Origin: Radiobacillus kanasensis
Lineage (GTDB): Bacteria; Bacillota; Bacilli; Bacillales; Amphibacillaceae
Direction of reading: 5' to 3'
Assembly: GCF_021049245.1 (NCBI RefSeq)
Contig: NZ_CP088020.1
Location: 812,001-876,000, forward strand
DNA: 64,000 nucleotides
Below, in pieces: positions 1 through 64,000 of the stretch; positions within the stretch are counted from its first letter, which is position 1, and every line of letters starts with the position of its first letter. Made by a program: the position numbers and the translations under genes. Under the pieces are notes generated by a model. The model was not told where the DNA came from. It saw nothing but the letters and a program-made list of their open reading frames with translations, and made no database searches.

Positions 1-111
1 TGGTCAAGCTACACCAGCAAAAGATGCACAAACTACCAGCAAGCGGCAGTTCCACCGAGACCGCATCCTGTTCCTACAACAGCATTACAACACTACACGA
101 AGAAGCAAGAC

Positions 112-316
112 CTATTTCCGGTTCTTCTGCTTTAGTAGTTCTTGGGAGTTCACCACCAATTCCTTCAAAGGATTTTCATACCATTCATGAACAAACTCAT
201 TACCTGAATCCGAAATCGTCGTTGTAACAATTGGATAAATTTGATCACCTACAGCTTGATAACCCTTTGATTCTCTATTTGACTGAATTGTATCAATTTG
301 AGTTGAAAGTGGTTAA
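112..316 (-). pseudogene. C-terminal remnant of an unidentified protein
   Basis: The minus strand holds an open frame of about 65 codons with protein-like composition. It contains YPIVTTTISDSGNEF followed by VHEWYENPLKELVVN and ends at a TAG at 114-112. An in-frame TAA lies just upstream near 316 and there is no start codon with a ribosome binding site. It therefore reads as the tail of a lost gene. I do not recognise the family. Further minus-strand remnants near 1.45-2.0 kb suggest this edge of the window is generally eroded. Confidence 0.35.
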
Positions 317-553
317 CCGGTATTGATATGGAGTTCGGGGAACAGTGTTTTAGTTGAAAAAGTAAATAATGCAAAAACAGAACTTCTAATTATATGGAAT
401 TCCTGTTTATCCACATGAATATCAACTTTAAAATAATAAACATGGAAGATAATCATGGCTATATAGGAATACATAATAAAATATACTTATAGCGTACTGG
501 ATTTCATCTATAGCAATTTTAAATAGTGACTAGGATAATCTACCTAGTTTTTG

Positions 554-582
554 TTGAAATTTAGGGGATTATGGTATATATT
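554..582 (+). promoter_or_regulatory. Sigma-A-type promoter of the c-di-GMP riboswitch
   Basis: TTGAAA at 554-559 and TATATT at 577-582 are separated by 17 bp. The pair lies about 35 bp upstream of the riboswitch aptamer, so the leader RNA would start near 589. Confidence 0.6.
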
Positions 583-617
583 ATCATAAGGAAAGAATTT
601 TATATAATCGAATTGAT

Positions 618-712
618 TGATGAAAAGGCAAACTATTTGAAAGAATAGGACGCAAAGTTAAGGGTCTAAAGTATTGTTTTAAAAAATGCCATGATCGCCT
701 GACTACCAATAT
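618..712 (+). promoter_or_regulatory. Cyclic di-GMP class I (GEMM-I) riboswitch aptamer
   Basis: The conserved GEMM-I blocks occur in order. AAAAGGCAAAC is followed by a hairpin closed by a GAAA tetraloop (CTATTT-GAAA-GAATAG). Next come GGACGCAAAG and GGGTCTAAAG, a second stem, and finally ATGATCGCCTGACTACC. This matches the published class I c-di-GMP aptamer, in which the GAAA loop docks into a tetraloop receptor and the ligand sits at the three-way junction. A terminator hairpin follows at 733 and the first downstream gene is the DUF4282 membrane protein at 899. The element therefore probably controls that gene by transcription termination. Whether ligand switches expression on or off cannot be read from the sequence. 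Confidence 0.88.
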
Positions 713-732
713 ATTATTTGACTATCTATTTG

Positions 733-766
733 GCTATCTCATTTTCTATGGATAGCTTTTTTTGTT
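733..766 (+). terminator. Intrinsic terminator, probable expression platform of the c-di-GMP riboswitch
   Basis: GGCTATC/GATAGC arms around a 12-nt loop are followed directly by seven T residues (757-763). It lies 20 nt after the aptamer and 130 nt before the DUF4282 gene. Confidence 0.65.
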
Positions 767-898
767 TTTATATAGAATATAAGGGTTCGTTTTCTGCAAT
801 AATTTGTACTATCTGAGAAACGGTTCATGAGAAAGTAATACAATCCTATATTAACCATTTTTTAGAAGTTTTAAATGAATTGAAGGGGGGTGAAATGA

Positions 899-1186
899 AT
901 GAATTTCAAGGATTTTACAAGCTTTAATAAAATGATTACTCCTACCATTATCAAGGTTGTGTTTTGGGTTGGTATCGGTTTCTCAATTTTATCTGGACTT
1001 ATTCAAATAATAGCAGGTGCTAATTCCCCTTGGGGTGGGGGTATCCAAGTTATTATTGGCTTAATTACACTAGTAGTTGGCCCACTGATAACTAGAGTTT
1101 ATTGTGAGTTAATGATTGTGATTTTCAAAATGCAAGAAACTTTACAAAGTATCGATGGAAAAATCATTAATAAAAGTGAAGAGTAA
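899..1186 (+). CDS. DUF4282 domain membrane protein
   Basis: This 95-residue protein spans most of a DUF4282 domain. A short polar N-terminus (MNFKDFTSFNKMITPTII) precedes two transmembrane helices at about residues 18-40 and 48-70, joined by a Gly/Pro/Trp turn (ANSPWGGG). A conserved GPLITRVYCEL segment leads to a cytosolic amphipathic tail with the heptad-like KMQETLQSIDGKI. The start is supported by GGGGGGTG at 886-892, about 7 nt upstream. The family's function is unknown. The c-di-GMP riboswitch and terminator upstream (618-766) are the only regulatory signals seen, and they suggest a role in a c-di-GMP-controlled surface or motility state. That role is inference only. Confidence 0.8.
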   Translation: MNFKDFTSFNKMITPTIIKVVFWVGIGFSILSGLIQIIAGANSPWGGGIQVIIGLITLVVGPLITRVYCELMIVIFKMQETLQSIDGKIINKSEE

Positions 1187-1231
1187 GTAATTCTTAAAGG
1201 AATATGAAATCCAATCATAGTTAAAAAGTTT

Positions 1232-1268
1232 GATAGCATCCCTCGTTTTAGAAATGAGGGATGTTATC
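1232..1268 (+). terminator. Hairpin terminator after the DUF4282 gene
   Basis: A 13-bp stem (GATAGCATCCCTC with GAGGGATGTTATC, one G-U pair) begins about 45 nt after the stop codon. No strong T-run follows, so termination efficiency is uncertain. Confidence 0.45.
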
Positions 1269-1451
1269 CATATGTCATATTTATTTTTCATTTTATGAAG
1301 GAAAGTAACCTCATTATACATAAATATTATAAATAACCCTTCCTCGGCATAGAAGTGAGTAAAATAATCTCGCCACGCCCTTAAGTACTGGTATTCTATT
1401 AAAAGAAACAAACTGTACTTGGCAGGTTAAAAACACTCACCTAAGTTAAAT

Positions 1452-1770
1452 TCACACAACAATTTCTTCTTGCACAAAATCCTCATACTTATTCACTAAG
1501 TCTTTGAAATCAGAATTTGTAGAGCTATATTCGACCCGACCACAAAATTGGATTAACACAGACTGAGTTGAAGAAAGCAGTGAACCGACAAATAGCCATT
1601 CTATTTTTCCACAATTGTTGTCGCATTAATTCACGGTTCCGTTGCGCTTGCTGCTTTATCCCATATGTTTGACTATGATCTAACAGTAGAATTTCCCCTC
1701 GTATTAGGGAGCTTCAAAGCCTTTATTTCTTGATTGTCCGTTTTTGCTAAGTGAGACAGGTGAAGAGGAT
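1452..1770 (-). pseudogene. Frameshifted gene remnant, family not recognised
   Basis: Three minus-strand reading frames carry protein-like sequence that can be joined by frameshifts. They are HLAKTDNQEIKALKLPNTRG, then EILLLDHSQTYGIKQQAQRN with RELMRQQLWKNRMAICRFTA, and then GRVEYSSTNSDFKDLVNKYE ending in DFVQEEIVV and a TGA at 1454-1452. The shifts fall near 1715 and 1560. No start codon with a ribosome binding site is visible. This is best read as a decayed C-terminal part of a gene. The rest of 1269-2000 shows only the remnant at 1833 and a hairpin. Confidence 0.35.
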
Positions 1771-1813
1771 GGTATTTTTAGATGAAAACGAGTAATCTTA
1801 AAAACGATAAAAC

Positions 1814-1853
1814 ACTCGCAAATGTTGAAACATCAATGTTTGTGAGTTTTTTT
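1814..1853 (+). terminator. Strong hairpin with T-run, member of a repeated hairpin type
   Basis: ACTCGCAAATGTTG (1814-1827) pairs with CAATGTTTGTGAGT (1834-1847) around AAACAT, followed by TTTTTTT. A closely similar 32-nt hairpin occurs at 46983-47014. It also overlaps the end of the minus-strand remnant at 1833. Confidence 0.55.
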
Positions 1854-1995
1854 GGTTGCTAAAGAAAACTTACTACCTAAAGGGTCTAAAATATCGGTGA
1901 TGCTTCCAATCTTTCCACCGTACTTATCGATTCCGGAACTCCGGAAGAACCGTGCCCTAGCTTCCCATTCATAATAATTATACAAAAGGTCAAAC
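1833..1995 (-). pseudogene. C-terminal protein remnant ending inside the hairpin
   Basis: A minus-strand frame of about 53 codons contains LLYNYYEWEARARFFRSSGI and then DKYGGKIGSITDILDPLGSK, and ends FSLATKKTHKH at a TGA (1835-1833). It has no start codon or ribosome binding site, and an in-frame TAG closes it upstream near 1997. It looks like the tail of a formerly longer protein of unknown family. It may or may not belong with the remnant at 1452-1770. Confidence 0.35.
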
Positions 1996-2028
1996 TAAAG
2001 GTAGAAATTTTTATGGGAGGGATGGTAT

Positions 2029-3639
2029 GTGAATATCGCAGATATTATGACAATCGTTGGATTTGTGGTGTGTGCGATTGTCATTCTTATACTCTTAGTT
2101 GTTGGGTTTTATTTATTAAGTGTGGATAAAAGGCAAAAACAACACCCTATTCTACGTAATTATCCGTTAATTGGAAGAGTTAGGTATTTCTTCGAAAATA
2201 TTGGGCCTGAGTTACGTCAGTATTTATTTAATAACGACCGTGAGGGTAAGCCTTTTTCACGAAATGACTATCAGCATATCGTGAAAAAGGCAAAATACAA
2301 ACGTGATGTCGTTGGATATGGATCTCAACGTGATTTTGAAGAGCCTGGATATTACATCCGTAATTCTCTGTTTCCTAAATTAACGGAGGAATTGAAGATG
2401 GATCGTAAAACGAAGGTTACGACAGAGCGCTATCTATTGATTAACGAACCTTTATTTGGTCAAAGAGAAGAGCAATTAGATAAGGATGAATCCGGAGTTT
2501 ATTTATTGGATGATGCTGATGCAATTGTGATTGGAAAACAAACGAGACAGCCGTTTAAGGTTAAAGGTCAGATTGGTATGTCTGCGATGAGTTACGGTTC
2601 CTTAGGGAATAGAGCTATTACAGCCCTCTCAGAAGGATTAGGTATTGCGAAAGGAACTTGGATGAATACCGGTGAGGGTGGGATGTCCGATTACCATCTA
2701 AAGGGTGGTGTGGACATTATCATGCAAATTGGACCTGGTTTATTTGGGGTCAGAGATAAGGAAGGAAACTTTAGCTGGGATGCATTACTAGAGAAAAGCA
2801 AAATTCCAGAAGTGAAAGCGTTCGAGATTAAATTAGCGCAAGGTGCTAAAACACGTGGTGGTCACATTGATGCAGAGAAGGTTACAGAGGAAATCGCCAA
2901 AATTAGAATGGTAGAGCCTTATAAATCGATTGACAGTCCAAATCGATTTAAAGAATTCAGTGACTTACCTTCCTTATTTAAATTTTTAGAAAAGGTTCGT
3001 GAACATTCTGGAAAGCCAGTAGGCATGAAGGTCGTGATTGGAAGTAGTCATGAGGCGGATGAACTTGCGAAAGCGATTAAGGAAACGGGTATGGGTCCAG
3101 ACTTTATCACAATAGATGGTGGTGAAGGGGGAACAGGAGCATCCTACCAGGAATTAGCGGACAGTGTAGGGTTACCCATTCGGTCGGCTTTACCGTTAGT
3201 CGATAATGCCCTTCGGAAATACGGTGTACGAGACAACTTAAAAATTATCGCATCAGGGAAATTGTTTTCACCTGACCGGATTGCCATTGCACTAGCTATG
3301 GGTGCAGATCTGGTTAACATCGCTAGAGCTTTTATGATAACAGTAGGTTGTATCCAAGCCCTTCAGTGCCAATCTAATTCATGCCCGGTCGGAGTCGCGA
3401 CGACAGATCCTGATCTACAAAAAGGACTCGTTATTGAAGAAAAAAAATGGCGTACGGCAAATTATTTAATTACGATGCGCAAAGGTCTATTCCGGCTATC
3501 TGCAGCAGCAGGCTTAGATTCCCCGACCAAATTTTCAAGAGAACACATTGTTTATCGAGATGAGAAGGGAAGGACATGGTCACTAGAGGATATCTATCAA
3601 TCCATGGTACAACCGAAAAGTATACATGATATTTCTTAA
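2029..3639 (+). CDS. FMN-binding glutamate synthase family protein (GltB central/FMN domain)
   Basis: This 536-residue protein has one N-terminal transmembrane helix (about residues 8-32) and then a TIM-barrel FMN domain of the Glu_synthase family. It shows GQIGMSAMSYGSLG, the glycine-rich TIDGGEGGTGAS loop and the cysteine motif CIQALQCQSNSCPVGVAT (Cys441, Cys447, Cys452). That motif corresponds to the 3Fe-4S ligands of glutamate synthase. The glutaminase domain and a GltD partner are absent, so it is not a complete glutamate synthase. It resembles the stand-alone, membrane-tethered relatives found in bacilli. The GTG start is chosen for the GGGAGGG ribosome binding site near 2015. It leads an operon with an ALS-family enzyme (27-bp gap) and an aldehyde dehydrogenase. 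The substrate is unknown. Confidence 0.87.
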   Translation: MNIADIMTIVGFVVCAIVILILLVVGFYLLSVDKRQKQHPILRNYPLIGRVRYFFENIGPELRQYLFNNDREGKPFSRNDYQHIVKKAKYKRDVVGYGSQRDFEEPGYYIRNSLFPKLTEELKMDRKTKVTTERYLLINEPLFGQREEQLDKDESGVYLLDDADAIVIGKQTRQPFKVKGQIGMSAMSYGSLGNRAITALSEGLGIAKGTWMNTGEGGMSDYHLKGGVDIIMQIGPGLFGVRDKEGNFSWDALLEKSKIPEVKAFEIKLAQGAKTRGGHIDAEKVTEEIAKIRMVEPYKSIDSPNRFKEFSDLPSLFKFLEKVREHSGKPVGMKVVIGSSHEADELAKAIKETGMGPDFITIDGGEGGTGASYQELADSVGLPIRSALPLVDNALRKYGVRDNLKIIASGKLFSPDRIAIALAMGADLVNIARAFMITVGCIQALQCQSNSCPVGVATTDPDLQKGLVIEEKKWRTANYLITMRKGLFRLSAAAGLDSPTKFSREHIVYRDEKGRTWSLEDIYQSMVQPKSIHDIS

Positions 3640-3666
3640 TTTAGTTTTAGGAAGAAGGTGTAATAA

Positions 3667-5298
3667 ATGAAAGCAGCAGAACTGTTAATAAAATGTTTAG
3701 AACAGGAAGGAGTCGAATATATTTTTGGTGTACCAGGTGAGGAAAACATTGATGTGATGGACGCCCTTCATGACTCAACGATTCAATTTGTTTTAACACG
3801 TCATGAAACGAGTGCGGCTTTTATGGCAGGAACATATGGCAGACTTACAGGGAAACCTGGGGTCTGTTTAGCAACACTTGGACCTGGTGCAACAAATTTA
3901 TTAACCGGTGTTGCCAATGCCAATATGGATCTATGTCCGATTGTAGCTATCACAGGACAAGCAGGACTTAGTCGTCAGCATAAGGTTTCCCATCAATATT
4001 ACGACATGGTAGCTGTTTATGAGGAAGTAACAAAATGGAATGCACAGATAAAAACACCCGATATTGTTCCGGAAGTTGTTCGGAAAGCCTTTAAAGTTGC
4101 GACCCAGGAAAAGACCGGAGCAACTCATATCGAACTTCCTGAAGATGTTGCGGGAATGGATGTCGACAGCTCCCCTCTAGGTATTGTCCGTCACCATCTT
4201 TCAGAAGCGGATGAACCAGTGATTAACGAGGCGGCCAATATGATAGAACAAGCAAAGCATCCACTAATTTTAGTTGGGAATGGGGTAACACGAGGGGATG
4301 CTGCTGAAGAGTTAAGGACCCTAGTAGAGATGGCAAATCTTCCGGTTGTACATACCTTTATGGGGAAGGGTGCGGTAGCATGGACGGATGAGCATAGTTT
4401 ATTAACTGCGGGGATAGGAGGTAATGATTATATTACCTGTGGATTTGGAGAGTCAGACTTAATTATTGCGATTGGCTTTGATATGGCAGAGTACTCTCCA
4501 AAAAGCTGGAACCCTGAGGGCAAAACCCCTATCCTGCACATTGATACACAGGAAGCAGAAATTGATGCGTGCTACCCTGTTCAGTTAAATGTTGTAGGTC
4601 ATATAAAAGAAAATATAAAAAATGTTAAGAAGGCACTTACAGCAAAAGAAAGAGATTTAACTTGGGTGTCCCATGTTCGCAATAAAGCATTTACGGAACT
4701 AGAATCGTTTAAAAACGACAATGAATTTCCTGTCAAACCACAAAAAATAATTTCTGATTTACGTTCTGTATTGGAGGAAGACAGTATTGTGATCTCTGAT
4801 GTAGGTGCACATAAAATGTGGATGGCCCGAATGTACCATTGTTATCAACCGAACACTTGCTTAATCTCTAATGGTTTAGCATCAATGGGTGTAGCGGTTC
4901 CAAGTGCCATTGCTGCAAAAATGGTTCACCCAGAACGTCAGGTGGTTGCTGTGTGCGGGGATGGGTCATTTCAAATGACTAGTGCAGAGTTAGAGACTGC
5001 CAAACGCTTAAACGTACCTATTGTGATTCTTTTATGGAGAGACGAGGGGTACGGCTTAATTGAATGGCATCAAATGAAAGCTTTCAACCGTTCCTCACAT
5101 ATAAAATTCGGTAACCCAGATTTTGAGCAGCTAGCAAAGTCCTATGGTTTTGAAGCACTGAAAGTTGAAAAGACAGAAGAACTGAAACCAATAATAGAAA
5201 AAGCGTTATCGTTGAATAAGCCCGTATTAATCGATTGTCCAGTTGATTATCGTGAAAATATGAAGCTTACAAAGAAGCTAGGAAACATTATTTGTTGA
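3667..5298 (+). CDS. ThDP-dependent acetolactate synthase family enzyme, large subunit type
   Basis: This 543-residue three-domain ThDP enzyme has the PYR-domain catalytic glutamate in the HETSAAFMAG motif (Glu47). It has a central nucleotide-type domain, and a PP domain opening its Mg-ThDP motif with GDGSFQMTSAELE (residues 431-443). The usual Asn-Asn end of that motif is replaced by WRDEGYG. The overall sequence fits catabolic-type acetolactate synthase: two pyruvate to acetolactate plus CO2. No regulatory subunit, acetolactate decarboxylase or other branched-chain gene lies nearby. The neighbours are a flavoprotein and an aldehyde dehydrogenase. Another 2-oxoacid or aldehyde reaction is therefore possible, and I would not transfer the name alsS with confidence. 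Confidence 0.85.
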   Translation: MKAAELLIKCLEQEGVEYIFGVPGEENIDVMDALHDSTIQFVLTRHETSAAFMAGTYGRLTGKPGVCLATLGPGATNLLTGVANANMDLCPIVAITGQAGLSRQHKVSHQYYDMVAVYEEVTKWNAQIKTPDIVPEVVRKAFKVATQEKTGATHIELPEDVAGMDVDSSPLGIVRHHLSEADEPVINEAANMIEQAKHPLILVGNGVTRGDAAEELRTLVEMANLPVVHTFMGKGAVAWTDEHSLLTAGIGGNDYITCGFGESDLIIAIGFDMAEYSPKSWNPEGKTPILHIDTQEAEIDACYPVQLNVVGHIKENIKNVKKALTAKERDLTWVSHVRNKAFTELESFKNDNEFPVKPQKIISDLRSVLEEDSIVISDVGAHKMWMARMYHCYQPNTCLISNGLASMGVAVPSAIAAKMVHPERQVVAVCGDGSFQMTSAELETAKRLNVPIVILLWRDEGYGLIEWHQMKAFNRSSHIKFGNPDFEQLAKSYGFEALKVEKTEELKPIIEKALSLNKPVLIDCPVDYRENMKLTKKLGNIIC

Positions 5299-5312
5299 AT
5301 GGAGGTCATAAT

Positions 5313-6755
5313 ATGATGCAAATAGGTTCCGTTATCGACGGTGAAGAACGATTAGAAGATAATCGGCAAACCATGACTGTTCATAATCCTTTTAATAACG
5401 AAAAAGTTGCGGAATTAAAACTTGCTACAATGAAGGATCTCGATGACGCTGTAGCAATTGGCTTTGATAAGTTTCATTCCGTAATGAAGGCAATGCCAGC
5501 TCATGAACGTGCTGATATATTACGAAGAGCGGCGGATTTGCTAACAGAAAAAACGGAAGATTTTGCAACCATCATTAGTAATGAAGCAGGTAAACCAATC
5601 AAGTATAGCCGAGGTGAAGTCGAGAGATCTATCCAAGTTCTCCGTTTTGCTTCTGAATTAGCAAAAAATATTACCGGTGAAGTGTTACCAATGGATGCTG
5701 CTATTGGTGGTGAACATCGAATGGGGCTAGTCAAGCGGGAGCCATTGGGTGTAGTGGGAGCTATCACTCCGTTTAACTTCCCATTAAACCTTTCCCTTCA
5801 TAAACTGGCTCCGGCTATAGCTGCGGGCAACACAGTCGTTTTTAAACCTGCGGAAAAAACACCGATTTCAGCCTATATGCTTGTAAAGCTGTTTCAAGAA
5901 GCAGGATTGCCAGATGGTGTAATCAATTTACTTATCGGAACTGGTGAGGAAGTTGGTGCGCCCCTTGTGACGCATGACAAAGTTCATAAAATTAGCTTTA
6001 CTGGTAGCCTTCCAGTAGGGAAGAAAATCAAAGAAACCGCAGGATTTAAGAAAGTTACTTTGGAGCTTGGGTCAAATTCACCAAACCTATTATTTGAGGA
6101 TGCCAACATTGATTATGCAGCAACAGAACTAGTTAAGGGGGCTTTTGCATTTTCTGGTCAAGTCTGCATTTCCGCACAGCGTATTTATGTTCATCAAGAC
6201 ATCTATGATTCATTCCTTGAGTCTTATATCCAAAAAACAAAAGCGTTACAAATTGGTGATCCAACCAAGGAAGAAACGGACATTGGTCCGATGATTAAGG
6301 AAGAGGAAGCGAAGCGGGCTAAGCAGTGGATTGATGATGCGGTGGACAAAGGTGCGACGATTGCAGTCGGCGGTGAACGAAATGGCTCGATTTTATCCCC
6401 TACCATCATGACAAATGTAGATGAAAACATGAAAATAATTGCTCAAGAGGTATTTGCTCCTATTGTGTCGGTCATTCCGTTTAATACAGAAAAGGAAGTA
6501 ATCCAGTATTCCAATAATTCCATATATGGACTCCAAGCTGGTGTATTTACAAAAGATATTAACCGAGCATTGCGCGTTGCGGATCGATTAGAAATGGGAG
6601 GCGTCTGGATTAATGAAATCTCTACGTACAGGCAGGATAATCATCCATATGGTGGCGTGAAACAAAGTGGGGTTGGAAAAGAGGGCATAAAATATGCCAT
6701 GGAAGACATGACCCAAATGAAATTTATTGGGATTAAAATTGATCAAAACAATTAA
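5313..6755 (+). CDS. NAD(P)-dependent aldehyde dehydrogenase family protein
   Basis: This full-length ALDH (480 residues) has the proton-abstracting glutamate in VTLELGSNSPN (Glu251) and the nucleophile in FSGQVCISAQR (Cys285). It also has the cofactor-binding GAITPFNFPLNL and SFTGSLPVGKK segments. The second of two possible in-frame starts is preferred because GGAGGT at 5301-5306 sits 6 nt before ATG 5313. The gene lies only 14 nt after the ALS-family gene. It closes the operon, which ends at a very strong hairpin at 6849. It probably oxidises the aldehyde produced or consumed by the two upstream enzymes. The substrate cannot be read from sequence. Confidence 0.88.
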   Translation: MMQIGSVIDGEERLEDNRQTMTVHNPFNNEKVAELKLATMKDLDDAVAIGFDKFHSVMKAMPAHERADILRRAADLLTEKTEDFATIISNEAGKPIKYSRGEVERSIQVLRFASELAKNITGEVLPMDAAIGGEHRMGLVKREPLGVVGAITPFNFPLNLSLHKLAPAIAAGNTVVFKPAEKTPISAYMLVKLFQEAGLPDGVINLLIGTGEEVGAPLVTHDKVHKISFTGSLPVGKKIKETAGFKKVTLELGSNSPNLLFEDANIDYAATELVKGAFAFSGQVCISAQRIYVHQDIYDSFLESYIQKTKALQIGDPTKEETDIGPMIKEEEAKRAKQWIDDAVDKGATIAVGGERNGSILSPTIMTNVDENMKIIAQEVFAPIVSVIPFNTEKEVIQYSNNSIYGLQAGVFTKDINRALRVADRLEMGGVWINEISTYRQDNHPYGGVKQSGVGKEGIKYAMEDMTQMKFIGIKIDQNN

Positions 6756-6848
6756 TAGATTGGCGGGGATATTACTTCTATTTCTGCCCTTAAGGTATTC
6801 AGGTTGTTAAGTAGTAACGACTTTTAAATTGGAATCCTGAAAAATGCA

Positions 6849-6893
6849 GAATCCCTCATTGATTTACTTTTATAAATCAATGAGGGATTCTTG
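6849..6893 (+). terminator. Strong terminator after the flavoprotein/ALS/ALDH operon
   Basis: A perfect 18-bp stem (6849-6866 with 6873-6890) carries a 6-nt loop and is followed by TTGATAAT. The weak T-run is compensated by the very stable stem. Confidence 0.7.
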
Positions 6894-7157
6894 ATAATAT
6901 AGTGAATAAACCAAAACTCAAGAGAATGTCGATTTAAGCTCACTTAGAAAAACTATATAAATAAAGTTGAAATAGTACTATTTAACTATTCTGTTATTCC
7001 GCAGCTTTAGTCAAAAATTCCTATTTTATCTTAATGTAAAAAGTTGTAAGTTTAAGGTGAGTATATGTTGATGGTAAGGAACTTCATAAAAAGTAGAGTC
7101 ACGGTTTGATTAAATTGATCTTAACCCATTCCGTAGACTTTAAAAGTATTATAATCT
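6894..7157. other. Intergenic stretch with no supported gene
   Basis: AT-rich sequence between the terminator at 6893 and the ribosome binding site at 7158. I found no convincing ORF, repeat or structured RNA. It presumably holds the promoter of the gene at 7170. Confidence 0.5.
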
Positions 7158-7169
7158 GGAGGTACTATT

Positions 7170-8297
7170 TTGAATACTGAAACAGATAAGAAGATAATAT
7201 TGTCATATATTAATAACTTACAACCCCCTCATATAAATAGGCATAATGTTATTGCTTTATTATTAATAGGGCTAGATTTAATGGGATTCTTGCCTATTCT
7301 TAGTCAACCGTTTTCATCAACATTTTTCTGGTTAGCGATAATTCCTATCATTCTTGCTCACGTATGGGGACTTATGTACATTATAGCTCCTTATAAATAT
7401 GAGAAATCCTACTACTTATTCTTCGGTTTATTAGCAATTATTAATACATATGTACATACGATTGTCATTCAAAAGCTATTGTACATTCATATTGGGGTTC
7501 AGGGACCAGTTTATTTTATAAGTGGAATACTATTAGCGGTTGGTTTACTTATTTTCTTTCAAGTGTTTAATATAAAGATGCTTTACTCTGGCCGTTATCT
7601 AGAGTACCAACAAAAGCCTGCCACAATAAATACAGTTCCAATTATACTAGCATCTAGTGGTGGTTATGTAATAGCCCAAATTTTAATGTCCCTGCAAGGA
7701 ATTAACTATTTAACAGAATTTATCACTATTGTATGTTTATCGTTATTTACCGCAATCGTTGCATTTTTTTCTGTTTTTATACACAAATACATGTTTATTC
7801 GTAAACACTTTGAAATCGTTAAAGAGCTTAACCCAAGTTTTGGTTTGCCAAAAAAACAAAGAAACGATATGGCAATGTCTTCAAACAATAAGTTAGAAGA
7901 AAGATACTATGTTGTTATTTTAACAGTCGATGAGATGACGGATGAGGAACATGGTTTGTTAGCCGACCAATTAATAGACGAAACAGGAAATGTGGATGTT
8001 GTTTCAGAGGTACCTTTTAAGGAGGAGTATAAGCAAGTTCTGGAACAGAAATTTCCGGATAAGCAAGTAACGCTTCCTAGCTTTGTTGTGAAGCCAATTG
8101 AAGCCGATAGAATTGATGAAGAAACAAAGAAAATGGAAAAAGAACATAAGTGGAGAAGGTTCTTTAATGCCACCCCGGTTGAAGAATATATACTTGCTGA
8201 AGCTAGAATAGTGAATGATTACCGGACAGCATTGTACTATTCCGATAATGTAGAGGATATCATTCATTATTTGCAACAGCTGAAATGTGCAATGTAA
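7170..8297 (+). CDS. Six-helix integral membrane protein of unknown function
   Basis: I do not recognise a family in this 375-residue protein. About six hydrophobic helices occupy residues 28-205 (around 28-44, 52-73, 81-101, 111-132, 154-174 and 184-205). A charged cytosolic C-terminal domain of about 165 residues follows. It is rich in Glu and Lys and contains ERYYVVILTVDEMTDEEHG and EAYIL-like segments typical of soluble alpha/beta folds. The TTG start is supported by GGAGGT at 7158-7163, 6 nt upstream. It stands alone, with terminator-like hairpins on both sides (6849 and 8366). A membrane sensor or transporter-associated role is possible but unsupported. Confidence 0.7.
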   Translation: MNTETDKKIILSYINNLQPPHINRHNVIALLLIGLDLMGFLPILSQPFSSTFFWLAIIPIILAHVWGLMYIIAPYKYEKSYYLFFGLLAIINTYVHTIVIQKLLYIHIGVQGPVYFISGILLAVGLLIFFQVFNIKMLYSGRYLEYQQKPATINTVPIILASSGGYVIAQILMSLQGINYLTEFITIVCLSLFTAIVAFFSVFIHKYMFIRKHFEIVKELNPSFGLPKKQRNDMAMSSNNKLEERYYVVILTVDEMTDEEHGLLADQLIDETGNVDVVSEVPFKEEYKQVLEQKFPDKQVTLPSFVVKPIEADRIDEETKKMEKEHKWRRFFNATPVEEYILAEARIVNDYRTALYYSDNVEDIIHYLQQLKCAM

Positions 8298-8365
8298 GGT
8301 GCGAAAGAAGAGTGCCAATCTAGTAGTTCAGTTTTGCAGTAGAAAAAACAAAATAACAAGTATTT

Positions 8366-8401
8366 TTTAAAGTTCAATTCGTAAATGAATTGGACTTTAA
8401 A
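8366..8401 (+). terminator. Hairpin after the membrane protein gene
   Basis: TTTAAAGTTCAATTC (8366-8380) pairs with GAATTGGACTTTAAA (8387-8401) around a 6-nt loop. It is followed only by TTTG. The rest of 8298-8653 shows no supported gene. Confidence 0.45.
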
Positions 8402-8653
8402 TTTGAAAGTTGTAGCAAATTGGGTATAGAAATTAGCATTGATATTAGTACTGTTAGAAAATGGGTAATGGCTTTTGTCCAATGGTGAAAACATATGATA
8501 AATTTATTGTCGGTTCGGCAGTTAAACTTTTCTTATCAAATTGCGTGTTAAAATTAAATTAAATATGAAAAAAATCATTTAAATATAATATGTGATAACA
8601 CTTCACAAAGTGGTTTAAATGATAAAGATATTACAGTTCTACAGGGGGGTATT

Positions 8654-9319
8654 ATGGCTTTAAGATATAAATGTTTAATATTAGATCATGATGATACAGC
8701 GGTGAAAAGCACACCAGATATACACTATCCATCATTTGTGGAGGCTCTTACAGACTTGCGACCAAATGATAAACCTATTACCTTTGAAGATTTTGTAAGG
8801 TACTGTTTCAATCCAGGTTTTTCTTCTTTATGTAAAGACATTATTAAATTCACAGAGGAAGAACAAAAACATCAGCAAGTGGTATGGAAAAAATATACCG
8901 AATCAACTGTACCAGACTTCTATGAACTGTTTGTAGAGACTATTCAAGAATTTAAAGAACAAGGTGGGTTTGTGACGATCGTTTCTCATTCGGAGAGGAA
9001 CCGAATTGAAAGGGATTATTCTATTCACTGTGGATTTGTCCCAGATGCAATCTTTGGTTGGGAGCTTCCAGAACATCAGAGAAAACCACACCCATATCCA
9101 ATTAAGGAAATTTTAAAACGCTTTAATCTTCAAGAAACTGAAGCACTGATGTTGGATGACCTTAAGCCTGGATTGGAAATGGCAAGAAGTTGTAATGTAG
9201 ATTTTGCCTCTGCTGGATGGTCTCACAGTATTCCTGAAATCAAGGAACAAATGAAATTAGAATCCAAATATTACTTTGAAACAGTAGAGCAATTTAATCG
9301 ATTTATATTGTGTAAATAA
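8654..9319 (+). CDS. HAD family hydrolase
   Basis: This 221-residue HAD-superfamily phosphatase carries all four motifs. Motif I is LDHDDTAVKS (nucleophile Asp11 and acid/base Asp13). Motif II is the serine in TIVSHSE. Motif III is the lysine in QRKPHPYP. Motif IV is MLDDLKPG with the acidic pair. A helical cap sits between motifs I and II, as in subfamily I (beta-phosphoglucomutase/phosphoglycolate phosphatase type). The DHDDT variant with histidine inside motif I is slightly unusual. Ribosome binding site GGGGGG lies just upstream of ATG 8654. It is monocistronic, flanked by gene-free stretches, so the substrate cannot be inferred. Confidence 0.85.
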   Translation: MALRYKCLILDHDDTAVKSTPDIHYPSFVEALTDLRPNDKPITFEDFVRYCFNPGFSSLCKDIIKFTEEEQKHQQVVWKKYTESTVPDFYELFVETIQEFKEQGGFVTIVSHSERNRIERDYSIHCGFVPDAIFGWELPEHQRKPHPYPIKEILKRFNLQETEALMLDDLKPGLEMARSCNVDFASAGWSHSIPEIKEQMKLESKYYFETVEQFNRFILCK

Positions 9320-9566
9320 AAAAACAAGCGTTTTTATGTGCTAATTCACTTGTTCATCTTATTACGGAATTAGTGCGAATTTAACTGTTCATTCGGTATC
9401 CAATATAAATTTTCTACTCTAAAATGGATCTATTTAGCTCTAGAGCAACATTTTTTTTGAGGGCAAGGCATGCGAAAATTCTTGTAGACAAGTTCTGTAG
9501 GTAAGCAGAAAAGAAGAGCTACCAAGAGACCCGCGAGTCTTATTTATCGACAAGTAAACAGTTTCT

Positions 9567-9607
9567 TAAGCCTGATTTTACCGTTGTGAAAGGTGAAGTC
9601 AGGCTTA
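9567..9607 (-). terminator. Hairpin between HAD and acyl-CoA dehydrogenase-like genes
   Basis: TAAGCCTGATTTTACC pairs with GGTGAAGTCAGGCTTA (16 bp with G-U pairs, 9-nt loop). It could serve the minus-strand flavoprotein gene or the HAD gene, but neither side has a good T-run. The remainder of 9320-9709 holds nothing I can support. Confidence 0.35.
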
Positions 9608-9709
9608 TTAACATGCAACTATGAAGTTCTTTTAATTACATTTCACTATTGGTACAATTCTGTTCAAAAACGTTAAAAGAATCACCAGTAAATATTAAAA
9701 ACCGTGCTA

Positions 9710-10867
9710 CTATCCCAACACAGCCTTAGCCAGACTATAAACAATAGCATCATCCGTAGGAGGATTGTGTAGTCCCGCACGAACATCACGAAAATGTCGC
9801 TGTAATGGATTTTGAGCAGATAGACTCCTAGCACCAACAATTCTCATTGCCAAGTCTACTACTCTATTTGCGCTATTAGTTACAATGTGCTTTACAGCGG
9901 CTAGATCAGATCCCATAGTAACACGTTGTTCCGGATATTCTACCCACTTTTGAGCTGTGGAATAGAGTACTTGACGAGCATTAAATAATTCCAGTTCTAT
10001 TTCTCCAATCTTTCTTCTCACCTCAGGCACTTCCTTGATAGGACCTGGTAGAGTAGTAGGGGTATATTCAGATGCGAATTTTATTGCATAATCCCTTGCA
10101 GAGGTTGCTATTCCCAAATAAACAGCAGGGATCTGCAGGTACCAACCTTTTGGTGTTGGCTTTTTAATATCTTCCTCCACTAATAAAGCATCTTCATCAA
10201 CTAGAACCTGTTCTAGGATAAGATCATCACTTTTTGTTCCTCTCATGGAAATACTATCCCACGTTTCTTGTACACGAACACCATCTAGTGAATGATCAAC
10301 TAAAATAAATCCCCTTTTACCAGTTTGATTTACATCAACGGTCACGATGGAATAATCGAGCGCAACAGCCATTGACGTGAACGCTTTTTCACCATTAACT
10401 CTCCACCCACCTTTTTCTTTAATGGCGGTGGTGGTCGGAATACCTCCTCTAGATGGACTTCCTGTCGCCCTCTCTGTTTGAGCAAGATTAATTAGTGCTT
10501 TTTCTTTTACAATCAGATCACATACTTTTTGAAAGCTTTCTTCTTTCCAATTCCTACTTTCAGCCACTTCGAGAATAACCCCGAGCTGCCAACCTAAGGA
10601 TAGGGCGGTTGGTCCATCTCCCTTCGCTAACAGTTCTTGAATTTTTAGAAACTCGTAAAGGTTTAGACCATTCCCACCATATTCCTTAGGTACAGTTAAA
10701 GCCAAAAATCCTTTTTCCTTCAAATCTTCAAAGTTTTCGTATGGAAATCTTCCTTCTGCATCTATCTTTGTTGCTCTTTCTTCAAAAATGGTTGCTAGCT
10801 CCTGAGCTTTTTGTGTAATTCTATCCAGTTCAGATTGATTAGTTCCTTCTTCCTGAGTGACAGTCAT
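9710..10867 (-). CDS. Acyl-CoA dehydrogenase fold flavoprotein, SfnB/DszC-like (YdbM-type), SAM-riboswitch controlled
   Basis: This 385-residue protein has the acyl-CoA dehydrogenase fold. It shows an all-alpha N-terminal domain (KEKGFLALTVPKEYGGNG), a central beta domain with FAD-contacting LAQTERATG and WRVNGEKAFTS, and a C-terminal four-helix bundle (AMRIVGARSL). Its S-box control and a DszA-like partner across the divergent promoter place it with reduced-flavin sulfur oxygenases of the SfnB/DszC type rather than with fatty-acid oxidation. Start ATG 10867 is chosen because GGAGG sits 6 nt upstream; a longer in-frame extension to 10891 would swallow that site. Expression should rise when S-adenosylmethionine is scarce. 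The true substrate, presumably an organosulfur compound, is inferred. Confidence 0.8.
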   Translation of the reverse strand: MTVTQEEGTNQSELDRITQKAQELATIFEERATKIDAEGRFPYENFEDLKEKGFLALTVPKEYGGNGLNLYEFLKIQELLAKGDGPTALSLGWQLGVILEVAESRNWKEESFQKVCDLIVKEKALINLAQTERATGSPSRGGIPTTTAIKEKGGWRVNGEKAFTSMAVALDYSIVTVDVNQTGKRGFILVDHSLDGVRVQETWDSISMRGTKSDDLILEQVLVDEDALLVEEDIKKPTPKGWYLQIPAVYLGIATSARDYAIKFASEYTPTTLPGPIKEVPEVRRKIGEIELELFNARQVLYSTAQKWVEYPEQRVTMGSDLAAVKHIVTNSANRVVDLAMRIVGARSLSAQNPLQRHFRDVRAGLHNPPTDDAIVYSLAKAVLG

Positions 10868-10893
10868 ATAACTCCTCCATTCCATTTTCACAT

Positions 10894-10926
10894 AAAAAAT
10901 CCTCTTCCGAAGATGACGAAAGAGGA
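10894..10926 (-). terminator. Terminator of the minus-strand SAM riboswitch
   Basis: Read on the minus strand, TCCTCTT pairs with AAGAGGA and is followed by TTTTTT. It lies between the aptamer (10945-11056) and the start codon at 10867, as expected for an S-box expression platform. Confidence 0.8.
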
Positions 10927-10944
10927 CAAACCATTTGATTCTTT

Positions 10945-11056
10945 CTCATCTTTCAGACATGGTAAATGTCTGCTGGAATTAGCACCTTTCTTAATCAAGA
11001 TAAGTGGTTGCTGCAGGATCTAAGGACCAGTTTCCTCCCCTGACTCTAGATAAGTT
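10945..11056 (-). promoter_or_regulatory. SAM-I (S-box) riboswitch upstream of the SfnB-like gene
   Basis: On the minus strand the conserved S-box blocks appear in order. They are CTTATC (P1), GGGGAGGAAACTGGTCC, the GCAGCAACC segment, AAGGTGCTAATTCC, CAGA, and the P1-closing GATGAG. The core GAGG..ACTGG and GGTGCTAATTCC are diagnostic. P1 pairs CTTATC with GATGAG. SAM binding would stabilise the aptamer and let the downstream terminator (10894-10926) form, shutting off the flavoprotein gene. Confidence 0.92.
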
Positions 11057-11079
11057 CAGTAACTATGTAATTTAGGGCT

Positions 11080-11108
11080 AATATAAATCAACTCCAGACT
11101 ATTGTCAA
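11080..11108 (-). promoter_or_regulatory. Promoter of the minus-strand S-box transcript
   Basis: Reading the minus strand, TTGACA (11108-11103) and TATATT (11085-11080) are separated by 17 bp, a near-perfect sigma-A promoter, about 25 nt before the aptamer. Confidence 0.8.
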
Positions 11109-11149
11109 TATTCGCGAAAAAGGAAAGGTGTAAAAATTCAGAAATTTAG

Positions 11150-11178
11150 TTGACAGCTTTTTCTATTTCCTGTATATT
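11150..11178 (+). promoter_or_regulatory. Promoter of the plus-strand S-box transcript
   Basis: TTGACA (11150-11155) and TATATT (11173-11178) are 17 bp apart, located about 30 nt before the aptamer. It mirrors the divergent promoter at 11080-11108; the two -35 boxes are only 41 bp apart. Confidence 0.85.
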
Positions 11179-11206
11179 CTTGGTTAACTTAATATGCAAG
11201 AATTTT

Positions 11207-11307
11207 TCTTATCCAGAGAGGTGGAGGGACTGGCCCTTTGAAGCCTCGGCAACAGACTCGTTTAGTACTGTGCCAATTCCAGCAAGCAATAGCTTGACAG
11301 ATAAGAG
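11207..11307 (+). promoter_or_regulatory. SAM-I (S-box) riboswitch of the monooxygenase-metNIQ operon
   Basis: A canonical S-box: CTTATCCAGAGAGGTGGAGG, then GACTGGCCC, GAAGCCTCGGCAACA, GTGCCAATTCCAGCA and the P1-closing GATAAG. It is followed by a terminator at 11332-11364. High SAM should attenuate the whole operon from the DszA-like gene through the FMN reductase. Confidence 0.96.
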
Positions 11308-11331
11308 AAGATTTGTGCTGGTATGCGATTA

Positions 11332-11364
11332 AAGCCTCTTCTTTTCTTATGAAGAGGCTTTTTT
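11332..11364 (+). terminator. Terminator of the plus-strand SAM riboswitch
   Basis: AAGCCTCTTC (11332-11341) pairs perfectly with GAAGAGGCTT (11351-11360), followed by a T-run. It lies between the aptamer and the first gene. Confidence 0.88.
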
Positions 11365-11395
11365 ATTTGGATATTTTTATTAGGGGGAGAAGAAG

Positions 11396-12790
11396 TTGAG
11401 TGAACAAAAACAAATTATTTTACATGCATTTGAAATGAATAGTGCCATGCACAATTCACACGGTTTTTGGAAGCATCCCAAAAACAAAAGGCACCGGAGT
11501 TATAAAGACTTAGAGTATTGGATTGATTTGGCGAAGCTTCTTGAGAGAGGAAAGTTTGATGCTGTATTTTTTGCGGATGTTCTCGGTGTTTATGATGTCT
11601 ATCAAAATAGTAAAGCACCGTCTATCAGGGATGGCCTACAGGTTCCGCTAAATGATCCGGCATTACTCATTTCGGCAATGGCCAGTGTAACGGAAAATCT
11701 TTCTTTCGCCATTACAGTAAGTACAACTTATGAGGCCCCTTTTGGTAATGCAAGACGATTTTCAACCCTGGATCATCTGACTAAGGGAAGAATTGCGTGG
11801 AATGTTGTGACATCCTATCTACCTAATGCTGCTAGAAATTTTGGGCTACAAGACATGATTAAACACGATGAGCGTTATGACATAGCCCACGAATATCTTG
11901 ATGTTTCTTACAAACTGTGGGAGCAAAGCTGGGAAGATGGAGCAGTTGTCGAGGATGTAGTGAACCAAACACTTGTTGACCCTAACAAGGTACATGAGGT
12001 TAACCACGAAGGGAAGTACTTCAAAGTGGAGGGTCCTCATTTAAGTGAACCTTCTCTGCAACGCACCCCGGTTATTTATCAAGCTGGAACTTCGGAAAAG
12101 GGACGTGAATTTGCAGCCAAACATGCAGAATGTATTTTTGTTGGGGGACCGACACCGGAAAGAATTCGTTACTATGCAAATGATATTCGAGATCGGGCGA
12201 AAAAACACGGGCGTAACCCGGACAATATTAAAATAATTTCTTTTCTTAGCGTTATTGTTGCGGAAACAACAGAAGAAGCGGAGCAAAAATATGAGGAGTA
12301 CAACAAGCTGTGGAGTGCGGATGCTGCAAAAGCACAGTATGGTGCTAGCGGATATGACCTTGCAGAATATGAAGCATTAGATCCGAATGAACCATTTGAA
12401 TATCGAAAGCCAACCGAGGGCGGGCACTATAAAGCAGCCACGCTAACGAAGGATGCACCGAAAAAGCTATCAGTGGGAGAAGTCCTCAACCGTTTTGAGT
12501 CGTTGGATCGAAACAGCATCATTGTGGGGAATCCAACAGAGGTTGCGGATGCTATTCAATTCCAGTTTGAAGAATCCGGGGTAGATGGCTTTAACTTGAA
12601 CCATTTAGTGACCCCCGGAGATTTGGAGGCATTTGTTGATCTCGTCATTCCGGTCTTACAAGAGCGTGGATTATATAAAACAGAATATAAATCAGGTACG
12701 TTACGTGAAAAACTATTTCCACAAGGAAAAAGTACGTTGCCGGATGACCATCCCGGAAGTAGATTTAGACGCGTGCCTACTAATCAATAG
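11396..12790 (+). CDS. LLM-class FMNH2-dependent monooxygenase, NtaA/SnaA/DszA family
   Basis: This 464-residue luciferase-like TIM-barrel monooxygenase is of the NtaA/SnaA/DszA group, which uses reduced FMN supplied by a separate reductase. Diagnostic segments include KFDAVFFADVLGVY near residues 55-68, RFSTLDHLTKGRIAWNVVTS around 120-140, and VIYQAGTSEKGREFAAKHAE. A C-terminal NLNHLVTPGDLE resembles DszA-type enzymes. TTG 11396 is used because GGGGGAG lies 6-8 nt upstream; no ATG fits. It heads the S-box operon with metNIQ and an FMN reductase. It probably attacks an organosulfur substrate (sulfone, sulfonate or thioether) to release usable sulfur. The exact substrate is unknown. Confidence 0.88.
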   Translation: MSEQKQIILHAFEMNSAMHNSHGFWKHPKNKRHRSYKDLEYWIDLAKLLERGKFDAVFFADVLGVYDVYQNSKAPSIRDGLQVPLNDPALLISAMASVTENLSFAITVSTTYEAPFGNARRFSTLDHLTKGRIAWNVVTSYLPNAARNFGLQDMIKHDERYDIAHEYLDVSYKLWEQSWEDGAVVEDVVNQTLVDPNKVHEVNHEGKYFKVEGPHLSEPSLQRTPVIYQAGTSEKGREFAAKHAECIFVGGPTPERIRYYANDIRDRAKKHGRNPDNIKIISFLSVIVAETTEEAEQKYEEYNKLWSADAAKAQYGASGYDLAEYEALDPNEPFEYRKPTEGGHYKAATLTKDAPKKLSVGEVLNRFESLDRNSIIVGNPTEVADAIQFQFEESGVDGFNLNHLVTPGDLEAFVDLVIPVLQERGLYKTEYKSGTLREKLFPQGKSTLPDDHPGSRFRRVPTNQ

Positions 12791-12823
12791 AAAAGAACAA
12801 AGAAAGTGGGGGATGCAGTCACC

Positions 12824-13834
12824 ATGATTGAATTGGAAGGTGTTACAAAGGAATACAAAAGTAACAAGAAAACGATAGTAGGCGTCGACAATGTTTCCTT
12901 AACCATAAAAGCTGGTGAGATTTTCGGCATTGTCGGCTACAGTGGTGCGGGTAAAAGCACGTTACTCCGTTGTATCAACTTTTTAGAAAGGCCTACTTCC
13001 GGGATCATTAAAGTTGATGGAATAGATTTATTACATCTATCGAGTAAAGAGCTTCGTAAGGCCAGACAATCCATTGGTATGATTTTTCAAGGGTTCCATT
13101 TGGTTGCTTCTAAAACGGTATATGAGAATGTTGCATTTGCCTTAAAGGCTGCAGGAATGGAAGACCGTGAGATCAGGCAAAGGGTGGAAGAGTTGCTTCA
13201 TCTCGTTGGTCTTGAGGATAGGATCAACCAGTACCCAGCCCAACTTAGTGGGGGGCAAAAGCAACGTGTAGGTATCGCACGTGCACTTGCCAATAATCCT
13301 AAAGTTCTATTATGTGATGAGGCAACGTCGGCATTGGATCCAGGCACAACAAAATCTATCCTTAATCTGTTAAAAAAAATAAACAAAGAGCTCGGTATAA
13401 CCATTGTAATCATCACTCATGAGATGGAGGTTGTAAAAGAAATTTGTCACCGTTGTGCCGTGATGCAAGATGGGAAAGTAGTGGAGCAAGGTTCTACTTA
13501 TCACATCTTTTCAAATCCTAAAGAGCCCTTAACCGAACAATTTATTCAAACAGTTCTTAACTTTGAGCTTCCATATGAGTTATTAAAAAACATACATGGA
13601 AGATTGATAAAACTACAGTTTTGGGGAGAAATCGCGACGGATTCCGTTGTATCCGATATGTTGCAGTCCTTTCCAGTGAAAGGAAATATCCTTCATGGAA
13701 AAGTAGAATACATACAAGATGTCCCGTTAGGCATTTTCATTATGGAGATGAATGGAGCAGAACAGGAAGTAGATAAAGCAATCGAATTTCTGCGCAATCG
13801 GGTAAGTAAGGTGGAGGTTTTAACAAATGAGTAA
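12824..13834 (+). CDS. metN: Methionine ABC transporter ATP-binding protein MetN
   Basis: This 336-residue ABC ATPase has Walker A GYSGAGKS (38-45), the signature LSGGQ (141-145), Walker B ending in CDEATSALD (Asp165, Glu166), and the C-terminal NIL regulatory domain typical of MetN (residues about 250-330). NIL domains bind methionine and inhibit uptake allosterically. ATG 12824 is favoured with GTGGGGG about 11 nt upstream; the in-frame GTG at 12806 lies inside that site. It starts 33 nt after the monooxygenase and overlaps metI by 8 nt, so translation is probably coupled. It is controlled by the SAM riboswitch at 11207. Confidence 0.95.
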   Translation: MIELEGVTKEYKSNKKTIVGVDNVSLTIKAGEIFGIVGYSGAGKSTLLRCINFLERPTSGIIKVDGIDLLHLSSKELRKARQSIGMIFQGFHLVASKTVYENVAFALKAAGMEDREIRQRVEELLHLVGLEDRINQYPAQLSGGQKQRVGIARALANNPKVLLCDEATSALDPGTTKSILNLLKKINKELGITIVIITHEMEVVKEICHRCAVMQDGKVVEQGSTYHIFSNPKEPLTEQFIQTVLNFELPYELLKNIHGRLIKLQFWGEIATDSVVSDMLQSFPVKGNILHGKVEYIQDVPLGIFIMEMNGAEQEVDKAIEFLRNRVSKVEVLTNE

Positions 13835-14486
13835 TATCATTGAAATTTTACCTGAGTTGAATGTTGCCTTTTTTGAAACGTTGCTTATGGTTGGGATTGC
13901 TTTACTAGTTGCTGTGCTGTTGGGCTTACCGTTTGGGATCATCTTATATGTCACGGATAGGGGAGTCTTTCTAGAGAACAAGTGGATAAAAAGGATTATC
14001 GGAACGGTAGTCAACCTAGTTCGTTCCATTCCATTCATTATTTTACTTGTATTCCTATTGCCATTTACAAACCTTCTGGTTGGATCAACGATTGGCCCAT
14101 TGGCAGCCTCTGTATCCTTATCTGTCGCCGCCATTCCTTTCTATGCAAGAATAGTAGAATCGTCTGCTAGAGAAGTAGATAAAGGCGTAATTGAAGCAGC
14201 AGTTGCAGTTGGGGCATCGCCTTGGATGATTATCCGACAAATTATTTTACCGGAAGCAAAGCCAGGATTAATCTCTGGATTAACAATTACGGCAATTAGT
14301 TTAATTGGTTACTCCGCCATGGCGGGAACAGTCGGTGGTGGAGGAATTGGGGATTTAGCTATTCGCTACGGCTACTACCGTTATGATAATACCATTATGT
14401 TTACGACTGTTATTTTACTCGTTGTGTTGGTGCAACTTGTTCAATACGTGGGTGACTTTATCTCTAAATCTGTTAACAAAAAATAA
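13827..14486 (+). CDS. metI: Methionine ABC transporter permease MetI
   Basis: This 219-residue inner-membrane permease has about five hydrophobic helices. The BPD_transp_1 EAA loop is visible at EAAVAVGASPWMIIRQIILP. It shows the MetI-typical NLVRSIPFIILLVFLLPFT and SAMAGTVGGGGIGDLAIRYG segments. It overlaps metN by 8 nt and precedes metQ by 22 nt. It forms the translocation pore of the D/L-methionine importer, here co-transcribed with sulfur-oxygenation genes. Length matches the family. Confidence 0.95.
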   Translation: MSNIIEILPELNVAFFETLLMVGIALLVAVLLGLPFGIILYVTDRGVFLENKWIKRIIGTVVNLVRSIPFIILLVFLLPFTNLLVGSTIGPLAASVSLSVAAIPFYARIVESSAREVDKGVIEAAVAVGASPWMIIRQIILPEAKPGLISGLTITAISLIGYSAMAGTVGGGGIGDLAIRYGYYRYDNTIMFTTVILLVVLVQLVQYVGDFISKSVNKK

Positions 14487-14508
14487 AAGGTTGAAAGGAA
14501 GATAGAAA

Positions 14509-15330
14509 ATGAAAAAAACACTATGGGTGTTTCTATCTATTTTAGTAATAAGTGTACTTTCCGCTTGTGGGTCAAGTGAAGGTGCAGCTTCTGGGGATGA
14601 AAAAAAGGAATTAGTGTTGGGAGGAACAATCCCATATAGTGATATGCTTAAAGAAGGTGTAAAGCCGTATTTAGAAGAGTTGGGCTATACAGTTACCGTC
14701 AAGGAATTTAATGATTATGTACAACCGAATATTGCGCTTGATAACGGATCTTTAGATGCGAATTTATTCCAACACTTGGTTTATATGGAGGCTTTCGCGG
14801 AAGAAAACGATATGAAGTTAAGCAGTGTGATTACCGTGCCAACAGCGCCAATTGGTATCTATTCTAATAAGTATAAAGCGTTAGATGATATTGAAAAAGG
14901 GAGTACTGTTGCTATTGCAAATGATCCTACTAATCTTGCAAGAGGTCTAACCGTTTTTGCCGATAATGGAGTAATAGAATTCAGCAGTGATGTGGATCCC
15001 CTTAAAGCCACTGTTAAGGATATTACAAGTAATCCTAAAGAATTAAAATTTGAACCAGTTGAAGCGGCACAATTACCTAGAACGTTAGAATCGGTCGACC
15101 TTGCAGCAATAAATGGCAACTTTGCAATTTCAGCTGGGTTGGACTTAACCACCGCCATAGTTAGAGATAAACTGCCAGAAAATATTATCAACCGCGTTGT
15201 AGTAAATACGGAAGATCTAGATAAACAATATGTAAAGGATATCAAAGAAGCCATACAATCAGATGAATTCAAAAAAGTAATAGAGGAGAAGTTCCGAGGA
15301 TTCCATAAACCGGATTGGATGAGTGAATGA
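14509..15330 (+). CDS. metQ: Methionine-binding lipoprotein MetQ (NlpA family)
   Basis: This 273-residue substrate-binding lipoprotein has a signal peptide that ends in the lipobox LSAC with Cys20 as the lipidated residue. The mature NlpA-family fold shows GGTIPYSDMLKEGVKPYLEE, NIALDNGSLDANLFQHLVYM and the VEAAQLPRTLESVDLAAING segment. It is the last component of the MetNIQ importer and lies 22 nt after metI with ribosome binding site GAAAGGAAG. Because the operon also encodes oxygenases, its ligand could be methionine or an oxidised or derivatised relative. Methionine is the default from family knowledge. Confidence 0.93.
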   Translation: MKKTLWVFLSILVISVLSACGSSEGAASGDEKKELVLGGTIPYSDMLKEGVKPYLEELGYTVTVKEFNDYVQPNIALDNGSLDANLFQHLVYMEAFAEENDMKLSSVITVPTAPIGIYSNKYKALDDIEKGSTVAIANDPTNLARGLTVFADNGVIEFSSDVDPLKATVKDITSNPKELKFEPVEAAQLPRTLESVDLAAINGNFAISAGLDLTTAIVRDKLPENIINRVVVNTEDLDKQYVKDIKEAIQSDEFKKVIEEKFRGFHKPDWMSE

Positions 15331-15396
15331 TAAGTTTTTATACCTGCGTTTTCATCACGCAAATATCATTTTTTGATACCGGAAAGGATGAACAGG

Positions 15397-15942
15397 ATGA
15401 GTGAAATAGTAGTATTATCGGGAAGCCCTTCGGAAAGCTCGAGGTCAGATTTAGTTTTAAAGTATATGGGCTCGCTTCTTCTGGAGAAGGGGTTATCAGT
15501 AAGACATATTTCGGTAAGGGATGTACCACAAGAGGCGCTATTCTATGGCAAATATGACAGCACAGAGATTAAGGAAATTGCTTCGGTCATCGAAAATGCG
15601 AAAGGTGTCATTGTAGGGTCACCGGTTTACAAAGCTACCTACTCTGGAGTATTAAAGGCGCTTATTGATTTACTGCCACAAGATGTGCTACAAGACAAAC
15701 CGGTATTGCCGTTAATGATTGGTGGAAGTATGTCCCATTTATTAGCGATCGAATACACGTTAAAACCTTTACTAGCTTCCTTGAAAGGACAAAATTTAAA
15801 AGGTGTTTACTTGGTAGATACTCAAATAGATAAACAACAAATATCCAATCCTGTTATGGACCAAGTAATCTTGGAACGATTGAATAAACAGCTATATTAC
15901 TTTGTGGACATAGTAAATAGGCAGAAGGCTGTTGTTTTGTAA
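15397..15942 (+). CDS. NADPH-dependent FMN reductase, SsuE-like
   Basis: This 181-residue flavodoxin-like reductase begins VVLSGSPSESSRSD, the phosphate-binding loop for FMN. It contains GVIVGSPVYKATYSGVLKAL, the hallmark of the SsuE/FMN_red family. ATG 15397 is chosen because GGAAAGG at 15381-15387 is 9 nt upstream. It lies in the S-box operon, 66 nt after metQ. It is the natural electron donor for both flavin-dependent sulfur enzymes nearby (the LLM monooxygenase and the SfnB-like protein), delivering FMNH2. A convergent terminator follows at 16001. Confidence 0.9.
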   Translation: MSEIVVLSGSPSESSRSDLVLKYMGSLLLEKGLSVRHISVRDVPQEALFYGKYDSTEIKEIASVIENAKGVIVGSPVYKATYSGVLKALIDLLPQDVLQDKPVLPLMIGGSMSHLLAIEYTLKPLLASLKGQNLKGVYLVDTQIDKQQISNPVMDQVILERLNKQLYYFVDIVNRQKAVVL

Positions 15943-16000
15943 TGAAGAGTTAGAATATAGCCCACCCATTTTTGCAACAAAACTAACTTTATAAAAGATT

Positions 16001-16035
16001 AAAGTGCCTGATAACAGCTGTTACCAGGCACTTTT
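16001..16035. terminator. Bidirectional terminator between convergent units
   Basis: AGTGCCTG (16003-16010) pairs with CAGGCACT (16025-16032) around an internal TAACAGCTGTTA palindrome. T-runs occur on both strands, so it can end the S-box operon and the minus-strand LTA synthase gene. Confidence 0.75.
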
Positions 16036-16044
16036 CAGTGTTAC

Positions 16045-17907
16045 TTAATCTCTTGACTGAAAATCATAAAACCGAAACAAGTCTCCATACACAATTTCAT
16101 CTGAATAGTTTAGTTCTTGCATGACTTTTTCTTTTATAGGCTCGCATACCGAGTTTTTCATACCTGTATTCTCACTTAGGATGCTCCCAGTGCCTTGTTC
16201 ATAGCACGTTTCATTCGTGTAAACATAATCATCACTTACGAAGCTCCCGTCTCGGAAAGCGATAAATTCTTTTCTATTCTCTGCCAATAAATCAGTTCCA
16301 AAGCCAATGTCCCTCTCCGTATCCACCCCGAGTAGATGCAAGAGAGTAGGTTTTACATCAATTTGCCCTGCAATTTTGGAAACAACCTTTCCTTCTTCAC
16401 CAGGAATGTGAATGAAAAATGGGACACGCTGTAATTGAATATGATCATAAGGAGTAATTTCTTGTTCGAGATATTGACCAAGTGCTTCATTCTCATATTC
16501 ACTAATTCCATAGTGATCACCCATTAATACAATAATCGAATTCTCATAAAGTCCAGACTGTTTTAATTGCTCAAAGAACTGTTCTACAGCTTCATCCGTA
16601 TAACGTACGGTTTGGAAGTACTGATTAAGTGTCGTAGATTCAGAATCATAGGGTTCAATCGATGCATCTTCCTTCCCTAACTCGTACGGATGATGGTTCG
16701 TTAGTGTAATAAACTTCGAATAAAACGGTTTAGGAAGCTCTTGTAAGTATTTAATGGACTGTGTAAAAAACGATTTATCTTTTAGTCCCCAACCTATCGA
16801 ATTTTCTTCCGTTATCTGATAAGCAGTCTCATCAAAAAAATTCTTAAAGCCTAGCGTATCGTACATATTATTCCGATTCCAAAAACTCTTATTATTAGCA
16901 TGGAAAACGGCTGAATAATACCCTTGTTGACCTAAAATTTCTGGCATAGCGTTATACTCATTTTGGGCACGTAGAAAGAAAACGGCCCCTCCTGGTAAAG
17001 GGTATAAAGAGTTTTCTACAAGGAATTCAGAATCAGAAGTTTTCCCTTGAGCGACTTGGTGATAGAAATTTTCGAAGTAATAACTATCATCGATCAAATT
17101 ATTCAAAAAAGGTGTGATTTCCTCGCCATTAACCTCATTCTTCATCACAAAACTTTGTATGGATTCTAATGAAATAAAAATAAGGTTGCGATCCTTCGCA
17201 ATACCGAATAGCTCGGATTGTTCCTCACTTTTAACATCTTTTACATAGTCACGGATTTCGGATATTTTAGTGCCATCTGCAAACGCTATTTGTGACGTTG
17301 TAAAAGCTTGTAAAGCAATATCATACATATGATAATTAAAAAGCCCAATGTTCTTCACAAAGTCTTCTCGATCAAAGACATTTGTGTATAGATTTGGTCG
17401 TGCCACTTGTGCTAGTAACAAATTCGCAACCAAAATTGCGGCAGACAAGGCAAAAATCGAGCTTTTTTTCTTGCGAACATAGTTTGCCGCTTCACGTTTA
17501 AAGCTAAGGAAGAAGATAAGGATGACATCAATAAATAATAAAGGATCTGACGGATGAAACAAAGTTGAAATACTATTCGTGACGTCTCCTGCATTGTTCG
17601 CTTGAAACATGACTGGAATCGTAATAAAGTCAGTAAAATCACGGTAAAACATTGTATTTGCCCAGATAATAATCGAACCGACTAGCGCACCCATACATAT
17701 AAATAGTTTCTGGTATTTGCCTTTCAACCAAATACTTAATGCAAAAAAGACAAACGCAGAAATAAAAGGATTAAGGATAAAAAGGATGGCTTGCATCGGA
17801 TTATCTATCGACATATCAAATACGAACGCATACACAAGGAGCGTTTTTAATCCAAATAGGATGCTAGCAATTATATATATAGGTAAATGGATTATTTTTT
17901 TTATCAT
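16045..17907 (-). CDS. Lipoteichoic acid synthase family protein (LtaS-type sulfatase)
   Basis: This 620-residue polytopic enzyme has about five N-terminal membrane helices within the first 180 residues. An extracellular alkaline-phosphatase/sulfatase domain follows. The domain begins NLIFISLESIQSFV, has the nucleophile threonine in QGKTSDSEF (Thr290), and the metal-binding LTNHHPYELG and MGDHYGISEYE segments. LtaS polymerises glycerol phosphate from phosphatidylglycerol onto a glycolipid anchor outside the membrane. Bacilli carry several paralogues, so I do not assign which one. ATG 17907 is preferred over a GTG at 17922 that overlaps the GGGGG ribosome binding site. A glycolipid-type glycosyltransferase lies 1.7 kb away (19578). 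Confidence 0.92.
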   Translation of the reverse strand: MIKKIIHLPIYIIASILFGLKTLLVYAFVFDMSIDNPMQAILFILNPFISAFVFFALSIWLKGKYQKLFICMGALVGSIIIWANTMFYRDFTDFITIPVMFQANNAGDVTNSISTLFHPSDPLLFIDVILIFFLSFKREAANYVRKKKSSIFALSAAILVANLLLAQVARPNLYTNVFDREDFVKNIGLFNYHMYDIALQAFTTSQIAFADGTKISEIRDYVKDVKSEEQSELFGIAKDRNLIFISLESIQSFVMKNEVNGEEITPFLNNLIDDSYYFENFYHQVAQGKTSDSEFLVENSLYPLPGGAVFFLRAQNEYNAMPEILGQQGYYSAVFHANNKSFWNRNNMYDTLGFKNFFDETAYQITEENSIGWGLKDKSFFTQSIKYLQELPKPFYSKFITLTNHHPYELGKEDASIEPYDSESTTLNQYFQTVRYTDEAVEQFFEQLKQSGLYENSIIVLMGDHYGISEYENEALGQYLEQEITPYDHIQLQRVPFFIHIPGEEGKVVSKIAGQIDVKPTLLHLLGVDTERDIGFGTDLLAENRKEFIAFRDGSFVSDDYVYTNETCYEQGTGSILSENTGMKNSVCEPIKEKVMQELNYSDEIVYGDLFRFYDFQSRD

Positions 17908-18023
17908 GAAAATTTCCCCCACAAGTGAAAAATCTAACTATCAAAAAGAGCGTCACTATACATGACGAATTTTGTCTGCAATTTGTTTCAAAAGTTTTCT
18001 ATGATCCTAAATTATTTGTTCGG

Positions 18024-19418
18024 TTATACTCTCCCACGGTTCGTCAAAGTGTTTTTAACATGCTTTATATCTATCACGTTATGTTTAGCCATTTTCAAAT
18101 AACAAATGGCAGACGGAATCAGAAAAATTTGTAAGATAGATAAGGTAATCATATAGTTATAAGGCTCGCTAAACCGTGTGCCAATCATGCCAAGAATAAT
18201 ACCGACACCTACATTCCCAAAGGTTCGCCCAATACTGTTAAAAAGGTTTGCAATACTAAATGCTGTTCCTCTATGCTCTGGAAGATTCACATCTGTAATG
18301 AGCGCCAACCAATTCGGTGTATTTGCCGATTGGAAGGCAGAAGCAATAAATGATAGGACAAACAATAACGCTACCCACGGATTTAAAATAATTTGTTGGA
18401 CAAGACTGATCAATATATCTATCGCATCCCCATCAGTTGGTAAGGATAAATTGGTCATAGGAATAGCAAAAAAGCATATGTATAGCGGGAGTGTAAAGAA
18501 AACAAAGAAAGCCGTTAAATAAGCTCTCCCTTTAAAGCTTTTTCTTTGGACTCGATCACCAAGATGGCCTAGATAAACGGAAGCCATTCCGCCAATTTGA
18601 AAAATAGCGTATAAGAAACCAGATGCAATAACGGCCGTTTTCATTTCATAACCTTGTTGAATGATTTTGTAGATATACAAGGTAGGAATCCAGATAAGGC
18701 TTCCCGTTGCAATGTTCATAAAAAGAGCCTGGATGTACAAGTAAACATTACTGCCTTGTAACAGAATTGCTTTTATATGTTTAGGTTCAATCACGTAATC
18801 ATAAGACTGATTGCTGCTACCAACAGCTTTTAACTCGGGATCGGATCCACCTCGTTTTGGTTCTGTTATAAAAACGTATAATAAAATCAGAACTAACCCA
18901 ATCATGCCAACTAGCTCAAATGACCATCTCCAGCTTGTGTTAGTTGTTGTTAAAGAGGCCATCATAGAACCAACGATTCCACCTAGTCCTTGGGCCATTC
19001 CCCATAAGCTTAATACTAGACCTCGTTTCCGGTAAGGGATGTAATCTGTTAAAACACTAAACCCAATGGAAGCCATACACCCTAAACCGATTCCCGTTAA
19101 AACTTGGTATAAAAGCAATTCTACAAAACTTTGGCTAATGGCTGTCAAGAAAATGGACCCTACCCAGATAAGGGTGCCAATGATAATGAGTCTCTTCCGC
19201 TTTGTTTTGCCTGAAAGATAACCCCAATAGATAGAAGAAACAGCTGTTACCAATATATTCATTCCAGAAATAAACCCGAGATCCCCTACATCAATAGCTA
19301 AATCCTTCGCAATGTAGGGAAACAGTGGTGGAAAGAGTCCGATTATAATATGTTCGAATGCTGCAAGAGCAATAAAAACAAATATGGTATAGTAGATTTG
19401 GAAGGTTGAAAGTTTCAC
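18024..19418 (-). CDS. MFS transporter
   Basis: This 464-residue major facilitator has about twelve hydrophobic helices. The loop 2-3 signature reads GYLSGKTKRKRLIIIGTLI, close to the family G-x-x-x-D-R-x-G-R-R consensus, and helix 4 is RKRGLVLSLWGMAQGLGGIVG. A long middle loop (GGSDPELKAVGSSNQSYDYV) separates the halves. GTG 19418 is the start, with AAAAAGGAG about 7 nt upstream. It reads in the same direction as the LTA synthase gene but with a 116-nt gap. The substrate is unknown. Organic anion or drug/lipid-type MFS proteins are the nearest general class. Confidence 0.85.
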   Translation of the reverse strand: MKLSTFQIYYTIFVFIALAAFEHIIIGLFPPLFPYIAKDLAIDVGDLGFISGMNILVTAVSSIYWGYLSGKTKRKRLIIIGTLIWVGSIFLTAISQSFVELLLYQVLTGIGLGCMASIGFSVLTDYIPYRKRGLVLSLWGMAQGLGGIVGSMMASLTTTNTSWRWSFELVGMIGLVLILLYVFITEPKRGGSDPELKAVGSSNQSYDYVIEPKHIKAILLQGSNVYLYIQALFMNIATGSLIWIPTLYIYKIIQQGYEMKTAVIASGFLYAIFQIGGMASVYLGHLGDRVQRKSFKGRAYLTAFFVFFTLPLYICFFAIPMTNLSLPTDGDAIDILISLVQQIILNPWVALLFVLSFIASAFQSANTPNWLALITDVNLPEHRGTAFSIANLFNSIGRTFGNVGVGIILGMIGTRFSEPYNYMITLSILQIFLIPSAICYLKMAKHNVIDIKHVKNTLTNRGRV

Positions 19419-19577
19419 AAAGAAGCTCCTTTTTAGTTTCCAAAGTTTTCAACCCTATTATTTTATCATAGTAAATTTTGTATATATATGAATTCTAAGA
19501 TTTACATACCTTTAACCCAATAAGTAATAAAGTTCTGATATACTAGGGACGTATTTGTTAAAGAAGGGCTTGATCCT

Positions 19578-20729
19578 ATGCAGAAAAAAATGCTCATCAT
19601 ATCTTCTGACCATACTGGACATGGACATAAGAGTATTACAGAAGCAATATGTGAAAAAGTACATATAGATGATAATGTAAAAGTAGAAGTAGTGGATGGT
19701 TTTTCCCTTGGTGGAAAACTGCTAAATGGAATTGGTAAATCATATGGTCCTATCACAAGGTTTTCAGAAAACTTGTGGAAACTCATTTGGAATATGTCTG
19801 CTTTGAAGGCACCATTAGTGAACAAATTAATAGAGTCCTTGATTAAAAAAAACTTTTTAAAGTTAATGGATGAGAAGAAACCGGATTTCATATTGTCAGT
19901 CCATCCTAATTTTAATGGTTCAATCCTAAATATCTTGGAAAAAGAAAAGATGGATGTACCATTCTATACGTTAATTGCGGACCTTGTTAACATCTACCCT
20001 TTATGGGCGGACCGAAGAGCAGATTATATTTTGAGCCCTACAGAGGAAGCTAAGGAAAAATGTTTGCAGTATGGGGTTCCTGAAGAAAAAATAAAAGTGG
20101 TGGGCTTCCCTGTCAGAAGTAAGTTTTTCTCTGAATCGAACTCATTAGAAAGCAAGGAACAACGATCACCGCTGACTTGTTTGGTTATGAGTGGTGGGGA
20201 AGGTACCGGCAACATGAACACGATTGCGGAAAATTTACTAGAAAATTTTGATTGTCAGGTCAACATAATTGCCGGAAGAAATCAAAAATTAAAAGCAAAT
20301 CTAGAAAAATCATTGTTAGGTAGATATGGGGATAAAGTGCAAATCTATGGTTTTGTGACCAATATTCATGAATTGATGTTGGATGCAGACATTGCCTTTA
20401 CAAGGGGTAGTCCCAATGTGATGTTCGAAGCGGTGGCGGCGAACACACCATTAGTGATTACTGGTGCATTGCCAGGCCAAGAAGAAGACAACCCTGTGTT
20501 TGCTGAGAGAGCAGGCTTAGGCGTAATTTGCAAAGATGTACAGGATATTCAACAAACGATTGGCGGATTATTAGCTCATAATCACGAGAAGCTAAACACA
20601 ATCAGACAATCGCAAAAAGCGTTTATCAACGAACATGCAGCAGAAGATATTTTGAGATTCCTTCTCCATAGTAGAATGAGTCATCAGCAAGCAGAAGTGG
20701 ACTTAAAAGTGGTTAATTCTTTCAATTAA
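19578..20729 (+). CDS. MGDG synthase / UgtP-like glycosyltransferase
   Basis: This 383-residue GT28-type glycosyltransferase has an N-terminal MGDG_synth domain beginning MLIISSDHTGHGHKSITEAI. It contains KPDFILSVHPNFNGSI and PFYTLIADLVNIYPLWADRR, and a C-terminal UDP-sugar domain with MSGGEGTGNMNTIAENLL and the donor-binding FTRGSPNVMFEAVAANTPLV. Such enzymes transfer glucose or galactose from UDP-sugars to diacylglycerol to make membrane glycolipids, which serve as LTA anchors in Bacilli. Proximity to the LTA synthase fits this, though the genes are not co-directional. A terminator follows at 20732. Confidence 0.88.
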   Translation: MQKKMLIISSDHTGHGHKSITEAICEKVHIDDNVKVEVVDGFSLGGKLLNGIGKSYGPITRFSENLWKLIWNMSALKAPLVNKLIESLIKKNFLKLMDEKKPDFILSVHPNFNGSILNILEKEKMDVPFYTLIADLVNIYPLWADRRADYILSPTEEAKEKCLQYGVPEEKIKVVGFPVRSKFFSESNSLESKEQRSPLTCLVMSGGEGTGNMNTIAENLLENFDCQVNIIAGRNQKLKANLEKSLLGRYGDKVQIYGFVTNIHELMLDADIAFTRGSPNVMFEAVAANTPLVITGALPGQEEDNPVFAERAGLGVICKDVQDIQQTIGGLLAHNHEKLNTIRQSQKAFINEHAAEDILRFLLHSRMSHQQAEVDLKVVNSFN

Positions 20730-20731
20730 GA

Positions 20732-20770
20732 GAAAGAGGCTTTCCTTGGTGTTAAAGGAAAGCCCCTTTC
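20732..20770. terminator. Bidirectional terminator between glycosyltransferase and YcdB-like gene
   Basis: GAAAGAGGCTTTCCTT (20732-20747) pairs with AAGGAAAGCCCCTTTC (20755-20770) with one mismatch. It sits between converging stop codons. Confidence 0.65.
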
Positions 20771-20771
20771 A

Positions 20772-22238
20772 TTAATGCCTTTCTTTGATGATTCCAGTCT
20801 CTATATAACTGACTTCCCCTGTGTGTGCATTGATTTTTTCTATATGACCACCCGTCTTAGGAAAGTCGACTAAATAGGATAGTGTATAAATGTTAGGATC
20901 GCCAAAATCCTTTACGCAACGAGTTAATTTCATCTCTAGTTCGTTAAAGAATCTTTCTTCTGCTTCTTGTAAGGTAATTGTCGGTATCGGATTTAATTTT
21001 TCCAAGTTAGCAGTTTGACTAGAGCTTAAACGTGTCACAGAGCATTCTCTGATTAAACCTGTATATATTCCGACATGCACATGTGCTTCCACGCTTTCCA
21101 TTCTAAATTCGCCATGTTGTCGATAAAACGTGAACATTTGCGTAGGTTCAGAGTCTAAGTAATCATGGGCCATGTCTTCTTCATCTTCCGCATCCAATTC
21201 GTTTTCGAAGGCTTCGTCCCTTTCCTCTTCATCAAACAACTCTTCATTGTCCACCGTTTTTATTGGTTCTTCTAATACATACTTATCATGGATATTTCCT
21301 TCTACAAGTTCTAAAAATTCTAATGCCTTTTCTGTCAATTTTCCCATAGGTAGGGAGGGAGTATCATCCATCTTTTCAAATGGTAAGTTAGAAAAACTGA
21401 AGTGACCAGTTTCATCAGAGAAAATGGAGATAAGAGGTTCTGCTTCTTCGTCTTCTTCCATATAGACGGTAGGATCTATCCATATGACCGATCCATCCTC
21501 TCCTGTATTTTTTTCTAGTTTTTTATTTACTCCAAGCATTTCTTCTATAGACGAAGTTGAGTTTACAGCTTGAATTTTTTCAATTGAGAGTTCTTCCGTA
21601 TTCATAAATTCAGTGACCGTTTCTATGTTCCCGTCAGCTCCAACTCCCATTATGTTATGATTGGAACGATAAATCAGCTCAACTACTGGATTTGTTTCCA
21701 TTTCAACTAAATCAGGGACATGAACGGACAGTTGTAAGTAGTTGGCCTTTCTTAATAGTTGCTTTGCGTCCTCACTTGAGACAGTGATTTCTGGATATAA
21801 TAATTGAAAGTCCATTTGGCCTATATCAGCATTTGTTAGAATTCCATCTCTCGTAAAATGAAGGGTACACCCTGTATGTGGAATAAGGAGGTCAAGTTTT
21901 GGGTCTCGTTCTTCGTAAGTAACCATGAAATGGTTGTCATTCCACTCGTTTAACATACTGAAATGAACGTCGCGATTAATAAATGTGTCTATGAATAATT
22001 GTGCAACTTCCATTATCCTATCCACATTTGGCGGAGTATTAAAAGGTATTTGTTCGTCTTCGACTTCTTCGGGTTCACTTATCTCGTAAGCGATTAATCT
22101 GCCTTCATTAAGATGTACAAAACCGTACACTTGGCCAGACTTTACATCGACAATCTGATGTGAAAAATCATCTTTCAAAATTTCGATGTGGGGGCTTCCT
22201 ACTATAAATGGTTGTAACTTCTTCGCTAATTCATTCAT
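20772..22238 (-). CDS. YcdB/YcdC repeat domain protein
   Basis: This acidic protein of about 488 residues has two YcdB/YcdC-type (DUF4901) repeats. The first half contains KLDLLIPHTGCTLHFTRDG. The second half has FYRQHGEFRMESVEAHVHVG and ends in a PepSY-like strand pair (EKINAHTGEVSYIETG). A very acidic linker (around EEERDEAFENELDAEDEEDM) joins the halves. No signal peptide or transmembrane segment is seen. ATG 22238 is favoured because GAAGGA lies 9 nt upstream, whereas an ATG at 22247 abuts it. The family's function is unknown; members are common in spore-formers. It is divergent from the SpoIID-like gene at 22525. Confidence 0.72.
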   Translation of the reverse strand: MNELAKKLQPFIVGSPHIEILKDDFSHQIVDVKSGQVYGFVHLNEGRLIAYEISEPEEVEDEQIPFNTPPNVDRIMEVAQLFIDTFINRDVHFSMLNEWNDNHFMVTYEERDPKLDLLIPHTGCTLHFTRDGILTNADIGQMDFQLLYPEITVSSEDAKQLLRKANYLQLSVHVPDLVEMETNPVVELIYRSNHNIMGVGADGNIETVTEFMNTEELSIEKIQAVNSTSSIEEMLGVNKKLEKNTGEDGSVIWIDPTVYMEEDEEAEPLISIFSDETGHFSFSNLPFEKMDDTPSLPMGKLTEKALEFLELVEGNIHDKYVLEEPIKTVDNEELFDEEERDEAFENELDAEDEEDMAHDYLDSEPTQMFTFYRQHGEFRMESVEAHVHVGIYTGLIRECSVTRLSSSQTANLEKLNPIPTITLQEAEERFFNELEMKLTRCVKDFGDPNIYTLSYLVDFPKTGGHIEKINAHTGEVSYIETGIIKERH

Positions 22239-22524
22239 CTTCTTCATTCCTTCACTGTTAGTACTTTGTATTTTTCATAGACAATAACAAGCATTTTTAA
22301 TAAGTCAGATAATAATGTTCTATCTTGCAATTTGTGCTTGTTGATATTCTATCACAATGGACATTTAATCTTATTTATATTTTAATATTTAAACAATCGA
22401 TTCAGTGATTCTAGTATAGGTTCATGGATACAATTTAGTTAAGTTTCTATAGATATGTTGGAATCTTACCAATAGGTTTAACCTATAGTGAATAATCACA
22501 AAGTACCAAGGGAATATAAGTGAT

Positions 22525-23778
22525 ATGAAAAAAATACTACTTATAACAGTTTTATTGATCGGTCTATTCCCTATCACATCAGAAGCGGAAGAGATGGTCA
22601 CGGTTAGGCTTACCAACTACATTGAGGACTCTTCTAAATTGAATGTAGAGTTTAAAGGCGCATATCGGTCGTTAGATCCAACATTAGCGATAAAGGAAGG
22701 AGTAAACTATCAGTTAACGGTCGATGAGGATTCCTTAATTCTTCAAGGGGAAAACGGGCAGCATACTTTTAAAGAACCTTTGATTTTCATTCCTGAGAAA
22801 TACGACGAGAAGCACATCTTATATATAAACGGGCGGCCGTATTTGGGAGCGATGGAATTTAGGGTGGAAGAAGATGATACGATTCGTCCCGTAAACCAAT
22901 TGCCAATGGAAGATTACTTAAAAGGGGTCGTTCCCTTTGAGGTTTACCCAAGCTGGGGATTGGAAGCGTTAAAAGCACAGGCGCTTGCTGCCAGAACGTA
23001 TGCAACTTCTCACTTGAATGAAGAGATCGATGATACAATCAGCTATCAGGTCTATGGAGGTTACACTTGGAAGGAGAAAACAACGAAGGCCGTGGAAGAA
23101 ACAAGTGGCGAGGTCATTACGTATAAGGGCAAATTAATCGAGGCTTTTTATTCTGCAAGCAATGGAGGAGTCACGGAAAATAACGCGCACGTGTGGGGAG
23201 GAAAATCAAAACCTTATTTTCCGATTAAAAAGGATCCTTATGATCCTATCGAACCTTGGGGGTTCACCTTACATCGTACCCAAATAGACCTAAAGGCTAT
23301 TGATTGGGATATTCCTAATTGGTGGGAAGTGCTAGAGGAAAAAGATAAGAAAATCACGGAATCTATGAAGCGTTATCTCAAAAGAAAGGGGTATTGGGGA
23401 GATTTAAAAATCCTTGCGATTCCGAATTTTACAGTGTCAGACAAACAACTATCGTCAAAGCGGAGTGTAAAAGGATCGATTACCATTGAGTTTATGGAAC
23501 GATTATTCGGTGGAACGGTCTTGTTTCACCAGTATCATTTAGATGGAGTTAATCTAAACAGGATACGCCCACTGATTGGTGGAACTATTTTTAAGAGCTA
23601 TCTCATTAATTCTTTTCAATCCAAGGAAAACAGCTATACCATGAAAGGAAAAGGCTTTGGCCACGGGGTTGGGATGAGTCAATGGGGGGCTCAAGCGATG
23701 GCTGAAAGTGGGAAATCTTATAAAGAGATTATTCAATTTTATTTTCCGGGAACAAGGATTTCAGAATTTAAGAAGTAA
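22525..23778 (+). CDS. SpoIID/LytB domain peptidoglycan-acting protein
   Basis: This 417-residue exported protein has an N-terminal signal peptide (MKKILLITVLLIGLFPITSEA). The SpoIID domain shows MEDYLKGVVPFEVYPSWG, ALKAQALAARTYATSHL, YSASNGGVTENN and the C-terminal GKGFGHGVGMSQWGAQAMA with IIQFYFPGTRI. SpoIID is a lytic transglycosylase that cleaves denuded glycan during spore engulfment; LytB-type relatives modify amidases. This protein is not in a spoIIR/spoIIIA context, so it is a SpoIID-like paralogue. It sits 230 nt before a spore-cortex-type hydrolase gene, with a terminator between them. Confidence 0.9.
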   Translation: MKKILLITVLLIGLFPITSEAEEMVTVRLTNYIEDSSKLNVEFKGAYRSLDPTLAIKEGVNYQLTVDEDSLILQGENGQHTFKEPLIFIPEKYDEKHILYINGRPYLGAMEFRVEEDDTIRPVNQLPMEDYLKGVVPFEVYPSWGLEALKAQALAARTYATSHLNEEIDDTISYQVYGGYTWKEKTTKAVEETSGEVITYKGKLIEAFYSASNGGVTENNAHVWGGKSKPYFPIKKDPYDPIEPWGFTLHRTQIDLKAIDWDIPNWWEVLEEKDKKITESMKRYLKRKGYWGDLKILAIPNFTVSDKQLSSKRSVKGSITIEFMERLFGGTVLFHQYHLDGVNLNRIRPLIGGTIFKSYLINSFQSKENSYTMKGKGFGHGVGMSQWGAQAMAESGKSYKEIIQFYFPGTRISEFKK

Positions 23779-23816
23779 TGATTTTATCGAAAAGCAGCTT
23801 CCTTTAAAAGCTTATT

Positions 23817-23855
23817 AGCCATGGAGATATGGAAAACTTCTCTGTGGCTTTTTTC
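23817..23855 (+). terminator. Terminator after the SpoIID-like gene
   Basis: AGCCATGGAGA (23817-23827) pairs with TCTCTGTGGCT (23839-23849, with G-U pairs) and is followed by TTTTTTC. Confidence 0.75.
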
Positions 23856-24012
23856 TTTTTATAATGGATATGGCAACCACCTAATCTAATTCATGTTTCG
23901 CCACGAATTTTAAAAGAATGTAGAGTTTTGGGTTCCGTGTACTTGCCCTCTTTCATAAACTTTCAAGTAGGACTGGTGTTTGATCTGATCTACATGGAAA
24001 AGGAGGGCACAC

Positions 24013-25302
24013 ATGCAGATTCATGTTGTTCAAAGTGGGGAGAACCTGTGGGGAATTGCTCAGGCGTATAACTCCTCCATTCCAAATATTGTGCAAGCTA
24101 ATCAAATAACGGACCCAAACCAACTTGTGATAGGGCAGGCGTTAGTAATACCGATTTGGGGAAGTTTTTATTGGGTGCAACCTGGGGATACGCTATGGTC
24201 TATTGGCCAACGGTTCGGGATTCCCTACACGACAATCGCTCAGATGAATCAAATCGATCCGGAAACTCCTTTAGCAATTGGACTTCGACTGTTTATCCCA
24301 CCAATCCCGAAAAAAAGAGCAGAAATCAATGCCTATATGGAACCAAGAGGAACAACGGTTAGTGACGCTTTACTTAACGAAGCAAGAGCAAGTGCTCCTT
24401 ATTTGACGTACCTTGCCCCTTTTAGTTATCAAGTAAGAAGAGATGGAAGTCTCCAGCCTATGCCGCTAGAAGGTATTCCAGAGATTGCGGAAGAATCAGG
24501 CGCTTCCTTGATGATGGTTGTAACGAATTTAGAAGGTGGGCAATTTAGTGGCGAGTTAGGAAGAGATATTTTACAAAGTCGCGCTGTGCAAGATTTATTA
24601 TTGGATAACATCATAGCAGAAGCAAGACGTGTAGGCAGATATACGGATGTGCACTTTGATTTTGAATTTTTACCGGGAGACCAACGAGAAGCGTACAATA
24701 ACTTTTTAAGAAGAGCTGCTGCAAGACTGCACCGTGAAGGGTTGTTAATATCTAGTGCTCTAGCTCCAAAAACAAGAGCCGATCAACCTGGTCAGTGGTA
24801 TGAAGCTCACGATTATAGAGCGCATGGAGAAATTGTCGATTTTGTTGTGCTGATGACGTATGAATGGGGATACTCTGGTGGTCCGCCAATGCCAGTTTCA
24901 CCAATCGGGCCAGTAGAAAATGTGTTACAGTATGCGTTAACCGAGATGCCAGCTTCCAAAATCATGATGGGGCAAAATCTGTATGGCTATGACTGGACAT
25001 TACCATATGTGCAGGGTGGTCCTTACGCCCGGGCCGTTAGTCCGCAGAGAGCAATTGAGCTTGCGAAACAATATGGGGTATCCATTCAATATGATGTGCA
25101 AGCACAAGCTCCACACTTTGACTATGTGGATGAGCAGGGGAAAGCACATAAAGTGTGGTTTGAGGATGCTCGGTCGATACAGGCAAAGTTCGACCTTGTG
25201 AAGCGGTTAGGACTGCGTGGGGTGAGTTATTGGAAGTTAGGCTTGCCATTTCCACAGAATTGGCTGTTGATCGCAGAGAATTTTAACGTAGTGAAGCGCT
25301 AA
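24013..25302 (+). CDS. sleL: Spore cortex-lytic type glycosidase with two LysM domains (SleL/YaaH)
   Basis: This 429-residue protein has LysM domains at about residues 2-47 and 52-97, followed by a GH18 (chitinase-like) barrel. The catalytic motif is DVHFDFEF with Glu218 as the acid. Further family landmarks are INAYMEPRG, TALAPKT-like SALAPKTRADQPG, MTYEWGYSGGPPMPVSP, MMGQNLYGYDWTLPY and the C-terminal GVSYWKLGLPFPQNWLL. The order and length match Bacillus YaaH/SleL, an N-acetylglucosaminidase that degrades cortex fragments during germination. There is no signal peptide, as is normal for these spore-coat proteins. RBS AAGGAGG precedes ATG 24013. It is monocistronic between two terminators. 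Confidence 0.93.
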   Translation: MQIHVVQSGENLWGIAQAYNSSIPNIVQANQITDPNQLVIGQALVIPIWGSFYWVQPGDTLWSIGQRFGIPYTTIAQMNQIDPETPLAIGLRLFIPPIPKKRAEINAYMEPRGTTVSDALLNEARASAPYLTYLAPFSYQVRRDGSLQPMPLEGIPEIAEESGASLMMVVTNLEGGQFSGELGRDILQSRAVQDLLLDNIIAEARRVGRYTDVHFDFEFLPGDQREAYNNFLRRAAARLHREGLLISSALAPKTRADQPGQWYEAHDYRAHGEIVDFVVLMTYEWGYSGGPPMPVSPIGPVENVLQYALTEMPASKIMMGQNLYGYDWTLPYVQGGPYARAVSPQRAIELAKQYGVSIQYDVQAQAPHFDYVDEQGKAHKVWFEDARSIQAKFDLVKRLGLRGVSYWKLGLPFPQNWLLIAENFNVVKR

Positions 25303-25308
25303 GTAACG

Positions 25309-25343
25309 AAGGACACTTCCTGTTTAGCAGGGGTGTCCTTTTG
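25309..25343 (+). terminator. Terminator after sleL
   Basis: AAGGACAC and GTGTCCTT flank an inner CCTG/CAGG stem, followed by TTG, 7 nt after the sleL stop. Confidence 0.7.
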
Positions 25344-25503
25344 AGTTATCGTTCATTGAGTTGATCGACCCAGAATATCATCTACCTATTTATAAACTAC
25401 CTACATAACCAACCATCTCCTCTCTTCCAGTCCCCATCAACATCTTTTTCCTTCCATCATGTTAAAATGAAGTAACATATATCAACTAAGAAGGTGTCAT
25501 TCA

Positions 25504-26643
25504 TTGAGACTTTTCGAAAAATATAACGTATTGCTTATAGCCTTTATCTTTTTTACCGGGATTATGGGGACAAGACCGTTGATTCCACTTCTTTCTAGTC
25601 AGTTGGGCGCTAGTGTTGCAGAGATTGGAATCATTGTTGCTTTATATCCTTTCCTTCCATTCTTTTTAGCGATTAAAATGGGTCAGATTGTCGATCGGGT
25701 TGGGTATAAAAGGCCAATTGTCGCTAGTACCTTCGTTGGGGCACTAGCTATTTTCCTTCCATTTATAAGTACGAATCTAGGGGCAATCCTCCTTTCTCAG
25801 ATTTTAGCAGGGATCTCTCATACCGTGTTTGCTGTTTCGTCGCAAACGTTGGCCAGTGCTGGCAAGTCGCATGAGAAGCGGGATAAAAGTATTATGCTTT
25901 TTAGCATCGGTGTCGCTCTTGGGAGCTTTATGGGACCAATGCTTGGCGGACTGTTTGCGGACATATGGGATTATGCAGTAGCATTCGGAATATTAAGTGG
26001 TGTTTCGCTCCTATCAGGATGTTTCTCGCTGTTCATTCAAGCTGATTCGCATGTTCAAACAGCAAGAAAGTCGACCAAAGTAAGGCAATCCCTGTCTTTA
26101 TTAAAAATAAAAAATATTAGAATTGCGTTTTTAGTAAGTATCCTCACTATATTAGGAAAGGACATCTATACGGCATATTTCCCACTATTGGGGGTGGAGT
26201 TTGGCTTATCTGATTCAACCATTGGCCTCATTATCTCTTTGAATGCTGCAGGTGGAATTTTAATTCGTTGGTTAATACCCTACCTACTTTCGAATTTTAG
26301 TCGAACCAAGATTATCATGGGCTCGATTGTTGTGTCAGGGATATTTTTCCTTGCCTTGCCATTTTTCAAAAGTGCCATTATTCTTGGGGTTCTGTCCTTT
26401 ATCATCGGACTCGGCGCCGGTCTAGGGCAACCACTATCGATTTCAACGACGGCTGATTCGTTGCCGCAGGATAGAATTGGTGAGGGGCTTGGGTTACGGC
26501 TTACAGCCAACCGCTTAACACAGATTTCTGCACCAATTGTATTTGGTGCTGTTGCCCATATTGCAAGCGTTGCAGGCGTCTTCTTTATCGTTGGCTTACT
26601 CACTGTCTTTGGCGGAATGAAAGCGAAAGTTCCAGACGCGTGA
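25504..26643 (+). CDS. MFS transporter
   Basis: This 379-residue major facilitator has about twelve helices. The family motif GQIVDRVGYKRPIVASTFVG follows helix 2, and helix 4 has AGISHTVFAVSSQTLASA. The second-half signature is GLGAGLGQPLSISTTADSLP. The short length and motif fit drug- or sugar-efflux type MFS proteins. The TTG start has AAGGTG about 8 nt upstream. It stands alone, 115 nt upstream of the damaged mntA. The substrate is unknown. Confidence 0.85.
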   Translation: MRLFEKYNVLLIAFIFFTGIMGTRPLIPLLSSQLGASVAEIGIIVALYPFLPFFLAIKMGQIVDRVGYKRPIVASTFVGALAIFLPFISTNLGAILLSQILAGISHTVFAVSSQTLASAGKSHEKRDKSIMLFSIGVALGSFMGPMLGGLFADIWDYAVAFGILSGVSLLSGCFSLFIQADSHVQTARKSTKVRQSLSLLKIKNIRIAFLVSILTILGKDIYTAYFPLLGVEFGLSDSTIGLIISLNAAGGILIRWLIPYLLSNFSRTKIIMGSIVVSGIFFLALPFFKSAIILGVLSFIIGLGAGLGQPLSISTTADSLPQDRIGEGLGLRLTANRLTQISAPIVFGAVAHIASVAGVFFIVGLLTVFGGMKAKVPDA

Positions 26644-26758
26644 AGAAAGACTTTATATAAAGTAATGACACGAAAGATGAACTGTGTCTATTCCATAAGG
26701 AACCTACTATTGGGAAATTCCATCATGTTATAATGGAATAAGGAAGAGGGTAGATTTT

Positions 26759-27064
26759 ATGCGAGAGAATATATTAAAAGATTTAAAAACTATAATTTTT
26801 GATGTTCTAAAAGAAGATAATGTGAAAGTTTACCTCTTTGGTTCTTGGGCTCGTCAGGAAGAAAAAAACAGCTCTGATATCGATGTTGCTATAGAATCAC
26901 ATTGACAGCTCCCCATATCAAAATGGACAGAATTACTTGAAAGGGTGGAAGAATCCACTATTCCATATAAAGTTGAGATTGTTAACATGGACGATGCAAG
27001 TATTAAATTGAAAGAAAATGTGAGGAAGGAGGGCGTTGAATGGAAAGATTGCAACAAAGAATAA
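26759..27064 (-). other. Strand note for the damaged mntA locus
   Basis: No minus-strand coding sequence is supported here. The real feature is the plus-strand mntA pseudogene covering the same coordinates. Confidence 0.3.
26759..27064 (+). pseudogene. mntA: MntA-type nucleotidyltransferase antitoxin with internal TGA stop
   Basis: ATG 26759 has AGGAAGAGGG upstream. It opens a minimal nucleotidyltransferase with the motif LFGSWARQEEKNSSDIDVAI, giving the GS and DxD catalytic pattern (Gly28-Ser29, Asp40 and Asp42). A TGA at 26903-26905 (codon 49) interrupts the frame. The same frame then continues without loss for another 52 codons (PISKWTELLERVEESTIPYK, then VEIVNMDDASIKL) to a TAA at 27062. 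That is exactly where a normal MntA ends, overlapping hepT by 25 nt. A single point mutation, for example CGA or TGG to TGA, explains it. The product would be truncated just after the active site unless the TGA is read through. Confidence 0.85.
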
Positions 27065-27432
27065 ATTCAGCTGAAAAGGCATTATCTTCCTTTGCCGAAC
27101 TTGTGGATCTGAAAGAACCAAGTTCAGTGGAACGTGACGCTTTAATTAAACGATTTAAATTCTCATTTGAAGCATGCTGGAAAGCGGCTAAACAATACTT
27201 ATACGACATAGAGGGAATAGATGTTGCCTCACCTAAGGGTGTAATGAGAAGTTTAAGAGAAAATTCTATTTTGAATGAAGATGAAGCGATCAAGGGAATT
27301 GGAATGGTAGATGATCGGAATTTGACTGTTCACGCCTACAATAAGGAAGTTGCAGTAAAGATCCAAGCTAACTTGAAGGAATATTATCAATTGTTAGTTT
27401 CTATAATAGAAAGAATGAAGTCAAGGGCTTAG
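27040..27432 (+). CDS. hepT: HepT-type HEPN toxin (HI0074-like), apparently intact
   Basis: This 130-residue all-helical HEPN protein is of the nucleotidyltransferase-substrate-binding (HI0074/HepT) type. The RNase and AMPylation motif R-x4-H-x-Y reads RNLTVHAY near residues 93-100. Other family features are FKFSFEACWKAAKQYL and ASPKGVMRSLRE. GGAGG lies 7 nt before ATG 27040. In characterised HepT/MntA pairs HepT is a ribonuclease toxin, and MntA neutralises it by AMPylating the tyrosine of this motif. Here the partner mntA carries a stop codon, so the toxin should be uncontrolled, inactive, or neutralised in trans. Confidence 0.87.
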   Translation: MERLQQRINSAEKALSSFAELVDLKEPSSVERDALIKRFKFSFEACWKAAKQYLYDIEGIDVASPKGVMRSLRENSILNEDEAIKGIGMVDDRNLTVHAYNKEVAVKIQANLKEYYQLLVSIIERMKSRA

Positions 27433-27468
27433 AAAATATAGGCTACGATTCAAAATATTAAAAACTAG

Positions 27469-27497
27469 TTGACAGAAATTTCAAACTAGCGTATTCT
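27469..27497 (+). promoter_or_regulatory. Promoter of the third S-box transcript
   Basis: TTGACA (27469-27474) and TATTCT (27492-27497) are separated by 17 bp, about 25 nt before the aptamer. Confidence 0.75.
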
Positions 27498-27522
27498 TAT
27501 CACTAATTAAATAAAATGATTT

Positions 27523-27627
27523 CTTATCCAGAGAGGTGGAGGGACTGGCCCTACGAAGCCTCGGCAGCGGACTTTTTTAGAAAAGTACTGTGCCAATTCC
27601 AGTAGCGTTTTGCTAGCAGATAAGAAA
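27523..27627 (+). promoter_or_regulatory. SAM-I (S-box) riboswitch of the cyclase / MetE-like operon
   Basis: CTTATCCAGAGAGGTGGAGG, GACTGGCCC, GAAGCCTCGGCAGC, GTGCCAATTCCAGTA and the closing GATAAG occur in order. Much of the aptamer is identical to the copy at 11207. A terminator (27649-27682) follows before the cyclase gene. Confidence 0.96.
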
Positions 27628-27648
27628 AGAGACAGTTCGGTAAACTTG

Positions 27649-27682
27649 CCCCTTTTCTATTTGTCTAGAAGAGGGGTTTTTT
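27649..27682 (+). terminator. Terminator of the third SAM riboswitch
   Basis: CCCCTTTTCTA (27649-27659) pairs with TAGAAGAGGGG (27666-27676) and is followed by TTTTTT. Confidence 0.88.
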
Positions 27683-27717
27683 GTATTTCCATTACTAAAC
27701 GAAGAGGAGAGATTCAT

Positions 27718-28473
27718 ATGACAAGTACAAAAACGTTGAATGAATTACAGCAGGCGGTGAAGACATTAAAAGAGAAGAAATGGGTCGATTTAACCCATGC
27801 TTTTGGTCCGGATTCCCCGCACTTTGCGGCATTTGAGGATGCGAAGTTCACTCCACTTTTCACCCATGATGATGGATTCTTTGTACAACGGTTTGATTTT
27901 CCTGGTCAATATGGCACACACTTAGATGCTCCCATCCATTTCATTCGCGGTGACCAGCGTTATTTAGAAGACCTTGATCTACAGGAACTTGTTTTACCAC
28001 TAGTGGTGATTGATAAATCGAAAGAAGCGCAAGAAGACCATGATTTTACATTATCCGTAGGCGACATTCTTGAATTTGAGAAAACACATGGAGAAATTGA
28101 AGCCGGTACTTTTGTTGCCTTACGTACGGACTGGAGCAAGCGTTGGCCAGATAGAGAAGCTTTCGAAAACAAAGATGAAGAAGGGAATCCACACGCTCCA
28201 GGCTGGGGAATAGATGCTTTGAAATTTTTATTCGAAGAACGGAACATTCAAGCGGTTGGACACGAAACGTTTGATACGGATTCTAGTGTCGATGTACGAA
28301 AAAATGGTCGTTTAATTGGAGAATACTATGTACTTGAGCAGGATACCTATCAAGTTGAGCTATTAACGAACCTGGATCAATTACCTGCCAAAGGTGCGGT
28401 TATTTTTAATATCGTTCCTAAGCCAGAAAAAGCAACCGGCTTCCCTGTTCGCTCCTTTGCCATTTTGCCGTAA
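27718..28473 (+). CDS. Cyclase family protein (kynurenine formamidase-like fold)
   Basis: This 251-residue protein of the cyclase/KynB family has the metal-binding signature in FPGQYGTHLDAPIHF (HxxxD-H type) and a GHETFDTDSS segment. Such proteins hydrolyse amides or lactones such as N-formylkynurenine, but many members have unknown substrates. ATG 27718 has GAGGAGA 7 nt upstream; a longer in-frame extension back to 27610 would run through the riboswitch and its terminator and is rejected. The gene is co-transcribed with a MetE-like methyltransferase (26-nt gap) under SAM riboswitch control. Its natural substrate is therefore probably tied to sulfur or methionine metabolism. Confidence 0.88.
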   Translation: MTSTKTLNELQQAVKTLKEKKWVDLTHAFGPDSPHFAAFEDAKFTPLFTHDDGFFVQRFDFPGQYGTHLDAPIHFIRGDQRYLEDLDLQELVLPLVVIDKSKEAQEDHDFTLSVGDILEFEKTHGEIEAGTFVALRTDWSKRWPDREAFENKDEEGNPHAPGWGIDALKFLFEERNIQAVGHETFDTDSSVDVRKNGRLIGEYYVLEQDTYQVELLTNLDQLPAKGAVIFNIVPKPEKATGFPVRSFAILP

Positions 28474-28499
28474 AAAAACAATGAAAGGATGGATGAAAA

Positions 28500-29600
28500 A
28501 TGACCAAAACATTAGTGCGCGCACCATTTAAAGCAGATCACGTGGGTAGTTTATTACGTCCGGAACGTTTACATCAAGCGAGAATTGATTTTAAAGAAGG
28601 AAATATTACAAAGGAAGAGCTTCGTTCTGTGGAAACGGAGGAAATCAAGCGAATCGTGGACAAGCAAATCGAAATAGGACTCGAAGCGGTGACAGATGGT
28701 GAATTCCGCCGGTCTTGGTGGCATATCGATTTTCTGGAAAACTTAAACGGCTTTGAAGGATATGTTCCGGAGACTGGACTCCAATTTGCGGATGAAGTAA
28801 CAGAACCGTATGATGTTCGAAACATCGGGAAGATTTCTTTTAACGCGGACCACCCTTTTGTAAAGGATTTTATTGAGTTTAACGAAATTGTGGGGGGACG
28901 TGCTGTAGCAAAACAAACGATTCCAAGTCCGAACCAGCTCTTTCATAGAGGAATAAGAAATCCGGAAGTGTATCCAGATCTAGAGGATTACGCGAATGAC
29001 ATCATTGCAGCTTACCGGGATGCAGTTCGAGCATTTTATGATGCTGGTTGTCGTTACCTTCAGTTTGATGATGTCTACATTGCAGGTTTAAATACGGACA
29101 ATCTTTTTGCCTATGAAGAGATTTCTAGACAAGAGCTAATTGACTTGGCTCTTCGTGTGGTAAATGAGGTATTAGAGGATAAACCTGAAGATTTAGTTAT
29201 TACGACACACCTTTGCCGTGGAAACTATAAATCTACTTGGGCATTTGAAGGAAGTTACGCACATATTGCCCCAACGCTCTTTGCGAAAGAGAAAGTAGAT
29301 GGATTTTTCCTAGAATATGATGACGATCGCTCTGGAGACTTCAAACCACTAGATTATATTCCAAACGGTGGTCCACAGGTGGTGCTTGGCCTATTCACTT
29401 CCAAATTTGGTGAGTTAGAAGAGGAAGCCCTCATTAAAGCGCGCGTAGAGGAAGCTACACAGTTTGTACCAAAAGAACAATTATGTCTAGGCCCACAATG
29501 TGGCTTCGCTTCCACTCACCATGGCAACAAACTAACAGAAGAACAACAATGGGCTAAATTGAAGTATATCGTAGATTTATCAAAAGAGCTTTTGAGATAA
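28500..29600 (+). CDS. MetE C-terminal-domain-like methyltransferase (YxjG/YxjH type)
   Basis: This 366-residue single-domain relative of cobalamin-independent methionine synthase has Zn-ligand segments TTHLCRGN (His, Cys) and GPQCGFAST (Cys). It opens with FKADHVGSLLRPERLHQARI and AVTDGEFRRSWWHIDFLENL, which are homocysteine-pocket landmarks. The length matches B. subtilis YxjG/YxjH, which are also S-box controlled, and it lacks the folate-binding N-terminal half of MetE. It probably transfers a methyl group to homocysteine from a non-folate or unusual donor. That its partner is a cyclase-family hydrolase suggests the two act on the same compound. A terminator follows at 29674. Confidence 0.9.
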   Translation: MTKTLVRAPFKADHVGSLLRPERLHQARIDFKEGNITKEELRSVETEEIKRIVDKQIEIGLEAVTDGEFRRSWWHIDFLENLNGFEGYVPETGLQFADEVTEPYDVRNIGKISFNADHPFVKDFIEFNEIVGGRAVAKQTIPSPNQLFHRGIRNPEVYPDLEDYANDIIAAYRDAVRAFYDAGCRYLQFDDVYIAGLNTDNLFAYEEISRQELIDLALRVVNEVLEDKPEDLVITTHLCRGNYKSTWAFEGSYAHIAPTLFAKEKVDGFFLEYDDDRSGDFKPLDYIPNGGPQVVLGLFTSKFGELEEEALIKARVEEATQFVPKEQLCLGPQCGFASTHHGNKLTEEQQWAKLKYIVDLSKELLR

Positions 29601-29673
29601 GTTGGGATTAGGAGAAGTGCCATTAGGCATAAGTAGTTCACTTTCGATGGAGAAAAACCTAAATAACTAATCG

Positions 29674-29716
29674 AACAGCATACCAAATCGCATATTGATT
29701 GGTATGCTGTTTTTTG
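29674..29716 (+). terminator. Terminator of the cyclase / MetE-like operon
   Basis: AACAGCATACCA (29674-29685) pairs with TGGTATGCTGTT (29700-29711), followed by a T-run to 29716. Confidence 0.88.
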
Positions 29717-29775
29717 TTGATATATCAGTGTTTACTTGAAAGTAGCATCATTTTTAACATTGTAGTTAGCACACA

Positions 29776-29815
29776 AATTATTAACCTACTAACAGTTGTT
29801 AGTAGGTTAATAATT
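29776..29815. repeat. Perfect 18-bp inverted repeat with 4-nt loop
   Basis: Positions 29776-29793 and 29798-29815 are exact reverse complements around AGTT. There is no T-run on either side. It lies between the MetE-like gene and the IS110 element. The rest of 29601-30047 shows only a terminator (29674) and AT-rich sequence. Confidence 0.7.
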
Positions 29816-30047
29816 ACTATGTTATTTTTATCGCTAAATGGGGTCTAATTGTATTTTGGCAATTTTGTTATAATAGGGATATAAGGTATTGTGAAATTGT
29901 ACACTTAAACTAAACCAGCTAATAGTTTGTCAATATTTTTCAATAAAAAACTTAAAAAAGGCATGATATACTAAAAAAGAGCACACCAAATAACCATCCA
30001 TTTCACTGTAATTGGAAGGTTTTATGTTATTTAGTTAGATATAGTGA

Positions 30048-31283
30048 TTAAGCTATATCTTGGAAAGTTGTATTGCTGCTTAATAGGGCAAAGATCCAAT
30101 GTAAGAGCTTATTTACACAGGCAATTACAGCGACTTTAAAAGGCTTTCCTTCCTCACGCTTCTTGTCATAGAACTCACGTAATTTCTTGTTGCGAGGAAT
30201 GATTTCGTCGCTAGTCTTACTCTTACGACAATCACGAATAGCACAACGTACTGCCATATATAAGGCATGTCGTAGTCTACTAGAACCTCTTTTAGTTATT
30301 CGATTTTGAGTGGCTGAGAATTTCCCAGATTCAAAGACACTAGGATCAACACCTGCGAAAGCAACAAGTTTCTTAGGATTATTAAATCGGTCTATTTCGC
30401 CAATTTCAGAAATGATCGTTGCAGCGATCTTTTCACCGATACCAGGGATAGATTTGATAATATGATATTCTTCAATATCCTTAGCGAGAGTGTCTATCTC
30501 TGTCTCCAACTTGGATAGATGCTCTTTATATTGAAGAATGATATTAACATATATACCAAGACTCAAAATGTGACTCTGGTAAACGGTCTTCTCAAAAGGA
30601 TTGCGAGCTGCCGCTGCCTTAAGCTTTTGAGCTTTTTCGGCTGCCCAATTTTTTGATCTACTCTTACAAAGCCCATGAATCGTCTCAATGATAATCTCTA
30701 CACTCGTTTTCAAAATATCCTCAGAAGAAGGAAACCTTTGAAGAGTTAAGAGTGAAACCACTGAATACAAATCCCCAAAAACCCCTTTATATTCAGGAAA
30801 CACTTGTTCAAGCACTGCCTGAAATTGAAGCTTTGTTTGCATAGCAACCCCAGTAATATTCTCGTGTTGTCTCGTGAGATTACGAAGATTTAAAAGCTGA
30901 ACCCCTCGTTTTTTATAAGGCTCTAATTCTTCTTTGTAGAACAACTCACAGAGAAGGTATGCATCAATGGCATCCGTTTTAACTTTCCTCAAACTTGAAC
31001 TCCTAGCTTTATATGAAATTAAAGGATTAATGATAATTAATAGATAACCACGTTCCTCCAGGTAATGAACAACAGGAGTTTGATAGTGTCCAGTTGCCTC
31101 TAATATGACAGTTGGCTTTTGACCAGACTCTTCCTTTACATCCTCAAAAAAATTTACCAGCGTTTGAAGTCCTTCAAGTGTATGAGAAACTTTGAAACTC
31201 TTACGAAACGCTTTTCCCTTATCCAAGAATGCTTGAACTTGACTTTCCCCTTTTGAAATATCCAGACCAACGACTGGATTCAT
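30048..31283 (-). CDS. IS110 family transposase (DEDD)
   Basis: This 411-residue transposase has a RuvC-like DEDD N-terminal domain: Asp8 in VVGLDISKGE, Glu62 in VILEATGHY, and Asp104 and Asp107 in VKTDAIDAY. A coiled-coil linker follows. The Transposase_20 C-terminal domain has SIPGIGEKIAATIISEIG, KLVAFAGVDP, the catalytic-serine region GKFSATQNRITKRGSSRLR, and a final Arg/Lys-rich tail. IS110 enzymes use a DEDD site plus a serine and are guided by a bridge RNA made from the element's own end. The ribosome binding site AGGAGGAGAT precedes the ATG. Full length and no frameshift indicate a functional copy. Confidence 0.95.
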   Translation of the reverse strand: MNPVVGLDISKGESQVQAFLDKGKAFRKSFKVSHTLEGLQTLVNFFEDVKEESGQKPTVILEATGHYQTPVVHYLEERGYLLIIINPLISYKARSSSLRKVKTDAIDAYLLCELFYKEELEPYKKRGVQLLNLRNLTRQHENITGVAMQTKLQFQAVLEQVFPEYKGVFGDLYSVVSLLTLQRFPSSEDILKTSVEIIIETIHGLCKSRSKNWAAEKAQKLKAAAARNPFEKTVYQSHILSLGIYVNIILQYKEHLSKLETEIDTLAKDIEEYHIIKSIPGIGEKIAATIISEIGEIDRFNNPKKLVAFAGVDPSVFESGKFSATQNRITKRGSSRLRHALYMAVRCAIRDCRKSKTSDEIIPRNKKLREFYDKKREEGKPFKVAVIACVNKLLHWIFALLSSNTTFQDIA

Positions 31284-31480
31284 TCTCTATCTCCTCCTAT
31301 AAAATCTGAAAATTGCCAGTAACCCCTAATGCCTAATGTAGTATCATAGCTTCGCTTGTTATACGAGATCTAGGTCCCAACCAGCCTCAAACATGTTTCT
31401 ACAAGTAGGGGGCGAACGGTTTAGTTGACGGGATCAATGTCCCACGAGCAGTTACGTTCTACCCTGGCTACTGATATAAT
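31284..31480 (-). ncRNA. Candidate IS110 bridge RNA region
   Basis: Upstream of the transposase on the minus strand, TTGACC (31482-31477) and TATTAT (31460-31455) are 16 bp apart and form a plausible promoter. About 170 nt of non-coding sequence then precede the start codon. In IS110-group elements this interval encodes the bridge RNA with target- and donor-binding loops. I recognise the arrangement, not the RNA secondary structure, so limits and loops are unverified. Confidence 0.5.
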
Positions 31481-31693
31481 AAGACCATATAAAAAAAGGT
31501 CAACCAGAAATATTTAGCATTCTGGCTAAACTTATAATACGAACGGGCAGGTTAGTTGAATAAACAAGTAAATAAGTATTGTTCAATAAAAATAGTCATC
31601 AATAGATAGGTGACTTTTTTAATTCTAACAATTATGTCTTTGTAAAATTCTTTTCTAATCTTAAAATCTTATTAAATAACTTAATGAGGGAAA

Positions 31694-31741
31694 TTGACAA
31701 GAACTAATTAAGTAATTATAATTATAATTACTTAATTAGTT
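31694..31741 (+). promoter_or_regulatory. Promoter overlapped by a perfect 40-bp palindrome (MarR operator)
   Basis: TTGACA (31694-31699) and TATAAT (31717-31722) are 17 bp apart. A perfect 40-bp palindrome (31702-31741, built from AACTAATTAAGTAATTATAA and its complement) covers the spacer, the -10 box and the region to 12 nt before the marR start codon. It is the obvious operator for autorepression by the MarR protein at 31754. An IS110 element ends about 180 bp upstream. Confidence 0.9.
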
Positions 31742-31753
31742 GGAGCGTGAAAT

Positions 31754-32176
31754 ATGAGTCTTATAAAAAAACTTGATGAATTTTACTATATATTACTGCT
31801 TAAAAACCTCAGATCTATGAATAAAAACAGATTATATAAGAATTTAACTTATAATAGTCTTCTGTATTTAGAAATAATCTTATATAACGAAAACTGTACT
31901 CCATCTTTTATTGCTGATACTCTTCAAGTGGCTCGTTCGGCTGTAACAATAAAAGTTAATGAATTAGTGGATAAGGGACTTATCATTAAAATTCCTAGTG
32001 AGACAGATGGAAGAGTAAGTTATTTGAAAGTAAGTCCAGAGGTTGTTGATGATTATAAAATTATAGATCAATCTATATTAACTGCGGCAACAGAGATTGA
32101 GAGTAAGTACAGTAAAGGAGAGATTGAAACATTTATTAGCATGCTTGACATTATAAAAAGAAATTACCGTGGTTAG
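31754..32176 (+). CDS. MarR family transcriptional regulator
   Basis: This 140-residue winged-helix regulator has LTYNSLLYLEIILYN leading into the helix-turn-helix SFIADTLQVARSAVTIKVNE. The wing is GLIIKIPSETDGRVSYLKVS, with the Asp-Gly-Arg typical of MarR. A C-terminal dimerisation helix ends the protein. GGAG lies 8 nt upstream of ATG 31754. It sits directly downstream of a promoter embedded in a perfect palindrome and upstream of a GNAT acetyltransferase gene. It probably represses both genes and is released by a small ligand that is not evident. Confidence 0.9.
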   Translation: MSLIKKLDEFYYILLLKNLRSMNKNRLYKNLTYNSLLYLEIILYNENCTPSFIADTLQVARSAVTIKVNELVDKGLIIKIPSETDGRVSYLKVSPEVVDDYKIIDQSILTAATEIESKYSKGEIETFISMLDIIKRNYRG

Positions 32177-32234
32177 GTAAATGAAATTGTGAACGGTTTA
32201 TTAAGGTTCTTCCTATGAAAGTAGTTTGGAGAGG

Positions 32235-32795
32235 ATGAGTTTATTGAGCTTACGATTAGTTTCTATAAACAAGGATTTAAAGGATATCAATAACATAAAG
32301 AATTTGTATAAAAATTCATTTCCTGTTAATGAACAAATACCTTTTTGGTATCTTTTGTATAAGTCAAAGAAGAATTATGTAGATCTATTTGCACTTTATG
32401 ATAATGAGCTGTTTGTTGGTTTTACCTGTTTAATAACTAATAAAGATATTACTTTTGTTTTATACTTAGCAATAGATAATAGCCATAGATCAAGGGGGTA
32501 TGGTGGAAAGGCACTATCTAAGATAAAAGAATGTTATCCAAACAACCGTGTTGTACTCAACATAGAAGAAGTGAATGTTAGTGCAAAGGATTATCAACAA
32601 AGGATGAAAAGAAAGAGTTTCTATTTGAAAAATGGTTTTAAAAATTCACGCTTTAAGTTGAAAGAGGTAAACAATAATATGTTTGAGGTTTTAGTTAACA
32701 AGGGGGATATTACAAAAGAAGAGTATCTTAATCTTTTTAAAAAATTTACCGGTAGAACTATCTTTGTATTTGTAAAACCGAAATTAATAACTTAG
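32235..32795 (+). CDS. GNAT family N-acetyltransferase
   Basis: This N-acetyltransferase of about 186 residues has the acetyl-CoA binding motif A in IDNSHRSRGYGGKALSKIKE (Arg/Gln-x-x-Gly-x-Gly pattern: RSRGYGG). Motif B-like FYLKNGFKNSRF follows. GGAGAGG at 32228-32234 favours either ATG 32235 or, with ideal 9-nt spacing, TTG 32244. It follows the marR gene by 58 nt and probably shares its operator-controlled transcript. MarR-GNAT pairs often handle toxic amines or antibiotics, but the substrate here is unknown. Codon use is AT-rich like marR. Confidence 0.83.
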   Translation: MSLLSLRLVSINKDLKDINNIKNLYKNSFPVNEQIPFWYLLYKSKKNYVDLFALYDNELFVGFTCLITNKDITFVLYLAIDNSHRSRGYGGKALSKIKECYPNNRVVLNIEEVNVSAKDYQQRMKRKSFYLKNGFKNSRFKLKEVNNNMFEVLVNKGDITKEEYLNLFKKFTGRTIFVFVKPKLIT

Positions 32796-32914
32796 AAGCT
32801 AAGAGTTTCTACTTAAATAAAAAGCTGTATTCTTCTTTAAAATTGTTTAGCTACAAAGCAGTTTTATGTAACAAGGATATTAAAACCTATATGAAAAAAT
32901 ACACTTAAACTAAC

Positions 32915-32948
32915 GGCTACATTTCTTCAATATTAGGGTAGCCTTTTT
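32915..32948 (+). terminator. Terminator after the GNAT gene
   Basis: GGCTAC (32915-32920) pairs with GTAGCC (32938-32943), followed by TTTTT. It is preceded by the motif TACACTTAAACTAA, which also occurs at 29900 and, with one change, at 33671. The rest of 32796-33139 holds no supported gene. Confidence 0.7.
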
Positions 32949-33139
32949 GTTATGTTACAGTATTACTGAAATAAATAAAAGTTTGAAATGAATAACTTTG
33001 TGAAGTAATGCTCTTAAGCTATAAGGTGCAAGAGTGCAAAAGACAAATTTTATTAGTCTAAATATTAATGTTATAAAGAATGATGTGTAATATAATAATT
33101 TATATAACACCTTAAAACCTTAAAAAGGAGGTATGTCAC

Positions 33140-33322
33140 ATGAGCACGAAAGAAGAAGTGATTAAACTAATTAAGGATTTACCGGAAAATGTAACCCTCG
33201 ATGATATCATGCAGGAACTATATGTTAGAAAGAAAATAGAAAAAGGAATTAAAGAACTGGATGCTGAAAAATTTATTTCCCATGAAGTAGTTAAGGAGAA
33301 GTTAGGGAAATGGCTGAATTAA
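33140..33322 (+). CDS. Type II antitoxin, RelB/ParD-like small protein
   Basis: This 60-residue acidic, helical protein (LIKDLPENVTLDDIMQELYV, then IEKGIKELDAEKFISHEVV) ends in KEKLGKWLN. This is the pattern of small antitoxins paired with RelE/ParE toxins: an N-terminal helix-rich dimerisation region and a C-terminal toxin-wrapping tail. AAAGGAGG precedes ATG 33140. It overlaps the toxin gene by 13 nt, indicating translational coupling. By analogy it would neutralise the toxin and bind the operon promoter. Confidence 0.85.
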   Translation: MSTKEEVIKLIKDLPENVTLDDIMQELYVRKKIEKGIKELDAEKFISHEVVKEKLGKWLN

Positions 33323-33603
33323 GATGGGCAGAATCTGCTGTAAAAGATTTAGATAACATTTGTACCTATATTGCTGAAGACTCTGAAGAGTACGCAAGGA
33401 TGTTTGCAAGAAGAATTATGGATGCAATTGAAACTACTGCTGTTTTCCCTAATTCTGGTCGTATTGTTCCGGAACTGAAAGATGAAAAAATTAGAGAAAA
33501 AGTATTATCTAACTACAGGATAATTTATAGAATTAATAATGATGCAGTAGAAGTAGTTCGAATCATCCACAATGCTAGGAACTTTAAAGATATAAACCAA
33601 TAA
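33310..33603 (+). CDS. Type II toxin of the RelE/ParE superfamily
   Basis: This 97-residue RelE/ParE-fold protein reads WAESAVKDLDNICTYIAEDS at the N-terminus and FARRIMDAIETTAVFPNSGR in helix 2. It then has the characteristic KVLSNYRIIYRINNDAVEVV strand pair and ends RIIHNARNF. The conserved C-terminal Arg/His region fits ParE-type toxins (gyrase poison) as well as RelE-type ribosome-dependent nucleases, and sequence alone does not decide between them. It overlaps the antitoxin gene and is followed by a strong terminator at 33602. Confidence 0.9.
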   Translation: MAELRWAESAVKDLDNICTYIAEDSEEYARMFARRIMDAIETTAVFPNSGRIVPELKDEKIREKVLSNYRIIYRINNDAVEVVRIIHNARNFKDINQ

Positions 33604-33642
33604 ACATCATGGCTCTGAATTGCTGGCTATGATGTTTTTTTA
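33602..33642 (+). terminator. Terminator of the toxin-antitoxin operon
   Basis: AAACATCAT (33602-33610) pairs with ATGATGTTT (33629-33637), followed by T residues. It overlaps the toxin stop codon. Confidence 0.8.
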
Positions 33643-33714
33643 TAAATAATTAATAAGCTTTGTGAAGCAATACACTTAAAGTAAACTGCACTTAGTCGAA
33701 CAAGGCAATATAGA

Positions 33715-33757
33715 AAAACGCTTGGATATACATTGAAAGCTTATCCAAGCGTTTTTT
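33715..33757. terminator. Bidirectional hairpin terminator upstream of degV end
   Basis: AAAACGCTTGGATA pairs with TATCCAAGCGTTTTTT (33732-33747 region) with a 13-nt loop. T-runs exist in both directions, so it can insulate the TA operon from the converging DegV gene. Confidence 0.75.
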
Positions 33758-33893
33758 GCGTGTTAAAACAAGCGTTAAAATGTTTGTTAAAGATGCTGCG
33801 AAACTATGTGATTTGATATTTTCTCCACGGTAAGTGAACTACTTAATTAGGGCATCCCCTTTTTTTATAACAAAAAACCACCACCGTTCGTTC

Positions 33894-34745
33894 TTATACT
33901 TCTAATCCCGCAATCCCAATGCCCCCAGGTCCTGCATGTGTGGAAATCATGGCACCAGCCTGTATCCACCTTATCTGTTGAAATTCAGCTTCTTTGGCAA
34001 GGTCATTCATTCTTTGTTTGATTTGTTCATCCAGTCCAAGCGAGTAGATAAAATATACTTGCTCTCGATCGATGTTATATCGCTCCAAATAATCAGACAT
34101 TAATTTTTCAGCGACAGAATGCATTTTCCCACGATACTTTTTCGTTGAAACTAGCTTTCCATCCACTAAATCAATACGTGGTTTGATTCTCAACAGGGCT
34201 GCTCCTAGGTACGCTGCATTACTTACTCGTCCACCTGCTCGTAAAAATTCTAATTTACCAGGTACAAATGTAAGCCTAGATTTCGGAACTTTTGTTTTTA
34301 TTTTATCTACTAAGTGATCGGGTTCCATGCTAGATTCCTTTTCTAATAGTGTGACAGCGTACATCACAATAGCCGCTAGTCCACCTGTTACATTTAAAGC
34401 GTCAATTAAAAAAATATTCTCAAATTCTTCTGCTGCGTTCATGGCATTTTGAAAGGAAGAAGAAGCTTTAGATGTATAACCAATATGAATAATGGTACAA
34501 CCAGGGTTGTCTGCTTGAATCTTTTTGAAGAATTCGAGATATTCATGGATGTTGGTAGCCGTTGTAGAGGGTATTTGTTTGGTTCGATCATAGTAGTCAT
34601 ATATATGCTTTACTGGTAATGAACCGTCTAAGTAGTCTTTGTCGTCCATGATGATGTGCATTGGTACAACTTGAACATTGTGCTTTTCAACTAAGTCACT
34701 TGGTAAATCTGCGCCACTTTCTGTCGTTAAAATAATTTTTTTCAA
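33894..34745 (-). CDS. DegV family fatty-acid-binding protein
   Basis: This 283-residue DegV/FakB-type protein starts IILTTESGADLPSDLVEKHN. It shows the fatty-acid head-group loop TTTATN-like PSTTATNIHEYLEFFKKI, then HIGYTSKASSSFQNAMNAAE, and the central RLTFVPGKLEFLRAGGRVSN followed by AAYLGAALLRIKPRI. It ends with AGAMISTHAGPGGIGIAGLEV, the conserved C-terminal histidine region. Family members (FakB) bind free fatty acids and present them to FakA kinase for acyl-phosphate synthesis. GGGG lies upstream of ATG 34745. No FakA gene is nearby, which is usual. Confidence 0.93.
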   Translation of the reverse strand: MKKIILTTESGADLPSDLVEKHNVQVVPMHIIMDDKDYLDGSLPVKHIYDYYDRTKQIPSTTATNIHEYLEFFKKIQADNPGCTIIHIGYTSKASSSFQNAMNAAEEFENIFLIDALNVTGGLAAIVMYAVTLLEKESSMEPDHLVDKIKTKVPKSRLTFVPGKLEFLRAGGRVSNAAYLGAALLRIKPRIDLVDGKLVSTKKYRGKMHSVAEKLMSDYLERYNIDREQVYFIYSLGLDEQIKQRMNDLAKEAEFQQIRWIQAGAMISTHAGPGGIGIAGLEV

Positions 34746-34897
34746 ATTTTTCCCCTTTCGTAACCGTAGTATTTTTGCCTACTATATATATTCTATTAAT
34801 GTCTGGTTTGTTCCTTTGCACGATATTATGTAAAAAATAGAACATAGAACCTTATTACAAAAATTTTATCCTCGATTCGATTTCTTGATTCCAATAT

Positions 34898-35122
34898 CTA
34901 TACTCCATCTTTGTCTGTATCTCTAGTGCCACAAACAAAAGGGTTTCCATCCCGATTTTCTCGAGCACCTGGGTTATCCAAAAGGACCATAATTGGTGCT
35001 GATGGATTCCCCTCTCCCCAAACCATTCGAGTACCGTGTTCTATTAAGCCACATACGTCACAAGCTTGGACTTCAATTGGTGTTGGTTCTTCTGGCCACA
35101 TGCTTGGGCAAAAGTTTGACAT
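34898..35122 (-). pseudogene. Truncated uracil-DNA glycosylase (family 4-like) N-terminal fragment
   Basis: A minus-strand frame starting at ATG 35122 with GAAAGGAGA upstream encodes 74 residues. The fragment resembles the N-terminus of UDG-superfamily enzymes: EVQACDVCGLIEHGTRMVWG, then PIMVLLDNPGARENRDGNPF and VCGTR. It contains Cys residues suited to an Fe-S cluster and the catalytic GARE-type loop. After VCGTRDT the frame diverges to DKDGV and a stop. The remaining two thirds of the domain are absent, and the next 150 nt hold no continuation. It is a broken gene with an intact start region. Confidence 0.7.
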
Positions 35123-35354
35123 GACTGTTTTCTCCTTTGCAATTCATTATATGGAAAGAGGTGGTCACCTCTTCTGCATATTTACATTCTTCCCAAATTT
35201 AGCGTTTATATGGTGCACACACGGTACACGATTAATAAAAAGTGACATAAAGCTCTTTTTTGGATTAGTGTCCTTTTGCATATCGAAATCATGATTCTTT
35301 GGATTTGTAACATACTAATTGAAAGTACTTTTAAAAAAGGAGATGAGAAGAGCA

Positions 35355-37508
35355 GTGGACCAAATTAAAGGGTTTCAACTTGAAAAAACAAATCCACAAA
35401 CGGATGAATATACATTGATTGTCTATCTTGATGATCACTTAACGGAGTTTGCAGATGAATTAGGTAGGATTCCGCAAAGGAAACAAAATATCACCACGAC
35501 AATTAAGCAAGTTGTAAAGACTCGTTATCCAAATGTACGAATCACAATGGCGAAAGTTATCATCAGCGGAGCTGTTATTACGACCATTCCGATCATGGCA
35601 CAGTCTACCGTTCATGCAGCTGAATCAAATCCAGCAACATCTCAAGTTTTGGATGCGACATCCATTTACTATCATGTAGCATCCGGTGATACACTATGGA
35701 TTGTTTCCAAAAAATTTAACACATCTGTTGATCAAATTAAACGAGCAAATAACCTGAAAACAGACACATTACTAGTGAACCAGCAACTTATCATTCCAAA
35801 AGCATTTCACACGATAGGGGTTGGGGATTATTTAACCGTACTTGCAAGAGATTACGATGTATCAGTAGATGCGATTAAAAAGGCTAATGGTTTAACAACG
35901 GATGCAACAAAACTTGGACAAACATTGACTATTCCGACTCTGATCAATAGCCAAGTGGACCAATCTACCGCAACTGTTTCTGAACCGAAAACTCAAGCAT
36001 CCTCTTCCTCTTATACAGTTGTCTCGGGTGATAGCTTATCTGTTATAGCTAAGCGCTTTAATGTTTCCGTGGACGATTTGAGGAAAGTCAATGGTTTAAC
36101 CTCAGATTTTATAGGGGTAGGCCAAGTACTAACCATACCGGATGGGGGCACTACTCCTGTAGAAACACAACCTGTTAATCCTACAGGAAATACCACAAAC
36201 TACACCGTCAAATCAGGGGACAGCTTGTCCGTCATAGCCAAGCACTATGGTACGACAGTAGAAGCACTTCGAAGTGAAAATAACTTAACTTCGGATTTTA
36301 TAGCTATGGGACAAACGCTTAAGGTACCAACAAGTGAAACAAGTGATATAACCACTCCGGAACAAACTACTGGAAGTTATACCGTTGTATCAGGCGATAG
36401 TCTATCTGTCATAGCGAAACGATTTAATAATTCCGTGGACGAGCTACGGAATGCCAATGGATTAACCTCGGATTTTTTACGTGTTGGCCAAGTACTAATC
36501 ATCCCGGATGGGGGCACTACCGCTGTAGAAAAACCTGCTAATCCTACAGGAAATACCAATGACTACACTGTTCAATCAGGAGATAGCTTGTCCGTTATAG
36601 CCAAGCGATTTGGTACAACAGTAGAAGCATTGAAGGTAGAAAATCATCTAACGTCAGATATTCTAAGGGTTGGACAAGTATTAACAATACCTACTGATAC
36701 AACGCCGCCTACACCGACGACGGAAACAGTAAAAGAAGACAGAACTACCTTTGTCTATTCTGTAAGATCGGGTGACAGCTTATCGGTAATAGCCAAAAGA
36801 TTTGCTGTAACGGTTGATGATATCCGCACAGCAAACCAACTAAGAAGTGATAGCTTGCAAGTAGGTCAAGCATTAACCATTCCAAATGGATTACATGCAC
36901 CAACTCAGACTGGGACGAACACAATCTCTTACAAGACCCATACTGTTCAATCAGGGGATAATATCTGGGACTTAAGTGTTCAATATGGTATCCCTCAGGC
37001 TGAATTATTACGGGCAAATAACTTAACTACCAAAAGTATGCTTTCTATAGGTCAAACATTAAAGATTCCTGTTCACAACATTGCAGTTAAGACAGTTGTA
37101 AGTGCAAAACATGGCGAATATCTGGACTGGTGGACGGAGGCCCAATATGTGTTTGCAATAGGGAAGACTGCAAAAGTTACAGATGTCGTAACGGGGAAAA
37201 GTTTTAACATCAAGCGGACAATCGGGGCAAATCATGCAGATTCTGAAACCGTAACAGTCGCTGATTCTAATATGGCGAAATCCATTTGGGGTGGATACTC
37301 GTGGAGACCAAGAGCAGTACTATTAGAAGTGGATGGAAGAAAGCTTGCAGCAAGCATGAGCTTTTTCCCACACGAACGGGAATATATTATGAATAACGGC
37401 ATTACAGGTCACTTTGACGTGTACTTTGGCAATAGCACAAGACATGTGGATGGGAAGGCTGATGCCTCTCATCAAGCCCAAGTGGAAAAAGCAGCAGGTA
37501 TCCGTTAA
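35355..37508 (+). CDS. Eight-LysM cell-wall-binding protein with internal duplication and a novel-looking C-terminal domain
   Basis: This protein has about 717 residues. The N-terminal cytosolic-type segment (DQIKGFQLEK, then YTLIVYLDDHLTEFADELG) precedes an internal signal/anchor helix (ISGAVITTIPIMAQSTVHA, about residues 70-88). Eight LysM repeats follow (SGDSLSVIAKRF type), separated by Thr/Pro linkers. A C-terminal domain of about 140 residues starts near VVSAKHGEYLDWWTEAQYVF and has KSIWGGYSWRPRAVLLEVDG and GHFDVYFGNSTRH. I do not recognise it as NlpC/P60, amidase or L,D-transpeptidase. GTG 35355 is preferred (AAAGGAG 12 nt upstream); ATG 35343 abuts that site. LysM repeats bind N-acetylglucosamine-containing glycan. 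The C-terminal activity is unknown. Confidence 0.85.
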   Translation: MDQIKGFQLEKTNPQTDEYTLIVYLDDHLTEFADELGRIPQRKQNITTTIKQVVKTRYPNVRITMAKVIISGAVITTIPIMAQSTVHAAESNPATSQVLDATSIYYHVASGDTLWIVSKKFNTSVDQIKRANNLKTDTLLVNQQLIIPKAFHTIGVGDYLTVLARDYDVSVDAIKKANGLTTDATKLGQTLTIPTLINSQVDQSTATVSEPKTQASSSSYTVVSGDSLSVIAKRFNVSVDDLRKVNGLTSDFIGVGQVLTIPDGGTTPVETQPVNPTGNTTNYTVKSGDSLSVIAKHYGTTVEALRSENNLTSDFIAMGQTLKVPTSETSDITTPEQTTGSYTVVSGDSLSVIAKRFNNSVDELRNANGLTSDFLRVGQVLIIPDGGTTAVEKPANPTGNTNDYTVQSGDSLSVIAKRFGTTVEALKVENHLTSDILRVGQVLTIPTDTTPPTPTTETVKEDRTTFVYSVRSGDSLSVIAKRFAVTVDDIRTANQLRSDSLQVGQALTIPNGLHAPTQTGTNTISYKTHTVQSGDNIWDLSVQYGIPQAELLRANNLTTKSMLSIGQTLKIPVHNIAVKTVVSAKHGEYLDWWTEAQYVFAIGKTAKVTDVVTGKSFNIKRTIGANHADSETVTVADSNMAKSIWGGYSWRPRAVLLEVDGRKLAASMSFFPHEREYIMNNGITGHFDVYFGNSTRHVDGKADASHQAQVEKAAGIR

Positions 37509-37571
37509 TCTTTCAGTGACGGAGATGAAAAACTAAAAAATTGCTACTAATAAATCCAAAATTTCTTAACT

Positions 37572-37608
37572 GCAGTTCATGGCATCTAGCTAATGGACTG
37601 CTGTCTAT
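37572..37608 (+). terminator. Terminator after the LysM protein gene
   Basis: GCAGTTCAT (37572-37580) pairs with ATGGACTGC (37593-37601) with one G-U pair, followed by TGTCTATTTT. Confidence 0.55.
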
Positions 37609-37728
37609 TTTAAAACAGTATTCATAAAGGTAATACTTTTAGCCTAAAACTATTATCATACAAACACCAACATTCCCAATTATTTCGCTTCCTTTGTCTC
37701 ATATACATGAACAACTATTCAATCTATC

Positions 37729-37752
37729 ATTAATGTAAGCACTTACATTAAT
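37729..37752 (+). promoter_or_regulatory. Palindromic operator, cre-like
   Basis: ATTAATGTAAG and CTTACATTAAT are exact reverse complements around CA. The core TGTAAGCACTTACA differs from the catabolite-responsive element consensus at one central position (CA in place of CG). It ends 8 nt before the ribosome binding site of the serine hydrolase at 37772. CcpA or a local repressor could use it as a roadblock. Confidence 0.5.
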
Positions 37753-37771
37753 GGGTAAAAGGAGGAAGGAA

Positions 37772-39460
37772 ATGAAACGGAAATGGGCTTATATCACGCT
37801 ATTGACTATTGTTACGACATCCATTTTTACAACGACAGACATACAGCTAGAAGCAAATAGTAAAGATAATTCCACGATTGTAAAACCTGAGATGAAACGA
37901 GTGCAAGAAAAGGCACATCCACATTTCAGGTGGGGGACACCAGGTCCAACTTCTCCTGTCCTGCATCCCGGTTCTATTAGAGGGGCAGGTATGGTAGCAA
38001 AACCTTTAAAAGAGATTGATTCTGTCATGACAGAAATGATAAGCGAAGACGTCATGCCAGGCGCGGTTACTTTCGTAGCCAGAAGAGGACACATCGTGCA
38101 GCATGAAGCTTATGGCGATGCCGTTCTTTATAAAAATGACCAAGGGGAAAAGATTGAAGATCCTATTAAGATGAAGAAGGATACCATCTTTGATGTAGCT
38201 TCTTTGAGTAAAATTTTTACTAGCCTTGCAGCTATGGAACTATATGAACAGGGGAAATTTGAGCTGGATGATTCTGTGTCCGAGTATATCCCCGAGTATG
38301 CGCAAAATGGGAAAGAGGAAGTGACCATTCGTCAATTGATGACACATACATCAGGATTCAAGGCATGGGTACCATTGTACACGATTGGTGAGAGTAAGCA
38401 GGATCGACTTGATTATGTCTTACAATACCCTTTGGATAATAAACCAGGAACAACTTACACGTATAGTGATCTAAATATGATTACATTGGCAATATTAGTT
38501 GAACGACTTTCTGGAATGAGTCTAGATGAGTTCGTCAAAGAGCGCATCACAAAACCTCTCAAAATGAAAGACACCATGTACAATCCTCCTGAGAAATTAA
38601 AGAGCAGAATTGCTGCAACGGAGTATCAGCCTTGGACGGACCGCGGGTTGGTATGGGGACAAGTTCATGATGAAAATGCCTGGTCTCTAGGTGGTGTCGC
38701 AGGGCATGCGGGTGTATTTTCTACGGCAAATGATTTAGCAAAACTGGGCCACATGATTATAAATGATGGGCGTTATGGTAATAAGCAAATCCTTAAGCCT
38801 GAAACAGTGAAGCTGCTGGTTGAAAACCAGATCCCGCAGTTTCCTGGTGATGAGCACGGATTAGGCTGGGAAGTAGGACAAGGTTGGTACATGGACGCCC
38901 TTTCCGGAGCATCAACAGTCGGTCATACAGGATACACGGGTACTTCGATTGTGATTGATCGAGAAAATGATACGGTTGCGGTCCTATTAACGAATCGGGT
39001 ACATCCAACAAGGGAAACCGTATCTACCAACCCGGCAAGGAGGCAATTCGCCAGACAAGTAGCGGACGCGATACCAGTAAATGTTCCGCATAAGAGCAAA
39101 ACGTGGTTCTCTGGTTACGGGGACAAAGCAAACAAGAAATTGGTTGCTGAAGTAAATGTAAAAGAAGAAAGTACACTTTCATTCGAAACATGGTACCGCA
39201 TCGAAGCGGGATATGACTTTGGAAACATCCAAATCTCTAGTGATGGTGAGACTTGGACAACGGTTGGAGAGCCCTATACCGGCTTCAGTCCAGGGTGGAC
39301 GGAGCAGAAAATAGCGATACCTTCTGGAACAAAATTTATGCGATTCAGTTATGAGACGGACTCTTCCACAAACGGGCGAGGCTGGTATGTCTCCGAGCCT
39401 AAGCTGAACAATGTTAGGCTGGACTTCTCCAGTGATGATTGGATAATAAGAAATTACTAA
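37772..39460 (+). CDS. Secreted class C beta-lactamase-fold serine hydrolase with C-terminal beta domain
   Basis: This 562-residue protein has a signal peptide followed by a class C beta-lactamase/penicillin-binding-protein domain. The nucleophile motif is ASLSKIF (Ser144-x-x-Lys147). The second motif is TYTYSDLN (Tyr-x-Asn position reads Tyr-Ser-Asp), and the third is GHTGYTG. GVAGHAGVFSTANDLAKLG is typical of esterase/D-aminopeptidase-like members. A C-terminal domain of about 110 residues (SFETWYRIEAGYDFGNIQIS, then DGETWTTVGEPYTGFSPGW) resembles the beta-sandwich found in immune-inhibitor-A-type peptidases. ATG 37772 has GGAGGAAGG just upstream. A paralogue without the C-terminal domain lies at 61846. 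Cell-wall or esterase role inferred. Confidence 0.88.
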   Translation: MKRKWAYITLLTIVTTSIFTTTDIQLEANSKDNSTIVKPEMKRVQEKAHPHFRWGTPGPTSPVLHPGSIRGAGMVAKPLKEIDSVMTEMISEDVMPGAVTFVARRGHIVQHEAYGDAVLYKNDQGEKIEDPIKMKKDTIFDVASLSKIFTSLAAMELYEQGKFELDDSVSEYIPEYAQNGKEEVTIRQLMTHTSGFKAWVPLYTIGESKQDRLDYVLQYPLDNKPGTTYTYSDLNMITLAILVERLSGMSLDEFVKERITKPLKMKDTMYNPPEKLKSRIAATEYQPWTDRGLVWGQVHDENAWSLGGVAGHAGVFSTANDLAKLGHMIINDGRYGNKQILKPETVKLLVENQIPQFPGDEHGLGWEVGQGWYMDALSGASTVGHTGYTGTSIVIDRENDTVAVLLTNRVHPTRETVSTNPARRQFARQVADAIPVNVPHKSKTWFSGYGDKANKKLVAEVNVKEESTLSFETWYRIEAGYDFGNIQISSDGETWTTVGEPYTGFSPGWTEQKIAIPSGTKFMRFSYETDSSTNGRGWYVSEPKLNNVRLDFSSDDWIIRNY

Positions 39461-39562
39461 GGAAAAAAGCAACTTCTATGATGCACATTTTTATATGAAG
39501 AAATGTGTCGCAGTTATAGAAATTGAAAATGTAGACTTCACTTAGGTGTGACTTGAATTCAA

Positions 39563-39598
39563 AAATAAGCAGGCCAACAAGATGTTGACCTGCTTATT
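39563..39598. terminator. Terminator between convergent serine hydrolase and binding-protein genes
   Basis: AATAAGCAGGCCAAC pairs with GTTGACCTGCTTATT around AAGAT, with A- and T-rich flanks on both strands. Confidence 0.7.
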
Positions 39599-39624
39599 AC
39601 TTACGTTCTATATAAAAGGGAGTG

Positions 39625-40518
39625 TTATTCTCCGATCATTTGATCTACTTTATCACGGTTATTCTTAATCCATTCAGCAGCTAAGTCTTCGAAGGATGTA
39701 CCGTGTTGTTCATTTTTACTTATCATCGCTTCTAATTCAGGGATAGTAATGCTCCAATTGGATAGGATTTCATACGCTTCTGGATGCTCTTTCTCAATCC
39801 CTTTATAGGACAATACATAGACGTTATCTGCTTTAAAATATTCTTCTTGACCTTCTAAAAATTTCAAGTCATTACGTGCGAAGATAGAGTGTGGTCTCCA
39901 AGCAGTGAATACAACAGGCTCTTTCTTATCCATTTTGTCTTGTGCAACTGAAATCATGGCACCTTCACTAGAAGGTGTTAATTTTAACCCGTGTTCTTCC
40001 AGGTTTTCACCTTCCATTAATTGTTGTGAAATTTCAACAATGCCTGCACCTTCTGCAATGGTAACTACTTCGCCATCATATTTTTCTGCATTTTCTTTTA
40101 AATCTTCAATAGAGTTTTCCTCTACATAAGAAGGTACGACCCATCCAAGTTCTGCGTTTTCATAGCTAGTTGCTACTTTCACTAAATCTTCCTTGTACTT
40201 TTCCCATCTAGGAGCTTCTGTATATGGTAACCATGCATCCATAAAGAAATCGATATCTTTATTTTTCATACCATCCCAGATAACTGGTTGAGAAACTTGC
40301 TTGACTTCCACCTTATATCCTTGTTCCTCTAAAATTTGTTTGGCAATTTGTGTTGGTGGAGCAGTACTGGACCAAGGTGTTTGTCCAAACACAATCGTTC
40401 CTTTTTCTTCATTTGTTTCTTTGTTTGTGTCGGTTGCATTATTTTCTTCTTCTCCATTGCCACAAGCGGCAAGTGTCAATAAAGCTACAGTAATAAATAA
40501 CAGTAAAAACTTCTTCAT
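39625..40518 (-). CDS. Glycine betaine/quaternary-ammonium-type ABC substrate-binding lipoprotein (OpuAC family)
   Basis: This 297-residue lipoprotein has a signal peptide ending LTLAAC and an OpuAC-type binding fold (IVFGQTPWSSTAPPTQIAKQ, IWDGMKNKDIDFFMDAWLPY, VVFTAWRPHSIFARNDLKFL). The aromatic residues in PWSS, AWLPY and AWRPH match the trimethylammonium-binding cage of this family. ATG 40518 is chosen because GGAG lies 9 nt upstream; the longer frame to 40608 overlaps the upstream gene. It has no permease or ATPase gene in cis. It follows a cysteine hydrolase and a GbsR-like regulator in one operon. The ligand may be betaine, choline or a derivative. Confidence 0.9.
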   Translation of the reverse strand: MKKFLLLFITVALLTLAACGNGEEENNATDTNKETNEEKGTIVFGQTPWSSTAPPTQIAKQILEEQGYKVEVKQVSQPVIWDGMKNKDIDFFMDAWLPYTEAPRWEKYKEDLVKVATSYENAELGWVVPSYVEENSIEDLKENAEKYDGEVVTIAEGAGIVEISQQLMEGENLEEHGLKLTPSSEGAMISVAQDKMDKKEPVVFTAWRPHSIFARNDLKFLEGQEEYFKADNVYVLSYKGIEKEHPEAYEILSNWSITIPELEAMISKNEQHGTSFEDLAAEWIKNNRDKVDQMIGE

Positions 40519-40532
40519 GATGAATGTCTCCT

Positions 40533-41189
40533 TTAGTCCATTTTTTTGAATATCTCTCGCATATTTTCCGGAGTATATTGTAGGGAATCCACTTTGTCTG
40601 CTTCCCAAGCATCGTAAGCTTCTCCATTCATGCGCTTGAGGATATTCGTCGTATCATAGATGTTAAGGTTGTACACCCAATTTGCTATCATCATAAGGGA
40701 TGCCATATGAGATCCTTCATTGGAGGCTGCACAAATGTCTTTGATTAGGTGGATATTGTAATCTCTAAAATAGGCATCAAACACAGAGGTTAATAGACAC
40801 CCGTCTGTCACCACTCCACCAATCACAACATTTTTTACGTTCAGACTTCTAAGGGTAAGATCTAAACTAGTTTCGTGAAAAGCACTCCATCGGTATTTAT
40901 CAATAACAATGTCATCTTCTTTTGGCTTTATTTCATCTAAAATTTCTATACTTTCATTAGCTGTGTTGTAAAAAAACGGTGTACCATCGTTGTTTAAAGG
41001 TTCTCCTAAGGAAAGACCAATCCCATCAGCTCGATTGATTTGCCTCGTGTAAATTATAGGGATGTTCTTTTCTCTAAATCCGTTTATTAGTCTTTTAGCA
41101 TTTGCAACTACTTGTTCCATTTGATCGAGTCCAAAATTACTTTCCTTTTGAAGGTCGATGAGTACCAAAGCGGTGTTCTGATTGTTCAT
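40533..41189 (-). CDS. Cysteine hydrolase (isochorismatase-like)
   Basis: This 218-residue isochorismatase-fold hydrolase has the catalytic triad positions: Asp12 in LVLIDLQKES, Lys near 98 in VIDKYRWSAF, and Cys near 131 in GGVVTDGCLLTSVFDAYF. Enzymes of this fold hydrolyse amides, including nicotinamide, N-carbamoylsarcosine and carnitine or choline-derived amides. Operon context with a GbsR-type regulator and a quaternary-ammonium binding protein suggests a substrate such as an amide or ester of a betaine-type compound. That substrate is inference. The binding-protein gene starts 14 nt after its stop. Confidence 0.9.
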   Translation of the reverse strand: MNNQNTALVLIDLQKESNFGLDQMEQVVANAKRLINGFREKNIPIIYTRQINRADGIGLSLGEPLNNDGTPFFYNTANESIEILDEIKPKEDDIVIDKYRWSAFHETSLDLTLRSLNVKNVVIGGVVTDGCLLTSVFDAYFRDYNIHLIKDICAASNEGSHMASLMMIANWVYNLNIYDTTNILKRMNGEAYDAWEADKVDSLQYTPENMREIFKKMD

Positions 41190-41201
41190 GTTGTCGCTCC
41201 T

Positions 41202-41738
41202 TTATTTCTTTGTTTTGGGTAAATAATCAAATATCTCCCCGGATTCCATCGCGTTTGCAAGCCGCATCGTCCAATCAAAATAGTTGTAAGAGTTATTAAT
41301 GAGATCTAGATCTTTTTGTGCCTCTTCTTTAACTTGATCATCGGATGTATCACGCACGATAGCTTCTAAAGTAGGCTCAACTTGTTCTGTGGCCTTCATA
41401 ATTAGATTACGTTCTTGTCGTATTTTTTTAATGAAGAACGAGAGGAAATTTCTTAAATAATCCTTCTCTGCAACATAATGGTCTTTTCGATCCCCTTTCA
41501 TCCAGACCTTCGTGACCATATCGGTTTCCAATAGTTCTCGCATTCCATTGCTTACACTTGCTTTACTCATGGCAACTTGATTCTTGATCTCATCAAGAGT
41601 AAGTGGTTCAGAGGAAAAATAAAGCACACCGTAAATCCGGCCAACAGATGGAGTTACTCCATAGATAACCATGGATTGGGCAATAGCACTGATCATAATG
41701 TCACGTGCTTGATCAATTGATTCGCGCTCAGTGGACAA
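41202..41738 (-). CDS. GbsR/MarR family transcriptional regulator
   Basis: This regulator of about 178 residues is of the GbsR type: ARDIMISAIAQSMVIYGVTP, then VGRIYGVLYFSSEPLTLDEI, the recognition helix KNQVAMSKASVSNGMRELLE, and the wing DMVTKVWMKGDRKDHYVAEK. GbsR senses choline and represses choline uptake and betaine synthesis in Bacillus. TTG 41738 is preferred: the in-frame ATG at 41753 lies in sequence whose next codons (AGGTTG) form the only ribosome binding site. It heads the operon with the cysteine hydrolase (12-nt gap) and OpuAC-type protein and is probably their repressor. Confidence 0.88.
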   Translation of the reverse strand: MSTERESIDQARDIMISAIAQSMVIYGVTPSVGRIYGVLYFSSEPLTLDEIKNQVAMSKASVSNGMRELLETDMVTKVWMKGDRKDHYVAEKDYLRNFLSFFIKKIRQERNLIMKATEQVEPTLEAIVRDTSDDQVKEEAQKDLDLINNSYNYFDWTMRLANAMESGEIFDYLPKTKK

Positions 41739-41922
41739 TAGTATCAACCTCATTTGTTTATTTTGTTTAATTAATATTGTACATATTAAACTAATTGAAC
41801 TAAAAAATCAAATATTCCTGGGAAGTACAAGTGAGAACGAGAGGAAACAAGGAAGGGTTTAGCTACAAGCTTGTCTTTTTAGTGTGTGGAAATTTTTAAA
41901 AATTACATATAAAAATCCATAT

Positions 41923-41974
41923 GAAAAAGAGGTTGTCCCAAAAGTTAACTCTTGGAGACATCCTCTTTTTCTTT
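41923..41974 (+). terminator. Long hairpin with T-run between the GbsR and TetR units
   Basis: GAAAAAGAGG-TTGTCCCAA pairs with TTGGAGACA-TCCTCTTTTTC, with A- and T-runs at both ends. No plus-strand gene precedes it, so it may be a leftover or serve minus-strand transcription from tetR. The rest of 41739-42150 holds only AT-rich promoter-like sequence. Confidence 0.5.
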
Positions 41975-42150
41975 TGCATCGATATAAGGTTTTATAAATA
42001 AATTATGTACTCGGCGAAGTACATCGCTTCACTTAGATTGCTAAAATCATGATTAATTTTCCCGTTTTTCAGATTTCACATTAAAATAAGTATGAATAAT
42101 AATCACTAGAAAATCCACCTATATTATTGAGCAAATCAACATACAAGCAT

Positions 42151-42720
42151 TCATTTCATCCCTAAAAGTCCTTTCTTGATGAGACTGTTTATGATTTCAG
42201 CCATTTCTTTTGGGGATTTGTCCATTCCATTGTTTAGCCAATTTTTAATCACGTGAATACTTCCACTGATGACGAACGTACTCAAATACTCAGAAACATC
42301 CTCATCGAGGTAGTCAACCGCCATCCAGCTTTTCATAAAGAAATGATGTGCGAAATCAATCACCTTCTTCTGGAAGGTCGTGTCAATGTTTTCATTTAGA
42401 AGCGTTTTGCATACTTCCTGCTTTGACGCGAAGTATTCTAATAATTTTTCGATCATCTGAAGGTCGTTTTCTTCTTTTTTAAAATTGTGTTGACTCAAAT
42501 ACCCCGCCATATCTTCCATAATTTCATCCTCTACTTTGTCCAAAAGATCATATTGATCAGTGTAATGGGAATAAAAGGTGGAGCGATTGATATCGGAGAG
42601 TTCACAAATTTCTTTTACCGTAATGGATGAAATCTGTTTTTCGTTTAATAACTTCATCAAACTATCCTTTAAAACCATTCGTGTATATTTTTTACGCCTG
42701 TCTAATTTGGAAGTAGTCAT
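42151..42720 (-). CDS. TetR/AcrR family transcriptional regulator
   Basis: This 189-residue regulator has an N-terminal helix-turn-helix ISSITVKEICELSDINRSTF, YSHYTDQYDLLDKVEDEIM following it, and a helical ligand/dimer domain. It is divergent from the MMPL exporter operon, and the 276-bp intergenic region carries promoter and repeat sequences. It probably represses that operon and possibly itself. Ligand unknown. RBS AAAGGAG lies upstream of the ATG. Confidence 0.9.
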   Translation of the reverse strand: MTTSKLDRRKKYTRMVLKDSLMKLLNEKQISSITVKEICELSDINRSTFYSHYTDQYDLLDKVEDEIMEDMAGYLSQHNFKKEENDLQMIEKLLEYFASKQEVCKTLLNENIDTTFQKKVIDFAHHFFMKSWMAVDYLDEDVSEYLSTFVISGSIHVIKNWLNNGMDKSPKEMAEIINSLIKKGLLGMK

Positions 42721-42924
42721 AAAAGAACTCCTTTCTATTGTATGCTAGGAAAATCATAAGTTTTTAGCACGGAAGATTGTTCAACTTAGAGAAATTTTCA
42801 TGGAGCTAAGCAACCGTGATAAGGCGATCACCTATTCTTAAATGAATGGTGTAGTTTTCTTTCTTGTTTTCCAACAAATATCAAGAATGTGTTGTACAAA
42901 TTACAGATGTTGTTAAACTGTTTG

Positions 42925-42966
42925 TTGATTAGGCAACATAGTGTCCATATAATGATATAGTGTACA
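42925..42966 (+). promoter_or_regulatory. Promoter with tandem 11-bp repeats upstream of the MMPL operon
   Basis: TTGATT (42925-42930) and TATAAT (42948-42953) are 17 bp apart. ATAGTGTCCAT (42938-42948) and ATAGTGTACAT (42956-42966) flank the -10 box with an 18-bp repeat pitch and differ at one base. They are candidate binding sites for the divergent TetR protein. Confidence 0.6.
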
Positions 42967-42996
42967 TGAAAAAGTGGCAAGAGAGGGTGAGTTATT

Positions 42997-45051
42997 ATAG
43001 AAATTGCAGCACGAATCATTAAACATAAAAAGGCCGTTGCGATCACTTTTGCGATCTTTACAATCCTCTGTGCCCTGGCACAGTTTGCTGTATCGGTAAA
43101 CTACGATATGAAAGATTACTTGCCAGAGGATGCTCCTTCTACGTTAGCAATGGATGTAATGAATGAGGAGTTTGAGGGAAGTGTTCCGACGAATAGAGTC
43201 ATGGTAAAGGACGTGACCATACAGGAAGCACTTGCTTTTAAGGAGAAACTGGCTGCTATTGATGGGGTGTCAGATGTCACCTGGTTAGATGATAGCGTTG
43301 ATATAAAAGCGCCACTTGAAATGGCTGATCAAGAGACCGTGGAAACTTATTATAAGGATGGCAAAGCATTATTTTCATTTAGTATCCGAGATGGAGAGGA
43401 AGTAGCTATTACCGATGCCATCTATGATCTGATTGGTGAAGATAATGCCATGGCTGGGGAATCGCTCAATACGGCTACACAACAAAAAATGGCCGGAACG
43501 GAATCGATGTACGCGGCAGCTCTATTAGTTCCGATTATCATCCTAATTTTAGTTGTTTCCACTACTTCATGGATAGAACCGCTGTTTTTCTTAACGGCGA
43601 TTGGTGTTTCGGTTTTAATAAACATGGGAACGAACATTTTTCTTGGGGAAGTATCTTTTGTTACACAATCGGTTGCGCCAATTTTACAGCTAGCTGTATC
43701 ACTAGATTATGCTATTTTTCTTCTTCATAGCTTCTCAGATTATCGAAAGAAAATAGCAGATCCTCATGAAGCCATGCAGCTTGCGATGAAGAAATCCTTT
43801 TCGGCTATTACGGCTAGTGCGTCCACGACCTTTTTCGGCTTTATCGCCTTATCCTTTATGAATTTTGAAATTGGTTCAGATTTAGGGATCAATCTAGTAA
43901 AAGGGATATTATTAAGCTTCATTAGTGTCATGGTCTTTTTACCTGCCCTTACGCTTATGTTTTATAAATGGATTGATAAAACGCAGCATAAACCGTTACT
44001 TCCCAAAGTTAAGAACAAGGGAAGTGTGATTGTAAAATTTAGATTACCAAGCCTAGTCCTTGTATTTCTTCTCGTTGTACCAGCATTTCTCGCTCAAAGT
44101 CAGGCGAATTTCATTTATGGTATCGGAGAACAACCGGAGAACACAAGGGCTGGTAGTGATTTAATAGAAATTAAAAAGCATTTTGGCGAGAGCACCCCGA
44201 TGGTACTACTTGTCCCAAGAGGGGATATCGCCAAAGAAGAAGAATTGGTACAAGAGTTAGAGCGAGTCGAGCATGTGACTTCTGTTCTTGCTTATGTTAA
44301 TACTGTCGGTTCTGCGATTCCTCCGGAGTATTTGGGTTCCTCTGTGACGGAACAGTTTTATTCCGAGAATTATAGTCGAATCATCCTTCAAACAGATACA
44401 AAAAGTGAGGGAGAAGAGGCGTTTCACTTAATCGAAAAGGTTAAGCGTTCGGCAGAAAATTATTATGGGGAAGATGTCTATACGGTTGGGGAAAGCGTGA
44501 CATTGTATGATATAAAAAATATAGTTCAAAAGGATAATAAATTGGTAAATCTTTTGACGATTATTACAGTTGCTTTCGTTCTGTTCGTGACATTTAAATC
44601 GATATCGATTCCTTTAATCTTACTTCTTACGATTCAGTCAGCTGTTTGGATCAATTTATCGGTTCCGTATTTTACGGATTCTTCCTTAGTATATGTGGGG
44701 TATCTTTTGATAAGCATCATTCAGCTTGCGGCGACGGTAGATTATGCGATTCTGCTGACGGATGCCTATAAAGAGTATCGACAGGAAATGCCTGCACGCG
44801 AAGCCATTAAGAAAACGCTAGATGAGAAGATTTTTGCTGTTGGGATCTCTGCTTCTATTTTATCCAGTGTAGGTTTCATATTATGGATTACCTCATCGAA
44901 CCCAATTGTTGCATCGATCGGGTTACTGCTTGGAAGAGGTGCCCTACTTGCTTTTATTATGGTAGTGTTCTTCCTGCCAGCATGTCTTCTGGTGTTTGAT
45001 AAATGGATTTCGAAAACAACTTGGAAAGCAAACTTTTATAAGGAGAAATGA
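42997..45051 (+). CDS. MMPL/RND-type membrane transporter with a non-canonical start
   Basis: This exporter of about 684 residues has the MMPL architecture: twelve helices in two halves, each preceded by a large extracellular loop. SLDYAIFLLHSFSDYRKKIA in the first half and TVDYAILLTDAYKEYRQEMP in the second are the helix-4-type Asp motifs that drive proton coupling. The first ATG (43108) would delete helix 1. In-frame coding upstream (IEIAARIIKHKKAVAITFAI) continues to an in-frame TGA at 42988, with no ATG, GTG or TTG between. AGGGTG at 42984-42989 sits 7 nt before ATA 42997, the most likely start position by homology of N-termini (ATT 42994 is the alternative). It is operonic with the next gene (4-nt overlap region). 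Confidence 0.8.
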   Translation: MEIAARIIKHKKAVAITFAIFTILCALAQFAVSVNYDMKDYLPEDAPSTLAMDVMNEEFEGSVPTNRVMVKDVTIQEALAFKEKLAAIDGVSDVTWLDDSVDIKAPLEMADQETVETYYKDGKALFSFSIRDGEEVAITDAIYDLIGEDNAMAGESLNTATQQKMAGTESMYAAALLVPIIILILVVSTTSWIEPLFFLTAIGVSVLINMGTNIFLGEVSFVTQSVAPILQLAVSLDYAIFLLHSFSDYRKKIADPHEAMQLAMKKSFSAITASASTTFFGFIALSFMNFEIGSDLGINLVKGILLSFISVMVFLPALTLMFYKWIDKTQHKPLLPKVKNKGSVIVKFRLPSLVLVFLLVVPAFLAQSQANFIYGIGEQPENTRAGSDLIEIKKHFGESTPMVLLVPRGDIAKEEELVQELERVEHVTSVLAYVNTVGSAIPPEYLGSSVTEQFYSENYSRIILQTDTKSEGEEAFHLIEKVKRSAENYYGEDVYTVGESVTLYDIKNIVQKDNKLVNLLTIITVAFVLFVTFKSISIPLILLLTIQSAVWINLSVPYFTDSSLVYVGYLLISIIQLAATVDYAILLTDAYKEYRQEMPAREAIKKTLDEKIFAVGISASILSSVGFILWITSSNPIVASIGLLLGRGALLAFIMVVFFLPACLLVFDKWISKTTWKANFYKEK

Positions 45052-45053
45052 TG

Positions 45054-46871
45054 ATGAGGAGAATAAGAAAGATCCTACTTGTCTTTGCAACGATCATTTT
45101 GGTGATGCCGTCCTTACTTGTCTCGGCTGCCTCAAATGACGGTAAATCAGGGGAAGATGCGTCCCAGGAGAAAGGGAAGGTTTCCTCAAAGGATGAAGTG
45201 GTCTATGCGAAGCTAAATGCCACTGGTGAAAGACAGGAAATCTATGTTGTAAACATATTAGATATAGAAAAAGCGGGTGAAATCGCTGATTATGGTTCGT
45301 ATTCTAATCTGAAAAACTTAACAGATTTATCTCCATTAGAACTAAAAGACAACAGAGTGACGTTCCAGGCTCCAGAGGGGAAATTTTATTATCAAGGGAA
45401 TATCAATCAAGAACCGTTGCCTTGGGATATTTCTATTTCCTATTTTCTAGATGGAAAAGAAATTTCCCCTGAAGAGCTTGCTGGAAAAGACGGGCATGTA
45501 GAAATTCAGATTGCAACATCTGCTAATGAAAAAGTAGATCCCGTATTTTTTAAAAACTATTTATTACAGATCTCTCTTTCTCTTCCTTTAGATATTTACA
45601 GCAATATTCAGTCTCCTGACGGGATGCTTGCCAATGCGGGAAAGAACACACAAGTCACGTTTACTGTGATGCCTGGAAAAGAAGGTGAGCTAGTTCTGGA
45701 AGCTGATGTAGTCGACTTCGAGCTGGAAGGTATCGACATTTCGGCGATTCCATCTTCTATGCCGATTGATGCACCAGATGTGGACGATATGACAGGGGAC
45801 ATGGAAACCTTAACGGATGCTATTAAAGGGGTTAATAATGGGGTCGCAGAATTAGAAGATGGGGTTTCAGAACTAAACAATGGAGTACAGGAGCTACGAA
45901 ACGGTTCTAAGGAATATAGGAACGGAATTTCCGCCATTGATGCTTCTTCTTCCGAGTTGGTAAACGGCTCCGATAGTCTTAAGCAAGCGTTGGAGAAGAT
46001 GAGTGCTTCTCTTGCTAACAGCTCCGCAGAAATGGGGCTCGGCGATTTGAAAAAGCTAGAAGATGGACTTGTTCAAGCTGCAGGTGGACTAAGAAAAACT
46101 TCAGATGAATTATCTGCTTTGAAACAAAAGTATGCATCTGCTTACAATGAATTAAACAAAGCAATGGAAGATATTCCAGCTTATGAGATTTCGGAAGACG
46201 AAATCAGTGAGCTTAGAAACAGTGTAGACCATGCTGCATTGGAAAAATTGATTAAAACATATGAAGCTGTAGGTGCTGCAAAAGACACTTATTCGGATGT
46301 AAAGGGAGACTTTGATGTAGTAGCAATAACTTTAGAGCAAGTTAGTGGATCCCTTCTAAAGATGGCTAACCAATTTGATACTATGGCAAAAGGGCTGTCA
46401 TCTACTCAGGGAGACATGGATGCTGCTGGTTCAATTGCTCAATTGCAAGAAGGAATAAGTCAATTAGCTTCTCAATATGGGACGTTCCATTCAGGGTTAG
46501 TCGAGTACGCTGGAGGTGTAAGCAAATTATCTAGTTCGTACACGGAGTTAGACAATGGAATTGCAAATCTGTCTGAAGGAACAGGTGAATTGGAGAATGG
46601 AGTAAGTGAGCTTCATGATGGAACGGCTGAACTCTATGAGTCTACGAGTGATTTACCTGAACAGATGAAAAAAGAGGTTGACCAAATGATGGCGGAATAT
46701 GATAAATCTGATTTTGAACCCGTATCCTTTGTTTCACCGAAGAATGATAAAGTCAATTCGGTCCAATTTGTCTTCAAAACAGAAAGTATTAAACAAGAAG
46801 AAAAAGAAGAGACCGAAAAACCTGAAGAAGAAGAAAAAAGCTTCTGGGCTCGTTTGAAGGATTTATTTTAA
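45054..46871 (+). CDS. Exported heptad-repeat (xxxLxxG / YhgE-like) partner of the MMPL transporter
   Basis: This protein of about 605 residues has a signal peptide (IRKILLVFATIILVMPSLLV) and a beta-rich region to about residue 240. It then has long alpha-helical Leu/Gly heptad repeats (GVAELEDGVSELNNGVQEL, and later NLSEGTGELENGVSELHDG). An acidic C-terminus ends in KSFWARLKDLF, and no clear C-terminal membrane helix follows. Such repeats occur in YhgE/Pip-type proteins that sit beside MMPL/RND exporters and likely form an extracellular coiled-coil stalk. Three consecutive ATG codons (45048, 45051, 45054) are possible; AGGAG spacing favours the last. It overlaps the MMPL stop. Confidence 0.85.
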   Translation: MRRIRKILLVFATIILVMPSLLVSAASNDGKSGEDASQEKGKVSSKDEVVYAKLNATGERQEIYVVNILDIEKAGEIADYGSYSNLKNLTDLSPLELKDNRVTFQAPEGKFYYQGNINQEPLPWDISISYFLDGKEISPEELAGKDGHVEIQIATSANEKVDPVFFKNYLLQISLSLPLDIYSNIQSPDGMLANAGKNTQVTFTVMPGKEGELVLEADVVDFELEGIDISAIPSSMPIDAPDVDDMTGDMETLTDAIKGVNNGVAELEDGVSELNNGVQELRNGSKEYRNGISAIDASSSELVNGSDSLKQALEKMSASLANSSAEMGLGDLKKLEDGLVQAAGGLRKTSDELSALKQKYASAYNELNKAMEDIPAYEISEDEISELRNSVDHAALEKLIKTYEAVGAAKDTYSDVKGDFDVVAITLEQVSGSLLKMANQFDTMAKGLSSTQGDMDAAGSIAQLQEGISQLASQYGTFHSGLVEYAGGVSKLSSSYTELDNGIANLSEGTGELENGVSELHDGTAELYESTSDLPEQMKKEVDQMMAEYDKSDFEPVSFVSPKNDKVNSVQFVFKTESIKQEEKEETEKPEEEEKSFWARLKDLF

Positions 46872-46920
46872 TAAAATAAAGGTGCCAGCCCCATCTCATG
46901 TTTTGAGAGACTGACAGAGA

Positions 46921-46950
46921 AAAGACAGGATACGAGTTCCTGTCTTTTTT
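46921..46950 (+). terminator. Terminator of the MMPL operon
   Basis: AAGACAGGA (46922-46930) pairs with TCCTGTCTT (46938-46946) and is followed by TTTTTT. Confidence 0.85.
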
Positions 46951-46979
46951 CCATCCCTAGCAAAATTTTGAACATAGAA

Positions 46980-47017
46980 ATCCTCATAAATATTGGTACA
47001 TCAACGTTTATGAGGAT
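46980..47017. repeat. Second copy of the CTC-AAAT-CATCAA-GAG hairpin type
   Basis: ATCCTCATAAATATTG pairs with CAACGTTTATGAGGAT around GTACAT. The 32-nt core from CTC to GAG matches the hairpin at 1815-1846 at 25 of 32 positions, with several changes preserving pairing. There is no strong T-run here. Confidence 0.6.
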
Positions 47018-47106
47018 TCTAGTTTTGTTAAATAGAATAGGTCTATTTTCCGCCAAGGACCTAAAAAGAATGATTAATCGCTCTGTTCAAAAAAATAACA
47101 ATAATA

Positions 47107-47727
47107 TCAACGCGCAAAATGATACATACTCAACGGCCACCAAAGCGTACCGAAGATTGGATAGACAGCCCAGATTTCGTTAGGAGTAGTAATGACGTTT
47201 ACGGTAATAAAAAATACGATAATTAAAAGACTAGCATGGACAGAGAATGTCTTGAATGTTTTTCTTTGAGCATGATAGATAGAGAGCGGCCACCATAAAA
47301 CGGCAAACGCTGGAAAGATAACCCACGGAAACCCAGGTGCCAATAACACATTTAATACGATGTAATAAATAATAATACTGGAGCTTCCAATTAGCGCAAC
47401 GGACAATGACTTGGCACGCTTGCCTAATGAAGCAAGAATTGGCCACCATAATATCGGGAAGACCGCATATAAAAACCAAGGGTAATCCGGCGTTTTGAGA
47501 TAATTTTCAATGATTAGAAATGCGATGATTATAATACTGTGTAAATAAGCAAGCTGAACATGTTTTCTTTTTTTCATACTGTACACAGAGACTGGCCAAA
47601 AAAGTAATGCGAAACAAGGGTATATAAACCAATAGTAATTTGGACTTGTTAGAAAATTGACCAGAAATATAAAAAAAATACTCATCATACTTCCTGCAAC
47701 TGCAAATCCTACATCATATTTTTTCAT
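47107..47727 (-). CDS. Membrane protein made of four tandem 2-TM repeats
   Basis: This 206-residue hydrophobic protein is built from four copies of a roughly 50-residue unit. Each has one helix, a Pro-Asn/Asp-x-x-Trp turn, and a second helix ending in a Trp-Trp-Pro-Leu/Val-Ser box. The boxes read WFIYPCFALLFWPVSVY, WFLYAVFPILWWPILAS, WVIFPAFAVLWWPLSIY and WAVYPIFGTLWWPLSMY. The unit resembles 2TM-domain proteins. The gene lies 13 nt after a smaller gene carrying one more copy, in a PadR-led operon. No catalytic motif is visible; a membrane stress or envelope role is possible. Confidence 0.72.
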   Translation of the reverse strand: MKKYDVGFAVAGSMMSIFFIFLVNFLTSPNYYWFIYPCFALLFWPVSVYSMKKRKHVQLAYLHSIIIIAFLIIENYLKTPDYPWFLYAVFPILWWPILASLGKRAKSLSVALIGSSSIIIYYIVLNVLLAPGFPWVIFPAFAVLWWPLSIYHAQRKTFKTFSVHASLLIIVFFITVNVITTPNEIWAVYPIFGTLWWPLSMYHFAR

Positions 47728-47740
47728 TTTTCAATCCCCC

Positions 47741-48145
47741 CTATTTAGAACGTAACCAAGAAAAGTAGGCTGATAATGGCCACCAAAGAACACCGAATGT
47801 TGGATAGACAAACCATATCTCGTTTGGTGAATAGTAGAAATTAATGAACACAAGAAGTCCGATAATGAGTGCGCTTCCCCAAATGGAATACATAAGGTTT
47901 ATCTTCCTGTTGTTTTTTGTTTCTGGTTCTGGTTCCATTTCGCCCAATTCTCTTTTTAAGTCTTCCATGTCCCCGAAGTCGACAATCGCTTTATTAATCG
48001 CATCCTCTTCCGATTTTCCTTGCTCCATTAGATCGAATACTTTTTCTTCCAGGTTTTCTAACACCTCTTGTTTCATGGCGTTATTTTCTTCATTATCTGG
48101 AATATTGCTAAACAAATAGTCGACGTGCTGTTTTAATTTTTTCAT
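47741..48145 (-). CDS. HAAS-domain membrane protein with one 2-TM repeat
   Basis: This 134-residue protein has an N-terminal HAAS (DUF1700-like) helical domain (FSNIPDNEENNAMKQEVLEN, then EDAINKAIVDFGDMEDLKRE). A linker leads to one 2-TM repeat whose box reads WFVYPTFGVLWWPLSAY. HAAS domains commonly accompany PadR regulators and membrane proteins. ATG 48145 is chosen because GGAGGG lies just upstream; the longer frame to 48193 overlaps padR coding. Start and padR stop overlap as ATGA. It is the middle gene of padR-HAAS-2TM repeat protein. Confidence 0.8.
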   Translation of the reverse strand: MKKLKQHVDYLFSNIPDNEENNAMKQEVLENLEEKVFDLMEQGKSEEDAINKAIVDFGDMEDLKRELGEMEPEPETKNNRKINLMYSIWGSALIIGLLVFINFYYSPNEIWFVYPTFGVLWWPLSAYFSWLRSK

Positions 48146-48471
48146 TGTAAACCCTCCATAAATAAATCGATAATTTCTTTCGTTTCTTTCCATTCCTCTA
48201 CCATTTCTTTGAGATAAGCTTTTCCGAGCGTTGTGATTCGGTAATATTTTCTTTTGCCCCCTTGCGAAAAATCACCTACATAAGACTCAATTAATTCCTT
48301 CTTCTCCAATCGCTGAAAAACCGCATAAAGGGTGGCTTCTTTAATTTGGAATCGATCCTTTGTTCGAATACTGATCTCCTTGGAAATTTCATAGCCATAA
48401 CGATCTTGTTCGTAGACGAGCCGGAGAATAATGGATTCCAAATGGCCGCGAATGATATCGCTTCTAATCAT
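48142..48471 (-). CDS. PadR family transcriptional regulator
   Basis: This 109-residue winged-helix regulator has the PadR core RYGYEISKEISIRTKDRFQI, KEATLYAVFQRLEKKELIES and the wing GGKRKYYRITTLGKAYLKEM. It sits at the head of an operon with two membrane proteins and directly downstream of a promoter covered by a perfect 11-bp inverted repeat (48505-48536). PadR proteins typically repress their own operon and respond to envelope-active or phenolic compounds. The inducer is unknown. Confidence 0.92.
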   Translation of the reverse strand: MIRSDIIRGHLESIILRLVYEQDRYGYEISKEISIRTKDRFQIKEATLYAVFQRLEKKELIESYVGDFSQGGKRKYYRITTLGKAYLKEMVEEWKETKEIIDLFMEGLQ

Positions 48472-48504
48472 GTTGTCACTCCTTGTTTTTCAAGTGTTCT
48501 ATCT

Positions 48505-48542
48505 GATAGAGTAATCTTAATGCAAATTACTCTATCTGTCAA
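48505..48542 (-). promoter_or_regulatory. padR promoter and operator
   Basis: On the minus strand TTGACA (48542-48537) and TAAGAT (48519-48514) are 17 bp apart. GATAGAGTAAT (48505-48515) and ATTACTCTATC (48526-48536) are exact inverted repeats with a 10-bp spacer and occupy the promoter core, a fitting PadR operator. Confidence 0.78.
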
Positions 48543-48602
48543 AGTAATTTTTGAGAAGGATTGGAATTTTTTATTGTGAACTTTAAAAGCAATTGTATTT
48601 AT

Positions 48603-48639
48603 GCATAAAAAAGAAGAAGATCTGCTTAGAGCTTCTTCT
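48603..48639 (-). terminator. Terminator of the APH-like kinase gene
   Basis: Read on the minus strand, AGAAGAAG pairs with CTTCTTCT around a 12-nt loop, followed by TTTTTTA. The remaining intergenic sequence up to 48808 shows no gene. Confidence 0.65.
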
Positions 48640-48808
48640 GATGGTATGAATATATTTACTTTTCATTGATAGAATGAACCGTCCAACAAGCAAGGTAGGA
48701 AAGTTTGTTGTGAATAGTAAATTAAACGGCCATTGGATACATAAATTAAATGCTACATACTGACAAGAACAATTGTAGTCTTAATGAAATCTCCCAACAA
48801 ACCCTTCG

Positions 48809-49600
48809 CTAAATCCACTCTTTTCCGTACTCGCTAATAAACTTAATATCGTTTTGATAATGTTCAAGATGCCCTTCATCTATCATGATTTGAAATGCAA
48901 TGTCACCTTCATTGGCCTTTCTTGTAATTGTTTTACATAACCCTTCTAATCGCCGTATTACCATTTCTAAATAATTATCTTCAAATTTCTCACCGTAAGA
49001 GTCAAAAAACAATCTAACTCTTTGCTTTAAAGGGTTTGCATGCTGTAATGAATCATAATACACTTTCTCACCTGTTTCAGAAAGATAAAATCTACTTAAG
49101 GGGACGCAGGTATAAAGAGTATAAGCTATATCCCAAAGTCTTGGACCAGGTCCTACAACATCAAAATCAATAATACCTACTGGTTTTTGATGATTAAAAA
49201 TAATGTTGTATCTAGCGAAGTCATTATGGCATAATACCTCCACTTTATCCGGAGTATTGTCTATCGGTTTCCACTCATCGGATAATGGAAAATCACTCAC
49301 AGCATCGTGATAAAGACGGAGCATCTTCGCTATTTCTTTTAACACATCATTTGACCACATATATTCTTTTAATGGATCATTTCCAGCTTCACCTTCCATA
49401 AATGATAATATTTCTCTTCCTTTTTCATCCATACCTAAAAACCTTGGTGCATAACGGAAACCTTTGTCTTCCAAATGCTTTAATAGCTTATGGATTTTTG
49501 CGCTGTCCTGCTTTAATTCTCTTCGTACAGTATTTCCTACACGATAAACGTTAGAGACATTCCCACCTGTTAGCATTTCTTCGTTTTCCTGGTTTGACAT
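48809..49600 (-). CDS. Aminoglycoside phosphotransferase-fold kinase
   Basis: This 263-residue APH/choline-kinase-fold protein has the catalytic loop VLCHNDFARYNIIF (Brenner HxDxxxxN motif) and the metal-binding PVGIIDFDVVGPGPRLWDIA. The N-lobe has GNVSNVYRVGNTVRRELKQD. It most resembles small-molecule kinases of the APH family encoded in Bacillus chromosomes, many of unknown substrate. I would not call it an aminoglycoside resistance gene from sequence alone. GGGGGATATAG precedes ATG 49600. Confidence 0.85.
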   Translation of the reverse strand: MSNQENEEMLTGGNVSNVYRVGNTVRRELKQDSAKIHKLLKHLEDKGFRYAPRFLGMDEKGREILSFMEGEAGNDPLKEYMWSNDVLKEIAKMLRLYHDAVSDFPLSDEWKPIDNTPDKVEVLCHNDFARYNIIFNHQKPVGIIDFDVVGPGPRLWDIAYTLYTCVPLSRFYLSETGEKVYYDSLQHANPLKQRVRLFFDSYGEKFEDNYLEMVIRRLEGLCKTITRKANEGDIAFQIMIDEGHLEHYQNDIKFISEYGKEWI

Positions 49601-49865
49601 CTATATCCCCCCTCATAAGACTTTCTATAATTCGTAAAAAAAATCCTGTTTTTTCTGACTCAATAAATGTACAAGAGAGCAATTTGTTCATTAGAACCCC
49701 CCAATAGTGAAGAGAGTGATAGTAACTAATATTTTTTCGGATCATTCACTCATTCCTGAATTTTGTGTCTCACATTCAAAAAAATAGATTTTTTATGCTC
49801 TTAAAGACTCATCATAAATGCCCTCCATTTTCATATAAATGAACTAATCATATTAGACTGGGGGA

Positions 49866-50285
49866 ATGATGGTGACAAATGAAGTTGATGTGGAAGAGTC
49901 CTTTGAGCTAACGGAGGAACTATTAAAGAAATACTGTGATTTAAACATCCAGAAAAAAGAATTGGAGAAAGAAATGAATCAGATCAAAAAACAGATTCAC
50001 AATTACCTAGATGACACCTTTGGAAAGGAACAAAAAGGGGAAGTGAAACTAGGGAAATATAAGGCACAGCGTATCATACGCTCCTCCGTTCATTACGACG
50101 AAGAGAAGACGGTACAAAAATTGGAAGAATTAAATCTAGAAGACTTTATATTATTAGTCAAACAACCAGATACAAAGAAACTAGAGTCTGCAATGAAAAT
50201 AGATTTAGTCGATGAAGAGGAATTCGTGGATTGTAAAACAAATAAGTTGAGTCAAGCCATCACCGTCAAGGAACTAAGTTTATAA
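49866..50285 (+). CDS. Hypothetical coiled-coil protein
   Basis: This acidic protein of about 139 residues has an N-terminal coiled coil (LTEELLKKYCDLNIQKKELE, continuing KEMNQIKKQIHNYL). A short mixed region follows (GKYKAQRIIRSSVHYDEEKT) and then a C-terminal acidic part. The pattern resembles phage or host nuclease-associated small proteins, but I recognise no family. GGGG lies at 49861-49864. ATG 49866 and 49869 are very close to it, so GTG 49872 may be the real start. A terminator follows immediately at 50297. Confidence 0.6.
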   Translation: MMVTNEVDVEESFELTEELLKKYCDLNIQKKELEKEMNQIKKQIHNYLDDTFGKEQKGEVKLGKYKAQRIIRSSVHYDEEKTVQKLEELNLEDFILLVKQPDTKKLESAMKIDLVDEEEFVDCKTNKLSQAITVKELSL

Positions 50286-50296
50286 GATACTAGAAA

Positions 50297-50331
50297 ACGT
50301 TTGGATTTTCATTCTCCAAACGTATTTTTTT
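50297..50331 (+). terminator. Terminator after the coiled-coil protein gene
   Basis: ACGTTTGGA (50297-50305) pairs with TCCAAACGT (50315-50323), followed by a T-run (50325-50331). Confidence 0.88.
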
Positions 50332-50333
50332 TA

Positions 50334-50534
50334 CTTAGGAAATTATAAAATTGGGTATGTGTGGATAACATGTAGCAACAGCCACGTCCAGCTCCAGCGC
50401 TCAGCGACTAGCGAGACTTCCCTCGCCTTCGTACGATAAGTCAACATCGGCTCCCTAAGGTCGCCGTGTTTCCTTTATCTCCTACGGCTCAGTCCAGTCC
50501 GTACGCCGCTAAACGAGCGCTTGCGCTTTTGTTC
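50334..50534. repeat. Intergenic modular repeat, short copy
   Basis: A GC-richer block starts CTTAGGAAATTATAAAATTG and passes GTGTGGATAACATGTAGCA, CCAGCTCCAGCGC, CAGCGACTAGCGAGACT, CCTTCGTACGATAA, GTTTCCTTTATCTCCTACG, CAGTCCGTACG-like sequence and GCTTTTGTTC. The same blocks occur in the same order at 63292-63671, where extra segments are inserted between them. It contains no convincing gene and differs in composition from the AT-rich surroundings. Confidence 0.85.
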
Positions 50535-50707
50535 CAAAACTCCTCGATAACGAATAAACTGCGTCATACATTCGCAAATAGATGTTTTGCGGTTTTTCTA
50601 CTCCGTTTTAATCCTCCCAACCTATGTGATACTTCCCTAGGTAAACCATTCCCACCATGATAAAATAACAAGGAGAAATCCGAATCATAAGAGGGAGATC
50701 GAACGAT

Positions 50708-51406
50708 ATGACTGGAGTATTCATAACAGCAACGAGTAAAGATATTGGGAAGACAGTGTTGACCACTTGTTTGACCTACGCACTGAATAAAAAAGGAATA
50801 GACACAGTTCCATACAAGCCTGTTCAATGTGGAGCTGTTCAAAAAGGGGAGAGGTGGGTGTCTCCTGATGTAGAAGTGTATCGTAATGTTTATCAACCAG
50901 AGGAAGAACTAAATACTTACTTATACAAACCACAATTCTCTCCGCATCTTGCTGCTCAATTGGCGAACAATCCAATCGATCCCAAAAAGATTGTTGCTCA
51001 ATATAAAAAACTGAAACAAGACCACGAATTTGTTTTAGTAGAAGGCTCGGGCGGTCTTGCTGTGCCTCTGATTGATGAGTTTTATGGCAATGCGGAACTG
51101 GTCAAAGATCTGAACCTCCCTCTCATTATTGTCGCTTCCGCTAAAGTAGGGACCTTAAATCATACAGCGATGACCGTAACCTATGCCAAAAGTAAAAACA
51201 TAGATGTGAAAGGGATTATTCTGAATAACTATCCAGAAAATCCATCCGAAGGAATTAAAGAGAACCCTTTAATGCTTGAAAAAATGACTGGAATTCCTGT
51301 GATTGGAATCGTGCCTCAGATTGAAAACGTAGAATCCAAATTAAAAGACTTAGCAACACTTGATCGAATGACAGCAAATATTGATTTAGATTACATAGTG
51401 AAATAA
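50708..51406 (+). CDS. bioD: ATP-dependent dethiobiotin synthetase BioD
   Basis: This 232-residue P-loop enzyme has GVFITATSKDIGKTVLTTCL with the modified Walker A (x-x-x-x-IGKT), VPYKPVQCGA (the substrate Lys), and VLVEGSGGLAVPLIDEFYGN (Walker B/glycine loop). PLIIVASAKVGTLNHTAMTV follows. BioD closes the ureido ring of dethiobiotin using CO2 and ATP. The usual GTDT sequence before the P-loop reads TATSKD, a mild variation. No other biotin genes are near, so this is a solitary copy. RBS GAGGGAG lies upstream of ATG 50708. Confidence 0.93.
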   Translation: MTGVFITATSKDIGKTVLTTCLTYALNKKGIDTVPYKPVQCGAVQKGERWVSPDVEVYRNVYQPEEELNTYLYKPQFSPHLAAQLANNPIDPKKIVAQYKKLKQDHEFVLVEGSGGLAVPLIDEFYGNAELVKDLNLPLIIVASAKVGTLNHTAMTVTYAKSKNIDVKGIILNNYPENPSEGIKENPLMLEKMTGIPVIGIVPQIENVESKLKDLATLDRMTANIDLDYIVK

Positions 51407-51462
51407 TGATTTGAAGATTAGACCCCCATCACGAAAAAAATTTAATTTGGTAGGTGCATTCT

Positions 51463-52176
51463 ATGACAACGAAACAAGAAATTCGTGAAAGGAAATGGAA
51501 CTATTTAACGGAGAATAAATTAGGGAGGTTTCCATTCCCTTTGCAAAATCGTATTCCAAACTTTAAAGGGGCAGAGCTTGCAGCACGGTTGGTAACATCT
51601 ATGCCAGAATATCAGAATGCCAAAGTGATTAAAGTAAATCCGGATTCCCCTCAATTACCGATTAGGGCCCAAGTTTTAAAAGATGGAAAAGTGTTACTCG
51701 TTCCAACACCTAGACTTAAGGCAGGGTTTATCATGGTGAATCCAGAGTGGGTTCCGAGTGGGGAAGAAAGAAGAGCCGCTAGTCTTTCCCATATAAAATC
51801 CTATGGAAAAGAAGTTCCTCTTACGGAGATTCCCAACATTGACTTATTTGTCGTTGGATCTGTTGCTTTGCATAGAGATGGTCGAAGAATTGGAAAAGGG
51901 GAAGGGTATGCGGATAGGGAGTATGCCATAATGAGAGAACTCGGGAATCCAGATGTTCCTGTGATAGGTACGGTTCACAGTGCTCAATTAACCGATGCAG
52001 ATGTGCCGAGAGATGCCTTTGATTTATCGGTAGATTGGATTGCAACGGAAACCGAACTCATGGAAACAAACACTCCTTACGAGAAGCCGGACGGAATCAA
52101 ATGGGAGCTTGTAACGGAAGAAGAACTGGATGAAATGCCTGTGTTGAGGGAAATACGAGAGCTTACAAAAGGGTGA
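51463..52176 (+). CDS. 5-formyltetrahydrofolate cyclo-ligase family protein (MTHFSD-like)
   Basis: This 237-residue protein of the 5-FTHF cyclo-ligase fold has KQEIRERKWNYLTENKLGRF at the N-terminus. Phosphate-binding GRRIGKGEGYADREYAIM near residues 150-167 corresponds to the family's GRGxGYYDR loop. VIGTVHSAQLTDADVPRDAF follows. It is longer than classic MthfS and closer to the uncharacterised MTHFS-domain proteins. It may act on folate or on a related nucleotide-activated ligation. ATG 51463 has AGGTG 8 nt upstream. It is in line with bioD, 56 nt apart. Confidence 0.85.
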   Translation: MTTKQEIRERKWNYLTENKLGRFPFPLQNRIPNFKGAELAARLVTSMPEYQNAKVIKVNPDSPQLPIRAQVLKDGKVLLVPTPRLKAGFIMVNPEWVPSGEERRAASLSHIKSYGKEVPLTEIPNIDLFVVGSVALHRDGRRIGKGEGYADREYAIMRELGNPDVPVIGTVHSAQLTDADVPRDAFDLSVDWIATETELMETNTPYEKPDGIKWELVTEEELDEMPVLREIRELTKG

Positions 52177-52253
52177 CGTTGATTCCGCGTTGAATCAGCA
52201 TGGTGACGGCAGCATTTTAATTTAGAAAATTAAAAGAATAATATTTTTGTGAG

Positions 52254-52285
52254 GGACCTCTCCCAAAGATTGGAGAGGTCCTTCA
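52254..52285 (+). terminator. Terminator after the cyclo-ligase-like gene
   Basis: GGACCTCTCC (52254-52263) pairs exactly with GGAGAGGTCC (52272-52281), followed by TTCAATGTT. Confidence 0.6.
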
Positions 52286-52468
52286 ATGTTGCTGAATGAA
52301 ATTTTAGTGTACTCTTCCTGTTCATAGTTATTTTTATGTGGACGGATTTACTCCAATAGATGACAATAATACATAAGGAACCAAGAAATGTACGGTGTTT
52401 TTATTCCTAGGGAAAAAAGAAGTCCGTTTCTAGTTTGGTCATAAGTCTTGCTAGAGGAGTTTGTTTAT

Positions 52469-53665
52469 ATGAAGAAAACGTATTTTATTTGGCTCTCTCT
52501 CCAATGTGTTGTGTGGGTACTAGCTTTATTAGAAGTCCCGTCATACTTAAATACAGGACAACTAGTGAGTGCTTGCGTATTTTTTATCATATTATTTATT
52601 TTGCCATTACTTACTGAGAAAACGGTGATTCAAACCGTATTATTCTGTACGCAATCACTGGCCACAATCGTTATTTTTTATCCTATAGAAGGTGTGTGGA
52701 ACCCATATGTGTTCCTCATCCATGTGTTAATTATTGCGGAAGCTGTTTTTTACCTCTCCCGTTTGAAAAGCTTAGTTGTGATGGGAGTTCAACTAGGGAG
52801 TACCACGTGGATCTTAATGAAATCTTCTGCCACTATTTCTACGTTAGCTTGGTTTGCTGTTTTGTATCTATTCATAGTCACCGCATTGTTATATCATCAA
52901 GTGGTACATAAACGAGAAACAGTGTTACAAAAAAAGAATGATGCCTTACTATATGAATATAGAAGGATGAAAAGGTTGCTTGTGACAGAGGAAGAGCAGG
53001 CAAGACAGGATGAGCGAATGCTTATTGGCAATGAAATACATGATTCAGTTGGTCATAAACTTACAGCCTTGTTAATGCAAATGGAGGCTTTCCGGTTAAC
53101 TGCAGCCGAAAAGGATAAAGAGAAAATTAAAACGCTAAAAGTGCTAGCTGAACAAAGCTTAGACGAAACAAGACGAGCTGTAAAATCCTTTAAGCAAACA
53201 GAAGTAGGCGGACTACAAGGGGTCATTCGGTTAATTCGTAAATTAGAAATGGAAAGCTTTATGAAAATTAACTTTTCTGTTAAGTATGGAGCATTTGCTA
53301 CACCATTAACAGGGGAACAGTCCTTTGCCATATATCGTGCGGTACAAGAAGCGCTGACCAATATTATGAAGCATAGCTCTACAAGAGAAGCGCAAGTCTT
53401 ATTTGAATCACCAGGTGGAAGTATATTTCGCTTTGAAGTAGCCAACCTTACAACAACTACTATCTTTTACCAAGAGGGGTATGGATTGAAAGCGATGCGA
53501 GATCGATTAGAAAAAGTGGGTGGCTCCTTGGAAATCGATCATGATGAGCGCCAATTTATAGTAAGGGGTAGCATAAGTTTAACAGAAAGGGGTGGGGACT
53601 TTGATAAAGGTGTTACTAGCAGAAGACCAAGTGATGGTGCGCCAAGGCTTGAAGGCAATGATTGA
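52469..53665 (+). CDS. NarL-type sensor histidine kinase
   Basis: This 398-residue sensor has five or six membrane helices in its first 150 residues. The HisKA_3 dimerisation domain includes the phosphoacceptor His in GNEIHDSVGHKLTALLMQME. The HATPase_c domain shows the N-box AVQEALTNIMKHS and the G-box EGYGLKAMRDRLEKVGG. It has the 5TM-type layout of LiaS/DesK-like kinases that watch membrane or envelope state. ATG 52469 has GGAG 9 nt upstream. Its C-terminus overlaps the response-regulator gene by 65 nt. Downstream ABC genes are probable targets. Confidence 0.92.
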   Translation: MKKTYFIWLSLQCVVWVLALLEVPSYLNTGQLVSACVFFIILFILPLLTEKTVIQTVLFCTQSLATIVIFYPIEGVWNPYVFLIHVLIIAEAVFYLSRLKSLVVMGVQLGSTTWILMKSSATISTLAWFAVLYLFIVTALLYHQVVHKRETVLQKKNDALLYEYRRMKRLLVTEEEQARQDERMLIGNEIHDSVGHKLTALLMQMEAFRLTAAEKDKEKIKTLKVLAEQSLDETRRAVKSFKQTEVGGLQGVIRLIRKLEMESFMKINFSVKYGAFATPLTGEQSFAIYRAVQEALTNIMKHSSTREAQVLFESPGGSIFRFEVANLTTTTIFYQEGYGLKAMRDRLEKVGGSLEIDHDERQFIVRGSISLTERGGDFDKGVTSRRPSDGAPRLEGND

Positions 53666-54233
53666 AACAGAAGAAGAGATTCATGTTACAGGAGAAGCTA
53701 CCAATGGCAAAGAAGCGGTCGGATTATGTGATAAACAGCATTTCGATGTGGCAATTTTAGATATTCGCATGCCTGAAATGGATGGGATAGAAGCAGCCAA
53801 GGTTTTGCGATCACGCTTTCCACATATGAAAATTTTAATGCTTACCACTTTTGATGATAATCAATATGTAATGGAAGCTTTAAAACTAGGTGTTAATGGT
53901 TATATGCTGAAAAACGGCGACACAGAATCCCTGATTCGTTCGATTAAAAGTGCCTTAAGTGGTGGGCTCTCCCTGGAGGATCAAGTTGCGGCAAAGGTAA
54001 TGCCAGCCCTACTCCAAAATAAAGAAGAGGTGTCGATTAATCCGACGTTAACGCCAAGGGAAAGAGCGATTTTGAAGTGCATTGGAGAGGGACTGAATAA
54101 TAAGGAAGTAGCGGAACGATTAGGGTTATCCGTTGGCACGGTCAAGAATCAAACTAGTCATATATTAGATAAATTGGAATTAAGAGATCGGACCCAATTA
54201 GCGATTTATGCGATTCGCCATCGATTGGTCTGA
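53601..54233 (+). CDS. NarL/FixJ family response regulator
   Basis: This 210-residue regulator has a receiver domain (KVLLAEDQVMVRQGLKAMIE) with phosphoacceptor Asp in VAILDIRMPEMDG. The LuxR-type helix-turn-helix is LTPRERAILKCIGEGLNNKE, then VAERLGLSVGTVKNQTSHIL. TTG 53601 is preferred with GGGG about 8 nt upstream; an in-frame GTG at 53592 is the alternative. It overlaps the kinase gene. It is followed by a terminator (54274) and then an ABC exporter whose promoter it probably controls. Confidence 0.93.
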   Translation: MIKVLLAEDQVMVRQGLKAMIETEEEIHVTGEATNGKEAVGLCDKQHFDVAILDIRMPEMDGIEAAKVLRSRFPHMKILMLTTFDDNQYVMEALKLGVNGYMLKNGDTESLIRSIKSALSGGLSLEDQVAAKVMPALLQNKEEVSINPTLTPRERAILKCIGEGLNNKEVAERLGLSVGTVKNQTSHILDKLELRDRTQLAIYAIRHRLV

Positions 54234-54273
54234 TAAAAAAATGACTAAAGTAATAAGAGTATGTTGGAGTAGT

Positions 54274-54308
54274 GACCAGAGTCAGTAGTGGCTTTGGTTA
54301 TTTTGTTT
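54274..54308 (+). terminator. Terminator between the two-component and ABC operons
   Basis: GACCAGAGTC (54274-54283) pairs with GGCTTTGGTT (54290-54299, with G-U pairs), followed by ATTTTGTTTT. Confidence 0.6.
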
Positions 54309-54351
54309 TATTATGCACTTATAAGGAAAAAGCAGGTAGGAGGTAAAAGAT

Positions 54352-55284
54352 ATGCTTGAAACTGTTCATTTAAGTAAGTCTTTCAAAGGAAAAAAGGCCG
54401 TGCAAGATGTTAATTTATATTTGGATAGTGGCGAATCAGTTGGATTGATCGGACCAAATGGGGCAGGGAAATCAACGACTATTTCTATGATTTCGACTTT
54501 AATTAAGCCTACAGACGGTGAAATAAAGCTGAATGGTGTAAACACCATTCATAAGCCAGGAGAAATTAGAAAAATCTTAGGTGTAGTTCCGCAGGAAATA
54601 GCACTTTATCAGGAACTTTCCGCTTATGAAAATCTTAAATTTTTTGGTTCCATTTACAAAATGAAAGGAAAAGAACTAGAAAAAAGTATTCATGAAGCTT
54701 TAGAAATCGTTGGATTAAGAGAACGTCAAAAAGATTTAGTGAAAACTTTTTCTGGCGGTATGAAGCGTAGGGTGAACATAGCGGCTGCGTTATTACATCG
54801 ACCGAAGATTTTAATTTTAGACGAACCAACGGTTGGCATTGACCCCCAATCGAGAAATCATATTTTAGAAACAGTACGCATGTTAAACGAGAAAGAAGGA
54901 ACAACGGTTCTGTACACGAGTCACTATATGGAGGAAGTGGAACAGCTCTGTGACAGGTTGTACATTATGGATGATGGCGACATTATTGCAGCAGGAACAA
55001 AAGCAGAGTTACTTAGCATTTTGTCGACAGAGGATACGGTAAACGTGGAGTTAAATAAAATGGATGAAGCTTTTGTCGAGCAGGTAAGAACACTGGAAGG
55101 GATTCGTAAGGTGGAGGCGACTCAATTGCAGTTGAACATTATTGCGAAAAAAGGAAGCAATATGATTAGTGAGCTTGTTCATCTTGCCGAACAACACCAT
55201 ATACAAATTGTTAATTTTCATACGGAAACTCCTAGTTTGGAGGATGTATTCCTTCATTTGACTGGTCGAACGTTACGGGATTAA
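54352..55284 (+). CDS. ABC-2 type transporter ATP-binding protein
   Basis: This 310-residue ABC ATPase has Walker A GLIGPNGAGKSTTISMIS, signature TFSGGMKRRVNIAAALLHRP, Walker B ILILDEPTVGIDPQSR and switch His in TVLYTSHYMEEV. The length and C-terminal extension fit ABC-2/DrrA-type drug or lipid exporters. AGGAGG precedes ATG 54352. It is followed by two ABC-2 permease genes (12-nt gap, then 1-nt overlap), so the exporter is a heteromeric three-gene unit. The neighbouring LiaS/LiaR-like two-component system suggests peptide-antibiotic or envelope-stress response. Confidence 0.93.
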   Translation: MLETVHLSKSFKGKKAVQDVNLYLDSGESVGLIGPNGAGKSTTISMISTLIKPTDGEIKLNGVNTIHKPGEIRKILGVVPQEIALYQELSAYENLKFFGSIYKMKGKELEKSIHEALEIVGLRERQKDLVKTFSGGMKRRVNIAAALLHRPKILILDEPTVGIDPQSRNHILETVRMLNEKEGTTVLYTSHYMEEVEQLCDRLYIMDDGDIIAAGTKAELLSILSTEDTVNVELNKMDEAFVEQVRTLEGIRKVEATQLQLNIIAKKGSNMISELVHLAEQHHIQIVNFHTETPSLEDVFLHLTGRTLRD

Positions 55285-55296
55285 GGAGGTGCAGGT

Positions 55297-56562
55297 ATGC
55301 GGAGCTTTATAAAAAAGGATTTGTTATTGTTTTGGCGTGACCGGAAGGAGCTTATTACGATACTTGTGCTTCCTATCGTCTTAGTAGTGATATTAAATTT
55401 TGCATTTGCTGGTTTATTCGGTAATGATGAGGAACCATCCATGGATTTACATGTAGCGATCGTAAACCAGGATGACGAAACAAAGTCCATGGCACAATTG
55501 AAAGAGAAGCTGATCGAAGATGCCTCGTTAGGAGAAGCAGAAGCGGAGGATTTAGTAGCCAAAGCAAGCCAGATAAGCCCTGTTCCAATGCTATTCGATT
55601 ACCTTAACAGTGATGAATTGAAAGAATTGGTGACCGTTCATAAGCTCGGGGAAGAAGAGGCAATAGCTAAAGTCGAAGAGGGTGATTTAGACGGTATCCT
55701 CGTTATACCAGATGGCTTTACCGTTGATAGTTTATATGCTGCTTTTGTAGGAGAATCTCCCACTACGTCGCTGAAATATAAGATGGAAAAAGAAACGACT
55801 AACAACAGTACTTTATACCAAATCATCCAAGGGTTTACGGAACAGTTAAATTATCAGTTTGCCCTACAGGAATTAGCAGGCAGTATGCAAATGGAAGTAA
55901 CACTTCCCGAGGGTGGTTTTGAGAAAGTAGGATCAGGGGAAAGCTTCACACTTACTCAATATTTTACGATTGCGATGGGGGCATTGTTTACCTTATTCCT
56001 GGCAGCAACAGTAGCAACTAAAGCAGGGGTGGAAGTGAGACAACAGGTATTCCATCGGATTTTATTGACGAATAGTAATCCAATGCTATTTTTAATAGGG
56101 AAAATGGTGTCAACGTTCTGCTTAGTTTGGTTACAAGTGATGTTTGTATTTATATTGTCTCACTTTTTGTTAGACGTATTTCCGGGTCGTTCCGTGACCT
56201 TTTGGTCTGGCGCCGTGGGAATGATTGCTTTGCTTTCTTTGGCGATTGCTGGATTAGCAGCTGTTTTCACAAGTATTTTACTAAGAATGTCTAATATTGA
56301 TGCAGCAAACGGGATATTTATGATGGTGATTCTACTGTTTGGTGTGATCGGAGGGAATTTCGTTCCTATTTATATATTACCAAATTGGCTACAACAAATT
56401 GGTGAATGGACACCAAACGGCCTATTTTTAGTGATATTAACGGACTGGGTCCAAGTTGAGGACTTTTCTTCCATCGTTAGACCGAGTCTGATACTAATAG
56501 GATTCTTTTTACTATGTACCGTTGTTAGTTTCATCTTATATCCAAAAAGGGGGAAAGCGTAG
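55297..56562 (+). CDS. ABC-2 type transporter permease
   Basis: This 421-residue membrane protein begins with helix 1 (DLLLFWRDRKELITILVLPI). A large extracellular domain (residues 45-215) follows, and then five clustered helices from about 225 (TQYFTIAMGALFTLFLAATV) to the C-terminus. GVIGGNFVPIYILPNWLQQI is the conserved ABC-2 signature. It pairs with the next, homologous permease. RBS AAGGAGGTG precedes ATG 55297. Confidence 0.9.
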   Translation: MRSFIKKDLLLFWRDRKELITILVLPIVLVVILNFAFAGLFGNDEEPSMDLHVAIVNQDDETKSMAQLKEKLIEDASLGEAEAEDLVAKASQISPVPMLFDYLNSDELKELVTVHKLGEEEAIAKVEEGDLDGILVIPDGFTVDSLYAAFVGESPTTSLKYKMEKETTNNSTLYQIIQGFTEQLNYQFALQELAGSMQMEVTLPEGGFEKVGSGESFTLTQYFTIAMGALFTLFLAATVATKAGVEVRQQVFHRILLTNSNPMLFLIGKMVSTFCLVWLQVMFVFILSHFLLDVFPGRSVTFWSGAVGMIALLSLAIAGLAAVFTSILLRMSNIDAANGIFMMVILLFGVIGGNFVPIYILPNWLQQIGEWTPNGLFLVILTDWVQVEDFSSIVRPSLILIGFFLLCTVVSFILYPKRGKA

Positions 56563-57662
56563 TGAAATCCGTAATATGGGCACAATTCGCTAAGGATAAA
56601 CGAAATCCGTTACTAATTCTATTATTTATTGCTGGAAGTATTCTCGCTACCCTCGTATTTGGTGGAGGTGTTCATTCACCGACAACGGTTGCTATCTTTA
56701 GTGAAGAGGGGAATGCTTCTGAAATCGAGGAGAAGTGGGAAAGGTTATTGAATGTTAATGATTCCTTTCAATTTAATGTAGTCGACCCGGAGCAAGCCCG
56801 TGAGAGTGTAAAAAGTGGGCAGATGGATGTAGCGGTGAAATTAATGGAGATGGATTATAAATTAGTAGCAACTAGTGAACTTCCAAGTGTCTCTTTAGTT
56901 CAGCAGCATGTTGCCAAAGTATTTGAACGAGAGGCCACCATTCAGGCCATTTCCAAATCAGAAGAGAACGTAGATATTCGAAATGAAATTGAAAGCTATC
57001 TGGCTGATCCTCCCTTTCAGATGGAGTCTCAAGGGCTCGATAGTAAAGAGATTCCTAACTTTAACATGAGTACACAATTATTGTTTGCTTTTACCTTTTT
57101 AATTTCGATGTTTATACTCGGTTTAAAAGTGAACAATGTTACGCATGACAAAGTATCAGGTATTTGGAATCGAATGATTCTGTCCCCAATGAGTAAAACG
57201 AGTATGTATAGTGGATATATTTTATATAGTTTTCTAATCACACTGTTTCAGATTGTTGTTGTACTAATGGTGTTCAAGTACGCATTGAATTATGAGGTAG
57301 GAGATAATCTAGGTCTGATTATTGTGATTGCAGCGTTCTTCACTTTTAGCATGATTTGTGTTGCAATGCTAGTTACCGGTTTTGTGAAGACACCGGAGCA
57401 ATTTTATGCCATTTACCCATCTTTGATTCCGATGATTCCACTTATTAGCGGAGCTTATATGATGCCAGGGACCATTACAAATCCAGTGTTATTGTTTATT
57501 GCAGATCTATTTCCGCTGGCCCATGCCATGGAGGCGATTTTATCGGTCATTTTCTATGGTGCCGGCCTGCAAGATGTGATGATGTCGTTATTAATCATGT
57601 TGTTAATTGGAGTAGTGGCAATGGGACTAGGGATTAATCTCATGGAACGTAGAGCGAGGTAA
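56562..57662 (+). CDS. ABC-2 type transporter permease, second subunit
   Basis: This 366-residue permease has one N-terminal helix (NPLLILLFIAGSILATLVFG) and an extracellular domain. Five C-terminal helices follow (MSTQLLFAFTFLISMFILGL onward), with IPLISGAYMMPGTITNPVLL as the ABC-2 signature. Its GTG start overlaps the preceding stop by one base (TAGTG), so translation is coupled. The two permeases probably form a heterodimer with the ATPase encoded at 54352. The substrate is unknown. Confidence 0.88.
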   Translation: MKSVIWAQFAKDKRNPLLILLFIAGSILATLVFGGGVHSPTTVAIFSEEGNASEIEEKWERLLNVNDSFQFNVVDPEQARESVKSGQMDVAVKLMEMDYKLVATSELPSVSLVQQHVAKVFEREATIQAISKSEENVDIRNEIESYLADPPFQMESQGLDSKEIPNFNMSTQLLFAFTFLISMFILGLKVNNVTHDKVSGIWNRMILSPMSKTSMYSGYILYSFLITLFQIVVVLMVFKYALNYEVGDNLGLIIVIAAFFTFSMICVAMLVTGFVKTPEQFYAIYPSLIPMIPLISGAYMMPGTITNPVLLFIADLFPLAHAMEAILSVIFYGAGLQDVMMSLLIMLLIGVVAMGLGINLMERRAR

Positions 57663-57747
57663 TGAGTTTTAAGTATGATGCTACAGGAAAGATTTATCAA
57701 TGAACTTACCGCGGTATTCCTGAAGAAGAATAAAATGAGGTAATGTT

Positions 57748-57794
57748 AAGTCCCTTATAAATGTTGTTAGATTAGGATTTGTGAGGGATTTTTG
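57748..57794 (+). terminator. Terminator after the ABC exporter operon
   Basis: AAGTCCCTTATAAAT pairs with ATTTGTGAGGGATT (G-U pairs) with a 14-nt loop, followed by TTTTG. Confidence 0.6.
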
Positions 57795-57903
57795 TTCATT
57801 TGAACTATTTTAGTGTGTTATAGTACACTTGAAATCACAGATATTCTTTTTGACTTGATATAAGAAGTAACATATTGTCAAATGAATACGCGGAGGTGCT
57901 GAA

Positions 57904-58245
57904 ATGTCAAGCACATCAAAACAAAAATACGGTATTCCTGAACGGTTTTTAAACGAATTTATACACTATTGTTCCAATAATGCAAACATCGAAAAAGTCC
58001 TCTTGTTTGGCTCAAGAGCTCGTGGCGATTTTCGATTTAATTCCGATATTGATTTAGCTTTCTATACTACTAATATTAATCACAGTGAACAAAACATAAT
58101 GGAATATATGGTTCGCGAAATATCCACTCATTTAAAAGTAGATATTGTATTTATGGATCGACTATCGAAAGAAGAATTAATTAAGAAAATAAAACGGGAT
58201 GGGGTGACTTTATATGAACAAGGAACGGCTTTACGAAAGGCTTGA
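57904..58245 (+). CDS. mntA: MntA-type nucleotidyltransferase antitoxin, intact
   Basis: This 113-residue minimal nucleotidyltransferase has the catalytic motif VLLFGSRARGDFRFNSDIDL (Gly-Ser and Asp-x-Asp) and a third acidic residue in KVDIVFMD. GGAGG precedes ATG 57904. It overlaps the downstream hepT start by 32 nt, the normal arrangement. In MntA/HepT systems this enzyme transfers AMP groups to the toxin tyrosine and inactivates it. Here its partner toxin gene is split by a TnpB element, so this antitoxin is without its cognate toxin. It could act on the HepT at 27040, but that is speculation. Confidence 0.9.
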   Translation: MSSTSKQKYGIPERFLNEFIHYCSNNANIEKVLLFGSRARGDFRFNSDIDLAFYTTNINHSEQNIMEYMVREISTHLKVDIVFMDRLSKEELIKKIKRDGVTLYEQGTALRKA

Positions 58246-58565
58246 AGACTATAAAAAGGCAAGCTCTAGATTAAATGAGGCAACTTTACTAGAAGTGGAA
58301 GATGATATTATTGTGGATGGTGTCATTCAACGTTTTGAATTCACCTTTGAGTTAAGCTGGAAATTGATGAAAGCATTCCTTGAATTCGATGGAATAACTG
58401 AAATAAGAAGTCCAAGGGGAGCCATTCGTGAGGCCTTTTCATATGGACTCGCCAAGGAGACCCCAATCTAAATCTACGATTTAGTTGCGGGAGGAATTGG
58501 CGCTTTCACCTCTTTGAAAACACTCGTTCGTATTATATACTATTAATAATAGGAGGTGTAAAAAG

Positions 58566-59690
58566 ATGCCCGGAAAAACCATTACGATCACGGCAAAAAT
58601 AAAAATCTTACCAACTGAAAAAGAGAAAGAACTTCTCCTCGACACGATTCGTGCAGTGAGAGAAGCGTTGAACTATGCCTCCAGCGAAGCTTTCCATAAG
58701 AAAATTTTCTCGAATATCCAGCTACACAAACATACGTATCATTCTATGAGAAGTAAGTTCGGTCTCCGTTCTCAAATGGCTAATAGCGTGAACAAAACCG
58801 TTTGTGCCAAGTACAAATCAATGAAATCAAATGGCGTTACGAATACGAAGGCTATGTTTAAGAAGCCGGAGTATGATTTAGTGTGGAATCGGGATTATTC
58901 TCTCAAAAAAGCAGCATTCTCCGTAAACACATTGAAAGGAAGAATCTCTGTGCCCTTCGAAACGAAGGGAATGGAACATTTTTTCGACGGAGAATGGAAA
59001 TTTGGTACGGCTAAACTGGTCACGAAAAAGGGCAAATTCTTTTTACACATCCCGATGACAAAAGCGTTCGAAGCAAGTGAAAAGATAGACAACATTGTCG
59101 GAATTGATCTAGGTATCAATTTCGTAGCAACCGTTTATGATCAAAATGGAAAAACGACATTCTTTAGTGGCAAGCAAATTAAACAAAAGCGTGGCCACTA
59201 TAAAAGGTTACGCAAGCAGCTTCAACAGAAACAAACAGCCTCAGCAAGAAGAAGACTATCAAAAATTGGTCAACGAGAAAACCGTTGGATGACAGATGTA
59301 AACCACTGCATCACCAAGGCACTCGTTAGTCAATATGGTCCGAATACATTGTTTGTTTTAGAAGATCTTTCTGGCGTAAGAACAGCAACCGAAAAGGTTC
59401 GTAAAAAGAATCGATACGTATCCGTATCCTGGTCTTTTGGCCAGTTTAGTAACTTCATAGAATACAAGTCTTTGATGAACCAATCGGGGGTTCTGTTTGT
59501 CGATCCAGCCTATACGTCTCAGACTTGTCCGAAATGCAGTCATCGCGATAAAACAAACCGCCATAAAAAGATCCACACCTTCTGTTGTAAAAGGTGCGAA
59601 TATCGTTCTAATGATGATCGCGTTGCTGCGATGAATCTCTATCATAAGGGAAGCCAGTACCTTAGAGGATCTACCCAGCAAGCTGGATAG
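58566..59690 (+). CDS. tnpB: RNA-guided endonuclease TnpB
   Basis: This 374-residue TnpB is compact and apparently intact. The RuvC-like residues are present: Asp in NIVGIDLGINF, Glu in LFVLEDLSGVR and Asp in SNDDRVAAMNL. The zinc finger TCPKCSHRD...CCKRC sits between RuvC II and III. N-terminal KIKILPTEKEKELLLDTIRA fits the wedge/REC part. AGGAGGTG lies upstream of ATG 58566. TnpB cleaves target DNA next to a short transposon-adjacent motif, guided by an omega RNA made from the element's right end. Without tnpA the element needs a transposase supplied in trans. Confidence 0.93.
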   Translation: MPGKTITITAKIKILPTEKEKELLLDTIRAVREALNYASSEAFHKKIFSNIQLHKHTYHSMRSKFGLRSQMANSVNKTVCAKYKSMKSNGVTNTKAMFKKPEYDLVWNRDYSLKKAAFSVNTLKGRISVPFETKGMEHFFDGEWKFGTAKLVTKKGKFFLHIPMTKAFEASEKIDNIVGIDLGINFVATVYDQNGKTTFFSGKQIKQKRGHYKRLRKQLQQKQTASARRRLSKIGQRENRWMTDVNHCITKALVSQYGPNTLFVLEDLSGVRTATEKVRKKNRYVSVSWSFGQFSNFIEYKSLMNQSGVLFVDPAYTSQTCPKCSHRDKTNRHKKIHTFCCKRCEYRSNDDRVAAMNLYHKGSQYLRGSTQQAG

Positions 59691-59834
59691 ATAGGGTATT
59701 TGTCAATATGCCCACGATGTGACACCACGCTGCAGCAGTTTGGTAGCGAAAAGGGATAGGAGCTCGAAGAGCGTTGGTACTATCGGGTAGTCACAAGCTC
59801 CATCAAAATCTATGATTTAGTTGGAGTAATTGAC
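59590..59834 (+). ncRNA. Predicted omega RNA (right end of the TnpB element)
   Basis: In TnpB elements the guide RNA scaffold overlaps the end of tnpB and runs to the right end; the guide is the flanking DNA. Here the scaffold would cover the last part of tnpB, the structured sequence after the stop codon and the terminal hairpin at 59806. The guide would start at 59835 (ATGGACTCATAAATG, which is hepT sequence). I infer this from position; 5' end and folding are not verified. Confidence 0.6.
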
Positions 59835-60089
59835 ATGGACTCATAAATGATGGAAAGCAATGGATTGATATGCTAATCGACCGAAATAAAACTTCACATA
59901 TTTATGAAGAGGCAGAAGCAAGATTAATTTATGAAAAAATCACTAAAACCTATAATAAATTGCTGTTAGATCTTTCTGAAGTAATGGGTGAAAAGATAGG
60001 GAATATAGTTAAAACGGAATAGCTAAACGTGTACCCATAGCTTATTTTCTAAATATGATGACAGGCGAGATAAAAAGATTGGTTAACAA

Positions 60090-60115
60090 AGCCCCTTTGG
60101 CAGGGGGGACTTTTT
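60090..60115. terminator. Short hairpin between hepT remnant and dinB-like gene
   Basis: GCCCCT and AGGGGG form a short GC stem with ACTTTTT after it on the plus strand and A-rich sequence on the other side. It separates converging genes. Confidence 0.5.
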
Positions 60116-60633
60116 CATACATTTCGAGACAACATTTTTCTAATCATTCTTATCTGACCTCTATGATTAATTTCGTCTTCAAATACGTGAAACCAGATGA
60201 AATAGTTATTAGATGGGTGGTTATCCCATAGCCTATTCTCGTACAACCAATCGTCATTTAGATTAGCAAATTTTTGCAAGGTTCTACTTCTAACTTCTTC
60301 AAGTTTGGAAATATAAAACTCTAGTGAATATCCTTTTATGTCTTCTCTGCCTTTTTCTCCAAGACTATACGGTGCACCCCACTCCGCCATCTCTTGCTCA
60401 TTCGGACTCCTGCCATCAAAAATTTCTATTTGGAACCCTTTTTCAACGGCCGCCATATGGTATAAAAGTGCTCCGATGCTATTTCCGTCCTTACTTGGTA
60501 AAAAATCTAATTCGTAAGTCGTTAAATCTCTGACAGCTTCTAAAGTTGTTTTCCTTACATAATTCATTTGAGAGACAAGATGACCTATTTGGGGAGTAAA
60601 ACCTTCTATTTTATCTATCTTTAATTCCTTCAT
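60115..60633 (-). CDS. DinB/DUF664 family protein
   Basis: This 172-residue four-helix-bundle protein of the DinB (YfiT-like) superfamily has the metal-site histidines in IGALLYHMAAVEKGF near residue 58 and IWFHVFEDEINHRGQIRMI at the C-terminus (His-x-x-x-x-x-x-x-His region). Such proteins are thiol-dependent transferases (bacillithiol-S-transferase type) or damage-inducible proteins. The role here is unknown. RBS is GAGGTG upstream of ATG 60633. It converges with the disrupted hepT locus. Confidence 0.83.
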   Translation of the reverse strand: MKELKIDKIEGFTPQIGHLVSQMNYVRKTTLEAVRDLTTYELDFLPSKDGNSIGALLYHMAAVEKGFQIEIFDGRSPNEQEMAEWGAPYSLGEKGREDIKGYSLEFYISKLEEVRSRTLQKFANLNDDWLYENRLWDNHPSNNYFIWFHVFEDEINHRGQIRMIRKMLSRNV

Positions 60634-60982
60634 AAACTACACCTCATTCCAACAATCTTATATATATTTTAGCACTCATTACTATTCCTTCGAAGGATTA
60701 ATATGAACCGAATCATTAACCATTATTTAGTAGTGGTCTTTTCTCCTATCACTTGGACTTATTTTCCATGCACAATCCTTCTTTAGACTTATGTCATATA
60801 ACAGTTCTTTGTCATGAATAGAGATTTGTAATATACAGATAATCTTTATTTCAAGTTTTTAATAAAGTTTAAAATTATATAGCATTGTCGTTACAAAAAC
60901 TGCTACTTTCTGTCGATTGTTATCAATCTATGAAACTGGATAATAGGATATAGGGGAGAAACAGCACAAGGAGGAATTCATC
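60634..60982. other. Intergenic stretch, promoter region only
   Basis: 349 bp between divergent dinB-like and CAP-domain genes. AT-rich with no ORF, repeat or structured RNA that I can support. AAGGAGG (60969-60975) is the ribosome binding site of the gene at 60983. Confidence 0.5.
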
Positions 60983-61714
60983 ATGGATAGATTTAGAAAA
61001 GGTATGGTAGCAGTGTTCGCCGTACTACTTACATTTTTCCTAGCTACTAATCCAGTAGCGGCGAGTAACCAGGACACGAAAGAAGTTTCTAATGACTCTG
61101 ATCAACTAAATATCGATCAATTATTTAGCTGGTTTGAAGTTTTTGATTTTGAGAAGTTGCTAGAGTGGTATCGTGCAGAACAACAAGGGCAAACAGAACA
61201 ACAATCTGAAGAAACTCCCCAGGAAGAAACAAAAGTAGAAGAACCAACAGAAGAAAATACATCTGGTCAGGAAGAATCAACTAGTGTAAAAGAAGGCCAA
61301 ACCGAAGAAGAGAAGCCTGCTTCATCAGAAGTTCATGCATTTGAACAAGAAGTGGTGGAGTTAACGAACAAAGAAAGAAAAAACCAAGGATTGAAACCCC
61401 TTGAGCTTTCCGAGGAAGTAAGTAAGGTAGCTCGTGCAAAATCACAAGACATGGTTGATAAAAACTACTTTAGCCACCAGTCTCCAACCTATGGTTCACC
61501 ATTTAATATGATGAATGAGTTTGAAATAAACTATCGTACAGCAGGTGAAAATATTGCAAAGGGACAACGTACTCCAGCGGAAGTAGTCAAAGCTTGGATG
61601 AATAGTGCAGGTCACCGTGCAAACATTTTAAATGCAGAATTCACTCACATCGGTGTAGGCTTCGTCGAGGCCAATGGAACTACTTACTGGACACAGATGT
61701 TTATTGGACAATAA
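60983..61714 (+). CDS. Secreted CAP-domain protein (YkwD-like)
   Basis: This 243-residue protein has a signal peptide (MVAVFAVLLTFFLATNPVAA). A Gln/Glu/Thr-rich low-complexity linker spans about residues 65-115. A C-terminal CAP (SCP/PR1) domain follows: FEQEVVELTNKERKNQGLKP, NYFSHQSPTYGSPFNMM, AGENIAKGQRTPAEVVKAWM and NSAGHRANILNAEFTHIGVG. The CAP tetrad His/Glu residues are visible in FSHQSP, GENIA and GHRANIL. Bacillus YkwD-type CAP proteins are extracellular or spore-associated. No catalytic role is proven. A terminator follows. Confidence 0.9.
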   Translation: MDRFRKGMVAVFAVLLTFFLATNPVAASNQDTKEVSNDSDQLNIDQLFSWFEVFDFEKLLEWYRAEQQGQTEQQSEETPQEETKVEEPTEENTSGQEESTSVKEGQTEEEKPASSEVHAFEQEVVELTNKERKNQGLKPLELSEEVSKVARAKSQDMVDKNYFSHQSPTYGSPFNMMNEFEINYRTAGENIAKGQRTPAEVVKAWMNSAGHRANILNAEFTHIGVGFVEANGTTYWTQMFIGQ

Positions 61715-61727
61715 AGGAATGGCAAAA

Positions 61728-61769
61728 AACCTATTTCTCAGTGGAAAACCTTGAGAAATAGGTTTTTTT
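61728..61769. terminator. Terminator after the CAP-domain gene
   Basis: AACCTATTTCTCA (61728-61740) pairs with TTGAGAAATAGGTT (61751-61764), followed by TTTTTT. An A-run upstream could also serve the converging gene at 61846. Confidence 0.85.
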
Positions 61770-61845
61770 GATTTAAGATATTCGATTGTTTTTAACTAAT
61801 TTACACAAGAAATCCCCTTCAAAATCTATATTTAGTGGGAGTAGT

Positions 61846-63135
61846 TCACTTATTTATTGCCTTATAAACAGTATCGGCAATCTCTCTAGCCAAACCACCG
61901 GTACTAGGATATGATCCACTTGCTAAAGGCCCATTATGTTGTTTATTCGTGAGTACAATGATTTGAAGATCATAGGCAGGATCTAATACGATTTGTGTGC
62001 CTGTGAATCCAGTATGGCCAAAGGCTCGATCAGAATGGTAATCTCCCATGTACCAGGATTTATTTTTCTCCCAACCATATCCTTGACCGAATCGTTGAGG
62101 AGAAGTAAAGGTGTCGATGGTTTCCTTATCGTATAGGGTTACTTTTCCATAGTTTCCGTTATTAAGCATTGTTTGACCCAAGATTGCTAAATCCTTAGCA
62201 GTAGAAAATAAACCAGCATGGCCTGCTACACCGTTATTTGCGTAAAAGCTATTCCCATCGTTCACTTCACCAACAAGCGTGTAGTCACGCCATCTTGTAA
62301 AGTCGTCTGCATCCGCATCCACGTAATACCCAAAGTTTGGATCATCAATCATCTTGTACTCGTAAGCGTTTCCCCATGATGTAGCTGCGATGCGCTTATT
62401 CGTTTTATTCGAGGCATTAAACATGGTATCTTTCATTTTCAGAGGATCATAGATGGCATCTTCTAAGTATTCATCTAACCTCTGATTGGTAACAGCTTCG
62501 ATGATAAATCCTAATGTCATAAAGCTAAAATCACTGTAACGCCTATCTGTCCCAGTTTCATATTCTAATGGCAATTGATTAATATAATGTAGCACTTCTT
62601 CAGGTTTGTCTGCATACAAGTAGGTTGGTTCCCAAGGAGTTAAGCCAGAAGTATGGGTAAGTAAATCAGCTATGGTTACATTTTCTTTTCCCATCTGTCC
62701 AAACTCGGGAAGGTACTTTACGACTTTATCCTCTATAGAAATTGCTCCTTCCGAAACTAACTTCATGATGCCTTGTGTCGTTCCCATAACTTTTGTAATA
62801 GATGCCAAGTCAAATATGGTGTGCTTGGTCATCTTTTTAGGATTATGGATTAATTGTCCCATATCATATTTATAGGCGTATCCATACGCAGATTCTTTAA
62901 TAATTTTATTGTCTTTTGCGACTAATACTACAGCACCAGGAGTTATTCCTTCTTTTAGTGCTTGTGTAACAATTTTATCAATTTCTTTTAATTCAGACTT
63001 GTCTACGCCGACCGACTGTGGTGATCCATGTGTTAATTTTTTTGATTGTTGCTGAGCCTGTACGGATTGGATTGGAATACTTATTATGGAGAAAATAGTA
63101 ATCAGACAGAGCAATAACCATCTTTTTTTATTCAT
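61846..63135 (-). CDS. Secreted class C beta-lactamase-fold serine hydrolase
   Basis: This 429-residue secreted enzyme has a signal peptide (WLLLCLITIFSIISIPIQSV). The class C beta-lactamase/PBP domain shows the nucleophile motif LASITKVMG (Ser112-x-x-Lys115), the second motif region DRRYSDFSFMTLG, and the third motif GHTGFTG. GVAGHAGLFSTAKDLAILG and PLKMKDTMFNAS are shared with the paralogue at 37772. It lacks that paralogue's C-terminal beta domain. CAGGGGGTAGG is the ribosome binding site. Likely a peptidoglycan or D-amino-acid ester/amide hydrolase; substrate unknown. Confidence 0.9.
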   Translation of the reverse strand: MNKKRWLLLCLITIFSIISIPIQSVQAQQQSKKLTHGSPQSVGVDKSELKEIDKIVTQALKEGITPGAVVLVAKDNKIIKESAYGYAYKYDMGQLIHNPKKMTKHTIFDLASITKVMGTTQGIMKLVSEGAISIEDKVVKYLPEFGQMGKENVTIADLLTHTSGLTPWEPTYLYADKPEEVLHYINQLPLEYETGTDRRYSDFSFMTLGFIIEAVTNQRLDEYLEDAIYDPLKMKDTMFNASNKTNKRIAATSWGNAYEYKMIDDPNFGYYVDADADDFTRWRDYTLVGEVNDGNSFYANNGVAGHAGLFSTAKDLAILGQTMLNNGNYGKVTLYDKETIDTFTSPQRFGQGYGWEKNKSWYMGDYHSDRAFGHTGFTGTQIVLDPAYDLQIIVLTNKQHNGPLASGSYPSTGGLAREIADTVYKAINK

Positions 63136-63291
63136 AAAACCTACCCCCTGTATAATATTAATGTCATTCTATGATTGCTAGACAAATACAATGATAGTGA
63201 AGTAAAAGATACTACTTACGGTCTATACAAAAGTGATTTCATAAATTGGAGTTCATTATGGTATTAAGTAGATGTTTTGAGTTTCTTGTTG

Positions 63292-63671
63292 CTTAGGAAA
63301 TTACAAAATTTGCTATGTGTGGATAACATGTAGCAGCTAGCTACATCCAGCTCCAGCGCCCAGCGACTAGCGAGACTACCCTCACCTTCGTACGATAACT
63401 ATTTGACGTAGGTCAAATATCCTAACCTCTCGAGGAAGGAAGGCCAGCTAAACCCGGGCTCCTGAGCCCGACGTTGGCATACCCCTTTGAAGGGACATGT
63501 TTCCTTTATCTCCTACGTAAGAATGTTCGATTTAAACCGCCGCTCCTGAGCGGCAAGTCGAACCACCTGGCAGGCCAGGCGCAGTCCGTACGTGGCCCCG
63601 AAAAGGGTTCTGCAGACGTTGTCCGCAAAGGACGGTCTTAGTCTGTAATCCTTAAACCCGAGCTTTTGTTC
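63292..63671. repeat. Intergenic modular repeat, long copy with inserted segments
   Basis: It shares with 50334-50534 the blocks CTTAGGAAATTACAAAATT, GTGTGGATAACATGTAGCA, CCAGCTCCAGCGC, CAGCGACTAGCGAGACT, CTTCGTACGATAA, GTTTCCTTTATCTCCTACG, CAGTCCGTACG and GCTTTTGTTC, in that order. Between them are extra hairpin-forming segments, for example around CGGGCTCCTGAGCCCG (63455-63470) and CCGCTCCTGAGCGG (63540-63553). It is markedly GC-richer than flanking DNA and encodes no supported protein. Confidence 0.88.
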
Positions 63672-63742
63672 TTGCTTTCAATAATGTAAACGCTTATACT
63701 TATAATATACAAAATTTAGTATATTGATTTGAGGTAGTGAAT

Positions 63743-64000
63743 ATGTGGGAAAAGTTTTATTCAAAAAATGGCCTAACAGCCAAATATATTGCAAAGGAAT
63801 TATTAGATGTTGAGGTAGGGGAGAAGATTCCTAGAGTAACAGATTATAGTGAGAAATTGTCCATTGGAAGAGGAACGGTGCAAATTGCACTTGAATTGCT
63901 GGAAGAACTAAAAGCGATTCGATTAGAGGCAAGGGGACATCTGGGTACCTTTTTAATGGATAAAGATATTGAGCTACTTCAGGAAATAGCAGGTATTTCC
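63743..64000 (+). CDS. yhfZ: YhfZ-like GntR-type regulator, N-terminal part (runs off the window)
   Basis: The visible 86 codons encode a winged-helix DNA-binding domain: SKNGLTAKYIAKELLDVEVG, EKIPRVTDYSEKLSIGRGTV (recognition helix) and IALELLEELKAIRLEARGHL with the wing GTFLM. This pattern matches YhfZ-type regulators, whose C-terminal domain resembles a periplasmic-binding/LysR-type sensor. GAGGTAG precedes ATG 63743. The C-terminal domain and the regulated genes lie outside the window. Confidence 0.8.
   Translation, partial: MWEKFYSKNGLTAKYIAKELLDVEVGEKIPRVTDYSEKLSIGRGTVQIALELLEELKAIRLEARGHLGTFLMDKDIELLQEIAGIS

Follow-up and report, generated by a model that had tools for sequence, protein, structure and literature searches.

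Among described systems, those closest to the locus reported here are the class I HepT/MntA (type VII) toxin-antitoxin modules. In the excerpted text of a published survey, these have an upstream minimal nucleotidyltransferase (MNT) with a GSX10DXD motif, a partner with an RX4HXY motif and an overlap between the two genes, and PF08780/PF01909 pairs are counted among them (PMC7641770). For a HEPN-MNT pair from Legionella, RNase activity and an MNT that AMPylates are reported, again in excerpt (PMC11586414). The other ingredient of our locus, a TnpB element, has its described counterpart in ISDra2 and other IS200/IS605 elements, for which the excerpted source gives RuvC and zinc ribbon motifs in TnpB, subterminal hairpins, a fixed 5-nt motif at the left end and insertion without target duplication (PMC8612924). 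Judged by title and abstract start, none of the papers listed for the subject in an open-access library reports a toxin-antitoxin module split by TnpB, and the same library gave nothing related to TTCAT in connection with TnpB.

The locus lies in a window of 64,000 nucleotides from the genome of Radiobacillus kanasensis, and all features given by window position are on the + strand. Near 58 kb, we found an open reading frame for an MntA-like MNT of 113 aa (57904..58245), which matches PF18765 (E 3.8e-18) and carries GSX10DXD at 58009-58053, GSRARGDFRFNSDID; the gene is intact, as the earlier note had described it. Against the curated NCBIfam model MntA_antitoxin (NF047752) it scores 50.2 bits, under the cut-off of 60. 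Three PDB entries named Cmr1-MntA (9z7q, 9z7v and 9z7x) also match this MNT (E 8e-8), a hint of some connection between MntA-like proteins and type III CRISPR complexes.

The partner gene begins at 58214, inside the end of the MNT gene, and is interrupted after 58442. Its N-terminal part (58214..58442) matches the HI0074/NTase_sub_bind family (HEPN, HepT-like), with 81.5 bits to TIGR01987 (cut-off 55.8) and 79.5 bits to PF08780 (cut-off 31.8), where it covers positions 2-79 (E 2.8e-22). The C-terminal part (59835..60022) covers PF08780 positions 86-122 (E 4.8e-7) and taken alone falls under both cut-offs (30.3 bits for PF08780, 27.2 bits for TIGR01987). Because the two parts match consecutive PF08780 positions, we conclude that the insertion has split a single gene; a model of 135 positions built from relatives places the pieces at 1-82 and 78-134. 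The earlier note had claimed that two halves of hepT flank a 1.39-kb TnpB element and rejoin in frame to 138 residues with RNKTSHIY, and this holds: 229 nt and 188 nt add up to 417 nt, or 138 codons and a stop, by arithmetic on the two separate pieces, and RNKTSHIY is encoded at 59882-59905. The RX4HXY motif is thus present, but the element cuts it off from the N-terminal part, making this a broken member of class I. The first in-frame start codon of the C-terminal part is at 59870, with an in-frame TGA just upstream of it. Neither piece matches the curated HepT_toxin model (NF047751), so the module differs from HepT/MntA both in its split partner and in reaching the HI0074 model rather than the curated MntA and HepT models; judged from these profile matches, the partner family is HI0074 (TIGR01987) and not the narrow HepT_toxin model. 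Proteins of solved structure in the same HEPN family include HI0074 (1jog), TTHA0048 (1wty) and TTHA0636 (1wwp), and the Legionella HEPN protein (8xdj; pair 8xdj/8xeh) matches both partners found in the window; unlike the 58-kb partner, all of these genes are whole. Promoter-like sites between 57660 and 60120 numbered 8, with 7.1 expected from shuffles, and so showed no excess.

The interrupting sequence is a TnpB-only element of the IS200/IS605 type, 1,392 bp long (58443..59834), whose ends we defined by comparing the flanks of three genomic copies. The two further copies (C1:3663453 and C1:3855781) are 97% identical over 1,388 bp, with 40 and 42 mismatches. The tnpB gene (58566..59690, 374 aa) scores 214 bits against NF040570 (cut-off 100) and encodes a zinc ribbon (CPKC/CKRC) as well as GIDLG, LEDLSG and NDDR, which we take to be the RuvC positions from alignment to solved relatives. 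The frame is uninterrupted in each of the three genomic copies, between which dN/dS is 0.22, 0.25 and 0.39, and we consider this TnpB intact and probably active. DNA hairpins fold at both ends of the element, the left subterminal one with its core at 58468..58484 (fold of 58447-58500, z -2.78). The right end (59690..59834) is predicted to encode the scaffold of an omega/reRNA; it ends in TTGAC and includes a hairpin at 59797-59827, and none of 200 shuffles gave an RNA fold as stable (z -2.74). Searched against Rfam with a limit of E 1, positions 58300-60000 gave no match. The host DNA directly right of the element (59835..59850) is the predicted 16-nt guide region, by inference from the excerpted account of ISDra2 (PMC8612924). 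Directly left of the element is TTCAT (58438..58442), the target motif or TAM. In all six copies that we looked at (three in this genome, one 69% identical copy in the family genome G149, and one each on Pontibacillus and Alicyclobacillus plasmids), TTCAT, a stretch of 8 nt and a left end that contains AAGG follow one another with the same spacing, and the right end closes with TTGAC. These features resemble ISDra2 as excerpted, including the lack of a target duplication in the five other copies, while the 58-kb element differs in having TTCAT instead of TTGAT, one 8-bp flanking repeat, a right-end RNA not in Rfam and no tnpA (PMC8612924).

The genome encodes three Y1 transposases. One of them, which contains two internal stops, lies beside a right end that shares 30 bp with the 58-kb element; another, at 3619837, is open, with no similar element end found nearby; and a further one is at 3754989. 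Relatives of this TnpB at E 1e-120 were present in 2 of 159 family genomes, namely R. kanasensis, with its three copies, and G149. A plasmid search returned 25 records, each 60-80% identical to the element and none covering 80% of it, and a search of viral contigs with the left end of the element returned nothing. At C1:892.8 kb (L164:3311-3345), a 35-bp stretch is 89% identical to the right end of the element, and the 6 kb around it contain no TnpB match; this could be a solo end or a small derived element. We rejected the idea that the partner gene is a preferred target of the element across species, as in 11 relatives of the 58-kb type the site never reads TTCAT. Pairing of the 16-nt guide with these relatives would leave 3-7 mismatches, and together with the missing TTCAT this means that cutting of the 11 would not be expected.

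The explanation that we favor, and hold to be very probable, is that two unrelated lesions have struck two distinct MNT/HEPN modules, both of class I and HI0074-type. The lesion at 58 kb would be the insertion of a TnpB-only element, probably moved by a TnpA acting in trans, 3' of TTCAT in the HEPN gene, parting the N-terminal helices from RX4HXY and leaving the MNT intact; with the helices and the motif so parted, no toxic RNase would be expected. By analogy with ISDra2 as excerpted (PMC8612924), TnpB and its right-end RNA, with a guide running from 59835 on, would then cut, after TTCAT, those copies of the site that are free of the element, and such cutting would favor keeping the inserted state. 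The MNT at 27 kb, which belongs to a different subfamily, would have been ended independently by a single nonsense codon. The 58-kb locus is, on this explanation, an ordinary broken toxin-antitoxin module with an intact TnpB element, and the case shows how a mobile element with a guide RNA can bring the loss of a toxin-like gene to fixation and leave the antitoxin in place.

The left end of the 58-kb element carries a small anomaly. After TTCAT, both sister copies read CTAAACTC, and the 58-kb copy reads ATGGACTC (58443..58450), the same as 59835-59842 right of the element. The first four of these bases are ATGG where both sister copies have CTAA, and ATGG are the host bases right of the insertion; they sit between the TAM and the 4-bp identity ACTC. 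Five of the six copies lack a target-site duplication, and of the 8-bp repeat that flanks the 58-kb copy, 4 bp (ACTC) are explained by the left end of the sister copies. The remaining four, changed bases match the target 4/4, while the copies overall differ by about 3%. The natural reading of the sequence is a patch templated by the target. It may be a fossil of TnpB-guided re-installation, in which an element-free allele would have been cut, its left end trimmed to the ACTC microhomology, and the break then repaired from an element-bearing copy; we regard this as improbable, and the same patch would result if a heteroduplex formed at the original insertion or if DNA free of the element was exchanged in later. 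If true, the "copy" step, by which the toxin gene is kept broken, would have left a footprint readable in sequence. A target-templated patch at the left end offers a small, testable signature for TnpB-guided repair.

The second module of the window, near 27 kb, has the opposite lesion. Its MNT frame (26759..26905) is ended by one in-frame TGA (26903-26905), after which the remaining frame is still MNT-like, and this orphans an intact HI0074-type partner of 130 aa (27040..27432) that retains RX4HXY as RNLTVHAY at 27316-27339 and scores 31.0 bits against NF047751, under the cut-off of 60. In the only other genome of the genus that was compared (G001), the 27-kb-type module is whole and the 58-kb module is absent. 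Compared with the MNT of that genome, the piece before the TGA is 87% identical and the piece after it 80%, and the TGA is the only lesion seen, both of which would fit a sequencing error or a read-through codon in a module that is in fact whole; we think this unlikely.

Across the whole genome, the earlier note is wrong in counting a single unpaired antitoxin and a single unpaired toxin. Four HI0074-type modules are present, one intact and three broken: an intact one with the partner gene first at 455 kb, the 27-kb and 58-kb window loci at 839 and 870 kb, and one at 911 kb (L011:1471-2247), where the partner is split over two frames and the MNT is open, making it a second antitoxin-only locus. 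An MNT also stands beside a DUF86-type HepT at 522, 3644 and 3779 kb, in each case free of internal stops, and a HepT-like match at 2618 kb has no MNT match beside it. A scan of genome contigs with MntA found two distant loci. The 911-kb module adjoins what appears by eye to be an IS3-like transposase pair.

Could the two broken modules of the window nonetheless complement each other? The earlier note had suggested, as one of two options, that they may; the MNT at 57904 would then AMPylate the orphan HepT-like protein at 27040, letting each module lose one partner. There is sequence kinship to build on, as the two MNTs are 57% identical over 23 aa in the GSX10DXD region and the partners 37% identical over 70 aa, and cross-neutralisation has a reported precedent in MazEF (PMC10893535, in excerpt). 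Against this, a search of the genome with MntA(57904) at E 1e-3 misses the 27-kb MNT, and the best matches among structural entries are two Thermus proteins, TTHA0048 for the 58-kb N-terminal part (2.4e-16) and TTHA0636 for the protein at 27040 (9.6e-32), which suggests that the split between the two types is old.

We reasoned from trees of the partners and of the MNTs. Of 68 pairs, 7 were duplicates by partner sequence, leaving 61 distinct modules in which both genes were present; L126 was kept out of the trees for its short MNT match, and L134 and L138 were kept in, yet counted as damaged below. Distances between partners and between MNTs had a mirror correlation of 0.93, with a maximum of 0.19 in 2,000 permutations. 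In both trees, the 58-kb type (12 rows) and the 27-kb type (35 rows) lie on separate sides of one branch, with SH-aLRT support of 100 in the partner tree and 99 in the MNT tree by a quick method, in trees that have long branches (partners) or few columns (MNTs) and into which the broken R. kanasensis genes were entered as pieces. No swap between the two types occurred among the 61 modules. These comparisons argue for faithful inheritance of HI0074-type modules as pairs, and such inheritance makes sharing of an antitoxin between the 58-kb and 27-kb subfamilies unlikely.

Damage to these modules is common. We examined 50 loci of the 27-kb type, 22 from a family search and 28 from an order search, and found 18 damaged (7 in the partner only, 6 in the MNT only, and 5 with neither gene whole); both genes were whole in the other 32, a count that includes L118, whose frame runs on to about 270 aa. 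Several 27-kb-type fragments without a locus were left unclassified (G124, G082, G073, the second matches of G023 and of G013, and the second and third matches of G246). One-sided loss is thus routine for these mobile, often redundant modules, and since such losses are common, so are lesions of both opposite kinds. Of the two options in the earlier note, the other one, that both modules are decaying, fits best. We also rejected cross-neutralisation as an explanation that is needed, because the loss of a toxin requires no rescue. Two loci (L071:1459-2220 and L072:1435-2220) carry the MNT and the HI0074 partner as a single fused and open frame of about 250-260 aa, and more single frames of 240-277 aa from the order search may be fusions of this kind.

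Six genomes (G000, G153, G061, G408, G216 and G284) encode an orphan, that is, a whole 27-kb-type partner with no whole MNT; the G284 locus (L126) is counted here since its MNT frame stops before GSX10DXD. The best support for cross-neutralisation comes from these genomes: a 58-kb-type MNT co-occurs with three of the six orphans (G000, G153, G061) and with 2 of 32 paired modules (one-sided Fisher p 0.021). Without the discovery genome, the counts become 2/5 versus 2/32 (p 0.080), and within the family, again without it, 2/2 versus 2/14 (p 0.05). All of these counts are small, post hoc and ignore kinship, and they assume that two of the searches behind them sampled one and the same set of 397 genomes. 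At E 1e-12, no 58-kb-type MNT was found in the other three orphan genomes (G408, G216 and G284), and the motif histidine is gone from two of the six orphans (G061 and G216). In view also of the separate clades and the absence of swaps, we judge it very improbable that the MNT at 57904 neutralises the orphan at 27040 and so let each module lose a partner.

The orphan may instead be tolerated since it is itself weakened or silent, independently of any other antitoxin, a reading that is compatible with two unrelated lesions and that we rate as having nearly even chances. At 52 positions conserved in 90% or more of the paired relatives, the orphans depart 6, 10, 9, 3, 14 and 5 times, and the median for paired proteins is 1.5 (p 0.0007, leave-one-out); the difference persists relative to variable positions (p 0.0004) and without the R. 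kanasensis genome (p 0.002), and the lost histidines of G061 and G216 point the same way. On the other side, HepT(27040) keeps its RX4HXY, the paired protein of the same-genus genome G001 departs at 7 positions, so that the count may reflect the rate of the lineage, and the motif is altered in three of the paired proteins as well, once at Arg, once at His and once at Tyr. Relaxed constraint in orphans is hence a tendency, not proof, and the partner at 27040 has probably weakened, fallen silent or begun to be lost. In G408, where apparently only a C-terminal stub of the MNT is left, a gene that by eye looks like Fic/Doc lies directly before the orphan HI0074 partner (L130:847-1620).
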